From positions 62,001-126,000 of the forward strand of contig JACRNL010000003.1 of assembly GCA_016234935.1 (NCBI GenBank): a stretch of 64,000 nucleotides of DNA, written 5' to 3'. The DNA is from Deltaproteobacteria bacterium. GTDB taxonomy: Bacteria; Desulfobacterota; GWC2-55-46. This document shows positions 1 through 64,000 of the stretch, in pieces. The notes beneath the pieces are model-generated. The model was not told where the DNA came from. It was given only the letters and a program-made list of their open reading frames with translations, and made no database searches. The position numbers were made by a program, and so were the translations under genes. The stretch's first letter is position 1; every line of letters begins with the position of its first letter.

Positions 1-73
1 GGATAGCTTTGGGTCTGATGACATGCCTGAAAGCACAGGCGAAGTGCTGCTTTATCCTCTTGAGGTGGCCTGA
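1..73 (+). CDS. 3' end of an upstream gene, possible antitoxin partner
   Basis: An open frame enters from the left edge (codons from base 2) and stops at TGA 71-73, overlapping the ATG of the next gene as ATGA. The visible tail ends with GEVLLYPLEVA. The overlap implies translational coupling to the hicA-like gene. By context it could be a HicB-type antitoxin, but too little is present to recognise a family. Confidence 0.5.
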   Translation, partial: DSFGSDDMPESTGEVLLYPLEVA

Positions 74-294
74 TGTCAAGGCTTCCTGTCCTGTCCGGAC
101 AAGAACTTATCAGGGTTTTACATAAGGCAGGGTTCCAAACTGTGCGTCAAAAAGGAAGCCACGTCAGTCTTCAAAAGGAAGACTTCAAGACCGTCGTTCC
201 TCTTCATAATGAACTCGCAAAGGGTACGCTTCTTGGCATCCTGAAACAATGCGGATTATCAAAAGAGGAATTGAACGGTCTTCTGAAAAGTTAG
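73..294 (+). CDS. hicA: HicA/YcfA-family mRNA interferase toxin
   Basis: This 73-residue protein matches the size and layout of HicA toxins, small dsRBD-like ribonucleases that cleave mRNA during toxin-antitoxin action. It has the typical start (MSRLPVLSGQELIRVLHKAG), the catalytic-type GSH motif in VRQKGSHVSL near residue 29, and the PLHNELAKGTLLGILKQ segment. Its ATG overlaps the stop of the preceding frame by one base, as in two-gene toxin-antitoxin operons. The antitoxin would be the truncated gene at the left edge, which is an inference from context. Confidence 0.85.
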   Translation: MSRLPVLSGQELIRVLHKAGFQTVRQKGSHVSLQKEDFKTVVPLHNELAKGTLLGILKQCGLSKEELNGLLKS

Positions 295-443
295 GTCTTT
301 GTTGTTTCGGCGTGTGGATATGCCGAAACATCAGCTTACCGGTATCTCCCTCACCAGCCGCCCCTTTAACGCCCCTAATGCCTCGAAATCCCTTTTTCCG
401 TCTGTTCGCCAGCCTTGCTTCAATGAGAAAAACAGAAATTCCC

Positions 444-473
444 TTGACATTCCCTTCCGCCATATGCTAACAA
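444..473 (+). promoter_or_regulatory. Candidate sigma-70 promoter of the ATP synthase operon
   Basis: A perfect TTGACA lies at 444-449. A weak -10 candidate TAACAA follows at 468-473 with an 18-base spacer. The pair is about 65 bases upstream of the first atp gene. The -35 is good and the -10 poor, so the exact site is uncertain. Confidence 0.4.
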
Positions 474-537
474 TACTCTGTTTTACATTTCAAAATCCCC
501 ATAATTTAAAAGGGCATTTTCGCATCAGGGTCTAACC

Positions 538-1512
538 ATGCTGGATATTGATATTACAGTAGTATACCAGATTGCCGGCTATCTTATCCTGCTGGCCATT
601 CTGCATCCGCTGCTTTATAAGCCTATTATAAAGCTTTTGAAGGACAGGGAAGAGAAGATAGGCGGCTCTCTGAAGAGCGCGGAGATCATCGAAAAAGAGG
701 TTTTGGACGGCATGGCCGCCTATGAAAAGCGGATAAAGGACGCTACCATCAAAGGACTTGAGGGAAAAAACCGCCTCATGCAGCAGGCATTGATAGACGA
801 AAGGGCCCTTCTTGAAAAGGCCGCGAAAGAGGCCGCTGAAGAGCTGACGGTAATCAGGGGCAGGCTGTCTGCCAACAAGGGTTCTGCGCTGATTCACCTC
901 AAGAAGGAAACCGGAGAGCTTTCTAAAAATATCGCAGGAAAGATACTCGGCAGAAATGTCGCGGTGATGCTCATCGCGTTTATCCTGCCGCTTTTGCCGC
1001 TTATCGCTTTTGCAGCGGAGCGTGAGGAAGATCATCACGGTTCTTCAGGAGAGATCTGGCGGCTGGTAACCTTTATAATCGTCGCTGTCGGCGTATATTT
1101 TGTCTGGAAGAAGGTTGTCGGGCCGATGCTCGGCAAGAGGGCCGTTGACATAGAAAAGGCGATGGCCGACGCCAGGGCCGCGAAGGAAGCGGCTGACAGG
1201 AAGATTGAAGAATACAAGGTAAAGCTCGCAGCGCTCGAAAAAAGGATTTCAGAGATATCTGAGGATTTAAGGAAAGAGGGCGAGGCGGAAAAGCGCAGGA
1301 TATTGGCGGAAGCTGAAAAGGCCGTCCAGAAGTTCAAGGCGCAGGCGCAGATAACGATAGAGCAGGAGATTAAAAAGGCCCGCCTGGAGATACAGGCCGA
1401 GGTCGCCGAGCTTGCCGTGAAGATGGCCGAAGAAATATTAAGAAAAGAAATAAGGCCGGAGGATCAGGATAAGCTCGTAAGGGGCTATCTGGAGAATCTG
1501 AGGCTTAATTAA
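538..1512 (+). CDS. atpF: Fused ATP synthase F0 subunits b' and b
   Basis: One continuous frame of 324 residues carries two complete peripheral-stalk subunits. Residues 1-142 form b': an N-terminal membrane segment (VVYQIAGYLILLAILHPLL) and a charged helix ending GKILGRN. From about residue 143 comes b: a signal-like hydrophobic stretch (MLIAFILPLLPLIAFAAE), a short GEIWRLV linker, a second membrane helix (FIIVAVGVYFVWKKV) and the long amphipathic helix. In related genomes these are separate adjacent genes. GTG and ATG codons at 964-969 could start b, but no close Shine-Dalgarno is visible. It heads the atpF'FHAGDC cluster; subunits a and c are not in this window. The join could be real or a lost stop codon. 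Confidence 0.85.
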   Translation: MLDIDITVVYQIAGYLILLAILHPLLYKPIIKLLKDREEKIGGSLKSAEIIEKEVLDGMAAYEKRIKDATIKGLEGKNRLMQQALIDERALLEKAAKEAAEELTVIRGRLSANKGSALIHLKKETGELSKNIAGKILGRNVAVMLIAFILPLLPLIAFAAEREEDHHGSSGEIWRLVTFIIVAVGVYFVWKKVVGPMLGKRAVDIEKAMADARAAKEAADRKIEEYKVKLAALEKRISEISEDLRKEGEAEKRRILAEAEKAVQKFKAQAQITIEQEIKKARLEIQAEVAELAVKMAEEILRKEIRPEDQDKLVRGYLENLRLN

Positions 1513-1580
1513 GTTTTTTTGTTCCTTCCCGGCTTAAGGGGATTGGCGCAGGCAGGGTTTGACAGAGCGCTTCCTTTTGT

Positions 1581-1619
1581 TCCTCTCCCCATGGGGGAGA
1601 GGGAAGGGTGAGGGGGCGG
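1581..1619. repeat. Intergenic palindrome of the cctccccc/gggggagg family
   Basis: CCTCTCCCC and GGGGAGAGG face each other around ATG, followed by a G-rich tail. It is a relative of the repeats at 14347-14399, 47061-47152 and 53007-53028. It occupies the gap between atpF and atpH. Confidence 0.6.
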
Positions 1620-1667
1620 TCAGGCATAGATTCCATTGAATTCAGCCCGGTTATATTCAAAGGACAG

Positions 1668-3732
<2,065 letters not shown>

Positions 3733-3805
3733 AGCGAAAATGGCGCGGCATCGGCGGTGAACCGTTTTGTTTTGTAAATGCTAAAGAGCTGAGACAACAG
3801 AAACC

Positions 3806-4702
3806 ATGCCGTCACTTAGAGATATAAAACGCCGCATAAAAAGCGTCAAGAACACGCGTCAGATAACCAAGGCCATGAAGATGGTCTCCGCGGCCAAACT
3901 TAAAAAGGCTCAGGACGACATCAACGCGGCGCGGCCATACGCGGAGAAGATGCTTGACTTCGTGAACTCCCTTGCGTCAAAGACAACCGGGACGCCGCAT
4001 CCGCTTATGTCTTCAAGGGCGGAGGTCAAGAACCTCGGCGTTTTGCTGCTAACCTCGGACAGGGGGCTTTGCGGCGGCTTTAATACCGCGATGCTCAGGG
4101 CGGCAGAGTCCTTTTTGCGCGAGCACAGGGAAGCCAAAATCAGCCTCGGTCTTATCGGCAAGCGCGGGATGGAATATTTCAAGAGAAGGGAAATAACCGT
4201 CATAAACTCGCGGCCCGCAGGAAGCGGAAGGCCCGATTACGCGGCAGCCGCGGCCTCGGCCGAGGAGATGATGCGGCTGTTCACCGGCGGCGAGCTTGAC
4301 GAGGTATATGTAATTTACAGCGAATTTAAATCCGTGATAAACCAGAAGCCGGTCGTGCATAAACTTCTTCCTATAACCCCGCCGGCGCCGGAAAAGGCCG
4401 CCGAAGGCGAGGGAGCCGCAAAGGACCTGTCAGCTCAGCCGGAGATTCCGGTTATATATGAGCCTTCGGTGGACGCCGTGCTTTCCGGGCTTTTGCCGAA
4501 GTATGTCGAGATACAGCTTTTCAGGGCGATGCTTGAGTCTTCCGCGAGCGAGCACGGGGCCAGGATGACGTCCATGGATTCGGCCTCGAAGAACGCCTCC
4601 GAGATGATAGGCTCGCTTACGCTCAAATACAACAGGCTCCGGCAGGCGGCCATCACCAAGGAGCTTATGGAAATCATAGGCGGCGCCGAGGCGCTGAAGT
4701 GA
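3806..4702 (+). CDS. atpG: ATP synthase F1 subunit gamma
   Basis: The 298-residue gamma subunit forms the rotating central shaft. It has the signature N-terminus MPSLRDIKRRIKSVKNT followed by QITKAMKMV, the internal TSDRGLCGGFN motif near residue 90, and the C-terminal RMTSMDSASKNASEMI helix that enters the F1 head. An Ala/Glu-rich insertion sits near residues 194-212 (AEGEGAAKDLSAQPEIP), before the conserved PSVDAVL, and lengthens the middle domain slightly. The gene follows atpA by 73 bases and precedes a repeat array before atpD. Confidence 0.97.
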   Translation: MPSLRDIKRRIKSVKNTRQITKAMKMVSAAKLKKAQDDINAARPYAEKMLDFVNSLASKTTGTPHPLMSSRAEVKNLGVLLLTSDRGLCGGFNTAMLRAAESFLREHREAKISLGLIGKRGMEYFKRREITVINSRPAGSGRPDYAAAAASAEEMMRLFTGGELDEVYVIYSEFKSVINQKPVVHKLLPITPPAPEKAAEGEGAAKDLSAQPEIPVIYEPSVDAVLSGLLPKYVEIQLFRAMLESSASEHGARMTSMDSASKNASEMIGSLTLKYNRLRQAAITKELMEIIGGAEALK

Positions 4703-4705
4703 TAA

Positions 4706-6233
<1,528 letters not shown>

Positions 6234-6236
6234 TAA

Positions 6237-6344
6237 AAGGTTATCGGTTATTAAAGACGGTTATCAGTTTAAGGATAACCATTTTTTACCTTTACCGATA
6301 ACCGCTGAGCGATAACCGTGAACCGATAACAGATAACGGATAAC
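6237..6344. repeat. gataaccg/cggttatc repeat array between atpD and atpC
   Basis: About 108 bases consist of ggttatc units (first half) and gataacc or gataac units (second half), so the array as a whole can fold back on itself. It ends three bases before the atpC ATG and therefore contains any ribosome site of atpC. Confidence 0.75.
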
Positions 6345-6347
6345 CAG

Positions 6348-6761
6348 ATGGCAGAGACCTTTTTGCTTGAAATAGTCACTCCTTACAGACGTCTCTTTTC
6401 AAAAGAGGTTGAGGAGATGAGCGCCCCCGGCGCGCTTGGAGAGTTCGGCGTGCTGGCAGGGCATACCCCGCTGGTCACCATTTTGACCGCAGGCGTGCTC
6501 GCATACAAAAAAGGGGCTGAATCGGGCCGCATTGCCATTGGCAAGGGCTACGCCGAGGTCACGCACACCAGGACGACCATCCTCGTTGACAACGCCGAGG
6601 CAGACACGGAGATAGATATTCAGACTGCAAGGGACGCCCTTCAAAAGGCCGAGGATATGATGAGGGGGCTTGACCCCGACGCCCCGGATTACAAGGCCGC
6701 GCAAGAGGCGTTCGAGCTTGCCGAGGCGCGTATCGCGGTGAAGGAAAAGCAGGGGAAGTAA
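6348..6761 (+). CDS. atpC: ATP synthase F1 subunit epsilon
   Basis: The 137-residue epsilon subunit binds the base of the gamma shaft and modulates ATPase activity. The N-terminal beta-sandwich is clear (EIVTPYRRLFSKEVEEMSAP, GEFGVLAGHTPLVTIL, GKGYAEVTHTRTTILVDNAE). The C-terminal helical hairpin follows at residues 88-137. It is the last gene of the atp operon and is followed by a strong intrinsic terminator. Its start lies directly after the repeat array, with no obvious Shine-Dalgarno other than repeat sequence. Confidence 0.96.
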   Translation: MAETFLLEIVTPYRRLFSKEVEEMSAPGALGEFGVLAGHTPLVTILTAGVLAYKKGAESGRIAIGKGYAEVTHTRTTILVDNAEADTEIDIQTARDALQKAEDMMRGLDPDAPDYKAAQEAFELAEARIAVKEKQGK

Positions 6762-6783
6762 CCTTAAAATTGCGTAAAAAAAT

Positions 6784-6820
6784 AACCGGCTCACGGAAGA
6801 TGCTTCCTGAGCCGGTTTTT
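6784..6820 (+). terminator. Rho-independent terminator of the atp operon
   Basis: AACCGGCTCA (6784-6793) pairs with TGAGCCGGTT (6808-6817). The inner bases GGAAG/CTTCC extend the stem, and a T run follows. It lies 23 bases after atpC. Confidence 0.85.
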
Positions 6821-6902
6821 ATATTTCAACGATAGTGATTACAATTCATGGGCAGTTGCAGTCATGCCATGCCTGTGATTGGCGTAAAAACGCCGTTAAG
6901 CC

Positions 6903-7223
6903 TCATTCCAACCCTTTTTTAAGGAACGCAAGGCACAACTTCAGGGTCTTTGCGTCAGCGTCTTCCAAAAGGGATTCGATCGTCTTTTTGACGGCTGTTT
7001 CAGAACCGGGTTCGACGTTGAGGATCAGCAGTTCGTAGCACTCGATGTTTAAACCACGGGCGATCTTCTCAAGGGTCTTGACCGTTACGTTCTTCTGGCC
7101 ACACTCTATGGCGCTGATGTATTTCGTGTTGATGCCTGTGAGTTCCTCGAGCGCTTCTTGAGTAAGCCCTCTTTTTTCCCTCACGGACTGGATACGTTTG
7201 CCAAGAGATATTAAAAGGCCCAT
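6903..7223 (-). CDS. XRE/Cro-type helix-turn-helix regulator
   Basis: The 106-residue protein has a classic HTH_3 domain at residues 5-62 (LGKRIQSVREKRGLTQEALEEL, cited for RGLTQEALEE; then TGINTKYISAIECGQKNVTV). A roughly 40-residue acidic helical tail follows. It is a DNA-binding regulator; the target is unknown. The ATG at 7223 has GAGGTG six bases upstream. It lies divergent from the small unknown gene at 7477, with a 253-base AT-rich gap between them, so it may control that gene or itself. Confidence 0.85.
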   Translation of the reverse strand: MGLLISLGKRIQSVREKRGLTQEALEELTGINTKYISAIECGQKNVTVKTLEKIARGLNIECYELLILNVEPGSETAVKKTIESLLEDADAKTLKLCLAFLKKGLE

Positions 7224-7348
7224 CCGTTCACCTCATAATAAAGAGTGGTAATAACGGCTTACACGGATGCTATAGCATAGAATAGCCCGAAAAAGAGGAT
7301 ATATGAACTACTTATAAGTTTCCTAATATAATTTTATCTATTTTTGTA

Positions 7349-7377
7349 TTGACAATTATTAGATTTTACATTAATAT
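7349..7377 (+). promoter_or_regulatory. Candidate sigma-70 promoter in an AT-rich gap
   Basis: TTGACA at 7349-7354 is followed after 17 bases by TAATAT at 7372-7377. The surrounding 7290-7430 is markedly AT-rich compared with the window. It would serve the small gene at 7477. Confidence 0.5.
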
Positions 7378-7476
7378 TTGCGCCTATAGTAACTTATAAA
7401 TAGAGCTAAAAATTATCATCTTAAGCAAGGATGAAGATGACCGGCAAATTGACATCACATCGGGGACAACGCAATC

Positions 7477-7731
7477 ATGAATAAGATTGCCGCTCTGGAG
7501 GAGTTGACGGCCAAAATCGAAAAAATCGCCGACGCTTGCGAAAATGTAAACAGCAACAATGAGTTCTTTGTGCTCTATAAAGAGTATCTGCTGGCCTTGG
7601 ATGAGTGTATCCGTGTTGGAAGATGCGGCGCTGACGATGTGGCAGTTCAGGGGAAGATCAGCAGGGCGCGAGGCCGGTTGATAACGATCGGCAATAATAT
7701 CACGCAAAAACTTAATTTAATAAGGTTTTGA
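7477..7731 (+). CDS. Small hypothetical protein, 84 residues
   Basis: I do not recognise this protein. It is predicted mostly helical, with ELTAKIEKIADACENVNS near the start, a central YKEYLLALDECIRVGRCG, and a basic C-terminal part (GKISRARGRLITI). It has no signal peptide or membrane segment. A plausible promoter lies upstream and GGGGA is near its start. The AT-rich neighbourhood and the divergent XRE regulator suggest a recently acquired pair, but this is only context. Confidence 0.5.
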   Translation: MNKIAALEELTAKIEKIADACENVNSNNEFFVLYKEYLLALDECIRVGRCGADDVAVQGKISRARGRLITIGNNITQKLNLIRF

Positions 7732-7775
7732 AGGCAGGGCGCTGAAGAATCATGTCCGGCAGCCGCGTTATCCGT

Positions 7776-8423
7776 TCAGTCCTGCTTAACCTTGGGCACG
7801 AGGGTGATCTTTGCCTTTCCGTCTTTTATCGTTACCTTAATATCAATATTATCGGTCTTGTAGGCTTCTTTTGCCTTCTGGGTGGATTGCTGTATCGTCT
7901 TTGCGAACGCATCGTAGGAAATGCCCTCAACAGGCTCGTTGCATTTGCGCTTGGTCTCGATGTAATTTTTGAATACGTCCTGAAGACCGTTATTGGCGGC
8001 TGCCGCGGCTGGCGTTGGCGGCGGCGCAGGAGGCGGCGCGGCGGCGACGCCTCCTGATGCGCGATTGCCGGTGCGATTAGCCGGCGATGGCGCCGTTTCA
8101 GCAGAGATTTTGTTTAGCAAAGTGCCGGAGAACGCGCCCGTCTCGCTCCTGCCGCCCGTGTATTTGCCGTCCTCCATGGACCTCACCGTCCGGGTCCAGT
8201 AATGCTTGTAGGAGCTGTACTTGGCCACGGCGCTGCTGAACCTGAACTTCAGCGTGAAGCTGTTGACGGGCTTGTTGGTGTGAAATAAGATAATTTTTTC
8301 AACCTCATCCTTGAGCCGCAGAGGTTCGAGCTTGATCTGCTTTGTGAAATACTGATCATACTGGACCCTCAGCTGGCTGATTTTCAACTCAAGCACCGAT
8401 ATGTCGTCTTTTAATTCACCCAC
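7776..8423 (-). CDS. Conserved hypothetical protein with C-terminal MXAN_5187-like domain
   Basis: The 215-residue protein has three parts. The N-terminus is a coiled-coil (ISVLELKISQLRVQYDQYF) followed by KFRFSSAVAKYSSYKHYWTR. An Ala/Pro-rich linker spans about residues 125-150. The C-terminal domain carries KRKCNEPVEGISYDAFAKTI and VKVTIKDGKAKITL-like strands. The last part recalls the MXAN_5187 C-terminal family of deltaproteobacteria, from memory and not from a search. The frame opens with a TTG at 8468; I prefer GTG 8423, which has AAAGG upstream. No signal peptide is seen. Confidence 0.6.
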   Translation of the reverse strand: MGELKDDISVLELKISQLRVQYDQYFTKQIKLEPLRLKDEVEKIILFHTNKPVNSFTLKFRFSSAVAKYSSYKHYWTRTVRSMEDGKYTGGRSETGAFSGTLLNKISAETAPSPANRTGNRASGGVAAAPPPAPPPTPAAAAANNGLQDVFKNYIETKRKCNEPVEGISYDAFAKTIQQSTQKAKEAYKTDNIDIKVTIKDGKAKITLVPKVKQD

Positions 8424-8653
8424 AGAGAAGCCTTTTTCGTCTATATTTATATGCGCGCGCAAAAACAATCATTATGCCGTATCTTATCACAAAATCCGCA
8501 AAAATATCCGTCTTTTTTATCTTTAGATGTAGGGTTTTAACTTAATCGCCTCAGGCACGGCTGAAGAAAAAGGGCAGGGAAAGGTCGTATTCAGCGGTAA
8601 TGGCGGCGCAATGAAGTCATGCGATAAAAAAAGCCAAGAGGCGCGCGTGCGCG

Positions 8654-10387
8654 TCAATCAGAGGTTTGCGGCTTTGCCGCGCCGTCCATGTCTTGGGCCT
8701 GCATTTTCAGAAATAATTCAGCTATCTTCGGATCAAAATGATTTCCGGACAGGGATTTTATGTGTTCAAGGACCTGTTCAACGGGCCATGCCTTCCGGTA
8801 GGGCCTGTCTGAGCGGAGCGCGTCCCACACGTCAGCGACCGCGAAGATGCGCGCCGCCACGGGGATATCCTCGCCCTTCAAGCCGCGCGGATATCCTGTG
8901 CCGTCCCACTTTTCATGATGGCAGTATGGTATGTCGATTGCGTGGTGCAGATAGGTTATGTGAGATAGAAGTTCATAGGCATTGCGAGGGTGTTTTTTCA
9001 TGGCGTCCCATTCCTCCTGCGTAAGCGCCCCGGGTTTAAGGAGGATGGCGTCAGGCACGCCCATCTTTCCGATGTCATGAAGCAGCGCGCCCCTTCGCAT
9101 ATGCAGAAGCTCCTCGTCGCCAAACCCCATCTCGCGCGCTATCCTCATGGTGAGTTCCGTTACCCTCCTGGAGTGGCCTTCGGTCTCCTTGTCTCTCAAA
9201 TCCAGGGCGCTTGACCAGCCCTCGATGGTGGTTTCATATGCAAGCGAAAGTTCGACGTTTGACCGGTGGAGATTATTAAACAGCCTGGCGTTGTCAATGG
9301 CGATGGCGGCCTGCAGGGCCATGGCCTCGGCGATGTCGAGGAATTCCGGCGTGGCGTCAAGCGGGGAGCGCTGGAAGATGTCGATTACGCCGAGCACGTC
9401 GCCTTTTGAAATCATCGGGACGCAGCAGTAGGATACGAACTCTTCATTCCGGATAAGGGATTGGCGCACGAATTCAGGGGTAATGCCCTTTAAGGCCGGC
9501 AGGCATGACGTGCGGCCGTCGAGCGCGACCTTCCCTGCATACCCTTCGGCGATGTGCAGGCTGGCCTTTTCCGCGTCCCTGCCGCGAAACCCTCTTCCCG
9601 CGCCGTATTCGAGGCGCTGGCTGACCCTGTTGTAAAGCAGCATGTCGGCGGCGTCCACGCCGAGGATCGAGGTGATCTGGTCAAGAACGACTTCCAGCGT
9701 CGCACGCAGATCCATGCTCGCGTTTATGGACATGTCGATTTTTCGAAGCGCCTTGAGGAGTTCAAGCTGATGTTTTACCGTGGCTTCCGTGCGTTTATTC
9801 TCCGTTATGTCATTCATGATGTGGATGGTGCTTATGCCGTTTTCATCCAAGTTTCTTGCCGGATAGATCCTGATGCTGAAGACCCTGTCATCTATGGTAA
9901 TTTCATCGGTTTGCGCCATCCAGGTTTCGGCGGCTTTGGCGCATTTTTTCAGGCACCCTTCTGTTTTTGGATATACCTTGAAGTAAGGCCTGCCGAGTAT
10001 GTCCTTGGAATGCAGCCCCGCGGCCTTCTGATAGGCCAGGTTGCATCTCGTTATCCTGAACTGCGCGTCATGTATGAAGACGGGGTCGTTGATGGCGTCG
10101 AAGGTGGCAGCCCAGTCATTTGTCGCCTTTTCCATCTTCGCATGGCACTTCTTGATTCTTGAAAAAAGCTTGTGGAGATAAAAACCGAAACCGGTGATGA
10201 TGGATATTGTAAAGATGCGCGTCCATATCTTTTCAGCCTCATTTGGAAGAAGGTTGTTGATTATGCCGTTTCTATTCAGGAAGACGGCGTCAAAAACAGA
10301 GTCGCCAACCCAGGTGAGAACGGCAAGGGCCAGGCCTGTGATGACGATGGGCGGCTTATGAAAATCTGTATTTATCTTCTGATCCAT
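8654..10387 (-). CDS. Membrane PAS-GAF-HD-GYP cyclic-di-GMP phosphodiesterase
   Basis: From ATG 10387 the protein has 577 residues. Two membrane segments come first (about 12-32 and 54-75), then a PAS domain (DWAATFDAINDPVFIHDAQF onward), a GAF domain (about 215-375), and a C-terminal HD-GYP domain. The last contains the metal-binding HDIGK and the GTGYPRGLKGEDIP signature, so it probably hydrolyses cyclic di-GMP to GMP. PAS and GAF would sense a small ligand or redox state. The frame extends upstream to a TTG at 10483, but that part overlaps repeat-like sequence. It stands alone between the unknown gene at 7776 and a repeat block. Confidence 0.9.
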   Translation of the reverse strand: MDQKINTDFHKPPIVITGLALAVLTWVGDSVFDAVFLNRNGIINNLLPNEAEKIWTRIFTISIITGFGFYLHKLFSRIKKCHAKMEKATNDWAATFDAINDPVFIHDAQFRITRCNLAYQKAAGLHSKDILGRPYFKVYPKTEGCLKKCAKAAETWMAQTDEITIDDRVFSIRIYPARNLDENGISTIHIMNDITENKRTEATVKHQLELLKALRKIDMSINASMDLRATLEVVLDQITSILGVDAADMLLYNRVSQRLEYGAGRGFRGRDAEKASLHIAEGYAGKVALDGRTSCLPALKGITPEFVRQSLIRNEEFVSYCCVPMISKGDVLGVIDIFQRSPLDATPEFLDIAEAMALQAAIAIDNARLFNNLHRSNVELSLAYETTIEGWSSALDLRDKETEGHSRRVTELTMRIAREMGFGDEELLHMRRGALLHDIGKMGVPDAILLKPGALTQEEWDAMKKHPRNAYELLSHITYLHHAIDIPYCHHEKWDGTGYPRGLKGEDIPVAARIFAVADVWDALRSDRPYRKAWPVEQVLEHIKSLSGNHFDPKIAELFLKMQAQDMDGAAKPQTSD

Positions 10388-10545
10388 AATGCGGTTAGAG
10401 CTTGCAGCATGTTTTTTGGCGTGCTGGGTTTCAAGAAGGGCAGAGAGGCGGCTGCGGAAAATCCGGATGCAAGCAGTATGCAAAATATAACGCAGTTTAA
10501 GCAGTTGTCAATCTCAGGCCTTTGGCGTTGCGGGACGCTGGAGCG

Positions 10546-10608
10546 TCCCCCGCTTCAAACATGCGAGGGCAGGCTCGGGCTGCGTTCCCACGCCGGAGCG
10601 CGGGAACG
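10546..10608. repeat. Two intergenic repeats: cccccgctt/gcgagggcagg element and cgttcccac hairpin
   Basis: CCCCCGCTTCAAACATGCGA then GGGCAGGC is a copy of the commonest small element in the window. Directly after it, 10583-10608 is an inverted repeat CGTTCCCACG...CGCGGGAACG, whose best copy is at 29359-29384. Confidence 0.65.
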
Positions 10609-10617
10609 ATAAAGCAT

Positions 10618-10652
10618 AAAAACCCCCGTCTGTTGACAGACGGGGGTTTTTT
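10618..10652. terminator. Bidirectional intrinsic terminator
   Basis: AAAAACCCCCGTCTG pairs perfectly with CAGACGGGGGTTTTT around TTGA. It terminates the lipoprotein gene on the minus strand, 21 bases beyond its stop codon. Confidence 0.85.
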
Positions 10653-10672
10653 ATAAAGCATACGTTGGCCCG

Positions 10673-10966
10673 TTACTTTTTCTTCTTTTTTGCCTTTTTC
10701 ACGGCCTTTGCCGCCGGCTTTTTCATTGTTTCCAACTGCTTTTGCAGGGCGTCCCTTTCAGCGGTCACGGTCGTGAGCTTTGACTTGACGTCGTCAAGGT
10801 CCTTTTGCAGGGTTGCAACCTTGTTTTCAAGCCCGGTGTTCTTCTCGGTGAGCGTGGAAACCGTCGCCTTCAGCTGTTCGTTCTCCTGCTTGAGGCCCTG
10901 GCCGCATCCTGATACTATGAGCATGGCGGCTAAACCTATGCCTAATAGTCCAAGTTTTTTTTTCAT
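10673..10966 (-). CDS. Lpp-like coiled-coil lipoprotein
   Basis: The 97-residue precursor has a lipoprotein signal (MKKKLGLLGIGLAAMLIVSGC) with lipobox VSGC, Cys at position 21. A heptad-rich coiled coil follows (about 26-80). The tail is Ala/Lys rich and ends in five lysines. Size, coiled coil and C-terminal lysine resemble Braun lipoprotein, which links the outer membrane to peptidoglycan; homology is not established. A sigma-54-type promoter lies upstream and an intrinsic terminator downstream, so it is a single-gene unit. The NtrC-type regulator gene is next to it. Confidence 0.75.
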   Translation of the reverse strand: MKKKLGLLGIGLAAMLIVSGCGQGLKQENEQLKATVSTLTEKNTGLENKVATLQKDLDDVKSKLTTVTAERDALQKQLETMKKPAAKAVKKAKKKKK

Positions 10967-11072
10967 CGCGATATTCTCCTTTTGGTTTTTAATCTTTTTA
11001 TGAACCGGCCCGGCATTACCCGGTCACGGTGTGATGATGGCCCCGGAAGAGACAGTTCCACATAAATTTATC

Positions 11073-11090
11073 ATGCATCAGGCGTGCCAA
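11073..11090 (-). promoter_or_regulatory. Candidate sigma-54 promoter of the lipoprotein gene
   Basis: On the minus strand the sequence reads TTGGCACGCCTGATGCAT. The GG and GC dinucleotides are 12 bases apart, as in -24/-12 promoters (consensus TGGCAC-N5-TTGC). It differs from consensus in one T of the -12 box. It would give a leader of about 95 bases before ATG 10966. Confidence 0.65.
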
Positions 11091-11150
11091 AAAGAACGTT
11101 ATAAAAAATATTATTAAAAGCAAATAGTTGACGCATTGCCGGCGTTGACC

Positions 11151-12569
11151 TTATTCCTTCTGTAAACTTTTTGGTTTAGGCGATACCCCTTTTGGTGCAG
11201 TGAAGGATTCTTTGGAGATGCCGAACTTGTTGAGGCGGTATTGGAGCGTCCTGTAGCTCATGCCAAGGAGGATTGCGGCCTTGCCGAGCACGCCGCTTGA
11301 TTTTGCCATGGCCTTTACTATGAGATCTTTTTCGAATTCCTCAAACGAAATGCCGTCTTCAGGCAGTTCAAAGTCCATGCTCCCGAGCGTTACGGGCCGG
11401 GCGGTTATTTCCATCGGCAGGTTTTCCACGCCGATCATGTCCGTTTCGCTGAGGAGCACGGCCCGTTCAATGACGGACTCAAGCTGGCGGACGTTCCCCG
11501 GCCAGGGGTAGTTCATGAGCAGGTTTATGGTCTCTTCGGTCAATCCCCGCGTCTTTTTTTCAAAGGATTTGTCGGCCTTTTGGATGAAATAGCCAGCAAG
11601 CTCAGGGATGTCGGTCTTCCTGTCCCTGAGCGGCGGGAGCTTGAAGGTGACGACGTTGAGCCTGTAGAAGAGGTCTTCCCTGAAGCGGCCCCGGGCGATT
11701 TCGTTTTGGAGGTCTTTGTTGGTGGCGGCGATTATCCTTACGTTCACCGGCGTGCTTTTATTGCCGCCGACGCGCCTTATTTCCTTTTCCTGCAAGACCC
11801 TTAAGAGCTTGGCCTGAAGCGCGAAGGACATGTCGCCGATTTCATCCAATAAAATAGTGCCGTTGTGCGCGGTCTCGAAAAGGCCGGCGTAGGCGGCGTA
11901 GGCGCCGGTGAACGCGCCTTTTTCATACCCGAATAGCTCGGTCTCAAGCAGGTTTTCAGGGATGGCCGCGCAGTTTATGGCCATGAAGCGGTTAACGCTC
12001 CTTGGGGATGAATAGTGGAGGGCCTTTGCGACAAGCTCCTTTCCCGTGCCTGACTCCCCGTATATAAGCACCGTTGCCGAACTGCCGGAGACCTTCTTTA
12101 TCATCCTGAATATCTCGCGCATCTTGCTGTCGTTGCCGACAATGCCCTCAGGACGGAACCTCTCTTCCAACTGCTCGCGCAACTGGATGTTTTCGCTCAA
12201 AAGCGCGGCCTTTTCCACTGCCTTGCTTGCCACCATGATGAGCTTTTCCCTGTCAACGGGTTTGGTGAGGTAATCGAACGCGCCTTTTCTGATGGTCTCC
12301 ACCGCGGAGTCTATGGAGCCGTGCGCCGTTATCATCACGACGCTTGTCGTTGGTTTCTCCTTCCGGATATTCCCAAGCAGGGCCGCCCCGTCCATGCCGG
12401 GCATTTTTAAATCCGTTATCACGAGGTCAAACCTTGATTTTTGCACCTTCTGAAGCGCGTCAAGGCCGCCTGTCGCCGTGGCCACGTCATAGCCCTCGGT
12501 TTCGAGGATGGTCCTCAGTATCTCTCTTTGTCCCTTTTCGTCGTCTACTACAAGTATTGCGCCTTTCAT
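11151..12569 (-). CDS. NtrC-family sigma-54-dependent response regulator
   Basis: Three domains are evident in 472 residues. The receiver has phospho-acceptor Asp53 in ITDLKMPGMDG. The AAA+ domain has GESGTGKE, the sigma-54-contacting GAFTGA and FLPW-type PWPGNVRQLES. The C-terminal Fis-type helix-turn-helix reads GKAAILLGMSYRTLQYRLNK. It activates sigma-54 RNA polymerase when phosphorylated. The partner is most likely the kinase encoded just upstream at 12747-14180. The frame runs back to 12608, but that extension (MGLFQQPAKE) is translated from the dispersed repeat; ATG 12569 has GGAAGG upstream. A candidate sigma-54 promoter for the neighbouring lipoprotein makes that gene a possible target. 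Confidence 0.93.
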   Translation of the reverse strand: MKGAILVVDDEKGQREILRTILETEGYDVATATGGLDALQKVQKSRFDLVITDLKMPGMDGAALLGNIRKEKPTTSVVMITAHGSIDSAVETIRKGAFDYLTKPVDREKLIMVASKAVEKAALLSENIQLREQLEERFRPEGIVGNDSKMREIFRMIKKVSGSSATVLIYGESGTGKELVAKALHYSSPRSVNRFMAINCAAIPENLLETELFGYEKGAFTGAYAAYAGLFETAHNGTILLDEIGDMSFALQAKLLRVLQEKEIRRVGGNKSTPVNVRIIAATNKDLQNEIARGRFREDLFYRLNVVTFKLPPLRDRKTDIPELAGYFIQKADKSFEKKTRGLTEETINLLMNYPWPGNVRQLESVIERAVLLSETDMIGVENLPMEITARPVTLGSMDFELPEDGISFEEFEKDLIVKAMAKSSGVLGKAAILLGMSYRTLQYRLNKFGISKESFTAPKGVSPKPKSLQKE

Positions 12570-12585
12570 GCCGTTTCCTTCCTTA

Positions 12586-12710
12586 GCAGGCTGCTGAAAA
12601 AGCCCCATCTACGTCGTTGCCTTCGTCGCTCATCATTGCGACGTGCCCAAAAGCACGTCTCATTCTTCGCTCCTCGTCGCCTAGTAGCTGTGGCTTTTTG
12701 AGCAGCCTGC
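12586..12710. repeat. MITE-like palindromic element R1, copy a
   Basis: The element is bounded by GCAGGCTGCTGAAAAAGCC and its inverted complement GGCTTTTTGAGCAGCCTGC. An inner hairpin GACGTGC-ccaaaa-GCACGTC lies at 12640-12659. It separates the kinase and regulator genes of one two-component system. Confidence 0.85.
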
Positions 12711-12746
12711 CCAGATTTTGAGTTTTTCCGAAACTTGTTGGTATCG

Positions 12747-14180
12747 TCACCTTGCCGCGGGCAGGTTTATGGTTATTGAACTGCCTTTGCCAAGGACGCT
12801 CGACACGCTGATGTTTCCCCCGTGCTCTTCGATTATCCTCTTCGTGAGCGCCAGACCCAGGCCGATGCCGACCTCTTTTGTCGTGAAGTAAGGCTCGAAT
12901 ATCCTGCCGAGGTTTTCCGGCATGATGCCGCATCCGCTGTCTTCGATCCTCACCGAGACAAAGCCGTCATTGACGCTTGTCTCCGCCATGAGCCTGCCGC
13001 CGTCAGGCATGGCCTGCATGGCGTTGAGAAACAGGTTCACGAAGCAGGTTTTTATGTGCTTGCAGTCGCCGGGGATGTTTTTAATCCCCTCCTGGCGCCT
13101 TATGGAGAGCATGATGCTTTGTTCCGCGCAGGCGTCGGCCATGAGCGCGGCGGTCTCGTCTATTATCTGTCCCACGGAAATATCCGCAAAGGTGAGCCTC
13201 AATGGACGTCCGAAGTTCAGGAAGTTTGAGATCATGTCGTCAAGGCGTTGTATCTCTAATTTTATGCCGCCGACGGTCGCGAGGAATTTTTCCTTCTTTT
13301 CCGGGTCTTCCGGCGCGTTTACCGCCCGCAGGTGGTCAATGCTGAGGCTGATGAAATTAAGCGGGTTTCTTACTTCATGCGCGATGCCCGAGGCCAGCGT
13401 GCCGATCTTCGAGAGGTGTTCGGCCTCTTTGAGCCGCTCCTCGAGGGCGCGGTTTTCTCCGAGCCTTCGGACCATTTCGTTGAAATTCCGCGCAAGCTGG
13501 GTTATCTCGTTGTCTATCTCGTCAAGCTCGAGCTTTACCGAGAGGTTCCCCCGCGCAACCTCCTTGGCCGCATCGGCTATGGACTTGATGGGGTTGGTAT
13601 ACTTCTCCGAGAGGTAAATGGCCGCGATGATGCCGATGGAAAACATTGCGATGGTGGCCAGGAGCCGGTTCCTGTGGTTGCGCCTGGCTATTTTCGCGAA
13701 GTCGCCGAACTCGGTGGATATGTGGATGTAGCCGAGCCGGTCATTGCCCACCACGACGGGGAGAAGGAAGTCGTATCTCTTTGTCGAGCCTTTTACCGTC
13801 GTGTATTCAGTGAGACCGCCGATATTCCTGTAGGTCTCTCCCTTGAGGCTGAGTTTTTTGCCTATGAGTTTTGCGTTGGAGCTGGCAACTATCTCACGTT
13901 CGTTGTTTATGACGGATATCTCCTTGATGCCCTTTCTCCGCAGCGTCGTCAGGTTCTTGAGGTTGGAAATGTCCGAAGTGATCTTAGATTTGGACATCTG
14001 CTCAAGGCTTATCTGAATGGCGGTGGAAAGGTCTTCCGTGTGGCTGCGCACCTCGTCCAGGATGTCCTGCTCCGCGTTGCTGTAAAGGCTCAGCAGGAAC
14101 ACGACGGTCAGAAAACAGAGCGACACCATCATGAAAAGAAGCTTTGTCTTAAGGCTTAAACGCGAAAGGAGGTTGCGCAT
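12747..14180 (-). CDS. Membrane sensor histidine kinase (HAMP, HisKA, HATPase)
   Basis: Starting at ATG 14180 (AGGTG upstream), the 477-residue protein has a membrane helix at 12-33, a periplasmic sensor region of about 140 residues, and a second helix at 172-190. A HAMP linker follows to about 243. The HisKA domain has GIAHEVRNPLNF with His268. The ATPase domain shows NLFLNAMQAMPDGG, DSGCGI, FEPYFTTKEVGIGLGLAL. It is an NtrB-like kinase for the NtrC-type regulator downstream, from which repeat R1a separates it. The stimulus is unknown. The frame is open for a further 1.4 kb upstream only because it runs antisense to the HD-GYP gene. Confidence 0.92.
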   Translation of the reverse strand: MRNLLSRLSLKTKLLFMMVSLCFLTVVFLLSLYSNAEQDILDEVRSHTEDLSTAIQISLEQMSKSKITSDISNLKNLTTLRRKGIKEISVINNEREIVASSNAKLIGKKLSLKGETYRNIGGLTEYTTVKGSTKRYDFLLPVVVGNDRLGYIHISTEFGDFAKIARRNHRNRLLATIAMFSIGIIAAIYLSEKYTNPIKSIADAAKEVARGNLSVKLELDEIDNEITQLARNFNEMVRRLGENRALEERLKEAEHLSKIGTLASGIAHEVRNPLNFISLSIDHLRAVNAPEDPEKKEKFLATVGGIKLEIQRLDDMISNFLNFGRPLRLTFADISVGQIIDETAALMADACAEQSIMLSIRRQEGIKNIPGDCKHIKTCFVNLFLNAMQAMPDGGRLMAETSVNDGFVSVRIEDSGCGIMPENLGRIFEPYFTTKEVGIGLGLALTKRIIEEHGGNISVSSVLGKGSSITINLPAAR

Positions 14181-14346
14181 ATATGCAGCACCTGCGGTGA
14201 GCAAAGCCGAACGGCTGCGTTCAGGCTTTAGCCGTGTAAATGGTTTATGTCCGCCGTCTTTACTGGCGCGGCCAAGATTAACGTATTGTATTTTAGCATT
14301 ATTTATTGAATAAATGGAATTTTTAAAGTAAAATATCTCATCGGCA

Positions 14347-14399
14347 TCCCCCACCCTGCCCTCCCCCGTGAAGGGGGAGGATAAAAGGAAGGGGTCATC
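14347..14399. repeat. cctcccccgtgaagggggagg repeat (R7), uninterrupted copy
   Basis: CCCCCACCCTG then CCCTCCCCCGTGAAGGGGGA and GGATAAAAGGAAGGGG. This is the uninterrupted reference for the copy in pcrA (47061-47152), where a 36-bp palindrome sits in the GTGAA loop. It lies just 5' of the gene at 14409. Confidence 0.75.
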
Positions 14400-14408
14400 A
14401 CGGTTAAA

Positions 14409-15497
14409 ATGGACAGCCTGAAAACGAATATATTCATAATAGACGACGAAGAGCCGATAAGGAAGGTTCTGAGCACCCACCTTACCAAAGAAGGCTACAA
14501 CGTAATACAGTCTTCCGGCGGCAAAGGCATCTTCGACTCTCTCAAGGCGGGCACATTCGATATGGTCATCTGCGACATAAAGATGCCGGATATCGAAGGC
14601 ACCCTTATACTCGAATTCATCCGTGATAACTTCGATACCGTGCCGGTGATCATGCTTACCGGGCTTACGGACGTGGCCGTGGCCGTCGACGTGATGAGAA
14701 GGGGCGCCTTTGATTATATTATGAAGCCGGTGAAGAAGGAAGACCTTTTGAACGCCATAAGAAAGGCCATGATGCACCGCGGCCTTCTTATCAGAAACCG
14801 CCAGCTTGAAAAGGAGAACAGGGACTATCAGCTCTTTCTCGAGGAAAAGGTGCATGAGAGGACGAAAGAGCTTGATACGAAGACAAGGGCGCTGGAGGAC
14901 GCGTATCTCGTGGTAAAGTCCATGAACATCCAGTTTGCCACGGCCCTTGCCGAATTCATCGAGGCAAAGGACCGCCACACGAGAGGCCACTGCAACCGCA
15001 TGCGCCGCCTTTGCGTGGAGCTCGGGACGGCCGCGGGAATGAACGACAGGGAAATTGAAACCATCGAGTACGCCTCCCTGCTGCACGACCTCGGCAAGGT
15101 CGGGGTGAACGAGGAGATACTCAATAAGGAAGGGCCTCTCACCGAGGAGGAAAGCAGGCGCATGAAGGCGCATCCTGAGATCGGCGAGAAGATACTCATG
15201 GGGATACCCCTCATGGAAGACGTCGCAAAGGTGATGGTGGCGCACCACGAGAACTACGACGGCAGCGGATACCCCAGGGGCCTCAGAGGGGAAGCAATCC
15301 CCCTCAGCGCCCGTATCATCGCCGTCGCCGATATATACGACGCGATGGCAAGCGACAGGCCGTACAGGAAGGGACTGCCCCTTGAAGTGATATCCGCGGA
15401 GATGAGAAAGGTCGCAGGCACGCAGCTTGACCCCGCCATTGTGGAGCTGTTCATCGAAAAGAAGATTTACAACGCAACCATGGAACCTCAGGTTTAA
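14409..15497 (+). CDS. Receiver-HD-GYP response regulator
   Basis: The 362-residue protein joins an N-terminal receiver domain (FIIDDEEP, acceptor Asp56 in ICDIKMP, conserved Lys in IMKPVKKED) to a coiled linker and an HD-GYP domain from about residue 180. The HD-GYP part has HTRGHCNRMRRLC, LLHDLGKVGV, HHENYDGSGYPRGLRGEAIP and SDRPYRKGL. It therefore probably degrades cyclic di-GMP under phosphorylation control. It diverges from the kinase gene at 12747 and is followed at once by a single-domain receiver. GGAAGGGG lies about 15 bases before the start. Confidence 0.93.
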   Translation: MDSLKTNIFIIDDEEPIRKVLSTHLTKEGYNVIQSSGGKGIFDSLKAGTFDMVICDIKMPDIEGTLILEFIRDNFDTVPVIMLTGLTDVAVAVDVMRRGAFDYIMKPVKKEDLLNAIRKAMMHRGLLIRNRQLEKENRDYQLFLEEKVHERTKELDTKTRALEDAYLVVKSMNIQFATALAEFIEAKDRHTRGHCNRMRRLCVELGTAAGMNDREIETIEYASLLHDLGKVGVNEEILNKEGPLTEEESRRMKAHPEIGEKILMGIPLMEDVAKVMVAHHENYDGSGYPRGLRGEAIPLSARIIAVADIYDAMASDRPYRKGLPLEVISAEMRKVAGTQLDPAIVELFIEKKIYNATMEPQV

Positions 15498-15527
15498 TTG
15501 TCCGCATACGGCGGGACGGTCTTTAAA

Positions 15528-15893
15528 ATGGGCAAGAAGAAGATACTCGTCATAGACGATGAACCATGCATACTGCAGGTGCTTGAAATACATCTCAGCT
15601 CCGCAGGCTATGACGTCATCTGCGCCGAGGACGGCGCCGCCGGTTTGAGATGCCTCGCGGAGGGTGATGTCAACCTGGTCATATGCGACTTCTGCCTGCC
15701 GGACATGGACGGCATTGAGCTTATAAAGGCCATAAAGGCCGCGAAAGCCGCGCCTCCGCTGGTGGTCATATCGGGCTATCTTGACGACTTGAACGAAGTA
15801 AGGGTCAAACAGTCCGGCGCCCTTGAGTATCTGAGGAAGCCTTTTTCAAAGGAATGCCTTTTATCCATGGTCGCCGACGTTCTTGGCGCATGA
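15528..15893 (+). CDS. Single-domain CheY-like response regulator
   Basis: A 121-residue receiver domain with no output domain. It shows ILVIDDEPCILQVLE, acceptor Asp in LVICDFCLPDMDG, the conserved Ser of VVISGY and Lys in LRKPFSKE. Such proteins act as phosphate relays or by protein binding. I chose ATG 15528; the open frame begins at a TTG at 15498 that adds ten non-conserved residues. It follows the HD-GYP regulator by 30 bases and is likely cotranscribed with it. Confidence 0.88.
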   Translation: MGKKKILVIDDEPCILQVLEIHLSSAGYDVICAEDGAAGLRCLAEGDVNLVICDFCLPDMDGIELIKAIKAAKAAPPLVVISGYLDDLNEVRVKQSGALEYLRKPFSKECLLSMVADVLGA

Positions 15894-15945
15894 ATAGAAA
15901 TAAAAAAACGTCTGCAAGCCGCGTGTTGCCTCGCAGGCTGCCTCA

Positions 15946-16050
15946 AGCGTCCCATCTGCCGCTCTTCGCTTAAAGCCCCCGCTTTAGCCTGCCCTCGAAT
16001 GTTTCTATCGGGGGACACGCGAGGGCAGGCCCGCGGGGACATGTTCGGCT
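15946..16050. repeat. Composite cccccgctt/gagggcaggc repeat block
   Basis: The block holds CGCTTAAAGCCCCCGCTTTA, CCTGCCCTCG in inverted orientation, and GACACGCGAGGGCAGGC followed by CCGCGGGGACATG. It fills most of the 235-base gap before the heme-kinase gene. Confidence 0.6.
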
Positions 16051-16128
16051 TCAAAGTCCGGATTTCTGTCATTCCCGATTTGAGAGCAACCTGTCGGGTC
16101 GAGTTGGTTCAGGGAGCGTTTTTCCGTC

Positions 16129-17898
16129 ATGATCAAGATTAAGGGCATGCTTAATTTTCTCGTCATCGCGATAATGCTGTTTATGATCGCGCTCACGGCC
16201 ATGTTCATCTACTTCTCCGTCCAGCTTAAAAACAAGATAACATTCCAGTTCGTCCAGAAGACCGAGCTTGTCAGCGAGCTTGTCACCCGTTCCGTTTCCG
16301 ACATTATCAGCACCGGCCACGACGAGCGCAAGAACGCCATGATAGCCGCCTACGGCAACGTCCTGGGCATAGAGGACATCGGCATATACAAGCCTGACGG
16401 GGAGGAGGTCTTCGGCGCCGGCGCATACCGCTCGAATGCGGACGGCGTGGAGCGCCGCGCGCCGGGGAGGATAGAAAAGAACGAAGAGGAAAGTTTGAAA
16501 AAGGCCGTGACCACCATGAACAACACCGGTTTTTTCAACTGGGACAGCATGACCTACTCGCAGTACGTGCCGCTGCGCTCCGAGGGCGCCTGCGTATCCT
16601 GCCACAGGCAGGAAAATGCCCTTCTCGGCGTGCTCAAGATACGGCTGACCACCGCGAGCGATTTTGAACTGCTCAGGTACCTGCAGAGGCTTGTCTGGAC
16701 GCTCTGGTTCATCGTCTTTCTGCCCGTAGGGGCGCTCCTTGTGGCCGGGGCCATCATAAGGGAGAAAAACAGGCTTTTCAGGCAGGTCGAGGACAGCAGC
16801 AAAGAGCTCCAAAGCACCTTTGAGCAGCTTAAGGGGACGAAGTATTACCTTCAGCTGATACTTGACAACTCAAGGGCCATCATCATCACCACAAACACGA
16901 TGGGCAGGGTAGTCGAGTTCAACAAGGAGGCCGAGAGGCTTTTAGAGTATAAGAAGGAAGAGGTCGTCGGCACGGACGTGCTGGCGCTTTATGACGTCCC
17001 CCAGCAGAGGAATGAGATCATAGAAAGGGGCAAACCCATGGAAGGCGACGTATGGGAGGTCAGGAACCGCGAGGTCGCCCTTAAGGCGAAGTCCGGCAAG
17101 CTCATCCATGTGATAATAACGCTTTCCACGATGGTGGATGAAGCAGGCAAAATAATCGGAACGGTCGGCGTCAGCAAAGACATCTCGGAGCAGAAGATGC
17201 TCCAGTTCAAGCTCATGCAGTCCGAAAAACTCGCCGGTATCGGCACGCTCGCCTCCGGCATAGCCCACGAGATAAACAACCCTCTGGCGGGCATCCTCGG
17301 CATGGCCGAGGCCATACGCGATGAAGAAGAAATGGAGTTGATAAAATCCTATGCAAATGATATCATTCAGTATTCCGTGAACGCGGGGAATATCGTCAGG
17401 GAGCTGTCGGCCTATTCAAGGAGCGCCCATAACGAGGCGAACTCGACCATAGACCTATCTATGGTTATTGAGAATTCCCTGAAGATGGCAAAGCATTCGG
17501 CCTCTTTCGCGGCAATGGAAGTCAACCTGGATTTAAAAAAAGAATGTTTTATAATCGCCAACCACGGAGAGATACAGCAGGTATTCGTTAATTTGATGAT
17601 AAACGCCGTGCATGCGATGGACGGCAAGGGCACGCTGAAGCTGACATGCTGGAAAAACGGCTCATTCGTAACCGCAACAGTGGCTGATAACGGCCACGGC
17701 ATACCACCGGAGCACCTGAGCCAGATATACGACCCGTTTTTCACAACCAAGCCGGTGGGTATGGGCACCGGCCTTGGTCTTTATGTGGTTTACCGCATCG
17801 TTATGAAGCACAGGGGAACTATTGACGTTGTAAGCAGTCCCGGCGACGGCGCGCGTTTTACGATGAGATTTCCGGCAAGCGACGGCGCAGGCTCTTAG
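16129..17898 (+). CDS. Histidine kinase with periplasmic c-type heme motif
   Basis: The 589-residue kinase has membrane helices at about 8-30 and 188-210, enclosing a periplasmic sensor region. Within it lies CVSCH (Cys155, Cys158, His159), a covalent heme c attachment motif, in the context [16 protein letters not shown]. After a linker comes a PAS domain (about 240-350), then HisKA with [12 protein letters not shown] (His380) and an ATPase domain with [14 protein letters not shown] and [17 protein letters not shown]. It probably senses redox state or a heme ligand. No dedicated response regulator follows; the receivers at 14409 and 15528 lie just upstream, with a porin and a PstS-like protein downstream. 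Confidence 0.93.
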
Positions 17899-17922
17899 GG
17901 GCAGGTTCTAAACCTGCCCTAA
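17896..17922. repeat. Short hairpin ggcaggtt/aacctgcc
   Basis: TAGGGGCAGGTT and AACCTGCCCTA flank CTA-type loop bases directly at the kinase stop codon. The related 28-base hairpin at 52009-52036 suggests a dispersed family. Confidence 0.5.
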
Positions 17923-17961
17923 AAGGTCACAGTAAGTTCAACTTGGCAGAGGTTTTGTGAA

Positions 17962-19113
17962 ATGAAGCGTTTCGCGGTTTTTCCGGCGTTAATTTCCGTT
18001 TTTATGCTTGCGGCGGCCGTGCCGGCCTTTTCCGCCGATGACAGGCTCGACCGCCTTGAGGGCGAGGTAAAGTCAATAAAGCAGGAAAACGAGGCGCTGA
18101 AAAAGCGTCTTGAAGAAGTAGAGGCCGACCAGGAGGACACTAAGCAGAACTACTCCAACCTCTCAAAACTAGTTGACGTCAGCGGCTACGCCGACGCGCA
18201 GTATAACATCACGAACCAGCCCGGTGAGAACAACCACTTCCGCGTAAAGCACCTGAGCCTTTTCTTCAGCAAGGAAGTCCAGAAGGAATGGAAGTTGTTC
18301 AGCGAGATAGAGTATGAAGACGCCCCGTTAATCGACTCAAACAAGCAGACAGACACGGTATCTAAATCTCAAGGCACGGTGTTCCTCGAGCAGATGTATG
18401 TTCAGTACCGCCCTGCGGTTGACATGAACGTGCGGCTGGGGCGCTACCTTACGCCTTTTGGCATATGGTCCATCTATCACTATCCCCCGTATGTGCCCAC
18501 TCAGACAAACCCGATGTTCTTTAAGATAATGTTCCCTGAGGTGTCTGACGGAGTTCAGATAGGCAAGTCATTTTCCATCAGGAAATCGCTGCTTGACGCC
18601 ACTTTATACGTTGGCAACGGCGCAGGCAACCCCGGCGGCGCCGACCGCAATGAGAACAAGGGCGTTGGAGCGAGGGTCAATTACGGCACTGACATGGTGA
18701 GCGGGCTTGAGGTTGGCGCTTCATTCTACCGCGAAAAGGGCAACTCCGGGACAATGCAGAATGTCTACGGCGGGCATATACAGTATACCCGCTCGCGGTT
18801 TCAGCTCCAGAGCGAGTATCTCTTACGGCGCAACCACCCCGAGAATTCGGGCTACTTCAACGACGCTGCCTTTTACGCGCTCGCCAACTATGATATCGGC
18901 AAATGGGCCGTGGCCGGAAGGTACGATTGGTTCGACAACAACCAGAAGGCCGCCAGGAACGGCCACTACCGCTACACAGGGGCGCTTAATTATCACATTG
19001 CCCATAACGTCATCGCAAAGGCCGAGTATAACAGGAACGTATTCGCCGACCCGAATGTCAAAAATTACAGCGAGTTTATTCTTGCGATAGCCGTAGCGAT
19101 TGGAGATTTGTAA
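17962..19113 (+). CDS. Outer-membrane porin (phosphate-selective porin O/P-like)
   Basis: The 383-residue precursor has a signal peptide (MKRFAVFPALISVFMLAAAV, cleavage after AFSA). A short coiled coil follows (LDRLEGEVKSIKQENEALKK), then a beta-barrel with alternating aromatic strands such as EWKLFSEIEYED, VRLGRYLTPFGIWSIYHYPP and KYSEFILAIAV-like end. The N-terminal coiled coil plus barrel is typical of OprO/OprP-like porins. It follows the heme kinase and precedes a PstS-like protein, so it may serve anion uptake, but selectivity cannot be read from sequence. Confidence 0.8.
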   Translation: MKRFAVFPALISVFMLAAAVPAFSADDRLDRLEGEVKSIKQENEALKKRLEEVEADQEDTKQNYSNLSKLVDVSGYADAQYNITNQPGENNHFRVKHLSLFFSKEVQKEWKLFSEIEYEDAPLIDSNKQTDTVSKSQGTVFLEQMYVQYRPAVDMNVRLGRYLTPFGIWSIYHYPPYVPTQTNPMFFKIMFPEVSDGVQIGKSFSIRKSLLDATLYVGNGAGNPGGADRNENKGVGARVNYGTDMVSGLEVGASFYREKGNSGTMQNVYGGHIQYTRSRFQLQSEYLLRRNHPENSGYFNDAAFYALANYDIGKWAVAGRYDWFDNNQKAARNGHYRYTGALNYHIAHNVIAKAEYNRNVFADPNVKNYSEFILAIAVAIGDL

Positions 19114-19171
19114 GGGCGGCTTTTTTGAAGAGAAATGATTAAAAACGAAAGAACTTCAACTCATTAAAACT

Positions 19172-19636
19172 ATGCGGCATAAGATAATGAAGTATATTTC
19201 GGCCCTTGTGCTCGTGGTTTGCGGCTGTCTCGGCGCCATTGGCGTCAGCTCCGCTCCGGCGTCCGACCCTATCGTCGTAATCGTCAATAAAAATAATTCA
19301 GTGGATGTTCTGTCCGCCGGAGACATAAGGAAAATATACACCAATAGCATCCTGGAGTGGGCCGACGGAGCGGCGATTACGATATACGACCTTTCCGTTC
19401 AGGACAACCTGCGGGAGGAGTTCTCGGAAAAGGTGCTTGGCAAGGAGGCATACAGGATAGCCGAAGAGTGGGCGCATCTGAAGATAACGAACCAGGCAAA
19501 GAACCCCCCGCTGACGCTGAAGAGCCAAATGCTTATAATAAGAAAGGTCTCGATGGAAAAAGGCGCGATAGGGTATGTGTCGCTCAGCTCTGTCAGGGAC
19601 AACCCGATGATCAAGATTGTAAATACTATCCAGTAA
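19172..19636 (+). CDS. PstS-like periplasmic substrate-binding protein, short form
   Basis: This 154-residue exported protein has a signal peptide (MKYISALVLVVCGCLGAIGV) and the fold features of short PBP-like phosphate-binding proteins: VVIVNKNNSVDVLSAGDIRKIYT, a WADGAAITIYDLS segment, and the C-terminal KGAIGYVSLSSV. It lacks about half of a classical PstS, as do many homologues encoded next to sensor kinases. It may be a sensory binding protein for the kinase at 16129 rather than a transporter subunit; no pst permease genes are nearby. The start could be ATG 19172 or 19187. Confidence 0.75.
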   Translation: MRHKIMKYISALVLVVCGCLGAIGVSSAPASDPIVVIVNKNNSVDVLSAGDIRKIYTNSILEWADGAAITIYDLSVQDNLREEFSEKVLGKEAYRIAEEWAHLKITNQAKNPPLTLKSQMLIIRKVSMEKGAIGYVSLSSVRDNPMIKIVNTIQ

Positions 19637-19686
19637 GGTTGTTTTCGCCGCCTGTCTATTCGTATCTTGGTTTAGTTTGAAACGCA

Positions 19687-19738
19687 GCGCAAAAGAACCG
19701 GCGCGGACCTTATAAGGTCCGCGCCGGTTCTTTTGCGC
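19687..19738. terminator. Perfect 52-bp palindrome, probable terminator
   Basis: Bases 19687-19712 (GCGCAAAAGAACC then GGCGCGGACCTTA) are perfectly complementary to 19713-19738, with no loop bases. It lies 50 bases after the PstS-like gene. It ends transcription by position, although the T run lies within the stem. Confidence 0.6.
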
Positions 19739-19755
19739 CTTTACGGCAGTATTTA

Positions 19756-19914
19756 GCAGGCTGCTGAAAAACGTCCATCTGCTTCGTTGTCATCGTCACT
19801 CCTCATTGCGGCGCACAACAAAGTGCGCTTCATTCGTCGCTCCTCGACGCCTCGCATCTGGCTGGGTTCCCATTGCGTCCTTATTATTGCAATGGGAAGA
19901 TTTGAGCAGCCTGT
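19756..19914. repeat. MITE-like element R1, copy b, with an extra internal hairpin
   Basis: It has the R1 ends (GCAGGCTGCTGAAAAA and TTTGAGCAGCCTG). The inner hairpin is GCGCAC-aacaaa-GTGCGC. Near the right end it has an additional hairpin TTCCCATTGC...GCAATGGGAA at 19867-19898, absent from the other copies, making it 159 bp long. Confidence 0.75.
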
Positions 19915-20219
19915 TAAATGCCGGCTTCGCGAGTCTCTCCTATGGACCTCGTGAATGTGAAATGGAAAGGCTCGACGATAAGTTTTCTGGCGGTCATTTT
20001 CACGCCCTGCGCCGGGATAGTGAATGGAAGAGACACGACGAAAAGCGCGCTTCCAACTACGACTGACACGATGCCAAGGGGCCTGATTATGATAACGTCC
20101 GCGACAATGGCGGTGGCTGTGGGCTCTTCGCTCATCTGCCCGGCCGCAAGGGCCGCCGTAGACGTCGTCAAGAAGATGGCGAGAAAAAAGACGACAGCGA
20201 GAAGCGAGGTCTTTTTCAT
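19914..20219 (-). CDS. Small exported membrane protein of unknown function
   Basis: The 101-residue protein has a signal peptide (KTSLLAVVFFLAIFLTTSTA, then ALAAGQ) and one strong hydrophobic stretch, VADVIIIRPLGIVSVVVGSA-LFVVSLPF. A short tail with EPFHFTFTRSIGE follows. Proteins with the same RPLG...VVGSALFVVSLPF pattern occur in many proteobacteria without an assigned function, from memory. ATG 20219 has AGGAG upstream; the frame extends to 20339 without support. Its stop codon touches repeat R1b. Confidence 0.7.
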   Translation of the reverse strand: MKKTSLLAVVFFLAIFLTTSTAALAAGQMSEEPTATAIVADVIIIRPLGIVSVVVGSALFVVSLPFTIPAQGVKMTARKLIVEPFHFTFTRSIGETREAGI

Positions 20220-20404
20220 TTTTTCTCCTTTTTTATTTTTATGTGCCGGCGCCGTCCGCTTTTCAGCGGCCGCGCCGCGCGAGACATCACGAGACTGTTT
20301 TTGTAACCCGCTCTCAAGGCCGGCTGAGAGCCGCCTCATGGCGATATCAGCACGATTTTCTTAAATAATAGCCTACAATCCGTAAAGTTGCAAGTCCAAA
20401 CCTG

Positions 20405-20535
20405 CCTTTCTTGAAAGAAAGGCGCTGCGCACGGCTAAAGCCTGAATACAACCATTTAGCCATGTCCCCGCAGGCCTGCCCTCGCGTGTCTAAAGCGGGG
20501 GTTTTAAGCGGGGATTTGCCCGCCGCAGGGGCCAA
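20405..20535. repeat. cctttcttgaaagaaagg hairpin plus composite gagggcaggc block
   Basis: CCTTTCTTGAAAGAAAGG (20405-20422) is a near-perfect hairpin, also seen at 40835-40862 and 45999-46016. It is followed by GCGCACGGCTAAAGCCTGAA. Then TGTCCCCGCAGGCCTGCCCT and CGCGTGTCTAAAGCGGGGG form an inverted copy of the small element. This explains most of the 329-base gap 20220-20548; I see no gene in it. Confidence 0.65.
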
Positions 20536-20548
20536 AGAACTTTAATTT

Positions 20549-21370
20549 TTAAAACCTTGTTTGCCGCAGGTTGTCAACAAGCTGTCTGAATGAAGGATGG
20601 TAGGGGCCGTCCACGATGCTTTCCCGAAGCTCCGTTGTTGGCTGAAGGCCCATGCGGACAATAGGTATGCCTGCTTGATTGAAGAGCGTTAAGATCCTTT
20701 CGCAGATTTTAACCATCTCATCTAAAGGCCACGGCGAATACTGCCCGTCGAGATACATCCTGTGGAGCGCGGTGCCCTTCAGCACAAGCGCGGGATAGAC
20801 CCGCGCAAATGCGGGCCTCAGTGCGATCATCTCCTCCGCGGTCTTTATTATCGCGGCCTCGGTGTCACCGGGAAGCCCCGGCATGAACTGCAGGCCGACG
20901 GTCAGCCCATGCTCTTTAAGCAGACGCACGGCCTCTATGCTGTCATTGACCCCGTGCCCCCTGCCGGACAACTTTAAAACTTCATCATCCATTGACTGAA
21001 CGCCGAGCTCGACCGTCTTAACGCCGTAGGCCGTGAGTAGTTCCACAGTTTCGTTTGATACGCAGTCAGGCCGCGTCGAGACGCGCAGCGAATCAAGCCC
21101 GCCTGAGCGCACATACCCGAATGCAACTTCGAGATAACGTCTTTGCGTTTCAACCGGCAGCGCGGTGAAGGTGCCGCCGTAGAAGGCCGCCTCTTTTTCT
21201 CCAGAGCCTTTCCACGACGCAAGGTGGCTTTCGATGACGCGGGTAACGTCGCCGGCAGACGGCATCTGTCCCTTGCCTGTAATCCCCTCCTGATCGCAAA
21301 ACACGCACCTGCTGGGACACCCGGCAAACGGGATGAATATGGGTATGATGAGGCGCTTTTTTTTGGACAT
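20549..21370 (-). CDS. Radical SAM protein with Elp3/HemN-like core
   Basis: The 273-residue protein has the radical SAM iron-sulfur motif in FAGCPSRCVFCDQE (C-x3-C-x2-C near residue 15). The AFYGGTFTALP and LRVSTRPDCV segments mark the Elp3-like radical SAM family (COG1243-type). GVQSMDDEVL and LMPGLPGDTE-like QFMPGLPGDT are further family motifs. No acetyltransferase domain is present, so it is the short form; its substrate is unknown. The start is set at ATG 21370 because the frame upstream runs through repeat sequence. It lies just downstream of rnc. Confidence 0.85.
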   Translation of the reverse strand: MSKKKRLIIPIFIPFAGCPSRCVFCDQEGITGKGQMPSAGDVTRVIESHLASWKGSGEKEAAFYGGTFTALPVETQRRYLEVAFGYVRSGGLDSLRVSTRPDCVSNETVELLTAYGVKTVELGVQSMDDEVLKLSGRGHGVNDSIEAVRLLKEHGLTVGLQFMPGLPGDTEAAIIKTAEEMIALRPAFARVYPALVLKGTALHRMYLDGQYSPWPLDEMVKICERILTLFNQAGIPIVRMGLQPTTELRESIVDGPYHPSFRQLVDNLRQTRF

Positions 21371-21437
21371 GGTGGTTGTCGTTTTTGCGGTTCGTAGAGT
21401 GACATCTAACATGCTGCTAAAAAATTCCATATATGTC

Positions 21438-21461
21438 ATTCCCGAGGTTTTTATCGGGAAT
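21438..21461. repeat. attcccgaggttttt/atcgggaat hairpin
   Basis: ATTCCCGAGG and ATCGGGAAT form an imperfect hairpin with a T-rich loop, between rnc and the radical SAM gene. Fragments (cattcccgat, cgggaatga) recur at 16070 and 33549. Confidence 0.55.
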
Positions 21462-21515
21462 CCAAGCGCAGGGGGGGGCGTAGCCCACCCTGCGTTACCG
21501 GCTGCCCATTCAGCT

Positions 21516-22229
21516 CTACTGCTTCCCAATCGCTTTCAGTTTTTCAAGCGCTTCTTTGGCGGCCTCCTGCTCGGCGTCCTTTTTTCTTGAGGCTGTGCCT
21601 TTTCCTATTACCTGTCCGTTGATGGCGACCTCCACTTCGAATATCCTTTTGTGGGGCGGGCCGCTTTCCATTGTCTGGCGGTAGACCGGAGGGGATTTGA
21701 ATGTCTTTTGCGAAAGCTCCTGCAGGGCGGGTTTGTAGTCGAAGTGTCCAGGCTCGCTTTCGGCGCCTTCGATGAGCGCGGAGAATATGCCGTCTATGAA
21801 CGCGGCGCATTGCTCTATGCCCGCGTCGAAGTAGACGGCGGCAACGAGGGCCTCGAATGTGCCGGCGAGTATCGTCGGGTTTTCCTCTCCGCCGGAGCCT
21901 GCCTCGCCCCTTCCGAGGAGGAGAAATCTGCTCATCTCAAGCTCCGCCGCAATGCCGGCGAGGGTGCGTTTGTTGACAAGGCGCGCCCTCATCTGCGTAA
22001 GCGCCCCTTCGTCAAGCAAAGGGAACTTCTCGAAAAGCAGTTTGCTGATGATAAGCGAAAGCACGGCGTCTCCGAGGAACTCAAGCCGCTCGTTCGACTC
22101 AAGGCCCGCCCCGTCCGGCTCGTTAAGGTATGACGTATGGACGAATACGTTTTTCAAAAGACGCGCGTCCGTTACAGGGGAGGGGAGTGTCACGTTGAAT
22201 TCCTGTAAATTTATTTCTTCTTTTTTCAT
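21516..22229 (-). CDS. rnc: Ribonuclease III
   Basis: This double-strand-specific endoribonuclease processes rRNA precursors and other duplex RNAs. The 237 residues contain the catalytic signature NERLEFLGDAVL near residue 46, the second acidic cluster GTFEALVAAVYFDAG, and a C-terminal dsRBD (DYKPALQELSQK, GKGTASRKKDAEQEAAKEAL). The N-terminus is somewhat extended. It lies between mnmA and the radical SAM gene, all on the minus strand. The many RNA hairpins encoded by repeats in this genome would be potential substrates. Confidence 0.96.
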   Translation of the reverse strand: MKKEEINLQEFNVTLPSPVTDARLLKNVFVHTSYLNEPDGAGLESNERLEFLGDAVLSLIISKLLFEKFPLLDEGALTQMRARLVNKRTLAGIAAELEMSRFLLLGRGEAGSGGEENPTILAGTFEALVAAVYFDAGIEQCAAFIDGIFSALIEGAESEPGHFDYKPALQELSQKTFKSPPVYRQTMESGPPHKRIFEVEVAINGQVIGKGTASRKKDAEQEAAKEALEKLKAIGKQ

Positions 22230-22257
22230 TTTTGTTTTTATCCCGCGCTAAAGATGT

Positions 22258-23364
22258 TTATCCGATTGCCCGCTCTATCCAGCCGCCGCCCAATACTTCG
22301 TCGCCGTTGTAAAAGACCACGGCCTGTCCGGGCGTGACCGCCTTTTGCGGCGTTTTAAAGCTGATTTCAAGGAACTGGCCGGATTTTTTTATGAGGGCAT
22401 GGGCGCCGTCGTGCCGGTAGCGTATCTTCACGACCGCGTCAATGGCCTGGCCGCCCTCGACCCGCGCCCCTGCGCCGCTGTTTATCCAGTTGACGTCATA
22501 CGCCGCAAGGCCGCCGGAAAAAAGGTCGTCCTGTCTGCCGACCATCAGCCTGTTTGCCTTGGTGTCAAGGCCGGTTACATAATACGGCCCGCCTGACAGG
22601 CCGAGTCCCTTTCTCTGCCCCACGGTGTAGTGGAAAAGCCCTCTGTGACGGCCGAGCGCCCTGCCTTCCACGTCTACTATCTCGCCTAGTTGCGCTGTGA
22701 CGTGCGCGGAGAGGAACTCGGCGTAGTTTGGCTCCTGGACAAAGCATATCTCCTGGCTTTCCTTTTTATCGGAGGTCTTTAAGCCAAGCCTTCCGGCGTA
22801 TGCGCGGACCTCTTTCTTCGTCAGTCCGCCAACCGGAAAAAGGACCCTGCCAAGCTGGTCCTTTGTCATCGTGAATAGAAAGTAGCTCTGGTCTTTTGTT
22901 TCGTCAACGCCCTTCAGGAGTTTAAAGCCCTGTGTCTGGTCCGGGATTATCCTCGCGTAGTGGCCTGTGGCAAGGTAGTCCGCGTCAAGGCCGATGGCCT
23001 TTTTAAGGAGCGCTTCGAACTTGAGTATCTGGTTGCACTTTACGCAGGGGTTTGGGGTCTCGCCGGCGACGTAGCTGTTTATGAAGTAGTCAACGACCTC
23101 TTTTGAGAATATCTCCTCGACGTTCACGACGTAAAACGGCACGCCGAGCCTGTCGGCCACGTTCCTAGCGTCGTGGATGTCGTCAAGCGTGCAGCACGAA
23201 CCCTCCCCGGCGCCTGATGCGTCATCTTTTTTGGAGTAGTCCCAGAGCTGCATGGAAACGCCCACGCAGTCGTAGCCCTTTTCCTGAAGCATGGCAAGCG
23301 CGACCGAGGAGTCCACCCCTCCGCTCATTGCCACGACCACTCTTTTCGCCTTATTGCCGGACAT
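22258..23364 (-). CDS. mnmA: tRNA-uridine 2-sulfurtransferase MnmA
   Basis: MnmA adds sulfur to wobble uridine 34 of Lys, Glu and Gln tRNAs, using sulfur that starts on a cysteine desulfurase. The PP-loop VVVAMSGGVDSSVAL is near residue 8. The catalytic cysteines sit in NPCVKCNQ and SQEICFVQE, and GHYARI is conserved. From ATG 23364 (AGGAG five bases upstream) it has 368 residues, the usual size. The open frame reaches 23439, but that part would read through a terminator. It follows iscS and iscU, which fits its need for sulfur, yet an intrinsic terminator separates them. Confidence 0.97.
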   Translation of the reverse strand: MSGNKAKRVVVAMSGGVDSSVALAMLQEKGYDCVGVSMQLWDYSKKDDASGAGEGSCCTLDDIHDARNVADRLGVPFYVVNVEEIFSKEVVDYFINSYVAGETPNPCVKCNQILKFEALLKKAIGLDADYLATGHYARIIPDQTQGFKLLKGVDETKDQSYFLFTMTKDQLGRVLFPVGGLTKKEVRAYAGRLGLKTSDKKESQEICFVQEPNYAEFLSAHVTAQLGEIVDVEGRALGRHRGLFHYTVGQRKGLGLSGGPYYVTGLDTKANRLMVGRQDDLFSGGLAAYDVNWINSGAGARVEGGQAIDAVVKIRYRHDGAHALIKKSGQFLEISFKTPQKAVTPGQAVVFYNGDEVLGGGWIERAIG

Positions 23365-23395
23365 AAAACTCCTGTAATATTTTACATCATAAACT

Positions 23396-23425
23396 AAAAA
23401 CCCCCAAACGGAATTTGGGGGTTTT
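23396..23425 (-). terminator. Intrinsic terminator after iscU
   Basis: AAAACCCCCAAA (23397-23408) pairs with TTTGGGGGTTTT (23414-23425). On the minus strand the stem is followed by a T run. It separates the isc operon from mnmA. Confidence 0.8.
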
Positions 23426-23445
23426 GTAAGCGTTTGCATTGAGAA

Positions 23446-23485
23446 GGGGTTGAACTCCCTCAGGGGGTTGAACTCCCTCAGGGGG
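23446..23485. repeat. Tandem 18-bp units related to the coding palindrome
   Basis: GGGGTTGAACTCCCTCAG occurs twice exactly in tandem (23446-23463 and 23464-23481), followed by GGGGCGGGG. It is the ggggttgaaccccctcag half of the palindrome found inside genes, here in the gap after iscU. Confidence 0.7.
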
Positions 23486-23490
23486 CGGGG

Positions 23491-23868
23491 TTATTTTTTG
23501 TCCGTCTTTTTTCTTTTGTAATCCTCGATGGCCGCGTGCAGGGCGTCGGCGGCGAGGTTGGAGCAGTGCATCTTCACCGGCGGAAGTCCGTCAAGCGCTT
23601 CCGCCACCGTGCTGTTTGAAATCTGCTCCGCGTCGTTGATGTTTTTGCCTTTTACAAGCTCGGTAATCATGGAGCTTGTCGCTATGGCGGCGCCGCAGCC
23701 GAAGGTCTTGAACTTGACGTCGGTGATGACGTCGTTTTCTATTTTTATCGAAAGCTTCATTATGTCGCCGCACGCCGGGTTCCCGACCGTGCCCACGCCG
23801 CTGGCGTTGTCTATCTCCCCGACGTTTCTCGGATTAGAGAAGTGATCCATTACCTTTTCACTGTACAT
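23491..23868 (-). CDS. iscU: Iron-sulfur cluster scaffold protein IscU
   Basis: The 125-residue scaffold assembles Fe-S clusters from iron and the sulfur delivered by IscS. The three ligand cysteines are present: GNPACGD (Cys33, with Asp35), FGCGAAIATSS (Cys58) and KMHCSNLA (Cys102). The N-terminal MYSEKVMDHFSNPRNVG is typical of the IscU/NifU-N family. It follows iscS by 53 bases and ends in a strong terminator. No HscA, HscB, IscA or ferredoxin gene is attached, as in the minimal isc operons of anaerobes. Confidence 0.96.
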   Translation of the reverse strand: MYSEKVMDHFSNPRNVGEIDNASGVGTVGNPACGDIMKLSIKIENDVITDVKFKTFGCGAAIATSSMITELVKGKNINDAEQISNSTVAEALDGLPPVKMHCSNLAADALHAAIEDYKRKKTDKK

Positions 23869-23921
23869 TGCAATCTCCCTTATAGAATATTATATCATAT
23901 TGTTAAAAGTTTTTGATGAAG

Positions 23922-25088
23922 TTACTTCGCCCCGGCGTACAGAGGCGACATGCTCCTCATCTTTTCCACGATGGGCGGCATTACTTCAAGGAGATAGTCG
24001 ACGTCGTCGGCGGTATTGGCCCTGCCTAGGCTGAAGCGCACCGACCCGTGCGTAAGCTCCACGGGGATGCCCATGGCGACGAGCACGTGCGACGGCTCAA
24101 GGCTGCCCGACGTGCAGGCCGAGCCGCTTGAGGCCGCTATGCCCTTCATGTCGAGGTTTAAAAGGAGGGACTCGCCCTCGACGAACTCAAAGCTGATGTT
24201 GGCCGTGTTCGGAAGCCGTTTCTCAGGATGGCCGTTAATCGTTATGTGCGGGACCTTTTCAGCCATGCCTCTTTCAAGCCTCTGCCTGAGGGCCGTAAGA
24301 TGCGCGGTCTCTTTTTCCATGTCTTTCAGGGCGATCTCCGCGGCCTTTCCGAGGCCCACGATGCCGGGGACGTTCTCCGTGCCGCCGCGCCTGTTCCTTT
24401 CCTGATGCCCGCCCGTTACAAGCGGCACGAGACGAACGCCCCTTTTTACGAAAAGGGCCGCGATGCCCTTGGGGCCGTAGAGCTTGTGGCCGGACAGTGA
24501 AAGCAGGTCTACGTTGAGCTTTTGAAGGTCAATGGGCACTTTGCCAACGGCCTGAACCGCGTCCGTGTGGAAGGTGACGCCCCTTTCCTTTGCGAAGGCG
24601 CCTATCTCATTTATGGGAGAGACCACGCCCGTCTCGTTGTTCGCGTACATGACGGTGATGAGGATGGTCTTGGGCGTGACGGCCTTTTTAAGCTCGTCAA
24701 TGTCTACGAGGCCGTTTGAGTCAACGCCGAGATAGGTCGTCTCGAACCCTTCCTTTGCAAGCTGTTTGCAGGTATTTATGACCGCCGGGTGTTCGACCTT
24801 TGACGTGATGATGTGGTTGCCCTTGCTTTTGTTGGCCCAGGCGATGCCCTTTATAGCGTGGTTGTCGCTCTCCGTGCCTGAGCCGGTGAAGATTATCTCC
24901 GCAGTATTGCAGTTTAAAAGCGCGGCGACCTTTTCTCTGGCATCCTCCACGCCCTTCCTCGGCCCCCTTCCGGCCCAGTGGATGGACGAGGGGTTGCCCC
25001 AATCATCCTTCAGAAAAGGCATCATGGCTTCGGCGACGTCCTCATGCACGGGCGTTGTCGCGTTATGGTCAAAGTATATCTTCTTCAA
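23922..25088 (-). CDS. iscS: Cysteine desulfurase, NifS/IscS type
   Basis: This PLP enzyme converts cysteine to alanine and a protein-bound persulfide. The 388 residues show YFDHNATTPV at the N-terminus, the PLP lysine in SLSGHKLYGPKG, HTDAVQAVGK, and the active-site cysteine loop SSGSACTSGSLEPSHVL. The start codon is TTG at 25088 with GGAGG nine bases upstream. It lies between iscR and iscU in the operon and would also supply MnmA. Confidence 0.96.
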   Translation of the reverse strand: MKKIYFDHNATTPVHEDVAEAMMPFLKDDWGNPSSIHWAGRGPRKGVEDAREKVAALLNCNTAEIIFTGSGTESDNHAIKGIAWANKSKGNHIITSKVEHPAVINTCKQLAKEGFETTYLGVDSNGLVDIDELKKAVTPKTILITVMYANNETGVVSPINEIGAFAKERGVTFHTDAVQAVGKVPIDLQKLNVDLLSLSGHKLYGPKGIAALFVKRGVRLVPLVTGGHQERNRRGGTENVPGIVGLGKAAEIALKDMEKETAHLTALRQRLERGMAEKVPHITINGHPEKRLPNTANISFEFVEGESLLLNLDMKGIAASSGSACTSGSLEPSHVLVAMGIPVELTHGSVRFSLGRANTADDVDYLLEVMPPIVEKMRSMSPLYAGAK

Positions 25089-25202
25089 GACAAAATCCTC
25101 CTTGAAAATCTCTTAATTGAAATAAGCATATTAACCTTACGGCCTTTTATTGCCATGAGAAATGTCAAGGTTTGCAAAGCCTGTTTTCAGGAAAGAAGTC
25201 CT

Positions 25203-25236
25203 TCCCCCGCTTCAGGCACGCGAGGGCAGGCCTGAA
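25203..25236. repeat. cccccgctt/gcgagggcagg element between iscR and iscS
   Basis: CCCCCGCTTCAGGCACGCGA followed by GGGCAGGCCTG. It is one of the cleaner single copies of the small dispersed element. Confidence 0.7.
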
Positions 25237-25253
25237 AAGTTTCGTCAAGGGGT

Positions 25254-25730
25254 CTACTTCAAGGCCCCGGTGCAGAGGTTGCGTTCCCTTGAAGCGGGCG
25301 CCGTTGTTTTAAGGTCTATCGGCTTGACGTCTTTACTCAGGTCTTCTATGGTAATGGAGTTCAGGAATTCGGCTATCTTCAATGCCAGCCCTTTCCAGAC
25401 GCTCTGCGTTATGCAGTTTTTTGCCCTGTCGCATACAACGGAGTCGGCGTCAAGGCAGGCCACAGGGTTTAGCGGCTCCTCCACGACGGATATCACCTCT
25501 CCGACCCGTATCTCGGAGGCCGGTTTGGCCAGCACGTAGCCGCCGCCGGGGCCGCGAACGCTTCTGACTATCCTGCCCTTTCTGAGCTTCACGAACAGCT
25601 GTTCAAGATAGGACAGGGAAATCCCTTCCCAATTGGATATGTCTTTTAGCGTCACGGGTTTATCGTCCGCGTGGCATGCCAGGCTCACCATTGCCCTGAC
25701 CGCGTATTGACCTTTTGTTGATAACCTCAA
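25254..25730 (-). CDS. iscR: Rrf2-family Fe-S regulator IscR
   Basis: The 158-residue protein begins MRLSTKGQYAVRAMVSLA and has the Rrf2 winged helix (ISLSYLEQLFVKLRKGRIV, SVRGPGGGYVLAK). Three candidate Fe-S ligands are Cys92, Cys100 and Cys106 in ACLDADSVVC and KNCITQ. Their spacing (x7, x5) is slightly wider than in E. coli IscR (x5, x5). It reports cluster status and represses the isc operon. The start is TTG 25730 with AAGGTGG upstream. A type 1-like IscR box overlaps its promoter, indicating autoregulation. Confidence 0.93.
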   Translation of the reverse strand: MRLSTKGQYAVRAMVSLACHADDKPVTLKDISNWEGISLSYLEQLFVKLRKGRIVRSVRGPGGGYVLAKPASEIRVGEVISVVEEPLNPVACLDADSVVCDRAKNCITQSVWKGLALKIAEFLNSITIEDLSKDVKPIDLKTTAPASRERNLCTGALK

Positions 25731-25760
25731 TTTCCACCTTCTTGCTCAGCTAATATTAAC

Positions 25761-25793
25761 AATGTAATATACCTTATCAAATTTGTCAAGTAT
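25761..25793 (-). promoter_or_regulatory. isc promoter overlapped by a type 1-like IscR box
   Basis: On the minus strand TTGACA (plus 25784-25789) and TACATT (25761-25766) are 17 bases apart. The 25-base site 25769-25793 reads ATACTTGAC, then seven mostly A/T bases, then a right half ending AAGGTAT. It agrees at about 21 of 25 positions with the E. coli type 1 consensus as I remember it, including both outer arms. It would block RNA polymerase directly. Confidence 0.75.
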
Positions 25794-25935
25794 TCTCCTT
25801 GAAGGGCGCTTTTAAAATAACCCTGTCAAACGAAAAAATCCATTAATTTCCTTATGATGGACACTCCATACGTCCTCTGATATAATGTTTCGTGGATGTT
25901 TATAAGGGATATTCCTGTTCTTGGTGAGGGTTTTT

Positions 25936-26532
25936 GTGTCTGCTAAAAAACGCATATTGATTGTCGAAGACGAGGAGATGGTTTCAACTTTTATCAGCGC
26001 CTGCCTTGAGCACGCGGGGGGATATGAAATAACGTCCATAGCGACAAAGGGCGAAGATGCGGTAAAAATGGCTGAGACCGGCAAGCCGGACATCGTGCTC
26101 ATGGACATAATTCTCAAAGGCAAGATGGACGGCATAGAGGCCGCGGCCATTATCTCAAGCCGGCTTGACATACCGGTGGTCTACCTGACCGGTTATTACG
26201 ATGAAGAAAAGATAAAGCGCGCCGAGGTAACCGAGCCTTCGGGCTTTCTTTTGAAGCCCTTCAAGGAGCAGGATCTCTACGTGACCATCGAGCTTGCCCT
26301 CTACAGGCATAAGGCCGACGCGGAGAAAAAAAAGCTCATAAAAGAGCTTAAGACCGCCCTTGAACAGGTGAAGACGCTTAAGGGGATGCTGCCCATCTGC
26401 GCCACGTGCAAGAAGATACGCGACGACAAGGGCTATTGGAACTCTATTGAAAAGTATATTGAAGAGCACACGGACGCTGATTTCACGCACAGCGTGTGCC
26501 CGGAATGCACGAAGAAGTTCTTTAATCTGTGA
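25936..26532 (+). CDS. Response regulator with Cys-rich LPICATCKKIRDD tail
   Basis: From GTG 25936 (GAGGG five bases upstream) the protein has about 198 residues. The receiver has ILIVEDEE, acceptor Asp57 in IVLMDIILKGKMDGIEAA and Lys in LLKPFKEQD. A helical linker leads to a tail with MLPICATCKKIRDDKGYWNS and HSVCPECTKKF. This tail, with two CxxC pairs, recurs in deltaproteobacterial signalling proteins (recalled, not searched) and looks metal-binding. A paralogue with a shortened tail follows at once. No kinase gene is adjacent. Confidence 0.88.
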   Translation: MSAKKRILIVEDEEMVSTFISACLEHAGGYEITSIATKGEDAVKMAETGKPDIVLMDIILKGKMDGIEAAAIISSRLDIPVVYLTGYYDEEKIKRAEVTEPSGFLLKPFKEQDLYVTIELALYRHKADAEKKKLIKELKTALEQVKTLKGMLPICATCKKIRDDKGYWNSIEKYIEEHTDADFTHSVCPECTKKFFNL

Positions 26533-26592
26533 GCTTTACCGGGGGCGGCCTGAAACCGTTTCTTTGCGCTGAAAAAATCCACGGGAGCATAC

Positions 26593-27108
26593 ATGACGGC
26601 AAAGGCAAGCATACTTATCGTCGAGGACGACGCGTTTAACGTCGCGATGTTAAGAGACCATTTTGACAGCCTTAAGGAATACGAAATCTGCTCCGTGACG
26701 GATAACGGCGAAGACGCCGTCAGGATGGCGGGGGAACGCAGGCCCGGCCTCGTGCTTATGGACATAGTCCTCAAAGGCAGGATGGACGGCATAGAGGCCG
26801 CAGCCGAGATATATTCGCGTTTCAACATACCGGTCGTCTACCTCACCGGCGACAGCATTGACATGGATAAGCTCTCCCGCGTTAAGATGAGCGAGCCGTT
26901 CGGCTACATACGGAAACCGGTGCAGGCCAGGGAGCTTCAAATCGTCATAGAGATGGCCCTCTACAAGCAGAAGGTGGACGGGGAAAGAAAGGAAATGGTC
27001 GCGGAGCTGTTAAACGCGCTTGACAGCATCAAGGAATTGAAGGCCCTTATCCCCATGTGCGTGTCATGCGATAAGTTCGCCGCTGTTAATAAACAAAAAG
27101 GGCAATAA
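26593..27108 (+). CDS. Response regulator, paralogue with truncated Cys tail
   Basis: The 171-residue protein parallels the previous gene throughout: ILIVEDDAFN, acceptor Asp57 in LVLMDIVLKGRMDGIEAA, IPVVYLTGD, YIRKPVQARE and the same helical linker. It retains only the first CxxC (LIPMCVSCDKFAA) and then ends, lacking the GYW and CPEC parts. It probably arose by tandem duplication and lost the metal-site half. The two genes are 60 bases apart and cotranscribed, followed by a gataaccg-type array. Confidence 0.87.
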   Translation: MTAKASILIVEDDAFNVAMLRDHFDSLKEYEICSVTDNGEDAVRMAGERRPGLVLMDIVLKGRMDGIEAAAEIYSRFNIPVVYLTGDSIDMDKLSRVKMSEPFGYIRKPVQARELQIVIEMALYKQKVDGERKEMVAELLNALDSIKELKALIPMCVSCDKFAAVNKQKGQ

Positions 27109-27141
27109 GCCGGTCTTACCGCCTACGCACGGCTGAAAAAA

Positions 27142-27217
27142 GTTTATCAGTTATCGGTTATCCGTTAACCGTCACTGATAACCGTTCACCGATAACCGTC
27201 TTTGATAACGGATAACT
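27142..27217. repeat. gataaccg/cggttatc repeat array before the AsrA-like gene
   Basis: The stretch starts with ttatcagttatcggttatcc and continues with gataaccg units (for example GATAACCGTTCACCGATAAC). It is the third array of the family seen twice in the atp operon, again in the leader of the next gene. Confidence 0.75.
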
Positions 27218-27229
27218 CGCAGGCGCGCA

Positions 27230-28330
27230 ATGGAGAAGTTCAGCTTTCTTTCAAATAAAGAGTTCCGCAAACTTGTCGAGGGGCTTACAGGCTCCTTTAC
27301 AGTTTACGGAACCGTGCGAAAGGACGCGCGCCTGTCGGCGGCCGGGGACGGCTTCCCGGCGTATGGCCGCATCTCCTGTTTCGAGGATCTCGTCCTCGGC
27401 CTGACGCCGACACATCTGAGCGCAAAGGAATTCCTGTTTCCCCAGCGTGAAACCCTCTTGAAATTCGACATAGAAAAAATGACGCACGCGGCCGTGGTGG
27501 AGGCGGTGGATCAGGTTATCATCGGCCTGCACCCATGCGACATCCACGCCGTCGGCCTGATGGACAGGGTCTTTGCATACGGCAAGCCGGACGTAAATTA
27601 CCTCGCGCGCAGGGCAAAGACCGTCATCATCGGCACGGACTGCATGCCGGACAGGTTTTGCTTCTGCAAAAGCGTGGATACAATGAACGTGGACGCCGGA
27701 TTCGACATCTTCCTTCACAGGGTGAAAGGGGTTGAACCCCCTCAGGGGGCTGGGCCCCCACAGAACGGTTTCCTTGTCAGGACGGCCACGGACAGGGGCA
27801 AAACGATACTTTCAAAATACGCCAAAGCTAAAAAAGCCTCGTTAAAACAGCTCGATGAGATTGCCGCCTTCGAGAAAAAGAGGGAGGATTCCTTTACCGC
27901 GCATATAGACGCCCCGGCCGGCCAACTCCCGGAGATATACTCAAAGAGCGATGAAAGCCCGGTGTGGGAGCGGATAGGCGCTATTTGCTACGGTTGCGGC
28001 TCCTGCAACAACGTCTGCCCGACCTGTTATTGCTTTGACGTGAAGGACGAGATGAAATCGAACCTGAACGAAGGCGAGCGCGTCCGCGTCTGGGACGGAT
28101 GCACCCTTGAGGATTTTGCCAAGGTGACTGGCGGACATAACTTCAGGAGGACGCGTTCAGACAGGCTTCGCCACCGCTTTAACAGGAAGTTCAATTACCT
28201 CACCGGCAGATTCGGCGCTCTTTTCTGCGTGGGCTGCGGCAGGTGTTCAAGGACCTGCCTTGTGCAGATTAATATCTCGGAAGTGACGAATGAACTCATA
28301 CGGGAATACAATGCCAAAAAGCGGCAGTAG
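27230..28330 (+). CDS. 4Fe-4S protein, AsrA / sulfhydrogenase beta-like
   Basis: The 366-residue protein matches the iron-sulfur subunit of anaerobic sulfite reductase (AsrA) or of 3b-type hydrogenases (HydB): PQRETLLKFD, IIGLHPCDIHAVGLMD, and a C-terminal pair of 4Fe-4S motifs (CYGCGSCNNVCPTC and CVGCGRCSRTC). It transfers electrons between ferredoxin-like donors and the flavoprotein encoded next. Residues about 167-178 (GVEPPQGAGPPQ) are encoded by a copy of the dispersed palindrome inserted in frame. No AsrC or hydrogenase subunit follows, so the redox partner is unknown. Confidence 0.85.
   Translation: MEKFSFLSNKEFRKLVEGLTGSFTVYGTVRKDARLSAAGDGFPAYGRISCFEDLVLGLTPTHLSAKEFLFPQRETLLKFDIEKMTHAAVVEAVDQVIIGLHPCDIHAVGLMDRVFAYGKPDVNYLARRAKTVIIGTDCMPDRFCFCKSVDTMNVDAGFDIFLHRVKGVEPPQGAGPPQNGFLVRTATDRGKTILSKYAKAKKASLKQLDEIAAFEKKREDSFTAHIDAPAGQLPEIYSKSDESPVWERIGAICYGCGSCNNVCPTCYCFDVKDEMKSNLNEGERVRVWDGCTLEDFAKVTGGHNFRRTRSDRLRHRFNRKFNYLTGRFGALFCVGCGRCSRTCLVQINISEVTNELIREYNAKKRQ
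27728..27763. repeat. In-frame coding palindrome in the AsrA-like gene
   Basis: GGGGTTGAACCCCCTCAGGG continues GGCTGGGCCCCCACAG. It is translated GVEPPQGAGPPQ. Thirty-six bases equal twelve codons. Confidence 0.8.
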
Positions 28331-29186
28331 TTCCTCCTACCTGCCAGTGCCCTTGCTCATCGAGCGCGTGGCGAGGCTGACTGAAAAAGAAAGGCTTTTC
28401 AAGCTCTCAGCCAACGGCCGGGCGTTCACCTTCGATCCGGGCCAGTTTTTCATGGCGGGCCTTCCGGGCTACGGCGAGGCCCCTTTTTCAATAGCGTCCG
28501 GCTCAGGGAAGGCGGCCGAGGCGGACGGCTCCTTCGAGCTGTGCATCAAGGCCGTCGGCAACCTCACGAACGCCATCCACAGGCTTAAAAAAGGCGACAC
28601 CCTCTGGGTGAGAGGGCCGTTCGGGAGGGGCTTTGACGTAAACGGGTCAAGCCCCCTCAGGGGGATGAAGGGCAGGGACATCCTTTTCATTGCCGGAGGC
28701 ATCGGCATAGTTCCCATGCGCGGCCTCATAAAGACCATTCTTGGCGACAGGGAATCTTTCGGCGCCCTCACGCTCGTCTACGGCTTTAAGGATCCGGAAG
28801 GAATACTCTTTGCCGGCGAGATGGAAGATTGGAAGGCCTCCGGCATGGCGGCTCTGCTGACCGTTGATAAGCCCGCGCCGGGGCTTAGCCCCCTCAAGGG
28901 GTGGAAAGGTCATGTCGGGGTGGTGACCACGGTTATTCCGGGACTGGAGATAAACCCTTCAAAGACAGTTGCGGTGATAATCGGCCCTCCCGTGATGTAC
29001 AGGTTTGCCATCAAGAGCCTGTGGGATAAGAATATCGCGCGCGACGATATCTACCTTTCGCTTGAGCGGCGCATGAAGTGCGGAGTCGGCAAATGCGGCC
29101 ACTGCCAGATTGGCGGCATTTACGCCTGTCAGGAAGGCCCGGTCTTTAAACTTTCAGAGCTTAAAGACATGCCGGACGCTTTGTAG
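28311..29186 (+). CDS. FAD/NAD(P)-binding iron-sulfur protein, AsrB / HydG-like
   Basis: The flavin reductase partner of the preceding gene has about 291 residues from ATG 28311, which overlaps the upstream stop by 20 bases (ATG 28290 is an alternative). It shows an FAD-binding barrel (FDPGQFFMAGLPGYGEAPFS), the nucleotide-binding FIAGGIGIVPMRGLI, and a C-terminal 2Fe-2S motif RRMKCGVGKCGHCQIGGIYAC. It oxidises NAD(P)H and passes electrons to the AsrA-like subunit. Two short segments, GSSPLRGM and PGLSPLKGW, come from palindrome fragments and look inserted at loop positions. Confidence 0.87.
   Translation: MPKSGSSSSYLPVPLLIERVARLTEKERLFKLSANGRAFTFDPGQFFMAGLPGYGEAPFSIASGSGKAAEADGSFELCIKAVGNLTNAIHRLKKGDTLWVRGPFGRGFDVNGSSPLRGMKGRDILFIAGGIGIVPMRGLIKTILGDRESFGALTLVYGFKDPEGILFAGEMEDWKASGMAALLTVDKPAPGLSPLKGWKGHVGVVTTVIPGLEINPSKTVAVIIGPPVMYRFAIKSLWDKNIARDDIYLSLERRMKCGVGKCGHCQIGGIYACQEGPVFKLSELKDMPDAL
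28644..28672. repeat. Partial coding palindrome in the AsrB-like gene, first
   Basis: GGGTCAAGCCCCCTCAGGGG followed by GATGAAGGG; translated GSSPLRGMKG. It sits just before the FIAGGIGI nucleotide-binding motif. Confidence 0.6.
28878..28904. repeat. Partial coding palindrome in the AsrB-like gene, second
   Basis: CCGGGGCTTAGCCCCCTCAA then GGGGTGG; translated PGLSPLKGW. It lies between LLTVDKPA and KGHVGVVTT. Confidence 0.6.
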
Positions 29187-29192
29187 CCTGCC

Positions 29193-29317
29193 GCAGGCTG
29201 CTGAAAAAGCCCCATCTACGTCGTTGCCTTCGTCGCTCATCACTGCGGCGTAGGACACACTACGCCTCGTTCTTCGCTCCTCGTCGCCTGGTAGCTGGGG
29301 CTTTTTGAGCAGCCTGC
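29193..29317. repeat. MITE-like element R1, copy c
   Basis: Ends GCAGGCTGCTGAAAAAGCCC and GGGCTTTTTGAGCAGCCTGC. The inner hairpin GGCGTAG-gacaca-CTACGCC is at 29247-29266. It lies between the AsrB-like gene and comEC. Confidence 0.85.
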
Positions 29318-29358
29318 CCTTAGCAGGGCGTTCAAAAAAACAGATACGTTTTATTTAT

Positions 29359-29384
29359 CGTTCCCACGCTCCGGCGTGGGAACG
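29359..29384. repeat. cgttcccacgc/gcgtgggaacg hairpin
   Basis: CGTTCCCACGC (29359-29369) and GCGTGGGAACG (29374-29384) pair perfectly around TCCG. A less perfect copy is at 10583-10608. Confidence 0.7.
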
Positions 29385-29430
29385 ATGGACGAAAATCTTC
29401 TAACGAAAGGAGCATGAGGGACGTCTTTAG

Positions 29431-29468
29431 TTGAACCCCTTCAAGGGGTTCAACCCCCTCAGGGGGCG
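29431..29468. repeat. Coding-palindrome copy at the 5' end of comEC
   Basis: TTGAACCCCTTCAAGGGGTT continues CAACCCCCTCAGGGGG. It could encode NPFKGFNPLRG if translation began at TTG 29431. Confidence 0.75.
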
Positions 29469-29490
29469 GAATACTTCCTCAAGCGCAGCC

Positions 29491-31965
29491 ATGCGTCCCA
29501 TTGTCCCTGTTCTGGCATCGTTCATCGCGGGCATCATCGTTTCAGGGAGGCTTCTGCCTTCTTATGAGGCCGCATACATGCTCCTTGCGCTTTCCGTCTG
29601 CGCTCCGGCGCTTGCCTGTATCATCGGCTCAAGGTTCAGCCGTCCGCTTGCCTGCATGCCGTTTTTCTTCCTCGGCCTTCTTTTCATCCTGCCGCATGTA
29701 AAGCCTGATCTGCCGCAAAACCACATTAAGAACTTCATTCCAAAGGAACGGGCGGTTCCCGCAAACCTCAGAAAGGCGGAGATAACAGACATCGAGGGCG
29801 TGATAAGGGGCTCGCCTGTGGTCGAAGGCGACAATGTCAGGTATCTGGTTGACGCGAAGAGGGTAAACGGAAAGGGGCAATGGGGGAATGTCACGGGCGC
29901 GGTTCTTTTGACCATGTCAGGGGATGAGGCGCGTTTTGACGCCGGGGATACGGTGCGGTTTCTGGCGCGCCTCAAAGAGCCGTCCAATTACGGCAACCCC
30001 GGCGAATACGACTATAAATGGCGGATGAACTCAAGGGGCATCTACGCGACCGCTTTCGTGAAAAGCGAAAGGATGATAGTAAAAACAGGGGAGGGCGATT
30101 CCGGCATATTTTCCATCCCTGCGAAGATGCGAAGCCGGGTGCGCTCTTTTATGGATTCAACGGGCGCACGGAACGACGAGGCGCTCAAAGCCCTGACAAT
30201 AGCGGAAAAGGGAGGGTTGCCGCGCGATATAAGGGATGCCTTCGCAAAGACAGGCGCCGCGCACATACTCGTTATTTCGGGACTGCACATGGGCATGGCG
30301 GCGGTATTTTTCTACTCGCTTATAACCTTTACCCTTAAAAGATCCGAGCGGCTTATGCTCGCGATAAACGTCAGGAGGGCGGCGCTGGCGTTGACGCTTT
30401 TGCCCGTTGTCGGCTACGGCCTGCTTGCCGGCTTTCCCCTGCCGACGCAGAGGGCCGTCATAATGGCCGCCGTGTTTGTCTTTACAATGCTCCTTGAAAA
30501 GGGCAAGGACATGATAAACGCCCTTGCCCTCGCCGCGATAATAATCCTTGCCATGGAGCCGGGCGCTGTCTGGGACATCGCCTTTCAGCTGTCCTTTGCC
30601 GCCGTATTTTTTATCATATACCTGGCGCCGCGTTTGACAGAGCGGCTTGGCGGATTATTTCCGGAAAAAGACAAGGCCTCTCGCAAGGCCGGCTCGGGCT
30701 GGAAGGTCTGGCTCCTTGCAAGGGTCAGAAGGTGGCTGATTCCCGCCTGCAGCGTCACCTTCGCGGCAACGCTCGGCACAGCCCCCATCCTCGCGTATCA
30801 TTTCAATATGGTTTCGATTATCGGCGCGGCCGCCAACGTCATAGCCGTTCCCATAGCGGGTGTGATCGTCCCTCTGCTGCTGTCCTCCATGGCTGTAATG
30901 CCGTTTTGGGAAGGCCTTGCGCGGGCCGGAGTTTATCTTGCGGATAAACTCTTTGATTTGATGGCTGCCGTTATAAAATTATTCGCCGGTCTGCCTTACG
31001 CCTCAGTCCGTGTGGCAACTCCCGCGCTGACCGAGATGATCCTTGCCTATCTGCTGATAATTTTCACGGTCAATTTTAAAAAGGCGCGCGTTTACAGGTT
31101 TTTAACCGCGTTTGTGCTTGTCGCGATTATCGCCGATGCCGGTTACTGGGCCTTGCGGCCGAGGGGGTTCAGCCCCTTCAAGCGGAGCAGGGAATTGAAG
31201 GTCACATTTCTCAGCGTCGGACAGGGGGAATCCGCAGTGGTGGAACTGCCCGGCGGCAAGGTCATGCTCATTGACGGCGGCGGCATATACGGCACGGATT
31301 TTGACACGGGTGAAAGGCTCGTCGCGCCGTTCCTGAGGCATGAGAAGATAGGCACGGTGGATTACATGGTGCTCAGCCACGCGCAGAGAGACCACATGGC
31401 AGGGCTTAATTTCATAGCGGGCGACTTCCATGTAAAGGAATTCTGGTGGAACGGGGACGGCGATCTTGGAGAGCTGAAAGACACGTTTAAAAAGGCCGGC
31501 GCGGAAATAAAGGTTTTAAGCGCCCGGACAGGAGAGATGAATATCGGCGGCGTGAGGGTGGAGGCGCTCAGCCCTTCAGACGGCCAGGCGTTTGATCAGA
31601 ACAATAAAAGCCTTGTTCTGAGGCTTACGTACGGGGATAAGAGCTTTCTCTTTACCGGCGACATAGGCTTTCCGGCGGAAGAGTATCTGGCGGGGCGGGA
31701 TGTCCGCGCCGCTGTCCTCAAAGCCCCGCATCACGGGAGCAGATATTCGTCGTCAGCGGAGTTTTTAAGCCGCGTGCGTCCGGCGGTCGTGGTGGCGTCA
31801 GCGGGGAGGGGTAATGTATTCGGATTTCCGCACCCGGACACCATAAAAAGATATGATGCCGTTAATGCGAAGTTTTATAGAACTGACAGGGACGGCGCCG
31901 TAACAGTGGGCACGGACGGGGCCGTACTCAGCGTCAGCACGTATTTGACTGAGATGCCCCCTTAG
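29491..31965 (+). CDS. comEC: ComEC/Rec2 competence channel with metallo-beta-lactamase domain
   Basis: From ATG 29491 the protein has 824 residues beginning RPIVPVLASFIAGIIVSG, a typical ComEC start. It has an OB-like N-terminal region, a Competence domain with many membrane helices (LVISGLHMGMAAVFFY, PTQRAVIMA, AFQLSFAAVF), and a C-terminal MBL domain (SVGQGESAVV, LSHAQRDHMAGL, LKAPHHGSRYSS). It forms the inner-membrane channel for single-stranded DNA uptake, and the MBL domain may degrade the second strand. The frame also opens at TTG 29431 within a repeat. Near 31163 the loop joining the two domains carries another palindrome-derived stretch (RGFSPFKRS). Confidence 0.92.
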   Translation: MRPIVPVLASFIAGIIVSGRLLPSYEAAYMLLALSVCAPALACIIGSRFSRPLACMPFFFLGLLFILPHVKPDLPQNHIKNFIPKERAVPANLRKAEITDIEGVIRGSPVVEGDNVRYLVDAKRVNGKGQWGNVTGAVLLTMSGDEARFDAGDTVRFLARLKEPSNYGNPGEYDYKWRMNSRGIYATAFVKSERMIVKTGEGDSGIFSIPAKMRSRVRSFMDSTGARNDEALKALTIAEKGGLPRDIRDAFAKTGAAHILVISGLHMGMAAVFFYSLITFTLKRSERLMLAINVRRAALALTLLPVVGYGLLAGFPLPTQRAVIMAAVFVFTMLLEKGKDMINALALAAIIILAMEPGAVWDIAFQLSFAAVFFIIYLAPRLTERLGGLFPEKDKASRKAGSGWKVWLLARVRRWLIPACSVTFAATLGTAPILAYHFNMVSIIGAAANVIAVPIAGVIVPLLLSSMAVMPFWEGLARAGVYLADKLFDLMAAVIKLFAGLPYASVRVATPALTEMILAYLLIIFTVNFKKARVYRFLTAFVLVAIIADAGYWALRPRGFSPFKRSRELKVTFLSVGQGESAVVELPGGKVMLIDGGGIYGTDFDTGERLVAPFLRHEKIGTVDYMVLSHAQRDHMAGLNFIAGDFHVKEFWWNGDGDLGELKDTFKKAGAEIKVLSARTGEMNIGGVRVEALSPSDGQAFDQNNKSLVLRLTYGDKSFLFTGDIGFPAEEYLAGRDVRAAVLKAPHHGSRYSSSAEFLSRVRPAVVVASAGRGNVFGFPHPDTIKRYDAVNAKFYRTDRDGAVTVGTDGAVLSVSTYLTEMPP
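31163..31182. repeat. Short coding palindrome in comEC
   Basis: GGGGGTTCAGCCCCTTCAAG, translated RGFSPFK. It lies at the join between the membrane part and the MBL domain, where a length change should be tolerated. Confidence 0.55.
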
Positions 31966-32024
31966 GATATACTTCAGTCATAATTAGCGCTTATTGCCGG
32001 TAAAAATTAAAAAGGAAGGCCTTC

Positions 32025-32570
32025 ATGAAGGTATCCCATTTCGCGGCGGCGTTCGCCCTGCTGGTCATTTGCAACGCCTCTTTGTCCTACGCTGATCTCT
32101 TTCAGTGGGTTGACAAAGACGGGGTCATGCATATAGTGGACAGCCTTAAAAATGTCCCTGATGTGTATAGGGGCAAGGTGAAGGTTTATAAGTCAACGCC
32201 CCGGCCAGAGGTGAAGCAGAGTGAGCAGTCAGGGCAGGAAGAGACTGCGGCACCGGTGAAGGATGAGGAAAAGGTTGAGCTCTACGGCGACTACACGCTT
32301 GAGTGGTGGAAGGAGACCTTCAATAAAAAGAGGCAGGAGCTTGGGCAGCTGCAGGATGCCGTTGCGGCGAAGAAGCAGTATATAGGCCTTGTGGACAGCG
32401 GCACGCAGTTCGGCCAGATATACGGCGCTGATAACATTGACAGGTATAATAAGTATGTTAAGGAACTGTCTGAAGACGAAAAGAGGGCGCAGGCCATGAA
32501 GGACGAGCTTTCCGAGCTTGTGAGAAAGGCGACCATCTACGGCGTGCCAAGGCACATAAGGGGGGAGTAA
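32025..32570 (+). CDS. Exported DUF4124-domain protein
   Basis: The 181-residue protein has a signal peptide (MKVSHFAAAFALLVICNASL, cleaved after SYA). A short DUF4124 domain follows (DLFQWVDKDGVMHIVDSLKN), then a Glu/Pro-rich linker and a helical coiled coil (residues 90-165) with EWWKETFNKKRQELGQLQDA. It acts in the periplasm; the function of the family is unknown. It follows comEC by 59 bases and may share its transcript. Confidence 0.8.
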   Translation: MKVSHFAAAFALLVICNASLSYADLFQWVDKDGVMHIVDSLKNVPDVYRGKVKVYKSTPRPEVKQSEQSGQEETAAPVKDEEKVELYGDYTLEWWKETFNKKRQELGQLQDAVAAKKQYIGLVDSGTQFGQIYGADNIDRYNKYVKELSEDEKRAQAMKDELSELVRKATIYGVPRHIRGE

Positions 32571-32581
32571 GGGTATCCTTT

Positions 32582-33421
32582 CTAAAGTTTAATCGTCATC
32601 CCCGTCGCCACGCCGAAGCACTTCATCTTCGAGCCTCTTTTGGCGATGATCTTCCTGCAATTCTTTACTATCGCGTCAATTTCCCTGTCAGTCCTTTCCT
32701 GGTTGTGGTGGAAGAGGCCGAACTGCTTGATGTTCGCGTCTAGGGCGAGCTGCAGGGTGTCGATGTAGACCGAGTGGCCCCACTTTTGGGTCTTTTTGTA
32801 TTCGCTCCTCGTGTATTCCGAATCGTGGAAAAGCACGTCGGCGTCCTTGGCGAATGCGACGTAATCCGCGTATGTGCGCCCGCCCGGGTGCTGGTATTCA
32901 AGTTCGTTGTCCGTCAGAAAGACGAAGGACTTGCCGTCCTCTTCAAAGCGGTATCCGGCGCCTTCGTTCGGGTGGCTGAGGGGGATGGTCGTTATCTTCA
33001 CCGAGCCTATCCGGTAGTCCTTGTTGCCCATGCCGAGAAAGGTTATGTTCGCGTTGATGTCGTCAAGTTCCACGGGAAAGTACGGCGCGGTCATGGCCTT
33101 TGAAATTATCTTCTTCAGGGATATCTGCGTTGTCTGCGGGCCGTATATCTTTATCCTGCGGTTCTTCTGGTAGATGGGCTTGAAAAAAGGAAAACCTGAG
33201 AGGTGGTCCCAGTGCGCGTGAGTGATAAGGAGGTTGATGGCCCGCCTTTTTTCCTTTACAAGCTCGTTGCCCAGCGCGCGTATGCCCGTGCCAGCGTCAA
33301 TAATGATGATATCCCCTGCGTTGCTGACCACCTCAACGCACGCGGTGTCGCCGCCGTATTTGGTGTAATCTTTGCCGGATACGGATATGGATCCTCTGGA
33401 ACCCCAGCATTTTATTATCAT
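32582..33421 (-). CDS. MBL-fold metal-dependent hydrolase
   Basis: The 279-residue cytoplasmic protein begins MIIKCWGSRGSISVSG and carries the metal site LLITHAHWDHLSGFPFF, IDAGTGIRALG, IPLSHPNEGAGYRF, FLTDNELEY and LFHDSEYT. The GSRGS start and the histidine pattern fit the RNase Z/cyclic-nucleotide phosphodiesterase-like branch. Close homologues occur beside or fused to response regulators, from memory. The substrate is unknown. It converges on the DUF4124 gene with only 11 bases between them. Confidence 0.85.
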   Translation of the reverse strand: MIIKCWGSRGSISVSGKDYTKYGGDTACVEVVSNAGDIIIIDAGTGIRALGNELVKEKRRAINLLITHAHWDHLSGFPFFKPIYQKNRRIKIYGPQTTQISLKKIISKAMTAPYFPVELDDINANITFLGMGNKDYRIGSVKITTIPLSHPNEGAGYRFEEDGKSFVFLTDNELEYQHPGGRTYADYVAFAKDADVLFHDSEYTRSEYKKTQKWGHSVYIDTLQLALDANIKQFGLFHHNQERTDREIDAIVKNCRKIIAKRGSKMKCFGVATGMTIKL

Positions 33422-33530
33422 GCAATGCCTTTCATAAACCCTGTAATCGAATGTCTGAACGCATTAAGCTGTCAAGTATTATAGCAGACGAATTTTATTA
33501 GTCAATACGGATATTTAGGCTTACCTTTTT

Positions 33531-33615
33531 AAGCACACGAGGGCAAGCGGGAATGACAATGTCTTTATATACGAACCCCCGCTTTAGACCCCCGCTTCAG
33601 ACACGCGAGGGCAGG
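33531..33615. repeat. Cluster of cccccgctt/gagggcagg elements
   Basis: A degenerate copy (AAGCACACGAGGGCAAGC) is followed by a fragment cgggaatgac and by CCCCCGCTTTAGACCCCCGC then TTCAGACACGCGAGGGCAGG. The block fills the gap between the MBL gene and the 3' end of larC. Confidence 0.65.
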
Positions 33616-33640
33616 AATAAGAAGCAGAAATCGCTTCCTT

Positions 33641-34864
33641 TCATTTTTTCCTGAATGCCGCCTTTGCGGCGTCAATTACCTCTTTGAGGGGGACCTTTTT
33701 TTTGGCGGCTATCGCCCGGCATTCGTCGTATTCAGGTTGTATGTTCACAGGTTTTCCGTTCCTGAGGGATACCTTGAAGCCGACGGTTCCGTAAGGTGTT
33801 TTTACCTTGACGGTCTTTCGCCCAAGGCAATGCCTTTCAACGGCGTAAGACCTTACGCCTATCGAGGTTGATTCCCTGAAGATGGCGTCAACTATGCCGC
33901 TTACCCTGTCACCTTCGGCAAGGGCGCTCAAAAGTATGCCGGGCCTTGTTTTTTTCATCTGCACCGGCGTGAAGTAGACGTCAAGCGCTCCTGCGGCAAA
34001 GAGGGTTTCCATCAGGTATCCGGCTATCTGCGGGCTCATGTCGTCTATGTTCGTTTCTATCATGAAAAGTTTTTCCGCGCCGCGCGCCTGTCCGTTATCG
34101 GCGTGGGGGCTGAGCCCCCTGAGGGGGCCGAGCCCTTTCAACCCGTCCGGCATGACCCCGGTTACCGCGCGCAGCACGTTGGCGCGCTCCTTAAAATCCT
34201 TCTTACCCGCGCCGTAGCCGGTATCTTCGATAATCATGTCCGGTATCGGCCCGAAGCCTGAGGCAATGGTCTTTACAATTGCCGCGCCCGTGGGCGTCGT
34301 AAGTTCAAAGGGCGCGTCTGAAGACAATACCGGCACGCCTTTTAAAAGTTCCACTGTGGCTGGCGCCGGGATGGGCAGTGTGCCGTGCATGGTCTTTGCC
34401 CAGCCGGAACCGAGCGGGATCGGCGAAGAGATGACCCTGTCGGCCTTCAGCGACGTCACGGCAACGGCCGCGCCGACTATGTCTATGATGGAGTCCATTG
34501 CGCCGACCTCGTGGAAGTGCACCTTTTGGGCGCTTATCCCGTGTATCCTGCCCTCTGCCGCGGCGATGTTTTTGAATATGGCGACGCTTAAATCCTTTAC
34601 CTCTTTCGAAAGGGCGCTCGCGGATATGATATTTTTTATGTCCTTGAATGTCCTGTGGCGGTGCTCGTGCATATGCGCCGCCCTGAAGGACGTGGCCGTG
34701 ATGGAGTGGCGCGTCTCTTTGGCAATCTTCACTTTAACGGGGCCCAGGCCGAGCTTTTCTATCTCGCGCAGTATGGCCCTTGAGTCGGCTCCGAGGTCTA
34801 TAAGCGCGGCCAGGAACATGTCGCCGCTTATGCCCATCGGGCAGTCTAAATACAGTATCTTCAT
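33641..34864 (-). CDS. larC: Nickel-pincer cofactor insertion protein LarC
   Basis: LarC inserts nickel into the pyridinium-dithiocarboxylate cofactor used by lactate racemase and related enzymes (CTP-dependent cyclometallase). The 407 residues show the start YLDCPMGISGDMFLAALIDL, the His-rich HMHEHRHRTFKDI, VHFHEVGAMDSIIDIVG, LTTPTGAAI and the C-terminal IETNIDDMSPQIAGYL. Residues about 241-254 (LKGLGPLRGLSP) are an in-frame palindrome copy between the N- and C-terminal halves. It starts directly after the stop of the upstream gene. larB is three genes upstream; no larA or larE is in the window. Confidence 0.94.
   Translation of the reverse strand: MKILYLDCPMGISGDMFLAALIDLGADSRAILREIEKLGLGPVKVKIAKETRHSITATSFRAAHMHEHRHRTFKDIKNIISASALSKEVKDLSVAIFKNIAAAEGRIHGISAQKVHFHEVGAMDSIIDIVGAAVAVTSLKADRVISSPIPLGSGWAKTMHGTLPIPAPATVELLKGVPVLSSDAPFELTTPTGAAIVKTIASGFGPIPDMIIEDTGYGAGKKDFKERANVLRAVTGVMPDGLKGLGPLRGLSPHADNGQARGAEKLFMIETNIDDMSPQIAGYLMETLFAAGALDVYFTPVQMKKTRPGILLSALAEGDRVSGIVDAIFRESTSIGVRSYAVERHCLGRKTVKVKTPYGTVGFKVSLRNGKPVNIQPEYDECRAIAAKKKVPLKEVIDAAKAAFRKK
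34105..34144. repeat. In-frame coding palindrome in larC
   Basis: GGGGGCTGAGCCCCCTGAGG continues GGGCCGAGCCCTTTCAACCC. On the larC strand it reads LKGLGPLRGLSP. Confidence 0.8.
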
Positions 34865-35341
34865 TCAGTCCTCTTCGGTGTCAGGCACGGGCAATATCGC
34901 CGCCAGATCCTGCTCCATGTCCAGGCCGTATTTTATTGAAAGCTGCGCGATGTGGACGCCGAATACGCCTCTCATCTCGCCCAACGCCGCGAAGAATTCC
35001 GCGTTATCGAGTCTTCCGGGAAGACCGCCGGACGGCCTCAGTCTGCCGAGAAATTTAGCGCACGACGCCCGCATGGCCCTGATATGCCCGGCCACTTCAG
35101 GGGGCGCGCTGCCGGAGTCCAGCATATCCGTCAAATGCATGCGCATTTTCATTATAGAGCCGTCTACATAATCCGGCATCTCCGGGTCATACGGGGTATA
35201 GAGCGATCTCTGGTCCTCAAGGAACGAGACGACCATTCCCGCTATTTCCCTGTCGCCTTTGGGCGGGTTCCATTGAACGCCGAAGTACGGCGTGGAGATG
35301 CCGTTCATGCTTTTTATTATTTTACTGAACGGTATCTTCAT
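34865..35341 (-). CDS. Conserved hypothetical protein in the lar cluster
   Basis: The 158-residue soluble protein starts MKIPFSKIIKSMNGISTPYF and contains GVQWNPPKGDREIAGMVVSF, FLEDQRSLYTPYDPEMPDY and HIRAMRASCAKFLGRL. The GISTP..GVQW.PP start and the RAMRASC motif recall a widespread small uncharacterised family (possibly DUF6650), from memory. It has no signal or membrane segment. Its stop abuts the larC ATG, so it is translationally linked to larC. A 24-bp hairpin begins 10 bases before its ATG. Confidence 0.7.
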   Translation of the reverse strand: MKIPFSKIIKSMNGISTPYFGVQWNPPKGDREIAGMVVSFLEDQRSLYTPYDPEMPDYVDGSIMKMRMHLTDMLDSGSAPPEVAGHIRAMRASCAKFLGRLRPSGGLPGRLDNAEFFAALGEMRGVFGVHIAQLSIKYGLDMEQDLAAILPVPDTEED

Positions 35342-35350
35342 CTGGCCATG

Positions 35351-35447
35351 CCCCGCACCACTTTCCGCTGCCAACCCCCGCTTCAGACACGCGAGGGCAG
35401 GCGTTTGTATTACGCATGAACTCTTGGCAGCGGAAAGTGGTGCGGGG
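35351..35447. repeat. 24-bp perfect inverted repeat with a small element in its loop
   Basis: Arm 35351-35374 (CCCCGCACCACTTTCC then GCTGCCAA) is perfectly complementary to 35424-35447. The 49-base loop carries CCCCCGCTTCAGACACGCGA plus GGGCAGGC. The right arm touches the stop codon of the upstream gene, and the left arm lies just 5' of the next start codon on the minus strand. Confidence 0.8.
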
Positions 35448-35783
35448 TTATTTTCTTCCGGTTAATTTTTCCATGAGGGTCTCGGCGCTTAGGTCCCAGT
35501 ATGCGTCCCAGACCTGCTTGGTCTGTTCTGACATGTTTGCAAGACCGCCCTTGCCGTCAAGGTGCTTGTAGTTTTCTATTCTCGCCTGCATGCTTTTAAC
35601 GTTTATGCCGAAGGCCCCGGCAAGCTCCTTGATGTCCTTTTGCGCAAGGTTTATCTTCTTTTCCTGCTCGACCTTGTAAAGATACAGGGCCAGCATATCG
35701 TCTTTTAGCGTCCACTCGTGCTGTTCTTCCGCCCCTTGAAGGGGCTGAGCCCCCTCAGGGGGTTCAACATGTTTTTTTCCCAA
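35448..35783 (-). CDS. Small hypothetical protein carrying the GVEPPEGAQPLQ insert
   Basis: The 111-residue protein starts at TTG 35783 with GGGGGAG upstream. After five residues (MGKKH) comes VEPPEGAQPLQG, encoded by the dispersed palindrome, so the start of the protein has been rebuilt by the repeat. The rest is helical: WTLKDDMLALYLYKVEQ, KDIKELAGAFGINVKSMQAR (helix-turn-helix-like) and AYWDLSAETLMEKL. I do not recognise the family. It lies between larB and the next gene of the lar cluster. Confidence 0.65.
   Translation of the reverse strand: MGKKHVEPPEGAQPLQGAEEQHEWTLKDDMLALYLYKVEQEKKINLAQKDIKELAGAFGINVKSMQARIENYKHLDGKGGLANMSEQTKQVWDAYWDLSAETLMEKLTGRK
35736..35769. repeat. In-frame coding palindrome near a protein N-terminus
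   Basis: TTGAAGGGGCTGAGCCCCCT continues CAGGGGGTTCAACA. On the gene strand it reads VEPPEGAQPLQ, the same register as in cheW and pcrA. Confidence 0.8.
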
Positions 35784-35814
35784 GTCCGTTTACTCCCCCG
35801 CTTATTCTCTGTTT

Positions 35815-36564
35815 TTATTCCCTGTTGATAAGCGACGCGACGTATGCCGCGCCGAAGCCGTTGTCTATGTTCACCACGCTCACCCCGGCGGCGCAGGAGT
35901 TGAGCATGGCCATGAGCGTCGTAAGCCCTCCGAGGTTAGCCCCGTAGCCGATGCTTGTCGGCACGGCGACGACGGGGCGGGCGACGAGGCCGGCGACGAC
36001 GCTCGGGAGCGCGCCCTCCATGCCGGCGACTACGATGAGGACGTTTGCCGACGTTATCTCGGTCTTCTTATGCAGGAGCCTGTGCAGGCCCGCCACCCCG
36101 ACGTCATACAGCCGAACGACGCGGCTGCCCATGCACTCGGCGGTGATAGCCGCCTCCTCGGCCACGGGGACGTCCGACGTGCCCGCGCTTATGACGAGGA
36201 TATAGCCCCGGCCTGTTTCCTTGACGGGATGAGATTTTATGAAAAATGTCTTTGCTGTTTTGTTGTGCGCGCCCATGGGAAAGGCCTTTTTAAGAGAGGC
36301 GGCCTTGGCGGCGTCTAGCCTTGTTATGAGGCAGTTTTCTTTTTTAGATAAAAGGGCCTTTGCGATAGCCTTTATCTGGAGAGGGGTCTTTCCCTGGCCG
36401 AAGATGACCTCCGGGAAACCCTGCCTCAGCGAGCGGTGCGTGTCGATCGTGGCAAATGGAAGCTCCTCAAACGGAAGGAATTTGAGCCTGGCGAGGGCGT
36501 CTTTCGTCTTGACGCGCCCGTCCTTTACGTCTTCAAGCAGTTTTTCCAGCAATTTTACGTTCAT
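35815..36564 (-). CDS. larB: Pyridinium-3,5-bisthiocarboxylate cofactor enzyme LarB
   Basis: LarB carboxylates and hydrolyses nicotinic acid adenine dinucleotide, the first step of nickel-pincer cofactor synthesis. The 249 residues include the N-terminal FATIDTHRSLRQGFPEVIFG and the AIR-carboxylase-like domain (VISAGTSDVPVAEEAAITAE, VVAGMEGALPSVVAGLV, VPTSIGYGANLGGLTTLMAM). The gene leads a minus-strand cluster with two unknown genes and larC. The family is the PurE-like AIR carboxylase superfamily; its features here are intact. Confidence 0.94.
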   Translation of the reverse strand: MNVKLLEKLLEDVKDGRVKTKDALARLKFLPFEELPFATIDTHRSLRQGFPEVIFGQGKTPLQIKAIAKALLSKKENCLITRLDAAKAASLKKAFPMGAHNKTAKTFFIKSHPVKETGRGYILVISAGTSDVPVAEEAAITAECMGSRVVRLYDVGVAGLHRLLHKKTEITSANVLIVVAGMEGALPSVVAGLVARPVVAVPTSIGYGANLGGLTTLMAMLNSCAAGVSVVNIDNGFGAAYVASLINRE

Positions 36565-36614
36565 GGTTATAAAAGTCCCGCGCTCCGGCGCGTTCCGGCA
36601 ATGGCGCGAAGCGT

Positions 36615-38267
36615 TTATTGACGGCTTAATATATTGGAGGCTATCCGTGGAATATCAAGAAGAAAGACGGGCCTGCCGTCGCCCATTATCGTAATGCCTG
36701 AAGCGCCCTTAAGCTTTGACATCGGCGGCAGAAGGGGCTTGATGTAAGCGTCTATCTCATCGCCGAAGTCGTCCACCTTGATTCCGACAAGCCAGCTCTC
36801 CGGCCCTTCGGCCGGGCGTTCGTTGGTTTCAGCCTGCCCCTCGGCAAGGATGATGGTGCAGATATCCGAGAGCGCCTCGCCGCCCTCAAGGCCGAGCGCA
36901 GTTTTAAGGTCAATGACCGGCACGGACGCGCCGTTGAACTTGAAAAAGCCGTTTGCGACGTCGTCACGTCCGGTCTCAATGACTTTTTTGACCTTTGAGA
37001 TCGGAAGGAGAAATATTTCGTCCGCGGCCTTCACTATCAGGGTCTTGATTATGGCGGTCGTGCGCGGCAGTTCTATGCTTATTTCCGTGCCCGTGCCGCG
37101 CGTGGAGCTTATATCAAGAGTGCCGCCTATCGCCTCTATCGAATTTTTCACTATGTCCATGCCAACGCCCCTGCCTGAGGTTTCCGTGACCTTTTCAGCG
37201 GCGCTTACCCCGGGAAGGCAGATGAGCATCAAACGGGCCGTCGGGTTCATCGCGTTAATCCGTTCCCTGGGGATGCCGGCGGAGACGGCCCTGGCCGTAA
37301 CCTTTTCGACGTCTATGCCGTTGCCGTCATCGGCTATGGAGATTACGACCCTGTCCATCTTTGAAAATGCCTTGATGGTTATTGTTCCCGCAGGCCTCTT
37401 GCCGGCCTTTGCCCTTTCGCCGGGCGTCTCAATGCCGTGGTCTATGCAGTTCCTGATGATATGGACAAGCGGGGAGCTCAGGTTTTCAAGTATCGCCTTG
37501 TCGAGGCTTATCTCCATGCCTTCGGTTTTGAGTTCGACCTGCTTGCCGGTCCTTTGCGACATGTCGCGAACCACGCGCGGCAGGCCCATGGTCAGGTCTC
37601 CTATGGGCAGCATTCGCGCGGAGAGGATGTTGTCGTGGAGCCTGTTGACGGTCTTCCCCATGAGGTGAACGCCGTCTTTGAAGGCGATGGATTTAAGCGT
37701 ATGAGAAAGGGACTTGAAGGAAGAAAGCGCCATGAAGATGTCGCCGACTATGGTCAGCAGGTCGTCAAAGACCCTGCCGTCGACCTTCATGATGTTCGAT
37801 ATCTTTACCTCCGCCGTCTGCGCCTCCGGCGTCTGGGACGCGGGTGGAGGCGTCAATTGCGTCTGGGGCGCGGCGGACGCAGCCTCCGGCGCTTCGACAA
37901 GGATCTTTATCATCTTTACAAAAGGCTCTATGTCGGCGTCAAGCGGCTCGTCAGCCTCGACCCTTTTTACAAGTTCCTTCATTTCATCCAGACACTGCAG
38001 AAGCGTTCCCGTCAGCTCTGCCGTGGGATGCAAACGTTTGGAGCGGATGCGGTCAAGGAGGTCTTCCTGCGCGTGGGCCAGCGTTTTTATAGGCTCGTAG
38101 CCCATGGACGCGGACATGCCTTTTATGGAATGGTAATGCCTGAAGAGGTTGTCTACCGTTGCCTGGTCTGACGGCTCTTTTTCAAGCGCGAGCAGCCCTT
38201 GTTCAATGCCTGACAGGTGTTCCTGGGTCTCTTGAAGGTAAAGTCCTTTGTATTTGGATGTGTCCAT
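36615..38267 (-). CDS. cheA: CheA-type chemotaxis histidine kinase
   Basis: The 550-residue CheA homologue has an Hpt domain with phospho-acceptor His46 in HYHSIKGMSASMG and an Ala/Pro/Gln-rich linker near 128-152. A dimerisation helix pair follows (VDDLLTIVGDIFMALSSF-like, with MLPIGDLTMGLPRVVRD), then the ATPase domain (HIIRNCIDHGIETP, ADDGNGID, GRGVGMDIV) and a C-terminal CheW-like domain. No P2 CheY-binding domain is evident, so it is shorter than E. coli CheA. It is the last gene of the MCP-cheW-cheY-cheA cluster, separated from cheY by repeat R1d. Confidence 0.93.
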   Translation of the reverse strand: MDTSKYKGLYLQETQEHLSGIEQGLLALEKEPSDQATVDNLFRHYHSIKGMSASMGYEPIKTLAHAQEDLLDRIRSKRLHPTAELTGTLLQCLDEMKELVKRVEADEPLDADIEPFVKMIKILVEAPEAASAAPQTQLTPPPASQTPEAQTAEVKISNIMKVDGRVFDDLLTIVGDIFMALSSFKSLSHTLKSIAFKDGVHLMGKTVNRLHDNILSARMLPIGDLTMGLPRVVRDMSQRTGKQVELKTEGMEISLDKAILENLSSPLVHIIRNCIDHGIETPGERAKAGKRPAGTITIKAFSKMDRVVISIADDGNGIDVEKVTARAVSAGIPRERINAMNPTARLMLICLPGVSAAEKVTETSGRGVGMDIVKNSIEAIGGTLDISSTRGTGTEISIELPRTTAIIKTLIVKAADEIFLLPISKVKKVIETGRDDVANGFFKFNGASVPVIDLKTALGLEGGEALSDICTIILAEGQAETNERPAEGPESWLVGIKVDDFGDEIDAYIKPLLPPMSKLKGASGITIMGDGRPVFLLDIPRIASNILSRQ

Positions 38268-38328
38268 AGTGAACCTCCCCGCGGCAGACCGGCCAGTATG
38301 CGGATGCGAAGTATTCTTCGGGGATTAA

Positions 38329-38452
38329 CAGGCTGCTGAAAAAGCCCCATCTGCGGCGTTGTCTTTGTCGCTCGTCACTGCGGCGTAGGACACACTACGC
38401 CGCATTCCTCGCTCCTCGACGCCTTGTATCTGGAGCTTTTTGAGCAGCCTGC
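38329..38452. repeat. MITE-like element R1, copy d
   Basis: Ends CAGGCTGCTGAAAAAGCCCC and GCTTTTTGAGCAGCCTGC. The inner hairpin GGCGTAG-gacaca-CTACGCC is extended by GC/GC. It lies between cheY and cheA inside the chemotaxis cluster. Confidence 0.85.
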
Positions 38453-38509
38453 GCAAACATGCTTCCCCGCGTCTGCAAGCCCCCCTCGCGTATCCGGCGA
38501 GGGGCGGGT

Positions 38510-38887
38510 TTATCCGGCGTCCGGCTTTTCCAGACTGCTCAGCGCTTTCAGGACGGACACCTTGTCGAATGGTTTAAGGATATACGCGCTTGCCCCGGCC
38601 TTTAACGCTTCTTTTACGATAGGCTCGTATCCGAGGGATGAGCACATTACGATCTTAAGCGGCAGTTTCAGGCGTATTATCTCCCGCGCGGCTTCAAGAC
38701 CGTTTTTTTCCGGCATGACGACGTCGAGGAGGACTATGTCCGGCGCATGCGCCTTTGTCATCTCAACGGCCTCGGCGCCGTTGGAGGCTTCGGCTACGAC
38801 CTCGAAGCCCTCGCCGGCGAGGAGGTCCTTCAGGGTTTGTCTGAAAAATGCAACGTCGTCCGCTATGAGGATTCGCCTGGCCGCCAT
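38510..38887 (-). CDS. cheY: CheY-like response regulator
   Basis: A 125-residue single receiver domain with ILIADDVAFF, acceptor Asp55 in IVLLDVVMPEKNG, the switch residues of KIVMCSSLG and Lys in ILKPFDKVSV. It is the likely phosphorylation target of the CheA encoded downstream. ATG 38887 has AGAGG five bases upstream, and that ribosome site is within a degenerate palindrome (acctctgagaggt), so the longer start at 38908 is not used. It follows cheW by 23 bases. Confidence 0.9.
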   Translation of the reverse strand: MAARRILIADDVAFFRQTLKDLLAGEGFEVVAEASNGAEAVEMTKAHAPDIVLLDVVMPEKNGLEAAREIIRLKLPLKIVMCSSLGYEPIVKEALKAGASAYILKPFDKVSVLKALSSLEKPDAG

Positions 38888-38910
38888 GTTACCTCTGAGA
38901 GGTTTCACCC

Positions 38911-39408
38911 CTATTGTTCCGACAATATTTTTTTTGTTTCTTCGAAGACCGCCGCCAGGTCAATAAGCTCCACCCCTTGAAGGGGCTGAGCCCCCTCAGG
39001 GGGTTCGCCCTGGCGGGATTGTTCCACATCTATCATACCGTTTGTGAATCTGGGCGTTCCTTCTGACATATCTTCCGGTGAGCCGAGGAAGGCATGAGCG
39101 TTTTTTATCTTTTCTTTCCATATAAAGGACAGGGCGCCGCCGTCAATGTCAAGGCCCACCATCCTGTTCCTGTCCCGGATGACGATTATTTTATGCGGCG
39201 TGCCGCTGCTTGCGTCTTCAGGGGCGCCGAGCGCCTTCCTGCAGTCTATGACCGTGACGGGCTCGCCCATGAGGCTTACCATGCCGTTTACAAAGCCGGA
39301 TTGGCCGGGGATGAAGAAGACCCTGTCGACTTCGAGTATCTTGTGAACGGCCTCTATGTCTATCCCGAAGGTCCTTTCGCCGATTTTGAAGGCTATCTTG
39401 TCTCCCAT
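38911..39408 (-). CDS. cheW: CheW-like coupling protein with repeat-derived insert
   Basis: The 165-residue CheW domain couples receptors to CheA. It has FKIGERTFGIDIEAVHKILE, RVFFIPGQSGFVNGMVSLMG, VTVIDCRKALG and a C-terminal VELIDLAAVFEE. Residues 135-146 (GEPPEGAQPLQG) are encoded by a copy of the coding palindrome. They sit in the loop just before the last conserved strand, a position that probably tolerates extra length. It lies between the MCP gene and cheY. Confidence 0.9.
   Translation of the reverse strand: MGDKIAFKIGERTFGIDIEAVHKILEVDRVFFIPGQSGFVNGMVSLMGEPVTVIDCRKALGAPEDASSGTPHKIIVIRDRNRMVGLDIDGGALSFIWKEKIKNAHAFLGSPEDMSEGTPRFTNGMIDVEQSRQGEPPEGAQPLQGVELIDLAAVFEETKKILSEQ
38973..39006. 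repeat. In-frame coding palindrome in cheW
   Basis: CCCCTTGAAGGGGCTGAGCC continues CCCTCAGGGGGTTC. On the gene strand it reads EPPEGAQPLQG, in the same register as the pcrA copy. Confidence 0.8.
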
Positions 39409-39480
39409 AGTTGCCGTAACCGTGAACCGTGACCGGATATTTTTTCACAACGCGCCGCGGTCATGGCCGCGGCGCTCAGC

Positions 39481-40758
39481 TTAATTCAGTTTAAAGCCCT
39501 CTACTACGGTTTTAAGTTCCCTTGAAAGCTCGGAAAGTTTTTGCGCCGCGGAGATAGTCTCGGTTATGGCCGTGCCGTGTCTTTCAACGGCGGCCTCGAC
39601 CAGCTCGGTGGAGCCGACGTTCTCCCTGGCGATGCGCGCGACCTCGTCTATGGTCTCGACGGTTTTTGCGGCCTTTTCCTTTTGTTTGTGCGTAAGCCCG
39701 AGGATGAGCGTCGCCTTCTCGGCGACATCGGAGGTGTAATGCGTGATATCCGAGAGGATGTCGCGGATCTTTCTGAGGTCGTCCCTGCTGCCCTTCAGGT
39801 ATGACGCGCCTTCGCTGGCGGTGGAAACGACCCGCTCCACCTCCATGCGCACCTCTTTGACGATGAGAGAAACGTCCTGCACGCTGTTGTTGGTATAGTC
39901 CGCGAAACGCCTGACCTCTTCGGCGACCATGGCGAAACCTTTGCCGTGCTCGCCGGCCTTGGAGGCCTCGATAGTGGCGTTGAGCGCGAGGAGGTCCGTC
40001 TGCCTTGAGATGTGCGTGATGACGTCGAGTATCTTGGGGATGTCGCCCAGTTTTTCCTTGAGCCTTACCGCCGCGCTTTCCGTGTTCTCTATGCCCTTGA
40101 ACATGGTTTCCATCTTCTCCATGGACGACGTGGCGGTGGTGGCGCCCCTTTGCACCATGGAGTTGACCTTCTGCGACGCGTTCGCCCCTTCGGTGACCTT
40201 GTCGGCTATGTCGTCGGCAAGCTCGGCGACGGACTTCACCATGGAAGAAGCGTCGCCTATGTGGCTGGCCTGCTCGATGGCCCCGTCGAAAATGCGTGAA
40301 GAGCCTGAGATGACCTCCTTGGAGGTCTCATGACCCTTTGCGACGATGGCGCCGAACGCCTCCTGCGCTCCGGTAAGGTTCGTCACTACGGTCTGAAGGT
40401 GCCCTACGAGGTCACGCAGGTTCCTGGACATCTGGTTTATTGATTCTTCGAGTTCGTGGGTCTCATCCTTGAAAAAGGTCTTTTGCATATCCAGGTCAAG
40501 GGAATCCCTGAGGTCGCCGTCGCTTATCTTGTGCGCCAGGCGGGAGAGCTGTGAAAAGTGCTTCGTGAAGTTTTTCGTAAAGAGCGAGCCGAGTATCAGG
40601 CCGACAATCATGGCCGCGAGAAAACTTACGGGTTTTTCAAGCCATTGGGGGATATCGGTCTTTTCGATGATGTCAGGGACAAAGGCCGCCGCGGCAACGA
40701 CCGCGATAAAGCCGAATATGAACTTATACCCTATGGGGACTTTCAGACCAGTGCTCAT
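39481..40758 (-). CDS. Methyl-accepting chemotaxis-like protein
   Basis: The 425-residue receptor has two closely spaced membrane helices (about 12-32 and 45-62) with almost no periplasmic loop. A HAMP-like linker (FSQLSRLAHKISDGDLRDSL) and a long cytoplasmic signalling domain follow. The hairpin tip reads DVITHISRQTDLLALNATIE and EHGKGFAMVAEEVRRFADYT. With no outside domain it may sense membrane or internal signals. ATG 40758 has AAGGTAAGGG upstream. It is the first gene of the cluster with cheW, cheY and cheA. Confidence 0.9.
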   Translation of the reverse strand: MSTGLKVPIGYKFIFGFIAVVAAAAFVPDIIEKTDIPQWLEKPVSFLAAMIVGLILGSLFTKNFTKHFSQLSRLAHKISDGDLRDSLDLDMQKTFFKDETHELEESINQMSRNLRDLVGHLQTVVTNLTGAQEAFGAIVAKGHETSKEVISGSSRIFDGAIEQASHIGDASSMVKSVAELADDIADKVTEGANASQKVNSMVQRGATTATSSMEKMETMFKGIENTESAAVRLKEKLGDIPKILDVITHISRQTDLLALNATIEASKAGEHGKGFAMVAEEVRRFADYTNNSVQDVSLIVKEVRMEVERVVSTASEGASYLKGSRDDLRKIRDILSDITHYTSDVAEKATLILGLTHKQKEKAAKTVETIDEVARIARENVGSTELVEAAVERHGTAITETISAAQKLSELSRELKTVVEGFKLN

Positions 40759-40834
40759 GCCCAACCCTTACCTTTACAGCGTATGTTCGCGCATATTATA
40801 GAATTGTTGGAGCGGCAAAGTCAAAGTCAAAATT

Positions 40835-40862
40835 GCTTACCTTTCTTGAAAGAAAGGTAAGC
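40835..40862. repeat. gcttacctttctt/aagaaaggtaagc hairpin
   Basis: A 13-bp perfect stem with a two-base centre, followed by caaaagaactttaatt. It matches 20405-20422 and 45999-46016. The rest of the gap 40765-40998 has no visible gene. Confidence 0.65.
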
Positions 40863-40998
40863 CAAAAGAACTTTAATTCAAAAAAACGCCGTCTCAACCG
40901 TCTACGGGCTGAAGAAGTCAGGAGAAAACTTCTAACTGCATAAGCACTATCTTCCCCCTTTTCCAAAGGGGGGATAACTCCTTACAGTCTGCGCCTCG

Positions 40999-42003
40999 TT
41001 AAAAATGCTCAAACCCGGCCCTGGAAATCTTCAAGGGCCTGCCGGCGGTGAAGGTGACGCATACGTCTTTACTCCGGGTTATAACACCTATCGGCGTGAC
41101 CGGAACATCTCTTGAGCTTAAAGCCGAGATTTTTTTTGCCGCCTTTTCCGGAGCCGAGAAGAGGAGTTCGTAATCCTCTCCGCCCGTAAGCGCGCGGCGG
41201 ATGCCGTCCGTCGTCCCGGCGGCGGGAAAAAGCCTTTTGAATTCCGCGGAAAGCGGGACGCGCCTTGCGTCAATGACCGCGCCCACGGCGCCGGCCTCGC
41301 AAAGGCGTTTGAGGTCGAGCACAAGGCCGTCGCTGACGTCTATCATCGCGGTGGCCAGCCGTTTTCGGGCAAGCGACCTGCCGACACTCATGCGAGGCGA
41401 CGGGTCAAGCTGTCTCATCACCGGCTTTCTGAAGGCAGTTCTTTTTAAAGCCGCGCCGCCGTGTTTCTTTAGAAGCCTCAGCCCAAGGGCGGCGTCGCCT
41501 ATGCATCCGGTAACGTAGATGACGTCTCCCGGCCCGGCCCCGCTTCTGTAAACCGTCTCCTGTGCGGGCGCTTCGCCGAAGAGGGTGGTCGCGACCATCA
41601 CGGCGCCCTTTGTTTTGGCGGTATTCCCGCCGGCAAGGACCGCCCCGTGCTCTTTGCCGCAATCCGAGAGGCCCCGGTACAGTTCGTCGAGGAATTGCTT
41701 TTCCGTATCCGGAGGCAGGGCGACGGACACGAGGTAGAAAAGCGGTTCCCCTCCCATTGCCGCGACGTCGGAGAGCGATATCGAGAGGGCCTTTCTGCCG
41801 AGCAGATAAGGCGTTGTCCAGCCCCTTTTGAAGTGGGTGCCCTCTATGAGTATGTCGGTGGTGGCAAGCAGATGGCGTCCGCCGGCCTGAAGGGTTACGC
41901 TCGTGTCGTCGCCGATGCCTTTGACAAGGCGCCGGTGCCTCCTGGAAAATTCGCGGGACAGTTCCTTTATTATCCGGTCTTCGCCGATTTCTTTTAGTTT
42001 CAT
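40999..42003 (-). CDS. thiL: Thiamine-monophosphate kinase
   Basis: ThiL phosphorylates thiamine monophosphate to the active diphosphate. The 334-residue protein has the PurM-like fold motifs: GIGDDTSVTLQ, LLATTDILIEGTHF, RKALSISLSDVAAMGGEP, AGGNTAKTKGAVMVATT, IDVSDGLVLDLKRLC and TGGEDYELLF. It is the start of a minus-strand block downstream of lon, with a 44-base gap. thiE is elsewhere in the window (60363), so thiamine genes are dispersed here. Confidence 0.96.
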   Translation of the reverse strand: MKLKEIGEDRIIKELSREFSRRHRRLVKGIGDDTSVTLQAGGRHLLATTDILIEGTHFKRGWTTPYLLGRKALSISLSDVAAMGGEPLFYLVSVALPPDTEKQFLDELYRGLSDCGKEHGAVLAGGNTAKTKGAVMVATTLFGEAPAQETVYRSGAGPGDVIYVTGCIGDAALGLRLLKKHGGAALKRTAFRKPVMRQLDPSPRMSVGRSLARKRLATAMIDVSDGLVLDLKRLCEAGAVGAVIDARRVPLSAEFKRLFPAAGTTDGIRRALTGGEDYELLFSAPEKAAKKISALSSRDVPVTPIGVITRSKDVCVTFTAGRPLKISRAGFEHF

Positions 42004-42047
42004 TTAACGCGTTCTCCCGGCGGCGAATCGAGGAAGCTTGAAAGTTT

Positions 42048-44486
42048 CTACGGCCGCGCGAGCCTTCCTTTTGCGCGGCGCAGTTTCCCCGCAGGCCTCT
42101 TTGCCTCCGTCCTCTGAGGGCGCGTCTTTTTTCTGAAGATAACGCCGAGCACGTCATCCATGTGCTTAACCGGTATGAAGGTAAGCTGTTTCCTTATGTC
42201 CGGCGGTATTTCCTCAAGGTCTTTTTTGTTTCTGTCCGGGATGACTATGGTTTTTATCTTGGCGCGGAGCGCCGCAAGGCACTTTTCCTTTACGCCGCCC
42301 ACCGGCAGGACGCGGCCGCGGAGCGTTATCTCCCCGGTCATGGCAAGGTCTTTTCTTATCGGCCTTTTGGTGAGGGCTGAGATGAGGGAAGACGCCATTG
42401 TAATGCCTGCCGACGGGCCGTCCTTGGGGATTGCCCCGGACGGCACGTGGATGTGGATGTCCCGCTCCTTGAACTCCTCGTCGATGTTTAACTCCTTTGA
42501 GCGCGACCTCGCGTAACTGAGAGCGGCCTGCGCGGACTCCTTCATCACGTCGCCGAGGTGCCCGGTAAGGGTCAGCTGCCCCTTGCCCTTCATTATCGTG
42601 GATTCTATGTAGAGGATCTCCCCTCCGACAGGCGTCCACGCAAGGCCGGTGGCCACGCCGATCTCGTCCTCCTCCTGCTCCGCCTCCGGCAGGAACTTGG
42701 GCACGCCGAGGTATTCATGCAGGCTGTCCTCGTTTATCGTGGTCAGGGCTTTTTTGCCCTCCGCCACCTTGCGGGCCACCTTCCTGCAAAGAGAGGCTAT
42801 CTCGCGTTCAAGGTTTCTAAGGCCGGCCTCCCTCGTGTATTCGGAGATTATCCTCTTTACGGCCTCATCCGGCAGCATCAGGAGCTTTTTCGTCAGACCG
42901 TGCTCTTTAAGCTGGCGGGAGACGAGGAACTTCTTTGCTATGGCTACCTTTTCTTCTTCAGTATAGCCGGGCAGCTCGATTATCTCCATCCTGTCCCTCA
43001 ACGGGTCGGGGATGGGGTCCGCCATGTTCGCGGTTGTGATGAACATGACCTTTGAAAGGTCGAACGGCACGTTCAGGTAGTGGTCGCTGAAGGCGTAGTT
43101 CTGTTCCGGGTCAAGCACCTCAAGCAGCGCGGATGAAGGGTCGCCCCGGAAGTCCATACCGATCTTGTCTATCTCGTCCATCATGAAGACCGGATTTACG
43201 GTGCCTGCCTGCTTGATGCCCTGTATGATGCGCCCCGGAAGCGCGCCGACGTATGTCCTTCTGTGGCCGCGTATCTCCGCCTCGTCTTTTATGCCGCCGA
43301 GGGAAATACGCACGAACTGCCTGCCCATGGCCTTTGCTATGGATTTTCCCAGAGAGGTCTTGCCCACTCCGGGAGGCCCCACGAAGCACAGTATGGGCCC
43401 CTTGGTCTTTTTCTGGAGCTTTCTTACGGCCAGATATTCAAGGATGCGCTCCTTTATCTTCTCAAGGTCGTAATGGTCGGAGTCCAGCACGTCCTTCGCC
43501 TTTTTGAGGTTGAGCGTGTCTTTTGTCCCCTTTGACCACGGGAGGTCGACGAGCCATTCGAGGTAGGTCCTCGTGAGGCCGGCTTCGGCGGCGTCAGGGT
43601 GCATCATCTCGAGCCTGTCGGCCTGCTTCAACGCCTCCTTCTCGACATCGGCGGGCATCTTGGATTTTTTTATTTTTTTCCTGAGCTCGTCTATCTCTTC
43701 GGTGGCCTCTTCCATGTCGCCGAGTTCGTTCTTTATCGCCCGTATCTGCTCCCTGAGGTAGTATTCCCGCTGGGATTTGTCCATCTCCTCCTTGGCTTGC
43801 GACTGTATCTTGGCCTGCATCTGGGAGACCTGCAATTCCTTTACGATGAAATCATTCACCTTCTCAAGGCGCTTGACGGGGTTAAGTGTTTCAAGCACCG
43901 CCTGCGCGTCTTCTATCTTGAGGCCGAGGTTCGAGGCCACGAGGTCGGCTATGCGGCCGGGGTCAGGGATGTTTTCGATGACCATCATGACCTCCTGGAA
44001 CGCCGCCTTGCCGAGGGTCGCGAGCTTCTCAAGCTGTTCCTTCACGGTGCGCATCAGCGCCTCGGTCTCGAGCGTAAGCTCCATGGAGGACGCCTCTTTT
44101 ATCTTAGCTATGTTGACGGAGAAGTAGGGGCGCGTTTTAACGAAGCTGGATGCTTTGGCCCTCGAAAGTCCCTGCACCAGCACCTTGACCCTGCCGTCGG
44201 GGAGTTTTAACATGCGCATTATCATGCACACGGTGCCGGACTCAAAGAGGTCTTCGGCCTCAGGGTCTTCTTTTGTGACGTCTTTCTGAGTGACGGCGAA
44301 GATGAGCCTGTCTTTTGTCAGGGCCGCGTCCACGGCGCTGACCGACCGTTCTCTGCCGACGAAGAGCGGAACTATCATGAACGGGAATATGACGACGTCG
44401 CGAACAGGCAGAAGCGGCAGCGTGTCCGGGATTATCAGCTGATCTTCTTCCTTCTTTTCGCCTTCTTTCTTATCTTCTTCAGCCAT
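42048..44486 (-). CDS. lon: ATP-dependent Lon protease
   Basis: Lon degrades misfolded and regulatory proteins in the cytoplasm. The 812 residues comprise the N-terminal substrate domain ([20 protein letters not shown]), the AAA+ module with Walker [14 protein letters not shown] and MDEIDKIG, and the protease domain with the catalytic serine in [13 protein letters not shown] and the lysine in [10 protein letters not shown]. The tail after residue 775 is basic ([16 protein letters not shown]). It follows hsp20 by 26 bases in the same direction, a natural heat-stress pair. Confidence 0.97.
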
Positions 44487-44512
44487 CAGCAGCCTCTCTT
44501 AGGGGGTTTTTG

Positions 44513-45013
44513 TTATTCGCAGTCTTCAGATTCTATGGGGATGCGCATTGAGGCGGAGCGGTTGTCCTTTATGCGCGCCGCGGTTATCGTCAGGATGCCG
44601 TTTTCGTAAGCGGCCTTTATCTTCGATGCGTCCACGGTGAAGGGGATGTCTATCTCCCGGCAGACCTTGCCGAAGACCCGTTCCATGCATACGTAGTTGA
44701 TTCTGTTGTCCTCGAAGCATTCGAACTTCAGGGCCTTCACGGTGAGGGTGCGTCCGGCCAAGACTATCTCGACGTCTTCCTTCCTTACTCCGGGCATCTC
44801 GACTTCTATTATGAGTTTGCCGGATGTGGAGAACATGTCAACATTCGGGATGTTGACAAGGGGGTTGGCCTCTGTCAATCCCTGCGTATCGTCCATGCCT
44901 TCGTCAAGGAGTCCTTTGATGCCGCCTATCTCGAAAGATGTAAACGGCGATGTCGGTTTCTTTGATATCTTGGCCATCTTGTTTGCCGCCTTCGGGGTAT
45001 CCATGCGGAGCAT
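44513..45013 (-). CDS. Hsp20 family small heat-shock protein
   Basis: This 166-residue protein has an N-terminal extension and an alpha-crystallin-type domain at about residues 55-165: VDMFSTSGKLIIEVEMPGVR, VEIVLAGRTLTVKA, CREIDIPFTVDASKIKAAYENG and LTITAAR. It holds unfolding proteins in a refoldable state. ATGs at 45013 and 45004 are both possible starts, neither with a good ribosome site. The tail SMRIPIES matches the C-terminal IxI-type motif loosely. It precedes lon and may be cotranscribed with it. Confidence 0.85.
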   Translation of the reverse strand: MLRMDTPKAANKMAKISKKPTSPFTSFEIGGIKGLLDEGMDDTQGLTEANPLVNIPNVDMFSTSGKLIIEVEMPGVRKEDVEIVLAGRTLTVKALKFECFEDNRINYVCMERVFGKVCREIDIPFTVDASKIKAAYENGILTITAARIKDNRSASMRIPIESEDCE

Positions 45014-45025
45014 GGGCCGGGGACT

Positions 45026-45083
45026 TCCCCGCTTAAAGCCCCCGCTTTAGACACGCGAGGGCAGGCCTGCGGGGACATGTTTT
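45026..45083. repeat. Composite cccccgctt/gcgagggcaggc element with ggggacatg tail
   Basis: CCCCGCTTAAAGCCCCCGCT followed by TTAGACACGCGAGGGCAGGC and CTGCGGGGACATGTTTTGAG. It is the long form of the small element, between galU and hsp20. Confidence 0.7.
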
Positions 45084-45092
45084 GAGCGGCCC

Positions 45093-45953
45093 TTAAAGCT
45101 CCAGCCCCTTTAAAAACCGCTTGAATGCGTTCTTCATGTCATGGCGTTTTAAGGCGAATGAGACGTTTGCCTTCAAAAAACCCATCTTGTCGCCTGCATC
45201 GTAGCGCGTCCCCTTGAATTCATAGGCGTAGACAGCCTCTTTTTTAAGGAGGATCCTGAGCGCGTCCGTGAGCTGTATCTCGCCGCCCTTGCCGGGTTTG
45301 GTTATGTCAAGCGCGCCGAAGATGCCCTGTGACAGGATGTATCTGCCGATAATGGCAAGGTTTGAAGGCGGCACACCTTTGGGTTTTTCAACGAGGTCGG
45401 TAACCCTGTAGACGCCGGGGGCGACCTGTTTGCCGCTTACGATGCCGTAGAGGTGGGCCTGTTTTTCCGGCACACGCTCGACGGCAAGGATGGTGGATCT
45501 GTATTTATTGTATACGCCGGTCATCTGTTTCATCACCGGAATCCGCGAGTCTATCACGTCGTCGGAGAGGAATACCGCGAACGGCTCGTTGTTTATAAGG
45601 TTTTTTGTGATGTGGATGGCATGTCCGAGGCCAAGCGGCTTTTTCTGGCGCGTATAGGCGAAATGCACCAGCGTCGAGACTTCATCCATGATCTTTAAAA
45701 GTTCGTGCTTGCCGCGTTCCTTTAAGAGTATTTCAAGCTCAAAAGACGTGTCGAAGTGGTCTTCGATGGCTGTCTTTCCCATGCCTGTGACGATTATTAT
45801 CTCTTCAAGCCCGGAGGCCTTTGCCTCCTCGACTGAATACTGTATCAGGGGCTTGTCTACGAGAGGCAGCATCTCCTTCGGGATGGCCTTTGTCGCAGGC
45901 AGAAATCTTGTGCCGAAGCCGGCGGCAGGGAACACGGCCTTCTTGATCTTCAT
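45093..45953 (-). CDS. galU: UTP-glucose-1-phosphate uridylyltransferase
   Basis: GalU makes UDP-glucose from UTP and glucose 1-phosphate for polysaccharide synthesis. The 286 residues have the nucleotide-binding start AVFPAAGFGTRFLPATKAIP then KEMLPLVDKPLIQY, the KPLGLGHAI segment, FLSDDVID with the metal-binding aspartate, VEKPKGVPPSNLAIIGRY, and GKGGEIQLTDALR. All conserved parts are present. It stands between repeats on both sides; glgA, which uses ADP-glucose, is 3 kb away. Confidence 0.96.
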   Translation of the reverse strand: MKIKKAVFPAAGFGTRFLPATKAIPKEMLPLVDKPLIQYSVEEAKASGLEEIIIVTGMGKTAIEDHFDTSFELEILLKERGKHELLKIMDEVSTLVHFAYTRQKKPLGLGHAIHITKNLINNEPFAVFLSDDVIDSRIPVMKQMTGVYNKYRSTILAVERVPEKQAHLYGIVSGKQVAPGVYRVTDLVEKPKGVPPSNLAIIGRYILSQGIFGALDITKPGKGGEIQLTDALRILLKKEAVYAYEFKGTRYDAGDKMGFLKANVSFALKRHDMKNAFKRFLKGLEL

Positions 45954-45998
45954 AATAATGAATGATAATAAGTTTTCCGGTGGAAGTCAAGCGGCCTG

Positions 45999-46083
45999 CC
46001 TTTCTTGAAAGAAAGGTTCTGCGCACGGCTAAAGCCTCAATGCAACCTTTTAGTTTTGCCCGCCGCAGGCGCCGAAGAACTTT
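45999..46083. repeat. cctttcttgaaagaaagg hairpin with gcacggctaaagcc tail
   Basis: CCTTTCTTGAAAGAAAGG (45999-46016) is followed by GCGCACGGCTAAAGCC and by CCCGCCGCAGGC...AAGAACTTTAA. The same order occurs at 20405-20545, so the unit is about 85-130 bp long. Confidence 0.65.
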
Positions 46084-46150
46084 AATATTTCCTTTTTACC
46101 TTTTTTGAATATGTCACGCCGGAGTAGAGATGTCCGCGGCAAAGAAAATA

Positions 46151-48571
46151 TCACCCTATGGGCGTAAGGGAGGCGTACTTCAAGGCGAGCTTTCTCGTGC
46201 CGGCGTCTTTGAAGTTTATCGTCAGTTTTACGTCCTGGCCGCTTCCGGCTTTTTCCTTGATGACGCCGATGCCGAACATGGGGTGCTTGACCTTCATGCC
46301 GATGCGCCATCCGTCCTGTGCGCCGTCCTGTGTCCGGGGGGAGGATAGTTCTCCGGTCACGCCGCCTTTTACCTGGCTGTCTTCGCGCGTGTAGTAGACC
46401 TCGCTGGATGAAAAACGGGGCTTTGCCTGCCGCTCGGAAGATTCGGCGATGGTTATGCGGGCCGGGTCTATCTCGTCAATGAACCTTGAGCGCATCTGCG
46501 TCTTTGTCTGTCCGTAGACCGTCCTCGACCTTGCCGCGAAGAGATAGAGCCGCTCCTTTGCGCGCGTCATGCCGACGTAGCAAAGGCGCCGCTCCTCCTC
46601 AAGCTCGCCTTCGTCGTCTGAGCTCCTCGTGTGCGGGAAGAGGCCCTCTTCCATGCCGGCGATGAAGACGGCCCTGAACTCAAGCCCCTTTGCCGAGTGG
46701 AGCGTCATGAGGGTCAGCCTGTCCGGCGCGTCCTCAAAGCTGTCAATGTCGCTGATCAGCGAGACGTGGTCGAGGAAGTCGGAAAGCGCGGCCATCGGGT
46801 TTATATGCTCGAAGTCCTTTATCGCAGCGATAAGTTCAAAGAGGTTTTCAAGCCGTTCAACGGCCTCCTCCGTGCCTTCCTCCTGCAAAGAGCGCATGTA
46901 GCCGGACTCTTCAAGGAGTTTTAAGGTCAGCCGGTGAAGCTGTTCTTTTTCCATCCCGCCGCCCGCGTTATCCTGCGGCGCGCAGTCCGGTGCCTCATGC
47001 GCATTTGTTGATCCGCCTGAATTTTCAAGCAGCGGCAGGCCGTGGATATTTATGACTCGCTGCCCCCCCACCCCGCCCTCCCCTTGAAGGGGCTGAGCCC
47101 CCTCAGGGGGTTCAACCCCCGTGAAGGGGGAGGATATAAGGAAGGGGGCATCGCTCAGGCCGCAGCCTTTTTTAAAGGCGTCAATGGCCCGGACGAATTC
47201 GTGCGCGCGGGTCTTTGTGAGCTGTCCGCCTGCAAGCATATCCTTGAGCGCATCGTAAGGCGTCAGACCGGAGGCGGCGCTTAGAGCTAAAATCCTGTCG
47301 AGCGTGGCCTTGCCTACGAGCCTTGCGGGCCTGTTTATGGCCCTCTGGAAGCTCAGGGCGTCGGCTGGGTTTACGGCCACGCGCAGGTAAGCAATGGCGT
47401 CTTTTATTTCAAGCCGGTCGTAAAAGCGCGTGCCGCCGATGATGGCGTAGGGGATGCCTTCCCTTATCAGCTGTTCTTCAAACACCCTGGACTGCGCGTT
47501 TGTCCGGTAGAATATGGCCGCGTCTTTATATGTGTAACGCCTGTGCTCGTCAAAGAGGCTCTTTATGCGCCTGATTATCAGTCTGGCCTCGGCGTATTCG
47601 TCGCCGGCCTCTTCGAACATCACGGGCTGGCCGTCCGAATTTTGCGTCCACAGCTCTTTTTTCAGCCGCTTTTTATTCTTTTCGATGACCGAGTTCGCCG
47701 CCGAGAGGATGTTTTTCGTGGAGCGGTAGTTTTGCTCAAGCCTCAGGACTGTCGCCGCAGGGTAGTCCTTTTCGAACTCAAGGATGTTGGATATGCACGC
47801 GCCCCTCCACGCGTAGATGGACTGGTCAGGGTCGCCCACGGCAAGGAGGTTGCCGGCCCCTTCGGCAAGCATCTGCGTGAAAAGGTATTGCGCCCGGTTC
47901 GTATCCTGATATTCGTCAACGAGGATGTGCCGGAAGCGGTCGTGGTATTTTTTAAGGATGTTCGCGTTTTGTTTCAGGAGCTTTATCGGCTCGCAGATAA
48001 GGTCGCCGAAGTCCATGGAGTTCATCTGCCGCAGTTTTTTCTGGTAGAGCGCATAGACCTTCGCCGCCCGCTCCGCCGCAAAGCCGCCGCCCTCGTTCAT
48101 GGAAAGGAAGCTCTCAGGCGTGATGTTTTCGTTCTTTGCCTGGTTTATCTGCGAGAGCATGGCGCGAGGGGCAAAGCTCTTTTCGCTGAGGAGCAGTTCG
48201 GCCATGACCTGCTTCACGAGAGAGAGCTGGTCGTCGTCGTTGTAGACCGTCAGGTCGGCGTTGACGCCTGAACTTCTTCTTTCAGTCCTTAGAATCCTCA
48301 GGCCTATGGAATGGAAGGTGCCGAGCCAGAGCTCGCGCGCCTTGTCCCCCATCAGGGATTCAAGGCGCATACGCATCTCCCCCGCGGCCTTGTTGGTGAA
48401 TGTCACGGCAAGGATGCTATGCGCCGGAACGCCCCTGTGCATGACGAGATATGCCACCCTTGAGGTCAGCACCTTTGTCTTTCCGCTTCCGGCCCCGGCC
48501 AGAATAAGAAGCGGCCCGTCCGGCGCGGTTGCGGCCTCAAGCTGAGTGGGGTTAAGGGTCTTCAGGAACAT
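46151..48571 (-). CDS. pcrA: UvrD/PcrA-family DNA helicase
   Basis: This superfamily 1A 3'-5' helicase acts in repair and in removing proteins from DNA. The 806 residues carry LAGAGSGKTKVLTSRVAYL (motif I), FTNKAAGEMRMRL (Ia), LVDEYQDTNRAQY (II), GDPDQSIYAWRGA (III), LEQNYRSTKNIL (IV), LMTLHSAKGLEF (V) and EERRLCYVGMTRAKERLYL (VI). The C-terminal KVKHPMFGIGVI tail is typical of PcrA. Around residues 475-500 a repeat-coded stretch (FLISSPFTGVEPPEGAQPLQ then GEGGVGG) interrupts the 2B subdomain region. It consists of one palindrome nested within another, both in frame. Confidence 0.95.
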   Translation of the reverse strand: MFLKTLNPTQLEAATAPDGPLLILAGAGSGKTKVLTSRVAYLVMHRGVPAHSILAVTFTNKAAGEMRMRLESLMGDKARELWLGTFHSIGLRILRTERRSSGVNADLTVYNDDDQLSLVKQVMAELLLSEKSFAPRAMLSQINQAKNENITPESFLSMNEGGGFAAERAAKVYALYQKKLRQMNSMDFGDLICEPIKLLKQNANILKKYHDRFRHILVDEYQDTNRAQYLFTQMLAEGAGNLLAVGDPDQSIYAWRGACISNILEFEKDYPAATVLRLEQNYRSTKNILSAANSVIEKNKKRLKKELWTQNSDGQPVMFEEAGDEYAEARLIIRRIKSLFDEHRRYTYKDAAIFYRTNAQSRVFEEQLIREGIPYAIIGGTRFYDRLEIKDAIAYLRVAVNPADALSFQRAINRPARLVGKATLDRILALSAASGLTPYDALKDMLAGGQLTKTRAHEFVRAIDAFKKGCGLSDAPFLISSPFTGVEPPEGAQPLQGEGGVGGQRVINIHGLPLLENSGGSTNAHEAPDCAPQDNAGGGMEKEQLHRLTLKLLEESGYMRSLQEEGTEEAVERLENLFELIAAIKDFEHINPMAALSDFLDHVSLISDIDSFEDAPDRLTLMTLHSAKGLEFRAVFIAGMEEGLFPHTRSSDDEGELEEERRLCYVGMTRAKERLYLFAARSRTVYGQTKTQMRSRFIDEIDPARITIAESSERQAKPRFSSSEVYYTREDSQVKGGVTGELSSPRTQDGAQDGWRIGMKVKHPMFGIGVIKEKAGSGQDVKLTINFKDAGTRKLALKYASLTPIG
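47061..47152. repeat. Nested palindromes inside pcrA
   Basis: The outer repeat is CCCCCCCACCCCGCCCTCCC ... GTGAAGGGGGAGGATATAAG and matches 14347-14399. Between its arms lies the 36-bp palindrome 47084-47119. Removing these 36 bases restores CCCTCCCCCGTGAAGGGGGA exactly. Confidence 0.9.
47084..47119. repeat. 36-bp coding palindrome in pcrA, reference copy
   Basis: TTGAAGGGGCTGAGCCCCCT continues CAGGGGGTTCAACCCC. It begins and ends on codon boundaries of pcrA (codons 485-496) and reads GVEPPEGAQPLQ. Confidence 0.88.
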
Positions 48572-48617
48572 CTTTTTATTTTAAGGCAAGCGGGCCTTAA
48601 GATAAAGGCATTTCTAT

Positions 48618-48741
48618 CAGGCTGCTGACACAGCCCCATCTACGTCGTTGTCTTCGTCGCTCATCACTGCGGCGTAGGACACACTACGCCTCGTTCTTCG
48701 CTCCTCGCCGCCTAGTAGCTGGGGCTTTTTGAGCAGCCTGC
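48618..48741. repeat. MITE-like element R1, copy e
   Basis: Ends CAGGCTGCTGACACAGCCCC and GGGGCTTTTTGAGCAGCCTG; the left arm has two changes. The inner hairpin is GGCGTAG-gacaca-CTACGCC. It lies in the divergent gap between pcrA and glgA. Confidence 0.85.
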
Positions 48742-48778
48742 CGGGGGACTGCCTCAAGCGTCTCATCTATTGCATTGT

Positions 48779-48823
48779 CCCCCGCTTAAAGCCCGCAGGG
48801 ACATGTTTTGAGCGGCCTGCGCG
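48779..48823. repeat. Degenerate cccccgctt ... ggggacatg element
   Basis: CCCCCGCTTAAAGCCCGCAG then GGACATGTTTTGAGCGGCC, resembling the right part of 45026-45083. Together with R1e it occupies much of the 388-base pcrA-glgA gap; the rest (48824-48959) is repeat-like and has no gene. Confidence 0.55.
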
Positions 48824-48959
48824 AGTATATTAGTTTTTCAGCACCCTGCTAATTACCCCTTTTTTTTAAAGGGGCGCAGCTTCCTCTGCCCGAAGGGGAG
48901 AGGATTGACGGGGCTTATTTGCCTTGCAAGGCGCCTGCTTTTCTGCTAATTTTCAACGC

Positions 48960-50309
48960 ATGGCATTAAGCGTCATATATGTCTCGCCTGAGGCGGTTCC
49001 TTTTTCAAAGACCGGCGGGCTTGCGGACGTCGCGGGCGCTCTGCCGTCCGCGCTTAAAGGGCTCGGCGCGGCGATCTCGGTATTTCTGCCGCTACACAGG
49101 CAGACGGCCTCAGGCGGATTTAATCTTGCGGATACCGGTGTTACGGTGAGCGTTCCCATTGGCGTGAAAGAGGTAAGGGGGCGCGTCTTAAAGAGCGTTG
49201 AGACTGGCGTAGATACATACTTCCTGAAGTGCGACGAGTACTTCGACAGGACGCACCTCTACACGACCCATGACGGCGATTATTCGGACAACCTTGAGCG
49301 TTTCGCCTTTTTTTCAAGGGGCGTTTTAGAGGCCGTTAAAGTCCTTAAAATAAGGCCGGACATTATCCACGCAAACGATTGGCAGACAGGGCTGATCCCG
49401 GCCTATCTGAAAGACGTCTATAAGCAAGACTCTTTCTTTTCAAAGGCAGGAACCGTCTTTACCATTCATAATCTCGCCTATCAGGGGCTTTTCCCTGCGG
49501 CTCTCTATGACCTTACCGGCCTCGGCAAAGGGTTGAACCCTCTCAGAGGGCTTTTTACCCCTGAAGGGCTTGAGTTCTGGGGAAAGGTCAGCTGCCTGAA
49601 GGCGGGCATCGTCTATTCGGACGTGATAACGACCGTCAGCAGGACATACGCACTGGAGATGCAGACCACAGACTACGGCTGCGGCCTTGAAGGGGTGCTG
49701 AAGGAAAGAAAAGACGACCTCCACGGCATCGTGAACGGGGTGGATTACGACGAGTGGGATCCGGCGGAGGATACGCTCATCCCGGCGAACTATTCGCCGG
49801 ACGATTTAACCGGCAAGGCCGTCTGTAAAAAAGAGCTTTTGAAAAAGTTCGGCCTGACGGTGAAGGCGTCAACGCCGGTTATCGGCATGGTCTCAAGGTT
49901 CACCCATCAGAAGGGGTTTGACCTCGTTGCCGAGGCCGCGCCGGACATCATGAAGCTCGGCGCGGCGGTGGTAATCCTCGGCACGGGCGAGAAGAAGTAT
50001 CAGCTCGTCGCGGAGGGGCTCGCCGCGGCCTATCCCGGAAGGTTTGCCGTTAACGCGGCCTTTGACAACGCGCTGGCGCATCTCATAGAGGCGGGCAGCG
50101 ACATCTTTCTCATGCCGTCCCTTTATGAGCCGTGCGGGCTTAACCAGATTTACAGCCTCAAATACGGGACTGTCCCGGTAGTCCGCGCAACGGGCGGGCT
50201 TGAAGACACCGTGAAGGCATATCCTCTGCCGGGCGCGACCGGCTTTAAATTCAAGGAATATGAGGCCCCGGCGCTTGTTAAAAAGGTCAAAGAGGCCGAA
50301 ACCGCATAA
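48960..50309 (+). CDS. glgA: Glycogen (starch) synthase, C-terminally shortened
   Basis: GlgA extends glycogen from ADP-glucose. The GT-B enzyme (449 residues from ATG 48960) has VSPEAVPFSKTGGLADVAGA (with the KTGGL motif), HANDWQTGLIPAYL, FTIHNLAYQGLF, TTVSRTYALEMQT, GIVNGVDYDEWDP, SRFTHQKGFDL and PSLYEPCGLNQIYSLKYGTV. It stops at KVKEAETA, about 40 residues short of the usual end, without the DFSW-type helix that packs back on the N-terminal domain. Near residue 191-198 (GKGLNPLRGL) a palindrome-derived stretch precedes LFTPEGLEFWG. Activity cannot be judged from sequence. Confidence 0.9.
   Translation: MALSVIYVSPEAVPFSKTGGLADVAGALPSALKGLGAAISVFLPLHRQTASGGFNLADTGVTVSVPIGVKEVRGRVLKSVETGVDTYFLKCDEYFDRTHLYTTHDGDYSDNLERFAFFSRGVLEAVKVLKIRPDIIHANDWQTGLIPAYLKDVYKQDSFFSKAGTVFTIHNLAYQGLFPAALYDLTGLGKGLNPLRGLFTPEGLEFWGKVSCLKAGIVYSDVITTVSRTYALEMQTTDYGCGLEGVLKERKDDLHGIVNGVDYDEWDPAEDTLIPANYSPDDLTGKAVCKKELLKKFGLTVKASTPVIGMVSRFTHQKGFDLVAEAAPDIMKLGAAVVILGTGEKKYQLVAEGLAAAYPGRFAVNAAFDNALAHLIEAGSDIFLMPSLYEPCGLNQIYSLKYGTVPVVRATGGLEDTVKAYPLPGATGFKFKEYEAPALVKKVKEAETA
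49528..49552. repeat. Half-length coding palindrome in glgA
   Basis: AAGGGTTGAACCCTCTCAGA then GGGCT; translated GLNPLRGL. The CCCTCTCAGAGGG core keeps pairing despite base changes from CCCCCTCAGGGGG. Confidence 0.65.
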
Positions 50310-50471
50310 TAGCGCACCATCCGAAAAAAACCGCAAGAAGGCCGTAGGGAAAAACGCCTAAAAATTAGGCAAACCTGCCTTAAAAACCCGCAATCTCAAG
50401 CGCCGATACACGTCGGCGCCGCCAAAACAGGTGAAAATATGATGGCATTAATCTTGCTATTACATTAAGGC

Positions 50472-51050
50472 ATGATAAAAATAGCCATTATAGACGACAA
50501 CGCTTCTGAGAGGACGGTTTTAAAAGGGCTTGCCGAGGACAGCGGCTTCACGGTAGTCGCCGAGGGGGCAAACGGGCAGGAGGCCGTGGACATATGCCGC
50601 TTGAAGTCCCCCGGTCTCGTGATAATGGACGTGAAGATGCCGGTGAAGGACGGTATCGAGGCGGCGGCTGAGATAAGCAGGCTGTGCCCCACGCCCGTGG
50701 TGCTCCTTACCGCCAGCGACGATGAAGACACCATAACCCGGGCCGTAGAGGCCGGGGTCATGGGCTATCTGGTAAAGCCGGTCAGGCAGGAAGATATCAC
50801 CCCCGCGATAAAGCTGGCCATGTCGCGCTTTCTTGAGTTCGAGATGCTCAAGAGGGAGAACCGCGACCTTAAAAACACCCTTCAGGCAAGAAAGGCCATT
50901 GAAAAGGCAAAGGGGCTCCTTATGGAAAAAGAAGGGCTCTCGGAGGCCGCGGCATTCGCGAGGATACGGAAGATAAGCATGGACAGGCGCCAGTCCATGA
51001 CCGACATAGCCGAGATAATCATCACCGCCCTTGAGGACAAAAAGGTGTGA
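50472..51050 (+). CDS. ANTAR-domain response regulator (NasR/AmiR type)
   Basis: The 192-residue protein couples a receiver (IAIIDDNASE, acceptor Asp53 in LVIMDVKMPVKDG, Lys in YLVKPVRQED) to an ANTAR RNA-binding domain at about 128-185. The latter has the conserved LQARKAIEKAKGLLMEKEG and FARIRKISMDRRQSMTDIA. ANTAR proteins bind paired hexaloop hairpins and prevent transcription termination. It is encoded just upstream of ammonium-transport genes whose leader has such a hairpin and a terminator, so nitrogen control is the likely role. No cognate kinase is adjacent. Confidence 0.93.
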   Translation: MIKIAIIDDNASERTVLKGLAEDSGFTVVAEGANGQEAVDICRLKSPGLVIMDVKMPVKDGIEAAAEISRLCPTPVVLLTASDDEDTITRAVEAGVMGYLVKPVRQEDITPAIKLAMSRFLEFEMLKRENRDLKNTLQARKAIEKAKGLLMEKEGLSEAAAFARIRKISMDRRQSMTDIAEIIITALEDKKV

Positions 51051-51103
51051 CGCCCGGCGAAGGGCGTTGAACAAGAATACCGCTTCAACATGGAGATAAA
51101 GAA

Positions 51104-51850
51104 ATGTCCAAGGTGCTTGTAATCCAGCACGTCGCGTGCGAGGGGCTGGGGATTATCGAACCGGAATTGAAAAAATACGGCCTCAAAGCGGACTTCCTGA
51201 AGGTCTTTAAGAACGCAAGCCTCCCGCGCAGGATACCGCAGGGATACGGCGCGCTCATCGTCCTTGGCGGGCCGATGGGTGTCTATGAGGACGGCGTTTA
51301 CCCCTTCATAAAGGACGAGCTTAACCTGCTGGAATCCGCTTTAAAGACGGACCTGCCGATCCTCGGCGTGTGCCTGGGCTCGCAGATGCTGGCAAAGGCC
51401 GCCGGGGCGGATGTCTACAAGGGCAAGGCAAAGGAGATAGGCTGGTATAAGGCAGAGCTTGCAGGCGAAGGCATGAAAGACAGGCTGTTTCTTGGCATGC
51501 CGGAGGAGTTCACCGTGTTCCAGTGGCACGGCGACACCTTTGACCTGCCAAAAGGGGCGGTAAATCTCGCAAGTTCAAAGCTCTTTAAAAATCAGGCCAT
51601 CCGCGTGGGCAGGAACGCCTATGGCCTTCAGTTTCACCTTGAGGTCACAGAGAAGATGATAGGCGAGTGGATAGAGGTGAATGCCGGGGAGTTAAAGTCT
51701 CTTAAAGGCTTTATAGACCCCGATGAAATACTCAAGGAGACCCCGAAGCGGATAGACGCCCTCAAAAGGCACGGCGCCGCGGTTATTTCGCGGTTTTTAA
51801 GGGCTGTTGCAACCGGCTGCGAGGTCTGCGGACAGGCGCATCAGCGTTGA
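51104..51850 (+). CDS. Class I glutamine amidotransferase (GMP synthase-like domain)
   Basis: A free-standing 248-residue amidotransferase. The nucleophile is Cys90 in ILGVCLGSQMLAKA, and the base is the histidine of GLQFHLEVTEKM. The oxyanion region is LIVLGGPMGVYED, and EFTVFQWHGDTFDLP is also typical of GMP synthase-like stand-alone proteins. It would release ammonia from glutamine for an unknown acceptor or cleave gamma-glutamyl compounds. It follows the ANTAR regulator by 53 bases and precedes the sigma-54 promoter, so it belongs to the nitrogen neighbourhood. Confidence 0.88.
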   Translation: MSKVLVIQHVACEGLGIIEPELKKYGLKADFLKVFKNASLPRRIPQGYGALIVLGGPMGVYEDGVYPFIKDELNLLESALKTDLPILGVCLGSQMLAKAAGADVYKGKAKEIGWYKAELAGEGMKDRLFLGMPEEFTVFQWHGDTFDLPKGAVNLASSKLFKNQAIRVGRNAYGLQFHLEVTEKMIGEWIEVNAGELKSLKGFIDPDEILKETPKRIDALKRHGAAVISRFLRAVATGCEVCGQAHQR

Positions 51851-51945
51851 TGCATTTATGGGCAGGCGCTGGTTAAAACAGAGGCACAAACAGCACGCTC
51901 GCGGCGTAAAAGCATGAAAATGGCTTAAAAACGGCATAGAAACCC

Positions 51946-51962
51946 TTGGCATATAAATTGCT
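51946..51962 (+). promoter_or_regulatory. Sigma-54 promoter of the ammonium-transport block
   Basis: TTGGCATATAAATTGCT matches TTGGCAY-N5-TTGCW, with GG and GC 12 bases apart. It is about 190 bases before the outer-membrane protein gene. The window encodes an NtrB/NtrC pair that could activate it. Confidence 0.8.
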
Positions 51963-51984
51963 AATCTAATATAGTGCTGCATGA

Positions 51985-52002
51985 GGTTACAGGGTGGTAA
52001 CC
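51985..52002 (+). promoter_or_regulatory. Hexaloop hairpin of ANTAR-target type
   Basis: GGTTAC and GTAACC form a 6-bp stem around the six-base loop AGGGTG, which has A at loop position 1 and G at position 4. These are the two conserved loop bases of ANTAR targets. It lies about 12 bases after the expected transcription start of the sigma-54 promoter. Confidence 0.55.
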
Positions 52003-52008
52003 GGTTTT

Positions 52009-52036
52009 GCAGGGGCAGTTCCAAGCCTGCCCCTGC
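52009..52036 (+). repeat. gcaggggcag/ctgcccctgc hairpin in the leader
   Basis: GCAGGGGCAG (52009-52018) and CTGCCCCTGC (52027-52036) form a perfect 10-bp stem with loop TTCCAAGC. The loop does not fit the ANTAR rule. It resembles the hairpin at 17896-17922 and may be an inserted repeat. Confidence 0.6.
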
Positions 52037-52062
52037 GTAAGATTATTTAGAAGAAAGGCAAC

Positions 52063-52098
52063 GGCGCCTTTTCCTGAAGAAAGGGGGGCGCCATTTTT
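52063..52098 (+). terminator. Leader terminator (possible attenuator)
   Basis: GGCGCC at 52063-52068 and 52087-52092 pair, with further G-T pairing inside, and ATTTTT follows. It lies between the sigma-54 promoter and the first gene, so read-through must be controlled or partial. Confidence 0.65.
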
Positions 52099-52151
52099 GT
52101 TCCCCCTGATGTGACTGCATTAAAAAAAAACAGCAGAGGGAGGCAGCGAAT

Positions 52152-52955
52152 ATGAAAAGACTCGTAGCATCACTGACAGCGGCAACGGCAATTTTTGTTT
52201 CCATTGGCGCGCTGGATTTGGCCCAGGCCACGCCGTCAACGACCTACTGGACGCCTGCGACCACCGACGTCCAGGCCTACAAGGTCGTGCACATCGGCAT
52301 AGACAACTACTTTACGCTCGGCAGGAAGAACGACAGGGGCTCTTTGCCGACTGACGTCGGCCTGACCGTCGGAGTGCTTCCGTATGAAAAGCTCCAGATG
52401 GAGGTCGGCCTGGACTGGCAGGAGGCGACGACCGATCCGCTGAGCTTCAACGCCAAGCTCGGCACGCCTGAGGGCACGCTCTTTGACGGCTCTCCGGCCT
52501 TGAACGTCGGCATTTTTAACGTTGGAACCGATAGAAAGGTCCAGGTGGACGAGATAGGCTTGCTCCGGACCGATTTCAATATCGCCCACGTGATGGTCGG
52601 AAAGACCCTGCCTTCAAACCTCGGAAGGCTTTTTGCAGGCGTGTATCATGGAAATGGCAAAACGCTCGTTAACAGGGACGGAAAGGCTAAGAACAACGGC
52701 TACATGGTCGGCTGGGACAAGGGCGTTGATAAAACAAAGGACAAAGACGGCAATGAATACTCCAAATGGGTCTTTGCCGCGGACTGGGCGAGCGGCAAGA
52801 ACGCCATCGGCGGCGGCGGAGTGGGCATATACCACTACTTCACAAAGGACATCTCGCTCCTGACCGGCCCGGTGTGGCTTAACGACCCGGCCGTTGCCAG
52901 CCCGAACGCAAATGCCAAGTGGGTCTGGACTACGCAGCTTGACATCAACTACTGA
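52152..52955 (+). CDS. Putative outer-membrane beta-barrel protein
   Basis: The 267-residue precursor has a signal peptide (MKRLVASLTAATAIFVSIGA, cleaved after AQA). Alternating hydrophobic strands and glycine turns follow (KVVHIGIDNYFTLGRKND, DVGLTVGVLPYEKLQMEVGL, GIYHYFTKDISLLTGPVWL), ending in the aromatic-terminal LDINY expected for outer-membrane insertion. The family is unknown to me. It is the first gene after the sigma-54 promoter and leader and precedes amt, so it may help nitrogen compounds cross the outer membrane. This role is inferred from context. Confidence 0.72.
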   Translation: MKRLVASLTAATAIFVSIGALDLAQATPSTTYWTPATTDVQAYKVVHIGIDNYFTLGRKNDRGSLPTDVGLTVGVLPYEKLQMEVGLDWQEATTDPLSFNAKLGTPEGTLFDGSPALNVGIFNVGTDRKVQVDEIGLLRTDFNIAHVMVGKTLPSNLGRLFAGVYHGNGKTLVNRDGKAKNNGYMVGWDKGVDKTKDKDGNEYSKWVFAADWASGKNAIGGGGVGIYHYFTKDISLLTGPVWLNDPAVASPNANAKWVWTTQLDINY

Positions 52956-53006
52956 GAAGACCGGAGCTTTAGTGTCGGGTCTTGACAGTAGAAACAGGGC
53001 TTTAGT

Positions 53007-53117
53007 CCTCCCCCGTAAAGGGGGAGGAGAAAAAAATCGTAGTGCGAGATTTTAGTCTCGCTTGCTGCAATCAAGCAAGGAAGCGGCAAAAACAGCGAGG
53101 CTGAAGCCTCGCACCAC
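53007..53117. repeat. R7-type hairpin and gtgcgag/ctcgcac repeat
   Basis: CCTCCCCCGTAAAGGGGGAG G (53007-53028) is a compact R7 copy. Next, GTAGTGCGAGATTTTAG and GCTGAAGCCTCGCACCAC (53039-53117) form a long imperfect inverted repeat. These explain most of the gap 52956-53236; a gagggcaggc fragment follows at 53176. Confidence 0.55.
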
Positions 53118-53129
53118 GATATATGACTC

Positions 53130-53159
53130 TTGACAACACAGTTGCTCCCCCGATAGAAA
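53130..53159 (+). promoter_or_regulatory. Candidate sigma-70 promoter upstream of the first amt
   Basis: TTGACA at 53130-53135 and TAGAAA at 53154-53159 are 18 bases apart. The site is about 75 bases before the amt start. It would allow amt expression independent of the leader. Confidence 0.4.
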
Positions 53160-53236
53160 CCCTCGATAAAAGTATTCGAGGGCAGGCTGTTCGAGGGCAA
53201 GGTTGTGAAAAGGATAACAGGAGGAGGCAATTTTAA

Positions 53237-54820
53237 ATGAAACGCTCAATGAGCATTTTTTTAATAGTAATGGGTCTTTTGTTTTCTTCAATCGTCCTGT
53301 TTTCAGGGGCGCGCGCGTTTGCGGACAGCCCTGCTTCAGATCCGTCCGGCGCGATGACAGGCACTGCGGCTGACGTCGTCGGAGCCACCTCCGGCGCGCC
53401 AACGGCGGACGACCTTAAAAATTTAGCGGCGAGCGAGCCGCTTGCCGCGAAGCTCGCAGACGTGGTCGGCCACAACAGGATCGCCATAAACGTCGCATGG
53501 ACGCTCGTGTGCGCCTTTCTCGTCATGTTCATGCAGGCAGGGTTCGCAATGGCCGAGACCGGCTTTACCCAGGCAAAGAACGCCGGCCACACAATGGCCA
53601 TGAACTTCATGGTCTATGTCCTCGGCATGCTCGGCTACTGGGTGTGCGGCTTCGCCCTGCAGATGGGCGGGGTGGGAGGAGTGGCTTCCCTTGGCGGCGC
53701 TACGGCGCTCTCAAACGAATTCACGGTGCATCTTTTCGGGAAGGACTTCGGCCTTTTCGGCACGACCGGGTTTTTTCTCTCAGGCATATCGTATGACGCG
53801 GTGATATTCACCGTATTCATCTTTCAGATGGTCTTCATGGACACTACCGCGACCATACCGACGGGTTCAATGGCTGAGAGATGGACGTTCAAGTCATTCG
53901 TAGTTTACGGTTTTTTCATCTCGGCGATTGTCTATCCGCTCTACGCGAACTGGGTCTGGGGCGGCGGGTGGCTCTCTTTGCTTGGCAAGAACTTCGGCCT
54001 GGGCCACGGCCATCTTGATTTCGCGGGATCGTCCGTTGTCCACATGACGGGCGGCGTGGCCGCCCTTGCCGGGGCCATGGTGCTTGGGCCGAGGCTCGGC
54101 AAATTCAGGCCTGACGGCAAGCCTGTAGCAATCCCAGGCCATCACATCCCGATGGCTATCGTGGGCTGCTTCATCCTCGCCTTCGGCTGGTTCGGCTTTA
54201 ACGCGGGGTCAACCCTTGCGGCAGGGGACTTGAGGATAGGCGTCGTCGCCACCAACACCATGCTCGCCGGAGGCGCGGCGGCATTTTCTTCGATGATGTA
54301 TATGTGGTTTCGCTACGGCAAGCCAGACATATCAATGTCTGCCAACGGCATGCTCGCGGGCCTTGTCGCCATCACGGCGCCCTGCGCCTTCGTGAACTCG
54401 GTCTCCGCCGTCATCATAGGGCTTGTCGCAGGGGTGCTCGTCTGCCTGAGCGTGGTTTTTATTGAACAGAAGATGAAGGTAGACGACCCTGTCGGCGCTA
54501 TCTCGGTGCACGGCGTCAACGGCGCATGGGGTGTGCTGGCGCTCGGCCTGTTTGCGGACGGCACTTACGGCGGCGGCCTTAACGGGGTTGACGGCGCGGT
54601 CAGGGGGCTTTTTTACGGCGACGCTTCCCAGCTTGCCGCGCAGTTTATAGGCGTCGTTACAAATATAATCTTCGTCTTTGTCGTAATGTATGTGTTCTTC
54701 AAGGTTCTCAATAAGATCACCCCGTTAAGGGTTCCGAAGGATCAGGAGATAGAAGGGCTCGACCAGCATGAGGTCGCCGTCACGGCGTATCCTGACTTTC
54801 AAATAAAAAAGACGCATTGA
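53237..54820 (+). CDS. amt: Ammonium transporter Amt, long form with signal peptide
   Basis: At 527 residues this is longer than usual (about 400-440). It begins with a signal peptide (SMSIFLIVMGLLFSSIVLFS) and an Ala/Asp-rich exported linker of some 55 residues. The Amt core then starts at WTLVCAFLVMFMQAGFAMAE. Conserved pore segments are present: VWGGGWLS, DFAGSSVVHMTGGVAALAGA (first pore His), FGWFGFNAGSTLA and ISVHGVNGAWGVLALG (second pore His). It imports ammonium and is followed by the PII gene that would gate it. A second amt lies beyond PII. Confidence 0.95.
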   Translation: MKRSMSIFLIVMGLLFSSIVLFSGARAFADSPASDPSGAMTGTAADVVGATSGAPTADDLKNLAASEPLAAKLADVVGHNRIAINVAWTLVCAFLVMFMQAGFAMAETGFTQAKNAGHTMAMNFMVYVLGMLGYWVCGFALQMGGVGGVASLGGATALSNEFTVHLFGKDFGLFGTTGFFLSGISYDAVIFTVFIFQMVFMDTTATIPTGSMAERWTFKSFVVYGFFISAIVYPLYANWVWGGGWLSLLGKNFGLGHGHLDFAGSSVVHMTGGVAALAGAMVLGPRLGKFRPDGKPVAIPGHHIPMAIVGCFILAFGWFGFNAGSTLAAGDLRIGVVATNTMLAGGAAAFSSMMYMWFRYGKPDISMSANGMLAGLVAITAPCAFVNSVSAVIIGLVAGVLVCLSVVFIEQKMKVDDPVGAISVHGVNGAWGVLALGLFADGTYGGGLNGVDGAVRGLFYGDASQLAAQFIGVVTNIIFVFVVMYVFFKVLNKITPLRVPKDQEIEGLDQHEVAVTAYPDFQIKKTH

Positions 54821-54902
54821 CCCCCGCTTAGACCCCCGCTTTAGGCACGTGAGGGCAGGCATGCGAGGGCAGGCATGCGAGGGCAGGCATGCGAGGGCAG
54901 GC
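54821..54902. repeat. Tandemly expanded gcgagggcaggc element
   Basis: CCCCCGCTTAGACCCCCGCT and TTAGGCACGTGAGGGCAGGC are followed by three exact 14-bp units ATGCGAGGGCAGGC (54861-54902). It lies directly after amt and before the PII gene. Confidence 0.8.
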
Positions 54903-54921
54903 GGTTTTTTGATGACGGTGA

Positions 54922-55278
<357 letters not shown>

Positions 55279-55392
55279 GAACGGATGCTTCATTTTCTAA
55301 TGAGAGGTTAACACAGCCCCTCCGGCAGAGGGGGATTTACAAAACTGACGTAAAATAGACAAAGTTGTCTAAGAAAAAGGAGGATGACAAAG

Positions 55393-56700
55393 ATGTCAAA
55401 GAGAATATCATCGCTGATGCTTTTGTTTTTATTGCTGCCCGTTGCCGCGCTTGCGGCGGACGCGCCAAAGGTTGACACGGGCGACACCGCGTGGGTATTG
55501 ATGTCAACCGCGCTTGTCCTCATGATGACCGCGCCTGGGCTTGCCATGTTTTACGGCGGCATGGTCAGGAAGAAAAACGTTCTGGGCACTCTCATGCAGA
55601 GCTTCATCCTGCTTTGCATGATAAGCATACAGTGGGTGATATGGGGCTATTCCGTCTCTTTCGGGCCGGACAAGGGCGGCCTGATCGGGGGCCTTGACTG
55701 GGCGTTTCTTGGCGGCGTGGGCCTTGAGCCTTACGCCGATTACGCGGGCACCATCCCGCATCAGCTGTTCATGCTGTTTCAGATGATGTTCGCGGTCATT
55801 ACGCCCGCGCTCATCGCCGGCGCTTTCGCCGAGAGGATGAAGTTTTCCGCTTTTCTCATCTTTTCGCTCCTATGGACGGCGATAGTCTACGATCCCATAG
55901 CGCACTGGGTATGGGGCACGGGCGGGTGGCTGCGCAGCCTCGGCGCGCTGGACTTTGCCGGAGGCACGGTCGTTCACATAAGCTCAGGGGTCGCGGCCCT
56001 TGCCACCGCGCTGGTGCTTGGAAGGCGCAAAGGCTACATGCACGAGGTCATGATGCCGCATAACCTCCCGATGACCGTCATCGGCGCGGGGCTTCTGTGG
56101 TTCGGGTGGTTCGGGTTTAACGCGGGCAGCGCGCTTGGCGCCAACGGTCTGGCGGTGTCTACGTTCCTTGCCACGAACACGGCGGCCGCGGCCGCGGCCA
56201 TCGCGTGGATGGCCGCTGAATGGCTGCACAGGGGAAAACCCACGATACTCGGCGTGGCGTCAGGTCTCGTGGCCGGCCTTGTGGCCATCACGCCGGCATC
56301 GGGCTTTGTCGGCCCCGGCCCGGCCATTATCGTCGGTCTCAGCGCGGGCGTCATCTGCTATCTGTCGGTCAGCGTCGTTAAGCCGCTTCTTCGTTACGAT
56401 GATTCGCTCGACGCATTCGGCGTGCACGGCGTAGGCGGCATGTTCGGCGCCATAGCGACCGGCCTATTCGCGTCAAAGGCCGTTAATTCCGCCGGCGCAG
56501 ACGGGTTATTTTTCGGCGGCGGCTGGTCGCTTTTGGGCAAGCAGTTCATCGCGATAGGAGCGAGCGCGGCTTATTCCTTTATACTTACCATTGTCATCCT
56601 CAAGATCGTCGACGCGTTAGTCGGGCTGAGGGTGTCGCCGGAGGAGGAGATGGAAGGGCTTGATCATTCTCAGCATAGCGAGAGCGGATACACCATGTAG
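55393..56700 (+). CDS. amt: Ammonium transporter Amt, second copy
   Basis: The 435-residue transporter starts at ATG 55393, nine bases after GGAGG (the ATG at 55384 is too close to it). A signal peptide (ISSLMLLFLLLPVAALAADA) precedes the core: WVLMSTALVLMMTAPGLAMF, YGGMVRKKN, AGAFAERMKFSAFLIFS, DFAGGTVVHISSGVAALATA (pore His), LLWFGWFGFNAGSALG and FGVHGVGGMFGAIATG (pore His). It is closer in layout to common bacterial AmtB than the first copy. It ends the amt-PII-amt unit at a strong terminator. Confidence 0.96.
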   Translation: MSKRISSLMLLFLLLPVAALAADAPKVDTGDTAWVLMSTALVLMMTAPGLAMFYGGMVRKKNVLGTLMQSFILLCMISIQWVIWGYSVSFGPDKGGLIGGLDWAFLGGVGLEPYADYAGTIPHQLFMLFQMMFAVITPALIAGAFAERMKFSAFLIFSLLWTAIVYDPIAHWVWGTGGWLRSLGALDFAGGTVVHISSGVAALATALVLGRRKGYMHEVMMPHNLPMTVIGAGLLWFGWFGFNAGSALGANGLAVSTFLATNTAAAAAAIAWMAAEWLHRGKPTILGVASGLVAGLVAITPASGFVGPGPAIIVGLSAGVICYLSVSVVKPLLRYDDSLDAFGVHGVGGMFGAIATGLFASKAVNSAGADGLFFGGGWSLLGKQFIAIGASAAYSFILTIVILKIVDALVGLRVSPEEEMEGLDHSQHSESGYTM

Positions 56701-56750
56701 CCGTCTTTAGTCAAAAAAGATTTGCCGCATTGAAGCGGCGTTTGTACGGC

Positions 56751-56786
56751 AAAGACGCCATGTTAAAACATGGCGTCTTTGTATTT
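56751..56786 (+). terminator. Intrinsic terminator after the second amt
   Basis: AAAGACGCCATGTT (56751-56764) pairs perfectly with AACATGGCGTCTTT (56767-56780), then GTATTTT. Confidence 0.8.
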
Positions 56787-56788
56787 TA

Positions 56789-56913
56789 GCAGGCTGCTGA
56801 AAAAGCCCCATCTACGTCGTTGTCCGCGTCGCTCGTCACTGCGGCGTGCCCAAAAGCACGCCTCGTTCCTCTCTCCTTGACGCCTAGTAGCTGGGGCTTT
56901 TTGAGCAGTCTGC
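56789..56913. repeat. MITE-like element R1, copy f
   Basis: Ends GCAGGCTGCTGAAAAAGCCC and GGGCTTTTTGAGCAGTCTGC. The inner hairpin is GGCGTGC-ccaaaa-GCACGCC (56843-56862). It lies between the amt terminator and nirB. Confidence 0.85.
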
Positions 56914-56960
56914 CGTGAATATTTGGTTTGTCAACAATCTTTTAAGGAAAGCGGGGGAAG

Positions 56961-59378
56961 ATGATGGAAAAGGAAAGGTTGGTCGTCATAGGAAACGGCA
57001 TATCGGGGGCCGCCTGCGTTGAGGAGATTTTGAAGCTCGCCCCGCAGCGTTTCGCAATCACGGTCTTCGGGGCCGAGAGTCATGTCAATTACAACAGGGT
57101 GCTCCTGTCCCAGGTGCTCACCGGTGAAAAGACGCTCGGCGACATCACCGTCCACGGACGCCAGTGGTACGAGCAAAAGGGCGTAAAGCTTTTCACCGGA
57201 TGCAGGGTAAGCGGGATAAGAAGGAAAAGCAGGATAGCCGTCGCGGAAAACGGCGAGGATGCGCGCTACTCAAAGCTCATCCTGGCCACCGGCGCGCAGT
57301 CGGTTGTCCCCAACATACCGGGCGCGGACAAAGAAGGCGTCGTGTCCTTCAGGGACATGGACGACTGCGAGAGGATACGGGCGCTTGTCCTGGCCCAGGG
57401 CGCGGGGAAGCGCAGGGCCGTTGTCATCGGCGGGGGGCTCATCGGCCTTGAGGCCGCCTACGCGCTTAAAAGCATCGGCGCGGAGGTATCCGTAGTGCAT
57501 CTTATGCCGCATCTTATGGAAAGGCAGCTCGATCCGACCGCCGCCGGTTTTTTAAAGGAGGAGATCGAAAGGCTCGGCATAAACGTCCTTGTGGGCAAGG
57601 ATACGGCCGAGGTGTCAGGCGACGGGAGGGTGGAAGGGCTCAGGTTCAAGGACGGCGGCGCTATCGAGGCCGACGTCGTGGTGATGGCCGTCGGCATAAG
57701 GCCGAACGTGGAGCTTGCAAGGGCGTCCGGGATTTACTGCGAAAAGGGCATAGTCGTGAGCGACACCATGCAGACGTACGATCCCGCGGTATACGCCGTG
57801 GGCGAATGCGTTCAGCACAGGGGGGCGACCTTCGGCCTTGTCGCGTCGGTATTCGAGCAGGCAAGGGTGCTTGCCAACCATCTCGCGGGGGACAGCAGGC
57901 TCGTCTTCAGGAACAGGCCCGCTTCGGTCAAACTGAAGGTGCCGGGCATAAACGTCTACTCGGCGGGAAGGACGGATGAGGCGAAAGACTGCGAGCCGAT
58001 AGAATACATGGACAGGGCAGCGAGGACGTACAAGAAGCTGCTTATAAAAAATGGCAGGATAGAGGGCATCATACTCTATGGAGACACGCTGGACGGCCCG
58101 GCTCTGTTTGCAAGTCTTTTGGAAGGAGAGGACGTCTCAGACCGGAGGGGCAGGCTGCTTGCCGGCAGCGCCATGCCCTCAAGGGGCGGCTCTGCGCCCG
58201 ATGACATGCCTCTGGATGCGATAGTCTGCGGCTGTAACGGCGTCACCAAAGGGATGATAGTCGACGCCATAGAAAAAAAGGGGCTTTTCACGAGGGAGGA
58301 CGTTAAAAGGGAGACAATGGCGTCGTCGTCCTGCGGGGGGTGCGCCGGAGCGGTAGACCGGATATTGGAGGCGTCGCTTGGCGGCGCGTTCCAGTCAGGC
58401 GCCGAGGCCGCGGCTCTGTGCGCCTGCACTAAATATACGCGCGACGACGTCATTAAGAATATAAGGGAGAGGGGGCTTGAATCCGTAAAAGACGTCATGG
58501 AGACGCTCGGGTGGGAGACGGTCGGCTGCGAGACGTGCAGGCCCGCGATAAACTACTACGTGTCCATGATATGGCCCGCCAAGGGCGAAGACGACGTGAC
58601 GTCGCGCCTCATCAACGAGCGGGTTCATGCCAATATTCAGAACGACGGGCGCTTTTCCGTTGTGCCGCGCATGTACGGCGGCGTTGTCAGGGCGGACGAA
58701 CTGAGGAGGCTTGCCGACGCGGCGGACAGATACGGCGTGCCGCTCATCAAAATAACCGGCGGGCAGAGGATAGGGCTTTTCGGCGTAAGGAGGGACGACC
58801 TGGCAAGCGTCTGGAAGGATGTCGGCATGCCTTCGGGCTACGCCTACGGCAAGGCCCTGCGCACGGTCAAGACCTGCGTCGGTTCCAACTTCTGCAGATA
58901 CGGAACGCAGGACTCGCTCACGCTCGGCATCGAGCTTGAAAAGATGCTCGAAGGCCTGTGGATGCCCGCCAAGGTCAAGCTCGGCGTGAGCGGCTGTCCG
59001 CGCAGCTGCGCGGAACACGGCATAAAGGACGTGGGCATACTCGGCGTGGCGGGCGGGTTTGAGATATACGCGGGCGGATGCGGCGGCATTGAACTTAGCG
59101 GCGGTGAGATACTTCGGAGGGTTAAAACTAAGGAAGAGGTCATGGAAACGGTCGCGGCGTTTTTGCAGTATTACAGGGAAGAGGCCCGCTACGGCGAAAG
59201 GACTTTCAGGTGGATAAGGCGCATGGGGATAAATGCCGTTAAAAAGGCCGTTGCCGATGACGCCCAAAGCAGGAATCTGCTCTGCCAGAGGCTTCATGAG
59301 GCGCTCAGTGGGAGAATGGACCCGTGGAAGACGAGGATAAACGAGCCTGCGGCCGCGGGCCGCGGGCCGCGGGATTGA
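56961..59378 (+). CDS. nirB: NADH-dependent nitrite reductase large subunit NirB
   Basis: NirB reduces nitrite to ammonium in the cytoplasm. The 805 residues contain an N-terminal FAD/NAD module (VVIGNGISGAACVEEIL, RAVVIGGGLIGLEAAYAL) and two BFD-like 2Fe-2S modules (VCGCNGVTKGMI with SSSCGGCAG; LCACTKYTRDDV with VGCETCRP). The siroheme/4Fe-4S domain has TCVGSNFCRYGTQDS and SGCPRSCAEHGIKDVG. The C-terminal EEARYGERTFRWIRRMGI is also typical. It follows the amt-PII-amt genes, which supports a role in nitrogen assimilation. No NirD-like small subunit follows; the next gene is on the other strand. Confidence 0.95.
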   Translation: MMEKERLVVIGNGISGAACVEEILKLAPQRFAITVFGAESHVNYNRVLLSQVLTGEKTLGDITVHGRQWYEQKGVKLFTGCRVSGIRRKSRIAVAENGEDARYSKLILATGAQSVVPNIPGADKEGVVSFRDMDDCERIRALVLAQGAGKRRAVVIGGGLIGLEAAYALKSIGAEVSVVHLMPHLMERQLDPTAAGFLKEEIERLGINVLVGKDTAEVSGDGRVEGLRFKDGGAIEADVVVMAVGIRPNVELARASGIYCEKGIVVSDTMQTYDPAVYAVGECVQHRGATFGLVASVFEQARVLANHLAGDSRLVFRNRPASVKLKVPGINVYSAGRTDEAKDCEPIEYMDRAARTYKKLLIKNGRIEGIILYGDTLDGPALFASLLEGEDVSDRRGRLLAGSAMPSRGGSAPDDMPLDAIVCGCNGVTKGMIVDAIEKKGLFTREDVKRETMASSSCGGCAGAVDRILEASLGGAFQSGAEAAALCACTKYTRDDVIKNIRERGLESVKDVMETLGWETVGCETCRPAINYYVSMIWPAKGEDDVTSRLINERVHANIQNDGRFSVVPRMYGGVVRADELRRLADAADRYGVPLIKITGGQRIGLFGVRRDDLASVWKDVGMPSGYAYGKALRTVKTCVGSNFCRYGTQDSLTLGIELEKMLEGLWMPAKVKLGVSGCPRSCAEHGIKDVGILGVAGGFEIYAGGCGGIELSGGEILRRVKTKEEVMETVAAFLQYYREEARYGERTFRWIRRMGINAVKKAVADDAQSRNLLCQRLHEALSGRMDPWKTRINEPAAAGRGPRD

Positions 59379-59418
59379 GATTTAAAAGGCGGCGTGAGCA
59401 GGCTGCGGGCGGGGCTTT

Positions 59419-60279
59419 CTACGCCCGCCTGATGATCTCGCCCACGGTCTTTTTTATATCCTTTATCGACGCGGGCTTCATGAGGTTTTTAAGGTTGTTC
59501 TGTTTGAAAAATTTGACGCGGGACTCGTCGCAGCCGCCGGTGATGAAGACGAAGCGGTCCCGCAGGTAGGGGTGCTTGCGAACCGCCTGGTTGTAAAACT
59601 CTATGCCGTCTAGGACAGGCATGTCCACGTCGGTGATGACGGCCTCGAAGTGCCTGCCTTCGAGCTTTTCGAGGGCCTCGGCGCCGTTGCGGGCGTTTTC
59701 GACCCTGCCTTCCTGCGACAGCACGACGTTCATGATGTTGATCATGCCCTCTTCGTCGTCCACCACGAGGAGGTTTCTTTCCATCACGTCGGGAAGACTC
59801 GATATTTTTTCAAGCAGCCGCGAATATTCAGGGCGGGACTTTATGAACCATTCGATGTATTTCTTGTGCTGTTGGATGTTGGACGCGCTGGAGTAATAGA
59901 CGTCAGGGAAGTCCCTGAGAACGCCGAGGACGCATAAAAAGGCGTCGTTGCATTCGGAGAATTCTATGGCGACAACGGCCTCGACAAGTTCATCTTTCGT
60001 AAGCTCTCCGCTATTAAGCTTTGTGCCGTAATAGAGGAACTCTTTTTCGATGCCGTGCCTGCTGTCGTCATCCAGCGTGATTAGCCCGGGTTCTTCTTTT
60101 TCGTTTTTTAGGAGGTCATACGCCCTGCGCACGACGTCGGCATGTATCTTTTCATCGTCGGCAAGGTGGCGGAGCATGGCGGCGAGACCCTTATCTTCGT
60201 TGAAAACGGCCGCGGCCTTAAGATAAAAGCCGTAAGACGCGTCTTCTATGCCGATAAGCCAATTTGTCAACTCATGCAT
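59419..60279 (-). CDS. Ferritin-like domain fused to a response-regulator receiver
   Basis: The 286-residue protein has an unusual order. Residues 1-150 form a four-helix ferritin/rubrerythrin-like domain with candidate iron ligands Glu12, Glu43-x2-His46 (DDEKIHADV), Glu106 (AIEFSEC) and Glu143. Residues 168-286 are a receiver: LLVVDDEEGMINI, acceptor Asp217 in VITDVDMPVLDG, the switch Thr of FVFITGG and Lys in LMKPASIKD. It may link iron or oxygen sensing to phosphotransfer; no output domain is present. It is convergent with nirB and lies upstream, in gene order, of the thiE-ntrC-ntrB operon. Confidence 0.85.
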   Translation of the reverse strand: MHELTNWLIGIEDASYGFYLKAAAVFNEDKGLAAMLRHLADDEKIHADVVRRAYDLLKNEKEEPGLITLDDDSRHGIEKEFLYYGTKLNSGELTKDELVEAVVAIEFSECNDAFLCVLGVLRDFPDVYYSSASNIQQHKKYIEWFIKSRPEYSRLLEKISSLPDVMERNLLVVDDEEGMINIMNVVLSQEGRVENARNGAEALEKLEGRHFEAVITDVDMPVLDGIEFYNQAVRKHPYLRDRFVFITGGCDESRVKFFKQNNLKNLMKPASIKDIKKTVGEIIRRA

Positions 60280-60362
60280 CGCGCGTCTCCTGTGTCAATG
60301 ACGTTATTTTAGCAGATTTATGCCGTTTTAACAAGGAGAACCCGTGGCGCTTCAGCCCTGCG

Positions 60363-61001
60363 TTACCTGTGGCCCATGCAGGCCTCTATTCTCGCGGCAA
60401 TCTCCGCGGTCTTCCCTTTCATATCCGTTGCCGTAAGTATCCCGGAGACAATCGCCGCCGAGGCAGCCCCGTGACTGAAAATACCGGCGACGTTTTCCGC
60501 GGTTATCCCGCCGATGGCGACTATCGGCAAGGCGGACATTTTATGCAGTTCGCGAAGGCGTGAAAGCCCTTGAGGGCTATGCGCGTCCTTTTTGGTCTTT
60601 GTGGGGAATATCGGGCCGAAGGATATGTAATCCGCGCCGCTTTTTTGGGCCTGGGCGGCCTCTGCGGGATTGTGCGTGGAGACGCCTATGATCGCGCCTT
60701 TGCCAAGGAGGGCGCGCGCGCCTGCAAGGGGGATGTCGTCCTGGCCCAGATGGACGCCGTCGGCCCGGCTCATCATGGCGACGTCAACCCTGTCGTTGAC
60801 GATGAAGGTCACGCCGCTTTCAAGCGTTATCCCCCGAAGGAGTCTTGCCGCCGCGAGCATCCTGCCTGAGGGAAGTTCCTTTGCCCTGAGCTGCAGTATC
60901 CGCGCGTTGCCGGAGATTATGGCCCTGGCGGCCTGCCCGATGCCGTCAAACGGCACATACGTCGTGTCTATCACCGCGTAAAGCCCTCTGATGCCTGTCA
61001 T
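60363..61001 (-). CDS. thiE: Thiamine-phosphate synthase
   Basis: ThiE joins the pyrimidine and thiazole halves of thiamine. The 212-residue TIM-barrel shows LQLRAKELPSG, VNDRVDVAMMSRADGVHLGQDD, IGVSTHNPAEAAQA, DYISFGPIFPTKTKKDA and IVAIGGITAENVAGIF. Its ATG overlaps the ntrC stop by four bases (ATGA), so it is translated from the ntrBC transcript. That places a thiamine gene under the same transcription as nitrogen regulators, probably by chance of operon assembly. Confidence 0.95.
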   Translation of the reverse strand: MTGIRGLYAVIDTTYVPFDGIGQAARAIISGNARILQLRAKELPSGRMLAAARLLRGITLESGVTFIVNDRVDVAMMSRADGVHLGQDDIPLAGARALLGKGAIIGVSTHNPAEAAQAQKSGADYISFGPIFPTKTKKDAHSPQGLSRLRELHKMSALPIVAIGGITAENVAGIFSHGAASAAIVSGILTATDMKGKTAEIAARIEACMGHR

Positions 61002-62425
61002 TCCTTTATCTTCGTCAGGTTGATCTTCAGAAGTTTTATCCTTTTTCTGAGCGTGTTCCTGTTTATGCCGAGCACCTCGGCGGCCTGCACCTGGTTGCCC
61101 CTGCTTTTTTCAAGGACGAGTTTTAAAAGCGGCCTTTCGAGGAACGGCATGATGAGGTCGTAGAGTTCCTGCTTGCCGGCCTGTTCCGTCCTGTCTATGA
61201 AGGGTTTGAGCTTTGCCGTGATGATGTCTTCGAGGGATTCGCGCCGTTGTCTCGACTCCGGCAGGTTAAGGTCCGCAGGGGTGAGGACAAGCCCGGGGCT
61301 TAAGAGGATCGCTCTCCTGAGGCAGTTTTCAAGCTCCCTGACGTTGCCGGGCCAGTAATAAGACTCGATGGCCTCAAGGGCCTTTGGCGAGAGCGTCCTC
61401 GCGTCGGTCTTGAATTCGCGGCGGAATCTGTCAAGAAAATGGCTTGCGAGGAGGGGGACGTCGCCCTTCCTGAGACGCAGAGGAGGCAGTTCTATCGTCA
61501 CGCCGTTAAGCCTGTAAAGGAGGTCTTCCCTGAATTTTTTCTCGATTACGGCCTTGTCGAGGTCCTGGTTGGTGGCCGCGATGATGCGCACGTCGACCCG
61601 TATCGGCTCCTTGCCGCCGACCCTGTAAAACTCCCTCTCCTGTATCACCCGTAAAAGCCGGGCCTGAAGGTCAAGCGCCATGTCGCCTATCTCGTCAAGG
61701 AAGATAGTGCCTTCGCCGGCAAGCTCGAACTTGCCTTTCTTTGCCTCTACCGCCCCGGTGAACGCGCCCTTTTCAAAGCCGAAAAGCTCGCTTTCCATTA
61801 AATCCCGCGGCACCGCGGCGGAGTTGACGGCTATGAACGGGCCGCTCTTTCTGGGGCTGTTGGCGTGGATGAGGCGCGCTAAAACTTCCTTGCCCGTGCC
61901 GCTTTCGCCGGTTATAAGCGTGGTCACGTCTTTTGGCGCGACCTTGCCGATGGTTTTGAATACGCCCTGCACTGCCTTGCTCTTGCCGATGAAGACGGTT
62001 TCGTCAGAGAGCTTTTCCGTCAGCCTTTCGGTAAGGCGTGAAACCTTTTCCCTGAGGCTTATGGTCTCAAGCGCCCGCTCGACGATTATGTCGAGCTCGC
62101 CCAAATCGAACGGCTTGGTTACGTAGTCGAATGCGCCCGCCTTCATGGCGGCCAGGGTGCTCTCCATGGTGGACTCCGCCGTCATGATGATAAACGCGGC
62201 GGGGCAGGATGCCTCCGCGGCTTCTTTCAATACCGCAAGGCCGTCTTTGCCGGGCATGTTTATGTCTATGAGGGCAAGGGTAATGCCCGGCGTTTCAAGA
62301 AGGCGCGCGGCCTCCATGCCGTCCCCGGCCTTCAGGCATTCAATCTTTTTGTCGCTGAAAAAGCGTTCGAGCACCCACAGGATGCTCTCGTCGTCATCGG
62401 CTATCAAGACCTTTGGAGCGGCCAT
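60998..62425 (-). CDS. ntrC: NtrC-type nitrogen response regulator
   Basis: The 475-residue protein has a receiver (VLIADDDESILWVLE, Asp54 in ALIDINMPGKDG), a sigma-54 AAA+ domain (TGESGTGKEVLARLIH, ELFGFEKGAFTGA, YYWPGNVRELENCLRRA) and a C-terminal Fis-like helix-turn-helix (NQVQAAEVLGINRNTLRKRI). Gene order with a soluble PAS kinase upstream and the length match NtrC/GlnG. The start overlaps the ntrB stop by one base. The sigma-54 promoter at 51946 is a plausible target. Confidence 0.94.
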   Translation of the reverse strand: MAAPKVLIADDDESILWVLERFFSDKKIECLKAGDGMEAARLLETPGITLALIDINMPGKDGLAVLKEAAEASCPAAFIIMTAESTMESTLAAMKAGAFDYVTKPFDLGELDIIVERALETISLREKVSRLTERLTEKLSDETVFIGKSKAVQGVFKTIGKVAPKDVTTLITGESGTGKEVLARLIHANSPRKSGPFIAVNSAAVPRDLMESELFGFEKGAFTGAVEAKKGKFELAGEGTIFLDEIGDMALDLQARLLRVIQEREFYRVGGKEPIRVDVRIIAATNQDLDKAVIEKKFREDLLYRLNGVTIELPPLRLRKGDVPLLASHFLDRFRREFKTDARTLSPKALEAIESYYWPGNVRELENCLRRAILLSPGLVLTPADLNLPESRQRRESLEDIITAKLKPFIDRTEQAGKQELYDLIMPFLERPLLKLVLEKSRGNQVQAAEVLGINRNTLRKRIKLLKINLTKIKE

Positions 62426-63630
62426 TATCCCTGCGTCTCCTTTTCAGCGACCGGCACATAGACTATGACGGCCGTGCCTGCGCCCGGCGTCGAGTCTATC
62501 TTCAAATGCCCGCCGTGCTCTTTGATTATCTTAAGTGAAAGGGCAAGGCCGAGGCCGCTGCCCTTGGGCTTTGTCGTGAAAAACGGCGTGAATATCCGAT
62601 CCATGTCGCCGCGGCCTATGCCGCTGCCGTTGTCGCGTATCTCAACCGCGGCCATCCCCCGCTTCAGGCCTGCGAGGGCAGGCTCGCGGGGGCAGGCCTC
62701 GATGAGATGGAATTCGGTGATTATCCTCGTTACTATCTGTATCTGTCCATCCTTGCCGACGGCCTCTATCGCGTTTTTGATGAGGTTCAAAAAGACCTGC
62801 TTCAGCTGTCCCTCGTCGCCGAAGACCGGCGGCAGGCTGGGGTCGTAGTCGCGCTTCAGCGTATACGGAGTCCGGCCCCCTGAGGGAGTCCGGCTCCCTG
62901 CGGGAGTCCGGCCTTCCTGCGCGAGGAAGACGACCGCGTCGAGCGCCTGATGTATGTTGAACTCCTTTTTAACGAGCCGCGCAGGCCGCGCAAAGTCGAG
63001 CATCTCGTTCACGATGCGGTTCAGATGGTCCGCCTCGCGTATGATTATTCCGGTGTAGTCTGAGAGGCTCTCGTCTTTGATTTTTTTCGTGAGGAGCTGG
63101 GCAGCCCCGCGTATTCCGCTCAATGGATTTTTTATCTCATGCGCGAGGTTTGCCGCGAAGGTGCCGATGTAGGCCAGGCGTTCATTGCGGAGCGTCCCGG
63201 CTTCGAGGGATTTTATGCCGGAAAGGTCTTTTATCACAGCCACGGCCCCGCGCGCCGCGCCCCCGGCGTCGAATATCTGGCTCGTGGTGATGCCCACGGG
63301 AACAGGGCCGGAAAATCTCCGGTGGAGCTTTTCTTCATACTCGGCAAAGAGCTTGCCTTCGGAGAGGGTCTTTTCAAGCATCTCGATAAGACGCGCGTCC
63401 CGATTGAAAAAATCCTTGATGGGTCTGCCGAGGATAAGGGTGCGCGACAGCTCGGATATCTTTTCCGCTGACTGGTTAAAGACCGTCACGCGCATGGAAG
63501 CGTCAACGGCGATGACCCCTTCGCTAAGGCCCTCGATAAGGTCTTCGTAGGAGGCGCTTTCAGGCGGCTTGGCAGCCGCTGCGGGCGGCGCCGGGGCATG
63601 TCCCTTGGTGGATTTTTTTGATGTCGTCAT
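62425..63630 (-). CDS. ntrB: NtrB-type soluble histidine kinase with repeat-coded inserts
   Basis: The 401-residue kinase has no membrane segment. An Ala/Pro-rich start leads to a PAS domain (IEGLSEGVIAVDASMRVTVF), then HisKA with NLAHEIKNPLSGIRGAAQLL (His164), and an ATPase domain with LNLIKNAIEAVGKDG, RDNGSGIG and FTPFFTTKPKGSGLGLAL. This is the NtrB pattern, which responds to PII. Two stretches are repeat-coded: residues 239-255 (an 18-bp tandem giving GRTPAGSRTPSGGRTP) and about 312-326 (CPREPALAGLKRG, the small cccccgctt element read in frame). Both lie in loops of the ATPase domain. Confidence 0.93.
   Translation of the reverse strand: MTTSKKSTKGHAPAPPAAAAKPPESASYEDLIEGLSEGVIAVDASMRVTVFNQSAEKISELSRTLILGRPIKDFFNRDARLIEMLEKTLSEGKLFAEYEEKLHRRFSGPVPVGITTSQIFDAGGAARGAVAVIKDLSGIKSLEAGTLRNERLAYIGTFAANLAHEIKNPLSGIRGAAQLLTKKIKDESLSDYTGIIIREADHLNRIVNEMLDFARPARLVKKEFNIHQALDAVVFLAQEGRTPAGSRTPSGGRTPYTLKRDYDPSLPPVFGDEGQLKQVFLNLIKNAIEAVGKDGQIQIVTRIITEFHLIEACPREPALAGLKRGMAAVEIRDNGSGIGRGDMDRIFTPFFTTKPKGSGLGLALSLKIIKEHGGHLKIDSTPGAGTAVIVYVPVAEKETQG
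62656..62698. repeat. In-frame cccccgctt/gcgagggcagg element in ntrB
   Basis: CCCCCGCTTCAGGCCTGCGA continues GGGCAGGCTCGCGGGGGCAG. It is otherwise intergenic in the window. In ntrB it encodes the loop PREPALAGLKRGM. Confidence 0.7.
62867..62915. repeat. 18-bp tandem repeat in ntrB
   Basis: Units GGAGTCCGGCCCCCTGAG and GGAGTCCGGCTCCCTGCG are followed by a partial third. Six codons per unit give the peptide GRTPAGSRTPSGGRTP. Confidence 0.75.
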
Positions 63631-63747
63631 TTCTGCCTAAATAATAGGCATCATAACAATATTCAAAGGGAAACGCAAGCACGGCAATTCTTTAAGGCTG
63701 ACGCATGGCGCTTGACCATTTTGCTTATCCGTCGGATAATCCCGCCT

Positions 63748-64000
63748 GTGAAGCGGGAACTCGTCGCAGGATTGATAATCGTAAGGGGCAGGGCGTTGAT
63801 GATGCACAACGTGAAGCACGGGCTTCGCATCGAGCCGCCCGGCGGGAAGGTCCATGAAGGCGAGAAGTATGAAGACGCTCTCATTCGCGAGATACGCGAG
63901 GAGCTTGGCGCGGCAGCGGGCAACCTCAGGTTTCTCGGCGTTTACGAGACAGACTCGCCGGAGGGCGATTTTCCCGTGCATACTTTCTTATGCGATATCA
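63748..64000 (+). CDS. Nudix hydrolase, 3' end outside the window
   Basis: The frame runs off the right edge. From GTG 63748 it reads KRELVAGLIIVRGRALMMHN and reaches a perfect Nudix box (G-x5-E-x7-REIREELG) in PPGGKVHEGEKYEDALI plus REIREELGA. Nudix enzymes cleave nucleoside diphosphates linked to other groups, such as oxidised nucleotides. The start is uncertain because the frame stays open further upstream and no clear ribosome site is seen. It diverges from ntrB. Confidence 0.8.
   Translation, partial: MKRELVAGLIIVRGRALMMHNVKHGLRIEPPGGKVHEGEKYEDALIREIREELGAAAGNLRFLGVYETDSPEGDFPVHTFLCDI

Follow-up and report, generated by a model that had tools for sequence, protein, structure and literature searches.

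A perfect hairpin at a lar locus as a probable case of one small mobile palindrome within another

Does the perfect hairpin that precedes the last two genes of a deltaproteobacterial lar locus serve those genes, or did it arrive there for reasons of its own? In the window (the whole stretch of 64,000 nucleotides that was analysed), the minus strand carries, in order, a larB-like gene, an open reading frame (ORF) of 111 amino acids, the hairpin, a DUF6650 gene and larC. The features are as follows, with H and A denoting two families of repeats.

35815..36564, minus strand: larB-like gene (PF00731, AIRC)
35448..35783, minus strand: 111-aa ORF, no Pfam match, present in 1/30 family genomes, with an in-frame B repeat (PPEGAQPLQG)
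35351..35447, minus strand: H element, a dispersed palindrome, 97 bp here (70 bp plus a 27-bp insert)
35424..35447, minus strand: gene-strand 5′ arm of H, directly adjoining the TAA that ends the upstream ORF
35402..35423, minus strand: H's own 22-nt loop (GAGTTCATGCGTAATACAAACG), its final AACG being the point after which A is inserted
35375..35401, minus strand: A element, 27 bp, with a CCTG tag, 7-bp stem and 9-nt loop, inserted precisely at AACG^TT without duplication
35351..35374, minus strand: 3′ arm of H, with GGGG at its end; nothing else Shine-Dalgarno-like was seen ahead of the DUF6650 start
34865..35341, minus strand: DUF6650 protein gene (PF20355), start at 35341
33641..34864, minus strand: larC (PF01969, nickel insertion protein)

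The geometry described in the initial annotation is confirmed. The two arms (35351-35374 and 35424-35447), each 24 nt long, are 100% complementary and enclose 49 nt. One arm directly adjoins the TAA of the 111-aa ORF (35450-35448, minus strand), and the other, whose final four bases are GGGG, stops at 35351, 9 nt upstream of the ATG at 35341. This ATG is the likely DUF6650 start because the homologue in a related genome, G027, also begins MKIP. Folded as minus-strand RNA, the hairpin has a predicted energy of -68.7 kcal/mol (z = -8.0), and 0/200 shuffles were equally stable. Rfam at gathering score gives 0 matches in the window, so a known Rfam RNA was rejected as its identity. The repeat reported in the loop is also real: positions 35375-35401 are a mobile 27-bp element, A, lying within a mobile 70-bp palindrome, H.

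What the initial annotation did not have is that the hairpin arms themselves form a repeat family. A search of the 2.15-Mb genome with the 24-nt arm, allowing up to 3 mismatches, returned 21 matches against 0 for a reversed control pattern, and these matches pair into copies of a palindrome of about 70 bp. With a loose pattern that may have admitted a few diverged members, 27 copies were extracted; a further copy carrying several inserts (L019) brings the number to about 28. Exact arm-pair matches in named records amount to 13 stretches, all from metagenome-assembled genomes of groundwater Deltaproteobacteria. An H covariance model, counted over both strands of the palindrome and with 150 candidates scored per genome, finds matches in 6/30 family genomes. 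Since conservation across genera is limited to the outer arms, H was rejected as a fixed-sequence regulatory RNA.

The arms of H have the form of terminal inverted repeats, with 89% of cells paired across 17 distinct rows. Because the consensus stem has breaks close to the loop (columns 17 and 19 are unpaired in 14/17 and 13/17 rows), the perfect arms in the window, which form the longest uninterrupted stem (24 bp) of the 27 extracted copies ahead of a runner-up of 18, may represent a corrected palindrome. Covariation between the arms (8 cells changed on both sides vs 3.7 in shuffles, 0/500 shuffles) hints weakly at selection on structure or at template-switch correction between arms, two causes that look the same in this count. 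In 11/27 copies, the palindrome runs on for 3 bp or more into the sequence flanking H, compared with a mean of 2.6 and a maximum of 9 in 5000 permutations. Judged from its own flanks, the window copy shows no target duplication beside it. An empty site was sought in G012, a genome in which identical H copies occur at many sites and sit centrally in larger repeats; there, the host repeats that lack H have another small hairpin in the middle. At contig ends of G012 (L100, L104, L105, L108), H lies inside longer near-identical repeats that end the contigs, as if a larger element had recently been amplified.

Other repeats share the window. A palindromic repeat, D2 (CCCCTTGAAGGGGCTGAGCCCCCTCAGGGGG), occurs at 35729-35768, 38970-39009, 47077-47116 and elsewhere, encoding PPEGAQPLQG in frame both in the 111-aa ORF and in the ORF at 38911-39408. 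A 144-nt direct repeat, D1, has six copies spaced 7-10 kb apart (12583-12726, 19753-19896, 29190-29333, 38325-38468, 48614-48757, 56786-56929), and a perfect 26-bp palindrome without spacer lies at 19687-19738.

The insert, A, belongs to a far more numerous family of 27-bp hairpins, each with a CNTG tag (C[A/C/T]TG in 18 aligned copies), a 7-bp stem and a 9-nt loop. This genome holds at least 151 model matches, and 165 copies were extracted. Elsewhere in the family, again among 150 scored candidates per genome, the model matches 17 times in G012, 10 times in G011, twice in G019 and once each in G020 and G023; a survey of 48 genomes of the order added a single match, in G035, a genome from another family. 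A and H each occur in 6/30 family genomes, 5 of them common to both, with genomes counted without correction for kinship. In the window, 8/9 A copies (at most 3 mismatches) lie on the minus strand, an excess perhaps tied to the direction of replication or of the genes; over the whole genome, copies are mixed between strands. The literature searched yielded no description of H or A, a statement that holds for those searches only.

Insertion of A leaves a consistent signature. Excising the 27 bp restores an empty H with zero duplicated bases, and the target duplication is likewise 0 bp where A lies in H loops, in other A copies and in the gene for RecG. The CNTG end lies immediately 3′ of a short motif, most often one with a final G (AACG, ATG, CAG), and the preceding base is G in 66/97 distinct other sites. 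A is present in 5/27 extracted H copies and in L019, distinct H copies being mostly empty. By length alone, 165 A copies would be expected to give 0.14 insertions in all H copies and 0.34 in A. Among 22 cases of A within A with a recognisable outer copy, all 16 in the same orientation enter the outer loop at offset 14 and all 6 in the opposite orientation at offset 15. Five of the 22 have an identical outer junction sequence and, judging by that junction, may be one amplified composite rather than independent events. At window positions 54821-54905, tandem 5′ halves of A (unit of about 14 bp) surround a nested copy, as if nesting had been followed by slippage.

For the question of loops in general, the analysis omitted 30/165 copies lying within A-like sequence and reduced the other 135 to 97 distinct sites. 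At 15/97 of these, the junction lies between the two sides of a stem of 6 bp or more, compared with a mean of 3.96 and a maximum of 10 in 400 permutations. Sliding the junction by 20-25 bases still gives 5 to 13 such sites, vs 15 at the true junction; the neighbourhoods are therefore palindrome-rich in any case, and the preference for loops in general comes out as moderate. Many A copies lie outside hairpin loops. The loops of H and A are strongly over-used as A sites, and other hairpin loops moderately so. A further widespread palindrome (CGTTCCCACG...CGTGGGAACG) has A in its loop in L033, L035, L037 and L159.

Insertion of A into loops is directional and duplicates nothing, a behaviour that suggests folded single-stranded DNA as the target. 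With its placement 3′ of a short motif, it resembles the single-strand transposition of IS200/IS605-type elements, and by this analogy an enzyme acting in trans would carry out the insertion. For one hairpin to enter the loop of another is unusual. At the lar locus, a copy of H lies between two genes of the series larB-[111-aa ORF]-DUF6650-larC, and A, an independent 27-bp mobile hairpin, entered its loop later. We consider it probable that this is how the window hairpin arose, and that any effect on the lar genes is a by-product.

If A moves with an enzyme from elsewhere, one candidate is RAYT (TnpA-REP), with A as a classical REP. The layout of a short stem-loop with a tetranucleotide tag, the high copy number and the absence of target duplication all speak for this explanation, but the tag of A is CNTG, not the GTAG/GTGG found at the foot of REP hairpins. 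Further, a search for the Y1/RAYT transposase (PF01797, the Pfam model for the IS200/IS605-type enzymes; E<=0.01) gave 0 matches in this genome (G000), control genomes being positive, and none in the A-bearing G012 and G019. PF01797 does occur in 8/30 family genomes, with a distribution that tracks neither A nor H. Because this genome has no PF01797 match, A and H fail as a REP/RAYT system; a RAYT-driven REP was rejected, and we regard the explanation as unlikely.

An alternative closer to the initial annotation makes the hairpin a cis-regulator dedicated to the lar genes (a translation block, an attenuator or an RNase III site) and kept by selection. It is very stable, adjoins a stop codon and covers the GGGG before the next start. 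In the predicted mRNA, the probability of being unpaired is 0.002 for the GGGG and 0.26 for the DUF6650 ATG. On this prediction, the 24-bp stem probably buries the only Shine-Dalgarno-like stretch of the gene preceding larC, and it is plausible that the hairpin hides the DUF6650 translation start. With the GGGG buried, translation of DUF6650 and larC should drop or be coupled; the stem may also serve as a substrate for RNase III. The same sequence family stands at about 27 other places, and the neighbouring 111-aa ORF is an orphan. We examined 28 larC-bearing relatives, in 26 of which larB is visible upstream, the other two being cut by contig ends. The H arms and A are absent from the larB-larC interval in all 26; in G027, DUF6650 occupies the same place, a few bases downstream of larB. 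The hairpin is therefore not conserved lar regulation, and a conserved lar regulator was rejected. Taken with the presence of the 111-aa ORF in one family genome out of 30, the comparison marks the lar hairpin as an insertion private to this genome within the set compared. Consequently, a dedicated role for larC is disfavoured, and we hold such a regulator to be quite improbable. The hairpin is debris of genomic parasites, not a dedicated larC switch, and any effect on translation or RNase III processing would be a by-product of insertion.

It might also be that H spread with A already inside, as one composite, such that A never entered independently here. A has the same point of entry and the same orientation in L007, L010 and L003, so some filled H copies may indeed descend from one filled copy. 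However, most H copies are empty, and the window insert does not match the others. It sits at AACG^TT on the minus strand, while in L007 and L010 it sits at AACG^TT on the plus strand, 2 bp away, and in L003 at AATG^TT, all three in the opposite orientation to the window insert. Opposite orientations indicate independent insertions, and there is little chance that a ready-made composite accounts for the window copy. An intrinsic terminator is scarcely credible and was rejected: a strong GC-rich stem does stand between two genes, a T-rich stretch lies beyond it on the plus strand, and the scan gives terminator-like matches on that strand, where no plus-strand gene is evident, but the gene strand has no T-run after the stem, the minus-strand scan is empty there, contrary to the proposed transcription end, and a 49-nt loop is long for intrinsic terminators.

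Counting against the reading we prefer, a mobile H entered by a mobile A, many copies of A lie in protein-coding genes. Codon scoring places 57/165 A copies within ORFs, in all phases and both orientations. The gene for RecG carries two. At one of these sites, the nine residues encoded by A are missing in 19/19 aligned relatives, and the net difference, by alignment count, is exactly 9 in 14 of them, which supports a 27-bp unit inserted without duplication. Across L045:632-3025 (minus strand), L064, L036, L008, L160, L174 and L039, A is found in frame within housekeeping proteins: twice in RecG and, on inspection of the sequence by eye, in GH57-, HtrA-, RimO-, MutS- and GcvPB-like proteins. 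We speculate, tentatively, that 27-nt hairpins might spread by strand-specific, duplication-free insertion into loops of folded single strands through a non-Y1 enzyme, nesting in the series large MITE > H > A > A and lengthening housekeeping proteins by nine in-frame residues, whatever the frame or orientation. This broader proposal is doubtful as a whole.

The spread of small palindromic repeats is still called poorly understood in the TnpA-REP literature, according to the available part of one such source (PMC8266576). If the rule of loop insertion is true, sequence alone records how very small palindromic repeats spread. The target rule is directly testable, with a fixed point in 22/22 cases of A within A and a single motif serving both strands of the H loop. 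At the lar locus, the hairpin would be a genome-specific insertion rather than a regulator, though one that may affect translation.

How, then, do H and A compare with known systems? Very small mobile repeats are reportedly represented among the small dispersed repeats of cyanobacteria described by Elhai et al. in 2008. Besides the tag and the missing enzyme, A differs from REP/REPIN families with RAYT in its 9-nt loop and its many copies within genes. REPINs inserted into or beside other REPINs are noted in the available text of PMC3116915. CGTC-tagged REPs and Rickettsia palindromic elements are short tagged palindromes without a known transposase that also lie in frame in ORFs, including DNA-repair genes, according to the part of PMC3733652 available. 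A likewise lies in frame within protein-coding genes, but it has a CNTG tag, a different sequence and none of the unpaired CCA tails reported there; its exact nesting in hairpin loops goes unmentioned for those elements in the same portion of PMC3733652. Bacterial MITEs (Correia/NEMIS, ERIC, RU) are described in the available text of PMC2229807 as non-autonomous, with terminal inverted repeats and stable transcript hairpins that are possible RNase III substrates. H shares the terminal inverted repeats, but at about 70 bp it is shorter than the roughly 100-200 bp given in that text; no TA target duplication is seen at H, and its flanks often form inverted rather than direct repeats. Like A, the insertion sequences that target REP palindromes go into one set position within a palindromic repeat, but they are full insertion sequences with their own transposase and often with direct repeats (PMC1525189, in the part available), in contrast to the 27 bp of A, which has neither. 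We place H and A among the small palindromic mobile repeats as a variant of their own, not as members of the REP/RAYT families.

Follow-up and report, generated by a model that had tools for sequence, protein, structure and literature searches.

The helicase gene pcrA of a deltaproteobacterial genome carries one palindromic repeat within another, and the question raised by this locus is whether the arrangement preserves, as the original prediction held, a legible history of two insertions made by two different repeat families, each in frame. The nested repeat is real and the observation is confirmed in part, and its interpretation is partly supported; two in-frame insertions cannot be read cleanly from the nesting in pcrA. 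In the following, the repeat that supplies the two flanking halves is called the outer repeat and the 36 nt between them the inner element. The window is the whole 64-kb stretch of DNA that was analysed, itself part of a 2.15-Mb draft assembly in 15 contigs that is rated 100% complete and 0.48% contaminated.

The nested repeat lies in a private insert of pcrA

Both repeats are located where they had been placed, at 47061–47152 with 36 nt between the outer halves, and these 36 nt do fall in frame as pcrA codons 485–496 (Table 1). The outer repeat had been said to equal an intergenic copy at 14347–14399; after deletion of 47084–47119 it resembles that copy at 50 of 53 positions and is not identical to it, having three extra C residues. 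Five different 36-nt deletions (starting at 47080 through 47084) yield the identical product, and thus the empty site, which had been considered unambiguous, is fixed only within a CCCC run. The inner element had further been described as a simple palindrome seated exactly in the outer loop; it consists of two hairpins in tandem, built from C4 and G4 blocks in alternation, and its insertion point is the C-run next to the loop rather than strictly the loop itself. Its description as a mobile-like repeat inserted in frame holds. The un-nested copy at 14347–14399 shortly precedes a response-regulator gene whose start is at 14409; on inspection, the minus-strand ORF that seemingly contains this copy proves to be a histidine kinase gene extended too far upstream.

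Table 1. Coordinates (window numbering) of pcrA, the nested repeat and further repeat copies
Feature	Position	Strand	Details
pcrA/uvrD helicase	46151..48571	-	806 aa; UvrD-helicase 1.8e-88, UvrD_C 3.4e-81, PcrA tudor
Whole in-frame pcrA insert, private to the genome	46940..47152	-	213 nt, 71 aa, residues 474-544
Non-repetitive part of pcrA insert	46940..47060	.	~120 nt, in neither repeat, single-copy
Outer repeat, left part	47061..47083	+	TGCCCCCCCACCCCGCCCTCCCC; agrees with 14347-14399 and some 50 further copies
Inner 36-nt element	47084..47119	+	codons 485-496, VEPPEGAQPLQG; equivalent starts 47080-47084
Outer repeat, right part	47120..47152	+	CGTGAAGGGGGAGGATATAAGGAAGGGGGCATC; its end is one end of the pcrA insert
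Un-nested outer repeat	14347..14399	+	intergenic
Inner array in predicted gene	27728..27759	+	GVEPPQGAGPPQ
Inner array, intergenic	29436..29466	+	
Inner array in larC	34105..34135	-	GLGPLRGLSPH; same gene as L157:942-2165
Inner array, intergenic	35732..35762	+	
Inner array in cheW-like gene	38973..39003	-	GEPPEGAQPLQG; same gene as L157:6212-6709

What the original prediction had missed is that the true in-frame, private insert is the whole of 46940–47152, which lies between FKKGCGLS and LHRLTLKLL. A comparison of pcrA in relatives had been proposed as a check, and the segment is shared by none of 40 homologues, whose sources range from members of the family to members of the class; in all 40 the helix ending in FxxG runs straight into the LHEL helix. 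Cutting out 46940–47152 gives FKKGCGLSLHRLTLKLL, with no stop and with the shape seen in the 40 relatives, whereas cutting out only 47061–47152 (outer plus inner, 92 nt) shifts the frame. As 92 mod 3 is 2, the outer repeat is not an in-frame insertion by itself in pcrA, which does not bear out the claim that two families each entered the gene in frame; the reading frame is closed only by the whole 213-nt insert. When the genome was searched for further copies of the non-repetitive part of the insert, none had an E value under 0.8.

In an AlphaFold2 model made with a 16-sequence alignment, PcrA residues 475–541 have pLDDT values below 50 and lie between two helices. As the model has an overall mean pLDDT of 71 and a pTM of 0.41, it is used for local disorder only. 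The insert is absent from solved PcrA/UvrD, and its position in solved PcrA falls in what we take, from general knowledge of the subdomain limits, to be the 2B subdomain, away from the helicase motifs. With these motifs avoided, the insert would be tolerated in a flexible 2B loop.

Nesting recurs elsewhere in the genome

The outer repeat has 44 places in the genome by BLAST, which, like the count of the inner element given below, is far more than chance would give, and its hairpin is present in 26 of 29 same-family genomes with up to 118 hits. Of its placements 40 of 48 are intergenic, 6 genic (at least one of them spurious) and 2 at a gene edge. It is an older, family-wide, mostly intergenic palindrome of REP-like appearance. 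Among its genic copies, one is in frame inside metG (methionyl-tRNA synthetase; L085:1502-1555) and one in frame inside a moeA-like gene (L087:1026-1079). The outer loop may instead hold other inverted repeats (e.g. GCACCACTCGCC ... GGCGAGTGGTGC), further palindromes at that position, as at L145:12427, L089:2883, L154:716 and L022:123.

The proposed order of events, outer first and inner second, is borne out at the level of the families, with the outer repeat spread among same-family genomes and the inner element found in this genome only. It does not stand as a stepwise insertion in pcrA itself, as a genome search with the pcrA segment as query finds the whole composite also at C10:41547 (94%) and C1:150358 (93%), in both cases with an identical 36-nt inner element at an identical outer junction. 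A mirror arrangement, with the 36-nt inner element on the other side of the outer loop, is present at C7:349242. These three further composites had previously been overlooked. A pcrA form carrying the outer repeat only was found in none of the 40 homologues, the nearest genomes compared being from other genera than the source organism.

Because C10:41547 and C1:150358 have the same composite and junction, the unit may have reached pcrA pre-nested, in one event and not two, and we give this the same odds as its opposite; such an arrival competes with the stepwise order and is compatible with the explanation that we favour for the inner element below. Besides the shared junction, a second, larger compound palindrome (CCTCTCCCCTCGCGGGAGAGGGTAGGGTGAGGGGG...CCCCCACCCTACCC) argues for it: most often its loop contains an 18-nt inner insert (L015, L017, L019, L026, L029, L031, L033), located at a GGGGG run and amounting to a net 18 nt, and at least seven copies share the insert at the same G5 run with few empty ones (L021, L180), as if spread as a unit. 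However, the C1 composite shares the loop CGCGAG with L109, a copy without nesting, and this points to a separate nesting event; moreover, the inner element occupies the opposite side of the loop at C7:349242 and, in its 18-nt form, in the outer copies L018 and L023. Since composites or inner inserts are present at several loci, including these three and the compound repeat, nesting is recurrent, and the outer repeat would have acquired the inner element several times.

The inner element is abundant in, and confined to, one genome

The canonical inner unit, CCCCTTGAAGGGGCTGAGCCCCCTCAGGGGGTTCAA, is a 36-nt double hairpin in which C4/G4 blocks alternate every 9 nt, separated by the palindromic 5-nt spacers TTGAA, CTGAG, TTCAA and CTCAG. 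Four of its six reading frames are open and give peptides of the GVEPPEGAQPLQ or GLNPLRGLSPFK type. At up to 3 mismatches the pattern GGGGCTGAGCCCCCTCAGGGGG has 311 hits in this genome (143 plus, 168 minus), counted as pattern hits and not as a curated census, with some near-palindromic sites hit twice; the reversed control pattern has 0 hits at the same threshold. The inner element is thus present at well over a hundred places, among them internal positions in many essential genes. Of 58 relatives, 56 lack the pattern and the other two have one weak hit apiece; at up to 2 mismatches there are 181 hits here versus 0–1 per genome in 394 others sampled from the phylum, where the hits are isolated and at chance level. 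With regard to an outside source, viral contigs contain no exact match and the composite has no plasmid match; matches to known RNAs in Rfam are sub-threshold only.

Flanks of the inner copies and the mode of spread

Our preferred reading, to which we assign a probability of about 0.75, is that the inner element is a dispersed double-hairpin element that has recently multiplied in this lineage only, enters intergenic DNA, other repeats and genes, and is copied through microhomology. It builds on the observed dispersal, restriction to this genome, net insertion lengths and in-frame residence in housekeeping genes. Inner copies would join at a C4/G4 run, such that every insertion that is exactly resolved lengthens the site by 36 nt, or by 18 nt where the half form is involved, with no frameshift. 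Copying would probably occur while DNA is replicated or repaired, via a folded single strand that re-pairs at C4/G4 microhomology, most likely by template switching and with no dedicated transposase.

The flanks of the copies bear on this point. Among 15 pristine inner copies, 10 have CCCC on both sides and 5 on one side only, the other flank of the latter being unrelated (e.g. CCAT, CAAT and CATG), and the left and right flanking 4-mers are identical in 36 of 108 near-complete copies. The flanks of the pristine copies seem to fit C4/G4 microhomology joining better than a fixed 4-nt target duplication, although the 10 copies with CCCC on both sides also fit the latter. A MITE-like, non-autonomous element, moved in trans by a putative GGGG/CCCC-cutting transposase with a 4-nt duplication, would account for these 10 copies, and the two RecJ sites described below can likewise be read as GGGG duplications. 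We nevertheless consider this mode of movement unlikely, in view of the 5 one-sided copies with their unrelated flanks and of termini that carry only TTGAA/TTCAA. Furthermore, the genome has no match to PF01797, the Y1_Tnp/RAYT transposase family, in a search for which the control was positive in 5 of 14 known genomes. The one-sided C4 junctions, as opposed to a fixed target duplication, together with the absence of a RAYT match, disfavour a dedicated transposase.

Two other candidate causes were set aside. RAYT as the driver of spread is rejected with no RAYT gene in the genome. Loss of SbcCD was considered as a cause of palindrome survival, SbcD not being found in the source genome; as SbcD likewise fails to reach the family cut-off in 29 of 30 relatives, its loss does not explain a private expansion.

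Inner copies reside in genes without breaking the frame

In 426 kb sampled around hits, 95 inner arrays of at least 22 nt comprise 53 inside predicted genes, 36 intergenic and 6 at an edge, genes being called with a crude, simple codon-usage scan. As the sampled DNA is 86% coding, the arrays are depleted in genes relative to the coding fraction (binomial p 1e-9, edge cases left out), yet they are far from excluded. The hosts, identified from NCBIfam, include recQ, recJ (twice), leuS, nadE, ribE, dprA, cobA/hemD, cobD and a ddl-like ligase, as well as pgeF, rfaF, larC, ricT, cbiM and several histidine kinases; the gene at L160, first taken for gyrB, is a histidine kinase according to NCBIfam.

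One-by-one alignment to relatives covers a minority of the genic copies. In alignments with solved structures, gaps mark the inner peptides of RecJ, LeuRS and riboflavin synthase, whereas the NadE peptide falls in an unaligned stretch. The clearest sites are those of RecJ, compared with 28 relatives: the first insert is exactly 12 amino acids at a conserved Gly-Val, and the second contains 12 amino acids of the element at a (K/R)-Gly-Ile/Val site. In the DNA, with codons read by eye, both lie at Gly codons, as CGA GGG–36 nt–GTA AAG and AAG GGG–36 nt–ATA GTC. The few residues that precede the second insert, LQGSGR, are also private and may be a decayed inner copy.

All exactly resolved inner insertions, those in noncoding repeats included, amount to +36 or +18 nt, and the element accordingly adds exactly 12 (or 6) amino acids per insertion without breaking the frame. 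As noncoding steps are also 18 or 36 nt, and the 9-nt block spacing is equal inside and outside genes, frame neutrality is a property of the element and not the outcome of selection. Among the genic copies, one of the two open frames per strand is used 29 times and the other 24 times, with 0 copies in the stop frame, a count that is biased because genes are called by their open frames and a stop-frame insertion would end the predicted gene. A more far-reaching proposal, that this is a selfish element whose grammar makes insertions frame-neutral at any copy length, so that it spreads in essential genes by template-switch copying in a host that is not a known endosymbiont, is put forward tentatively and is, on balance, somewhat doubtful.

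The regular six-residue GxxPPx periodicity of the peptides, and the recurrence of two peptide types in many proteins, might alternatively mark the segments as selected, functional protein modules. This is very improbable given that intergenic copies share the same DNA grammar and spacing, that the arrays are depleted in genes relative to the coding fraction, that the hosts are as unrelated as RecJ and riboflavin synthase, and that the PcrA insert is predicted to be disordered. An assembly or binning artefact, conceivable in a draft assembly where repeats can collapse, is scarcely credible with copies spread over most of the 15 contigs of a genome of the above completeness and contamination, a frame open through all 213 nt and inner peptides sitting in conserved genes. 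The idea that PcrA has long contained the nested segment is refuted at the family level and can practically be dismissed, as this segment is missing from all 40 homologues (family, order and class) and from solved PcrA/UvrD, and no supporting evidence was found.

Other repeats in the window

The window contains further repeats. A MITE-like repeat of ~130 nt has six copies, at 12583, 19753, 29190, 38325, 48614 and 56786, which are 7–10 kb apart; it has the terminal inverted repeats CAGGCTGCTGAAAAAGCCCC ... GGGGCTTTTTGAGCAGCCTG, the copy at 19753 being without the right end, and its first copy has no Rfam match. More dispersed repeat families (D3, D4, D10 and D18) occur around GCGAGGGCAGG motifs (20401–20550, 45013–46090 and others).

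DISCUSSION

Several classes of small repeats resemble the elements described here, by description. The small dispersed repeats (SDR) of cyanobacteria, the subject of work by Elhai et al. 2008 and mentioned in PMC3116915, are reportedly very small and mobile-looking and nest in other repeats, and the inner element is likewise very small and mobile-looking. Its closest counterparts in coding DNA are the palindromic elements of Rickettsia (RPE) and Wolbachia (Ogata et al. 2000, 2002 and 2005; reviewed in PMC2229807 and PMC10969869). According to PMC2229807, RPEs are about 105–150 bp long, with 12-bp terminal inverted repeats and ORFs fused in frame. The likeness lies in a palindromic DNA that is dispersed in intergenic regions and, in frame, in unrelated conserved genes, where its peptide is tolerated. 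Unlike RPEs, the inner element is a 36-nt double hairpin with a 9-nt period and termini of TTGAA/TTCAA only, is frame-neutral by its length, and occurs in a Deltaproteobacterium-type host at a higher copy number. As length, termini and host differ, it is classed as RPE-like in kind and not as an RPE.

REP/REPIN sequences are small palindromes rich in GC that reach hundreds of copies, lie almost exclusively outside genes and are linked to a RAYT gene (PMC3116915). Short GC-rich palindromes in hundreds of copies are also what is seen here, and the outer repeat shares their mostly extragenic placement (40 intergenic, 6 genic, 2 edge), whereas the inner element is often genic (53 genic, 36 intergenic, 6 edge) and its genome is without a Y1_Tnp match. 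In architecture the inner element is similar to the double-hairpin elements of organelle genomes, two small tandem hairpins that are dispersed and in some cases lie within genes, as mentioned in PMC2800124, although the host here is bacterial. PARCELs, finally, are palindromic DNA encoding 25-residue repeats that are arrayed in ORFs of unassigned function and are horizontally spread (PMC2996958). The inner element also encodes a repeated peptide in palindromic DNA, but with a period of 6 residues and as single inserts of 6–12 amino acids in the housekeeping genes of one genome.

For annotators, the PcrA insert carries a warning, as it is not a protein innovation. Most of what is known of coding palindromes comes from Rickettsia and Wolbachia, and the mechanism of their spread is unsettled. 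The inner family adds one that is very small, apparently young and very abundant, with many exactly resolvable sites, such as those in RecJ and in the nested repeats, and it illustrates that frame neutrality can be intrinsic to an element rather than due to selection. The source genome is suited to direct tests of the mechanism of spread and of protein tolerance.
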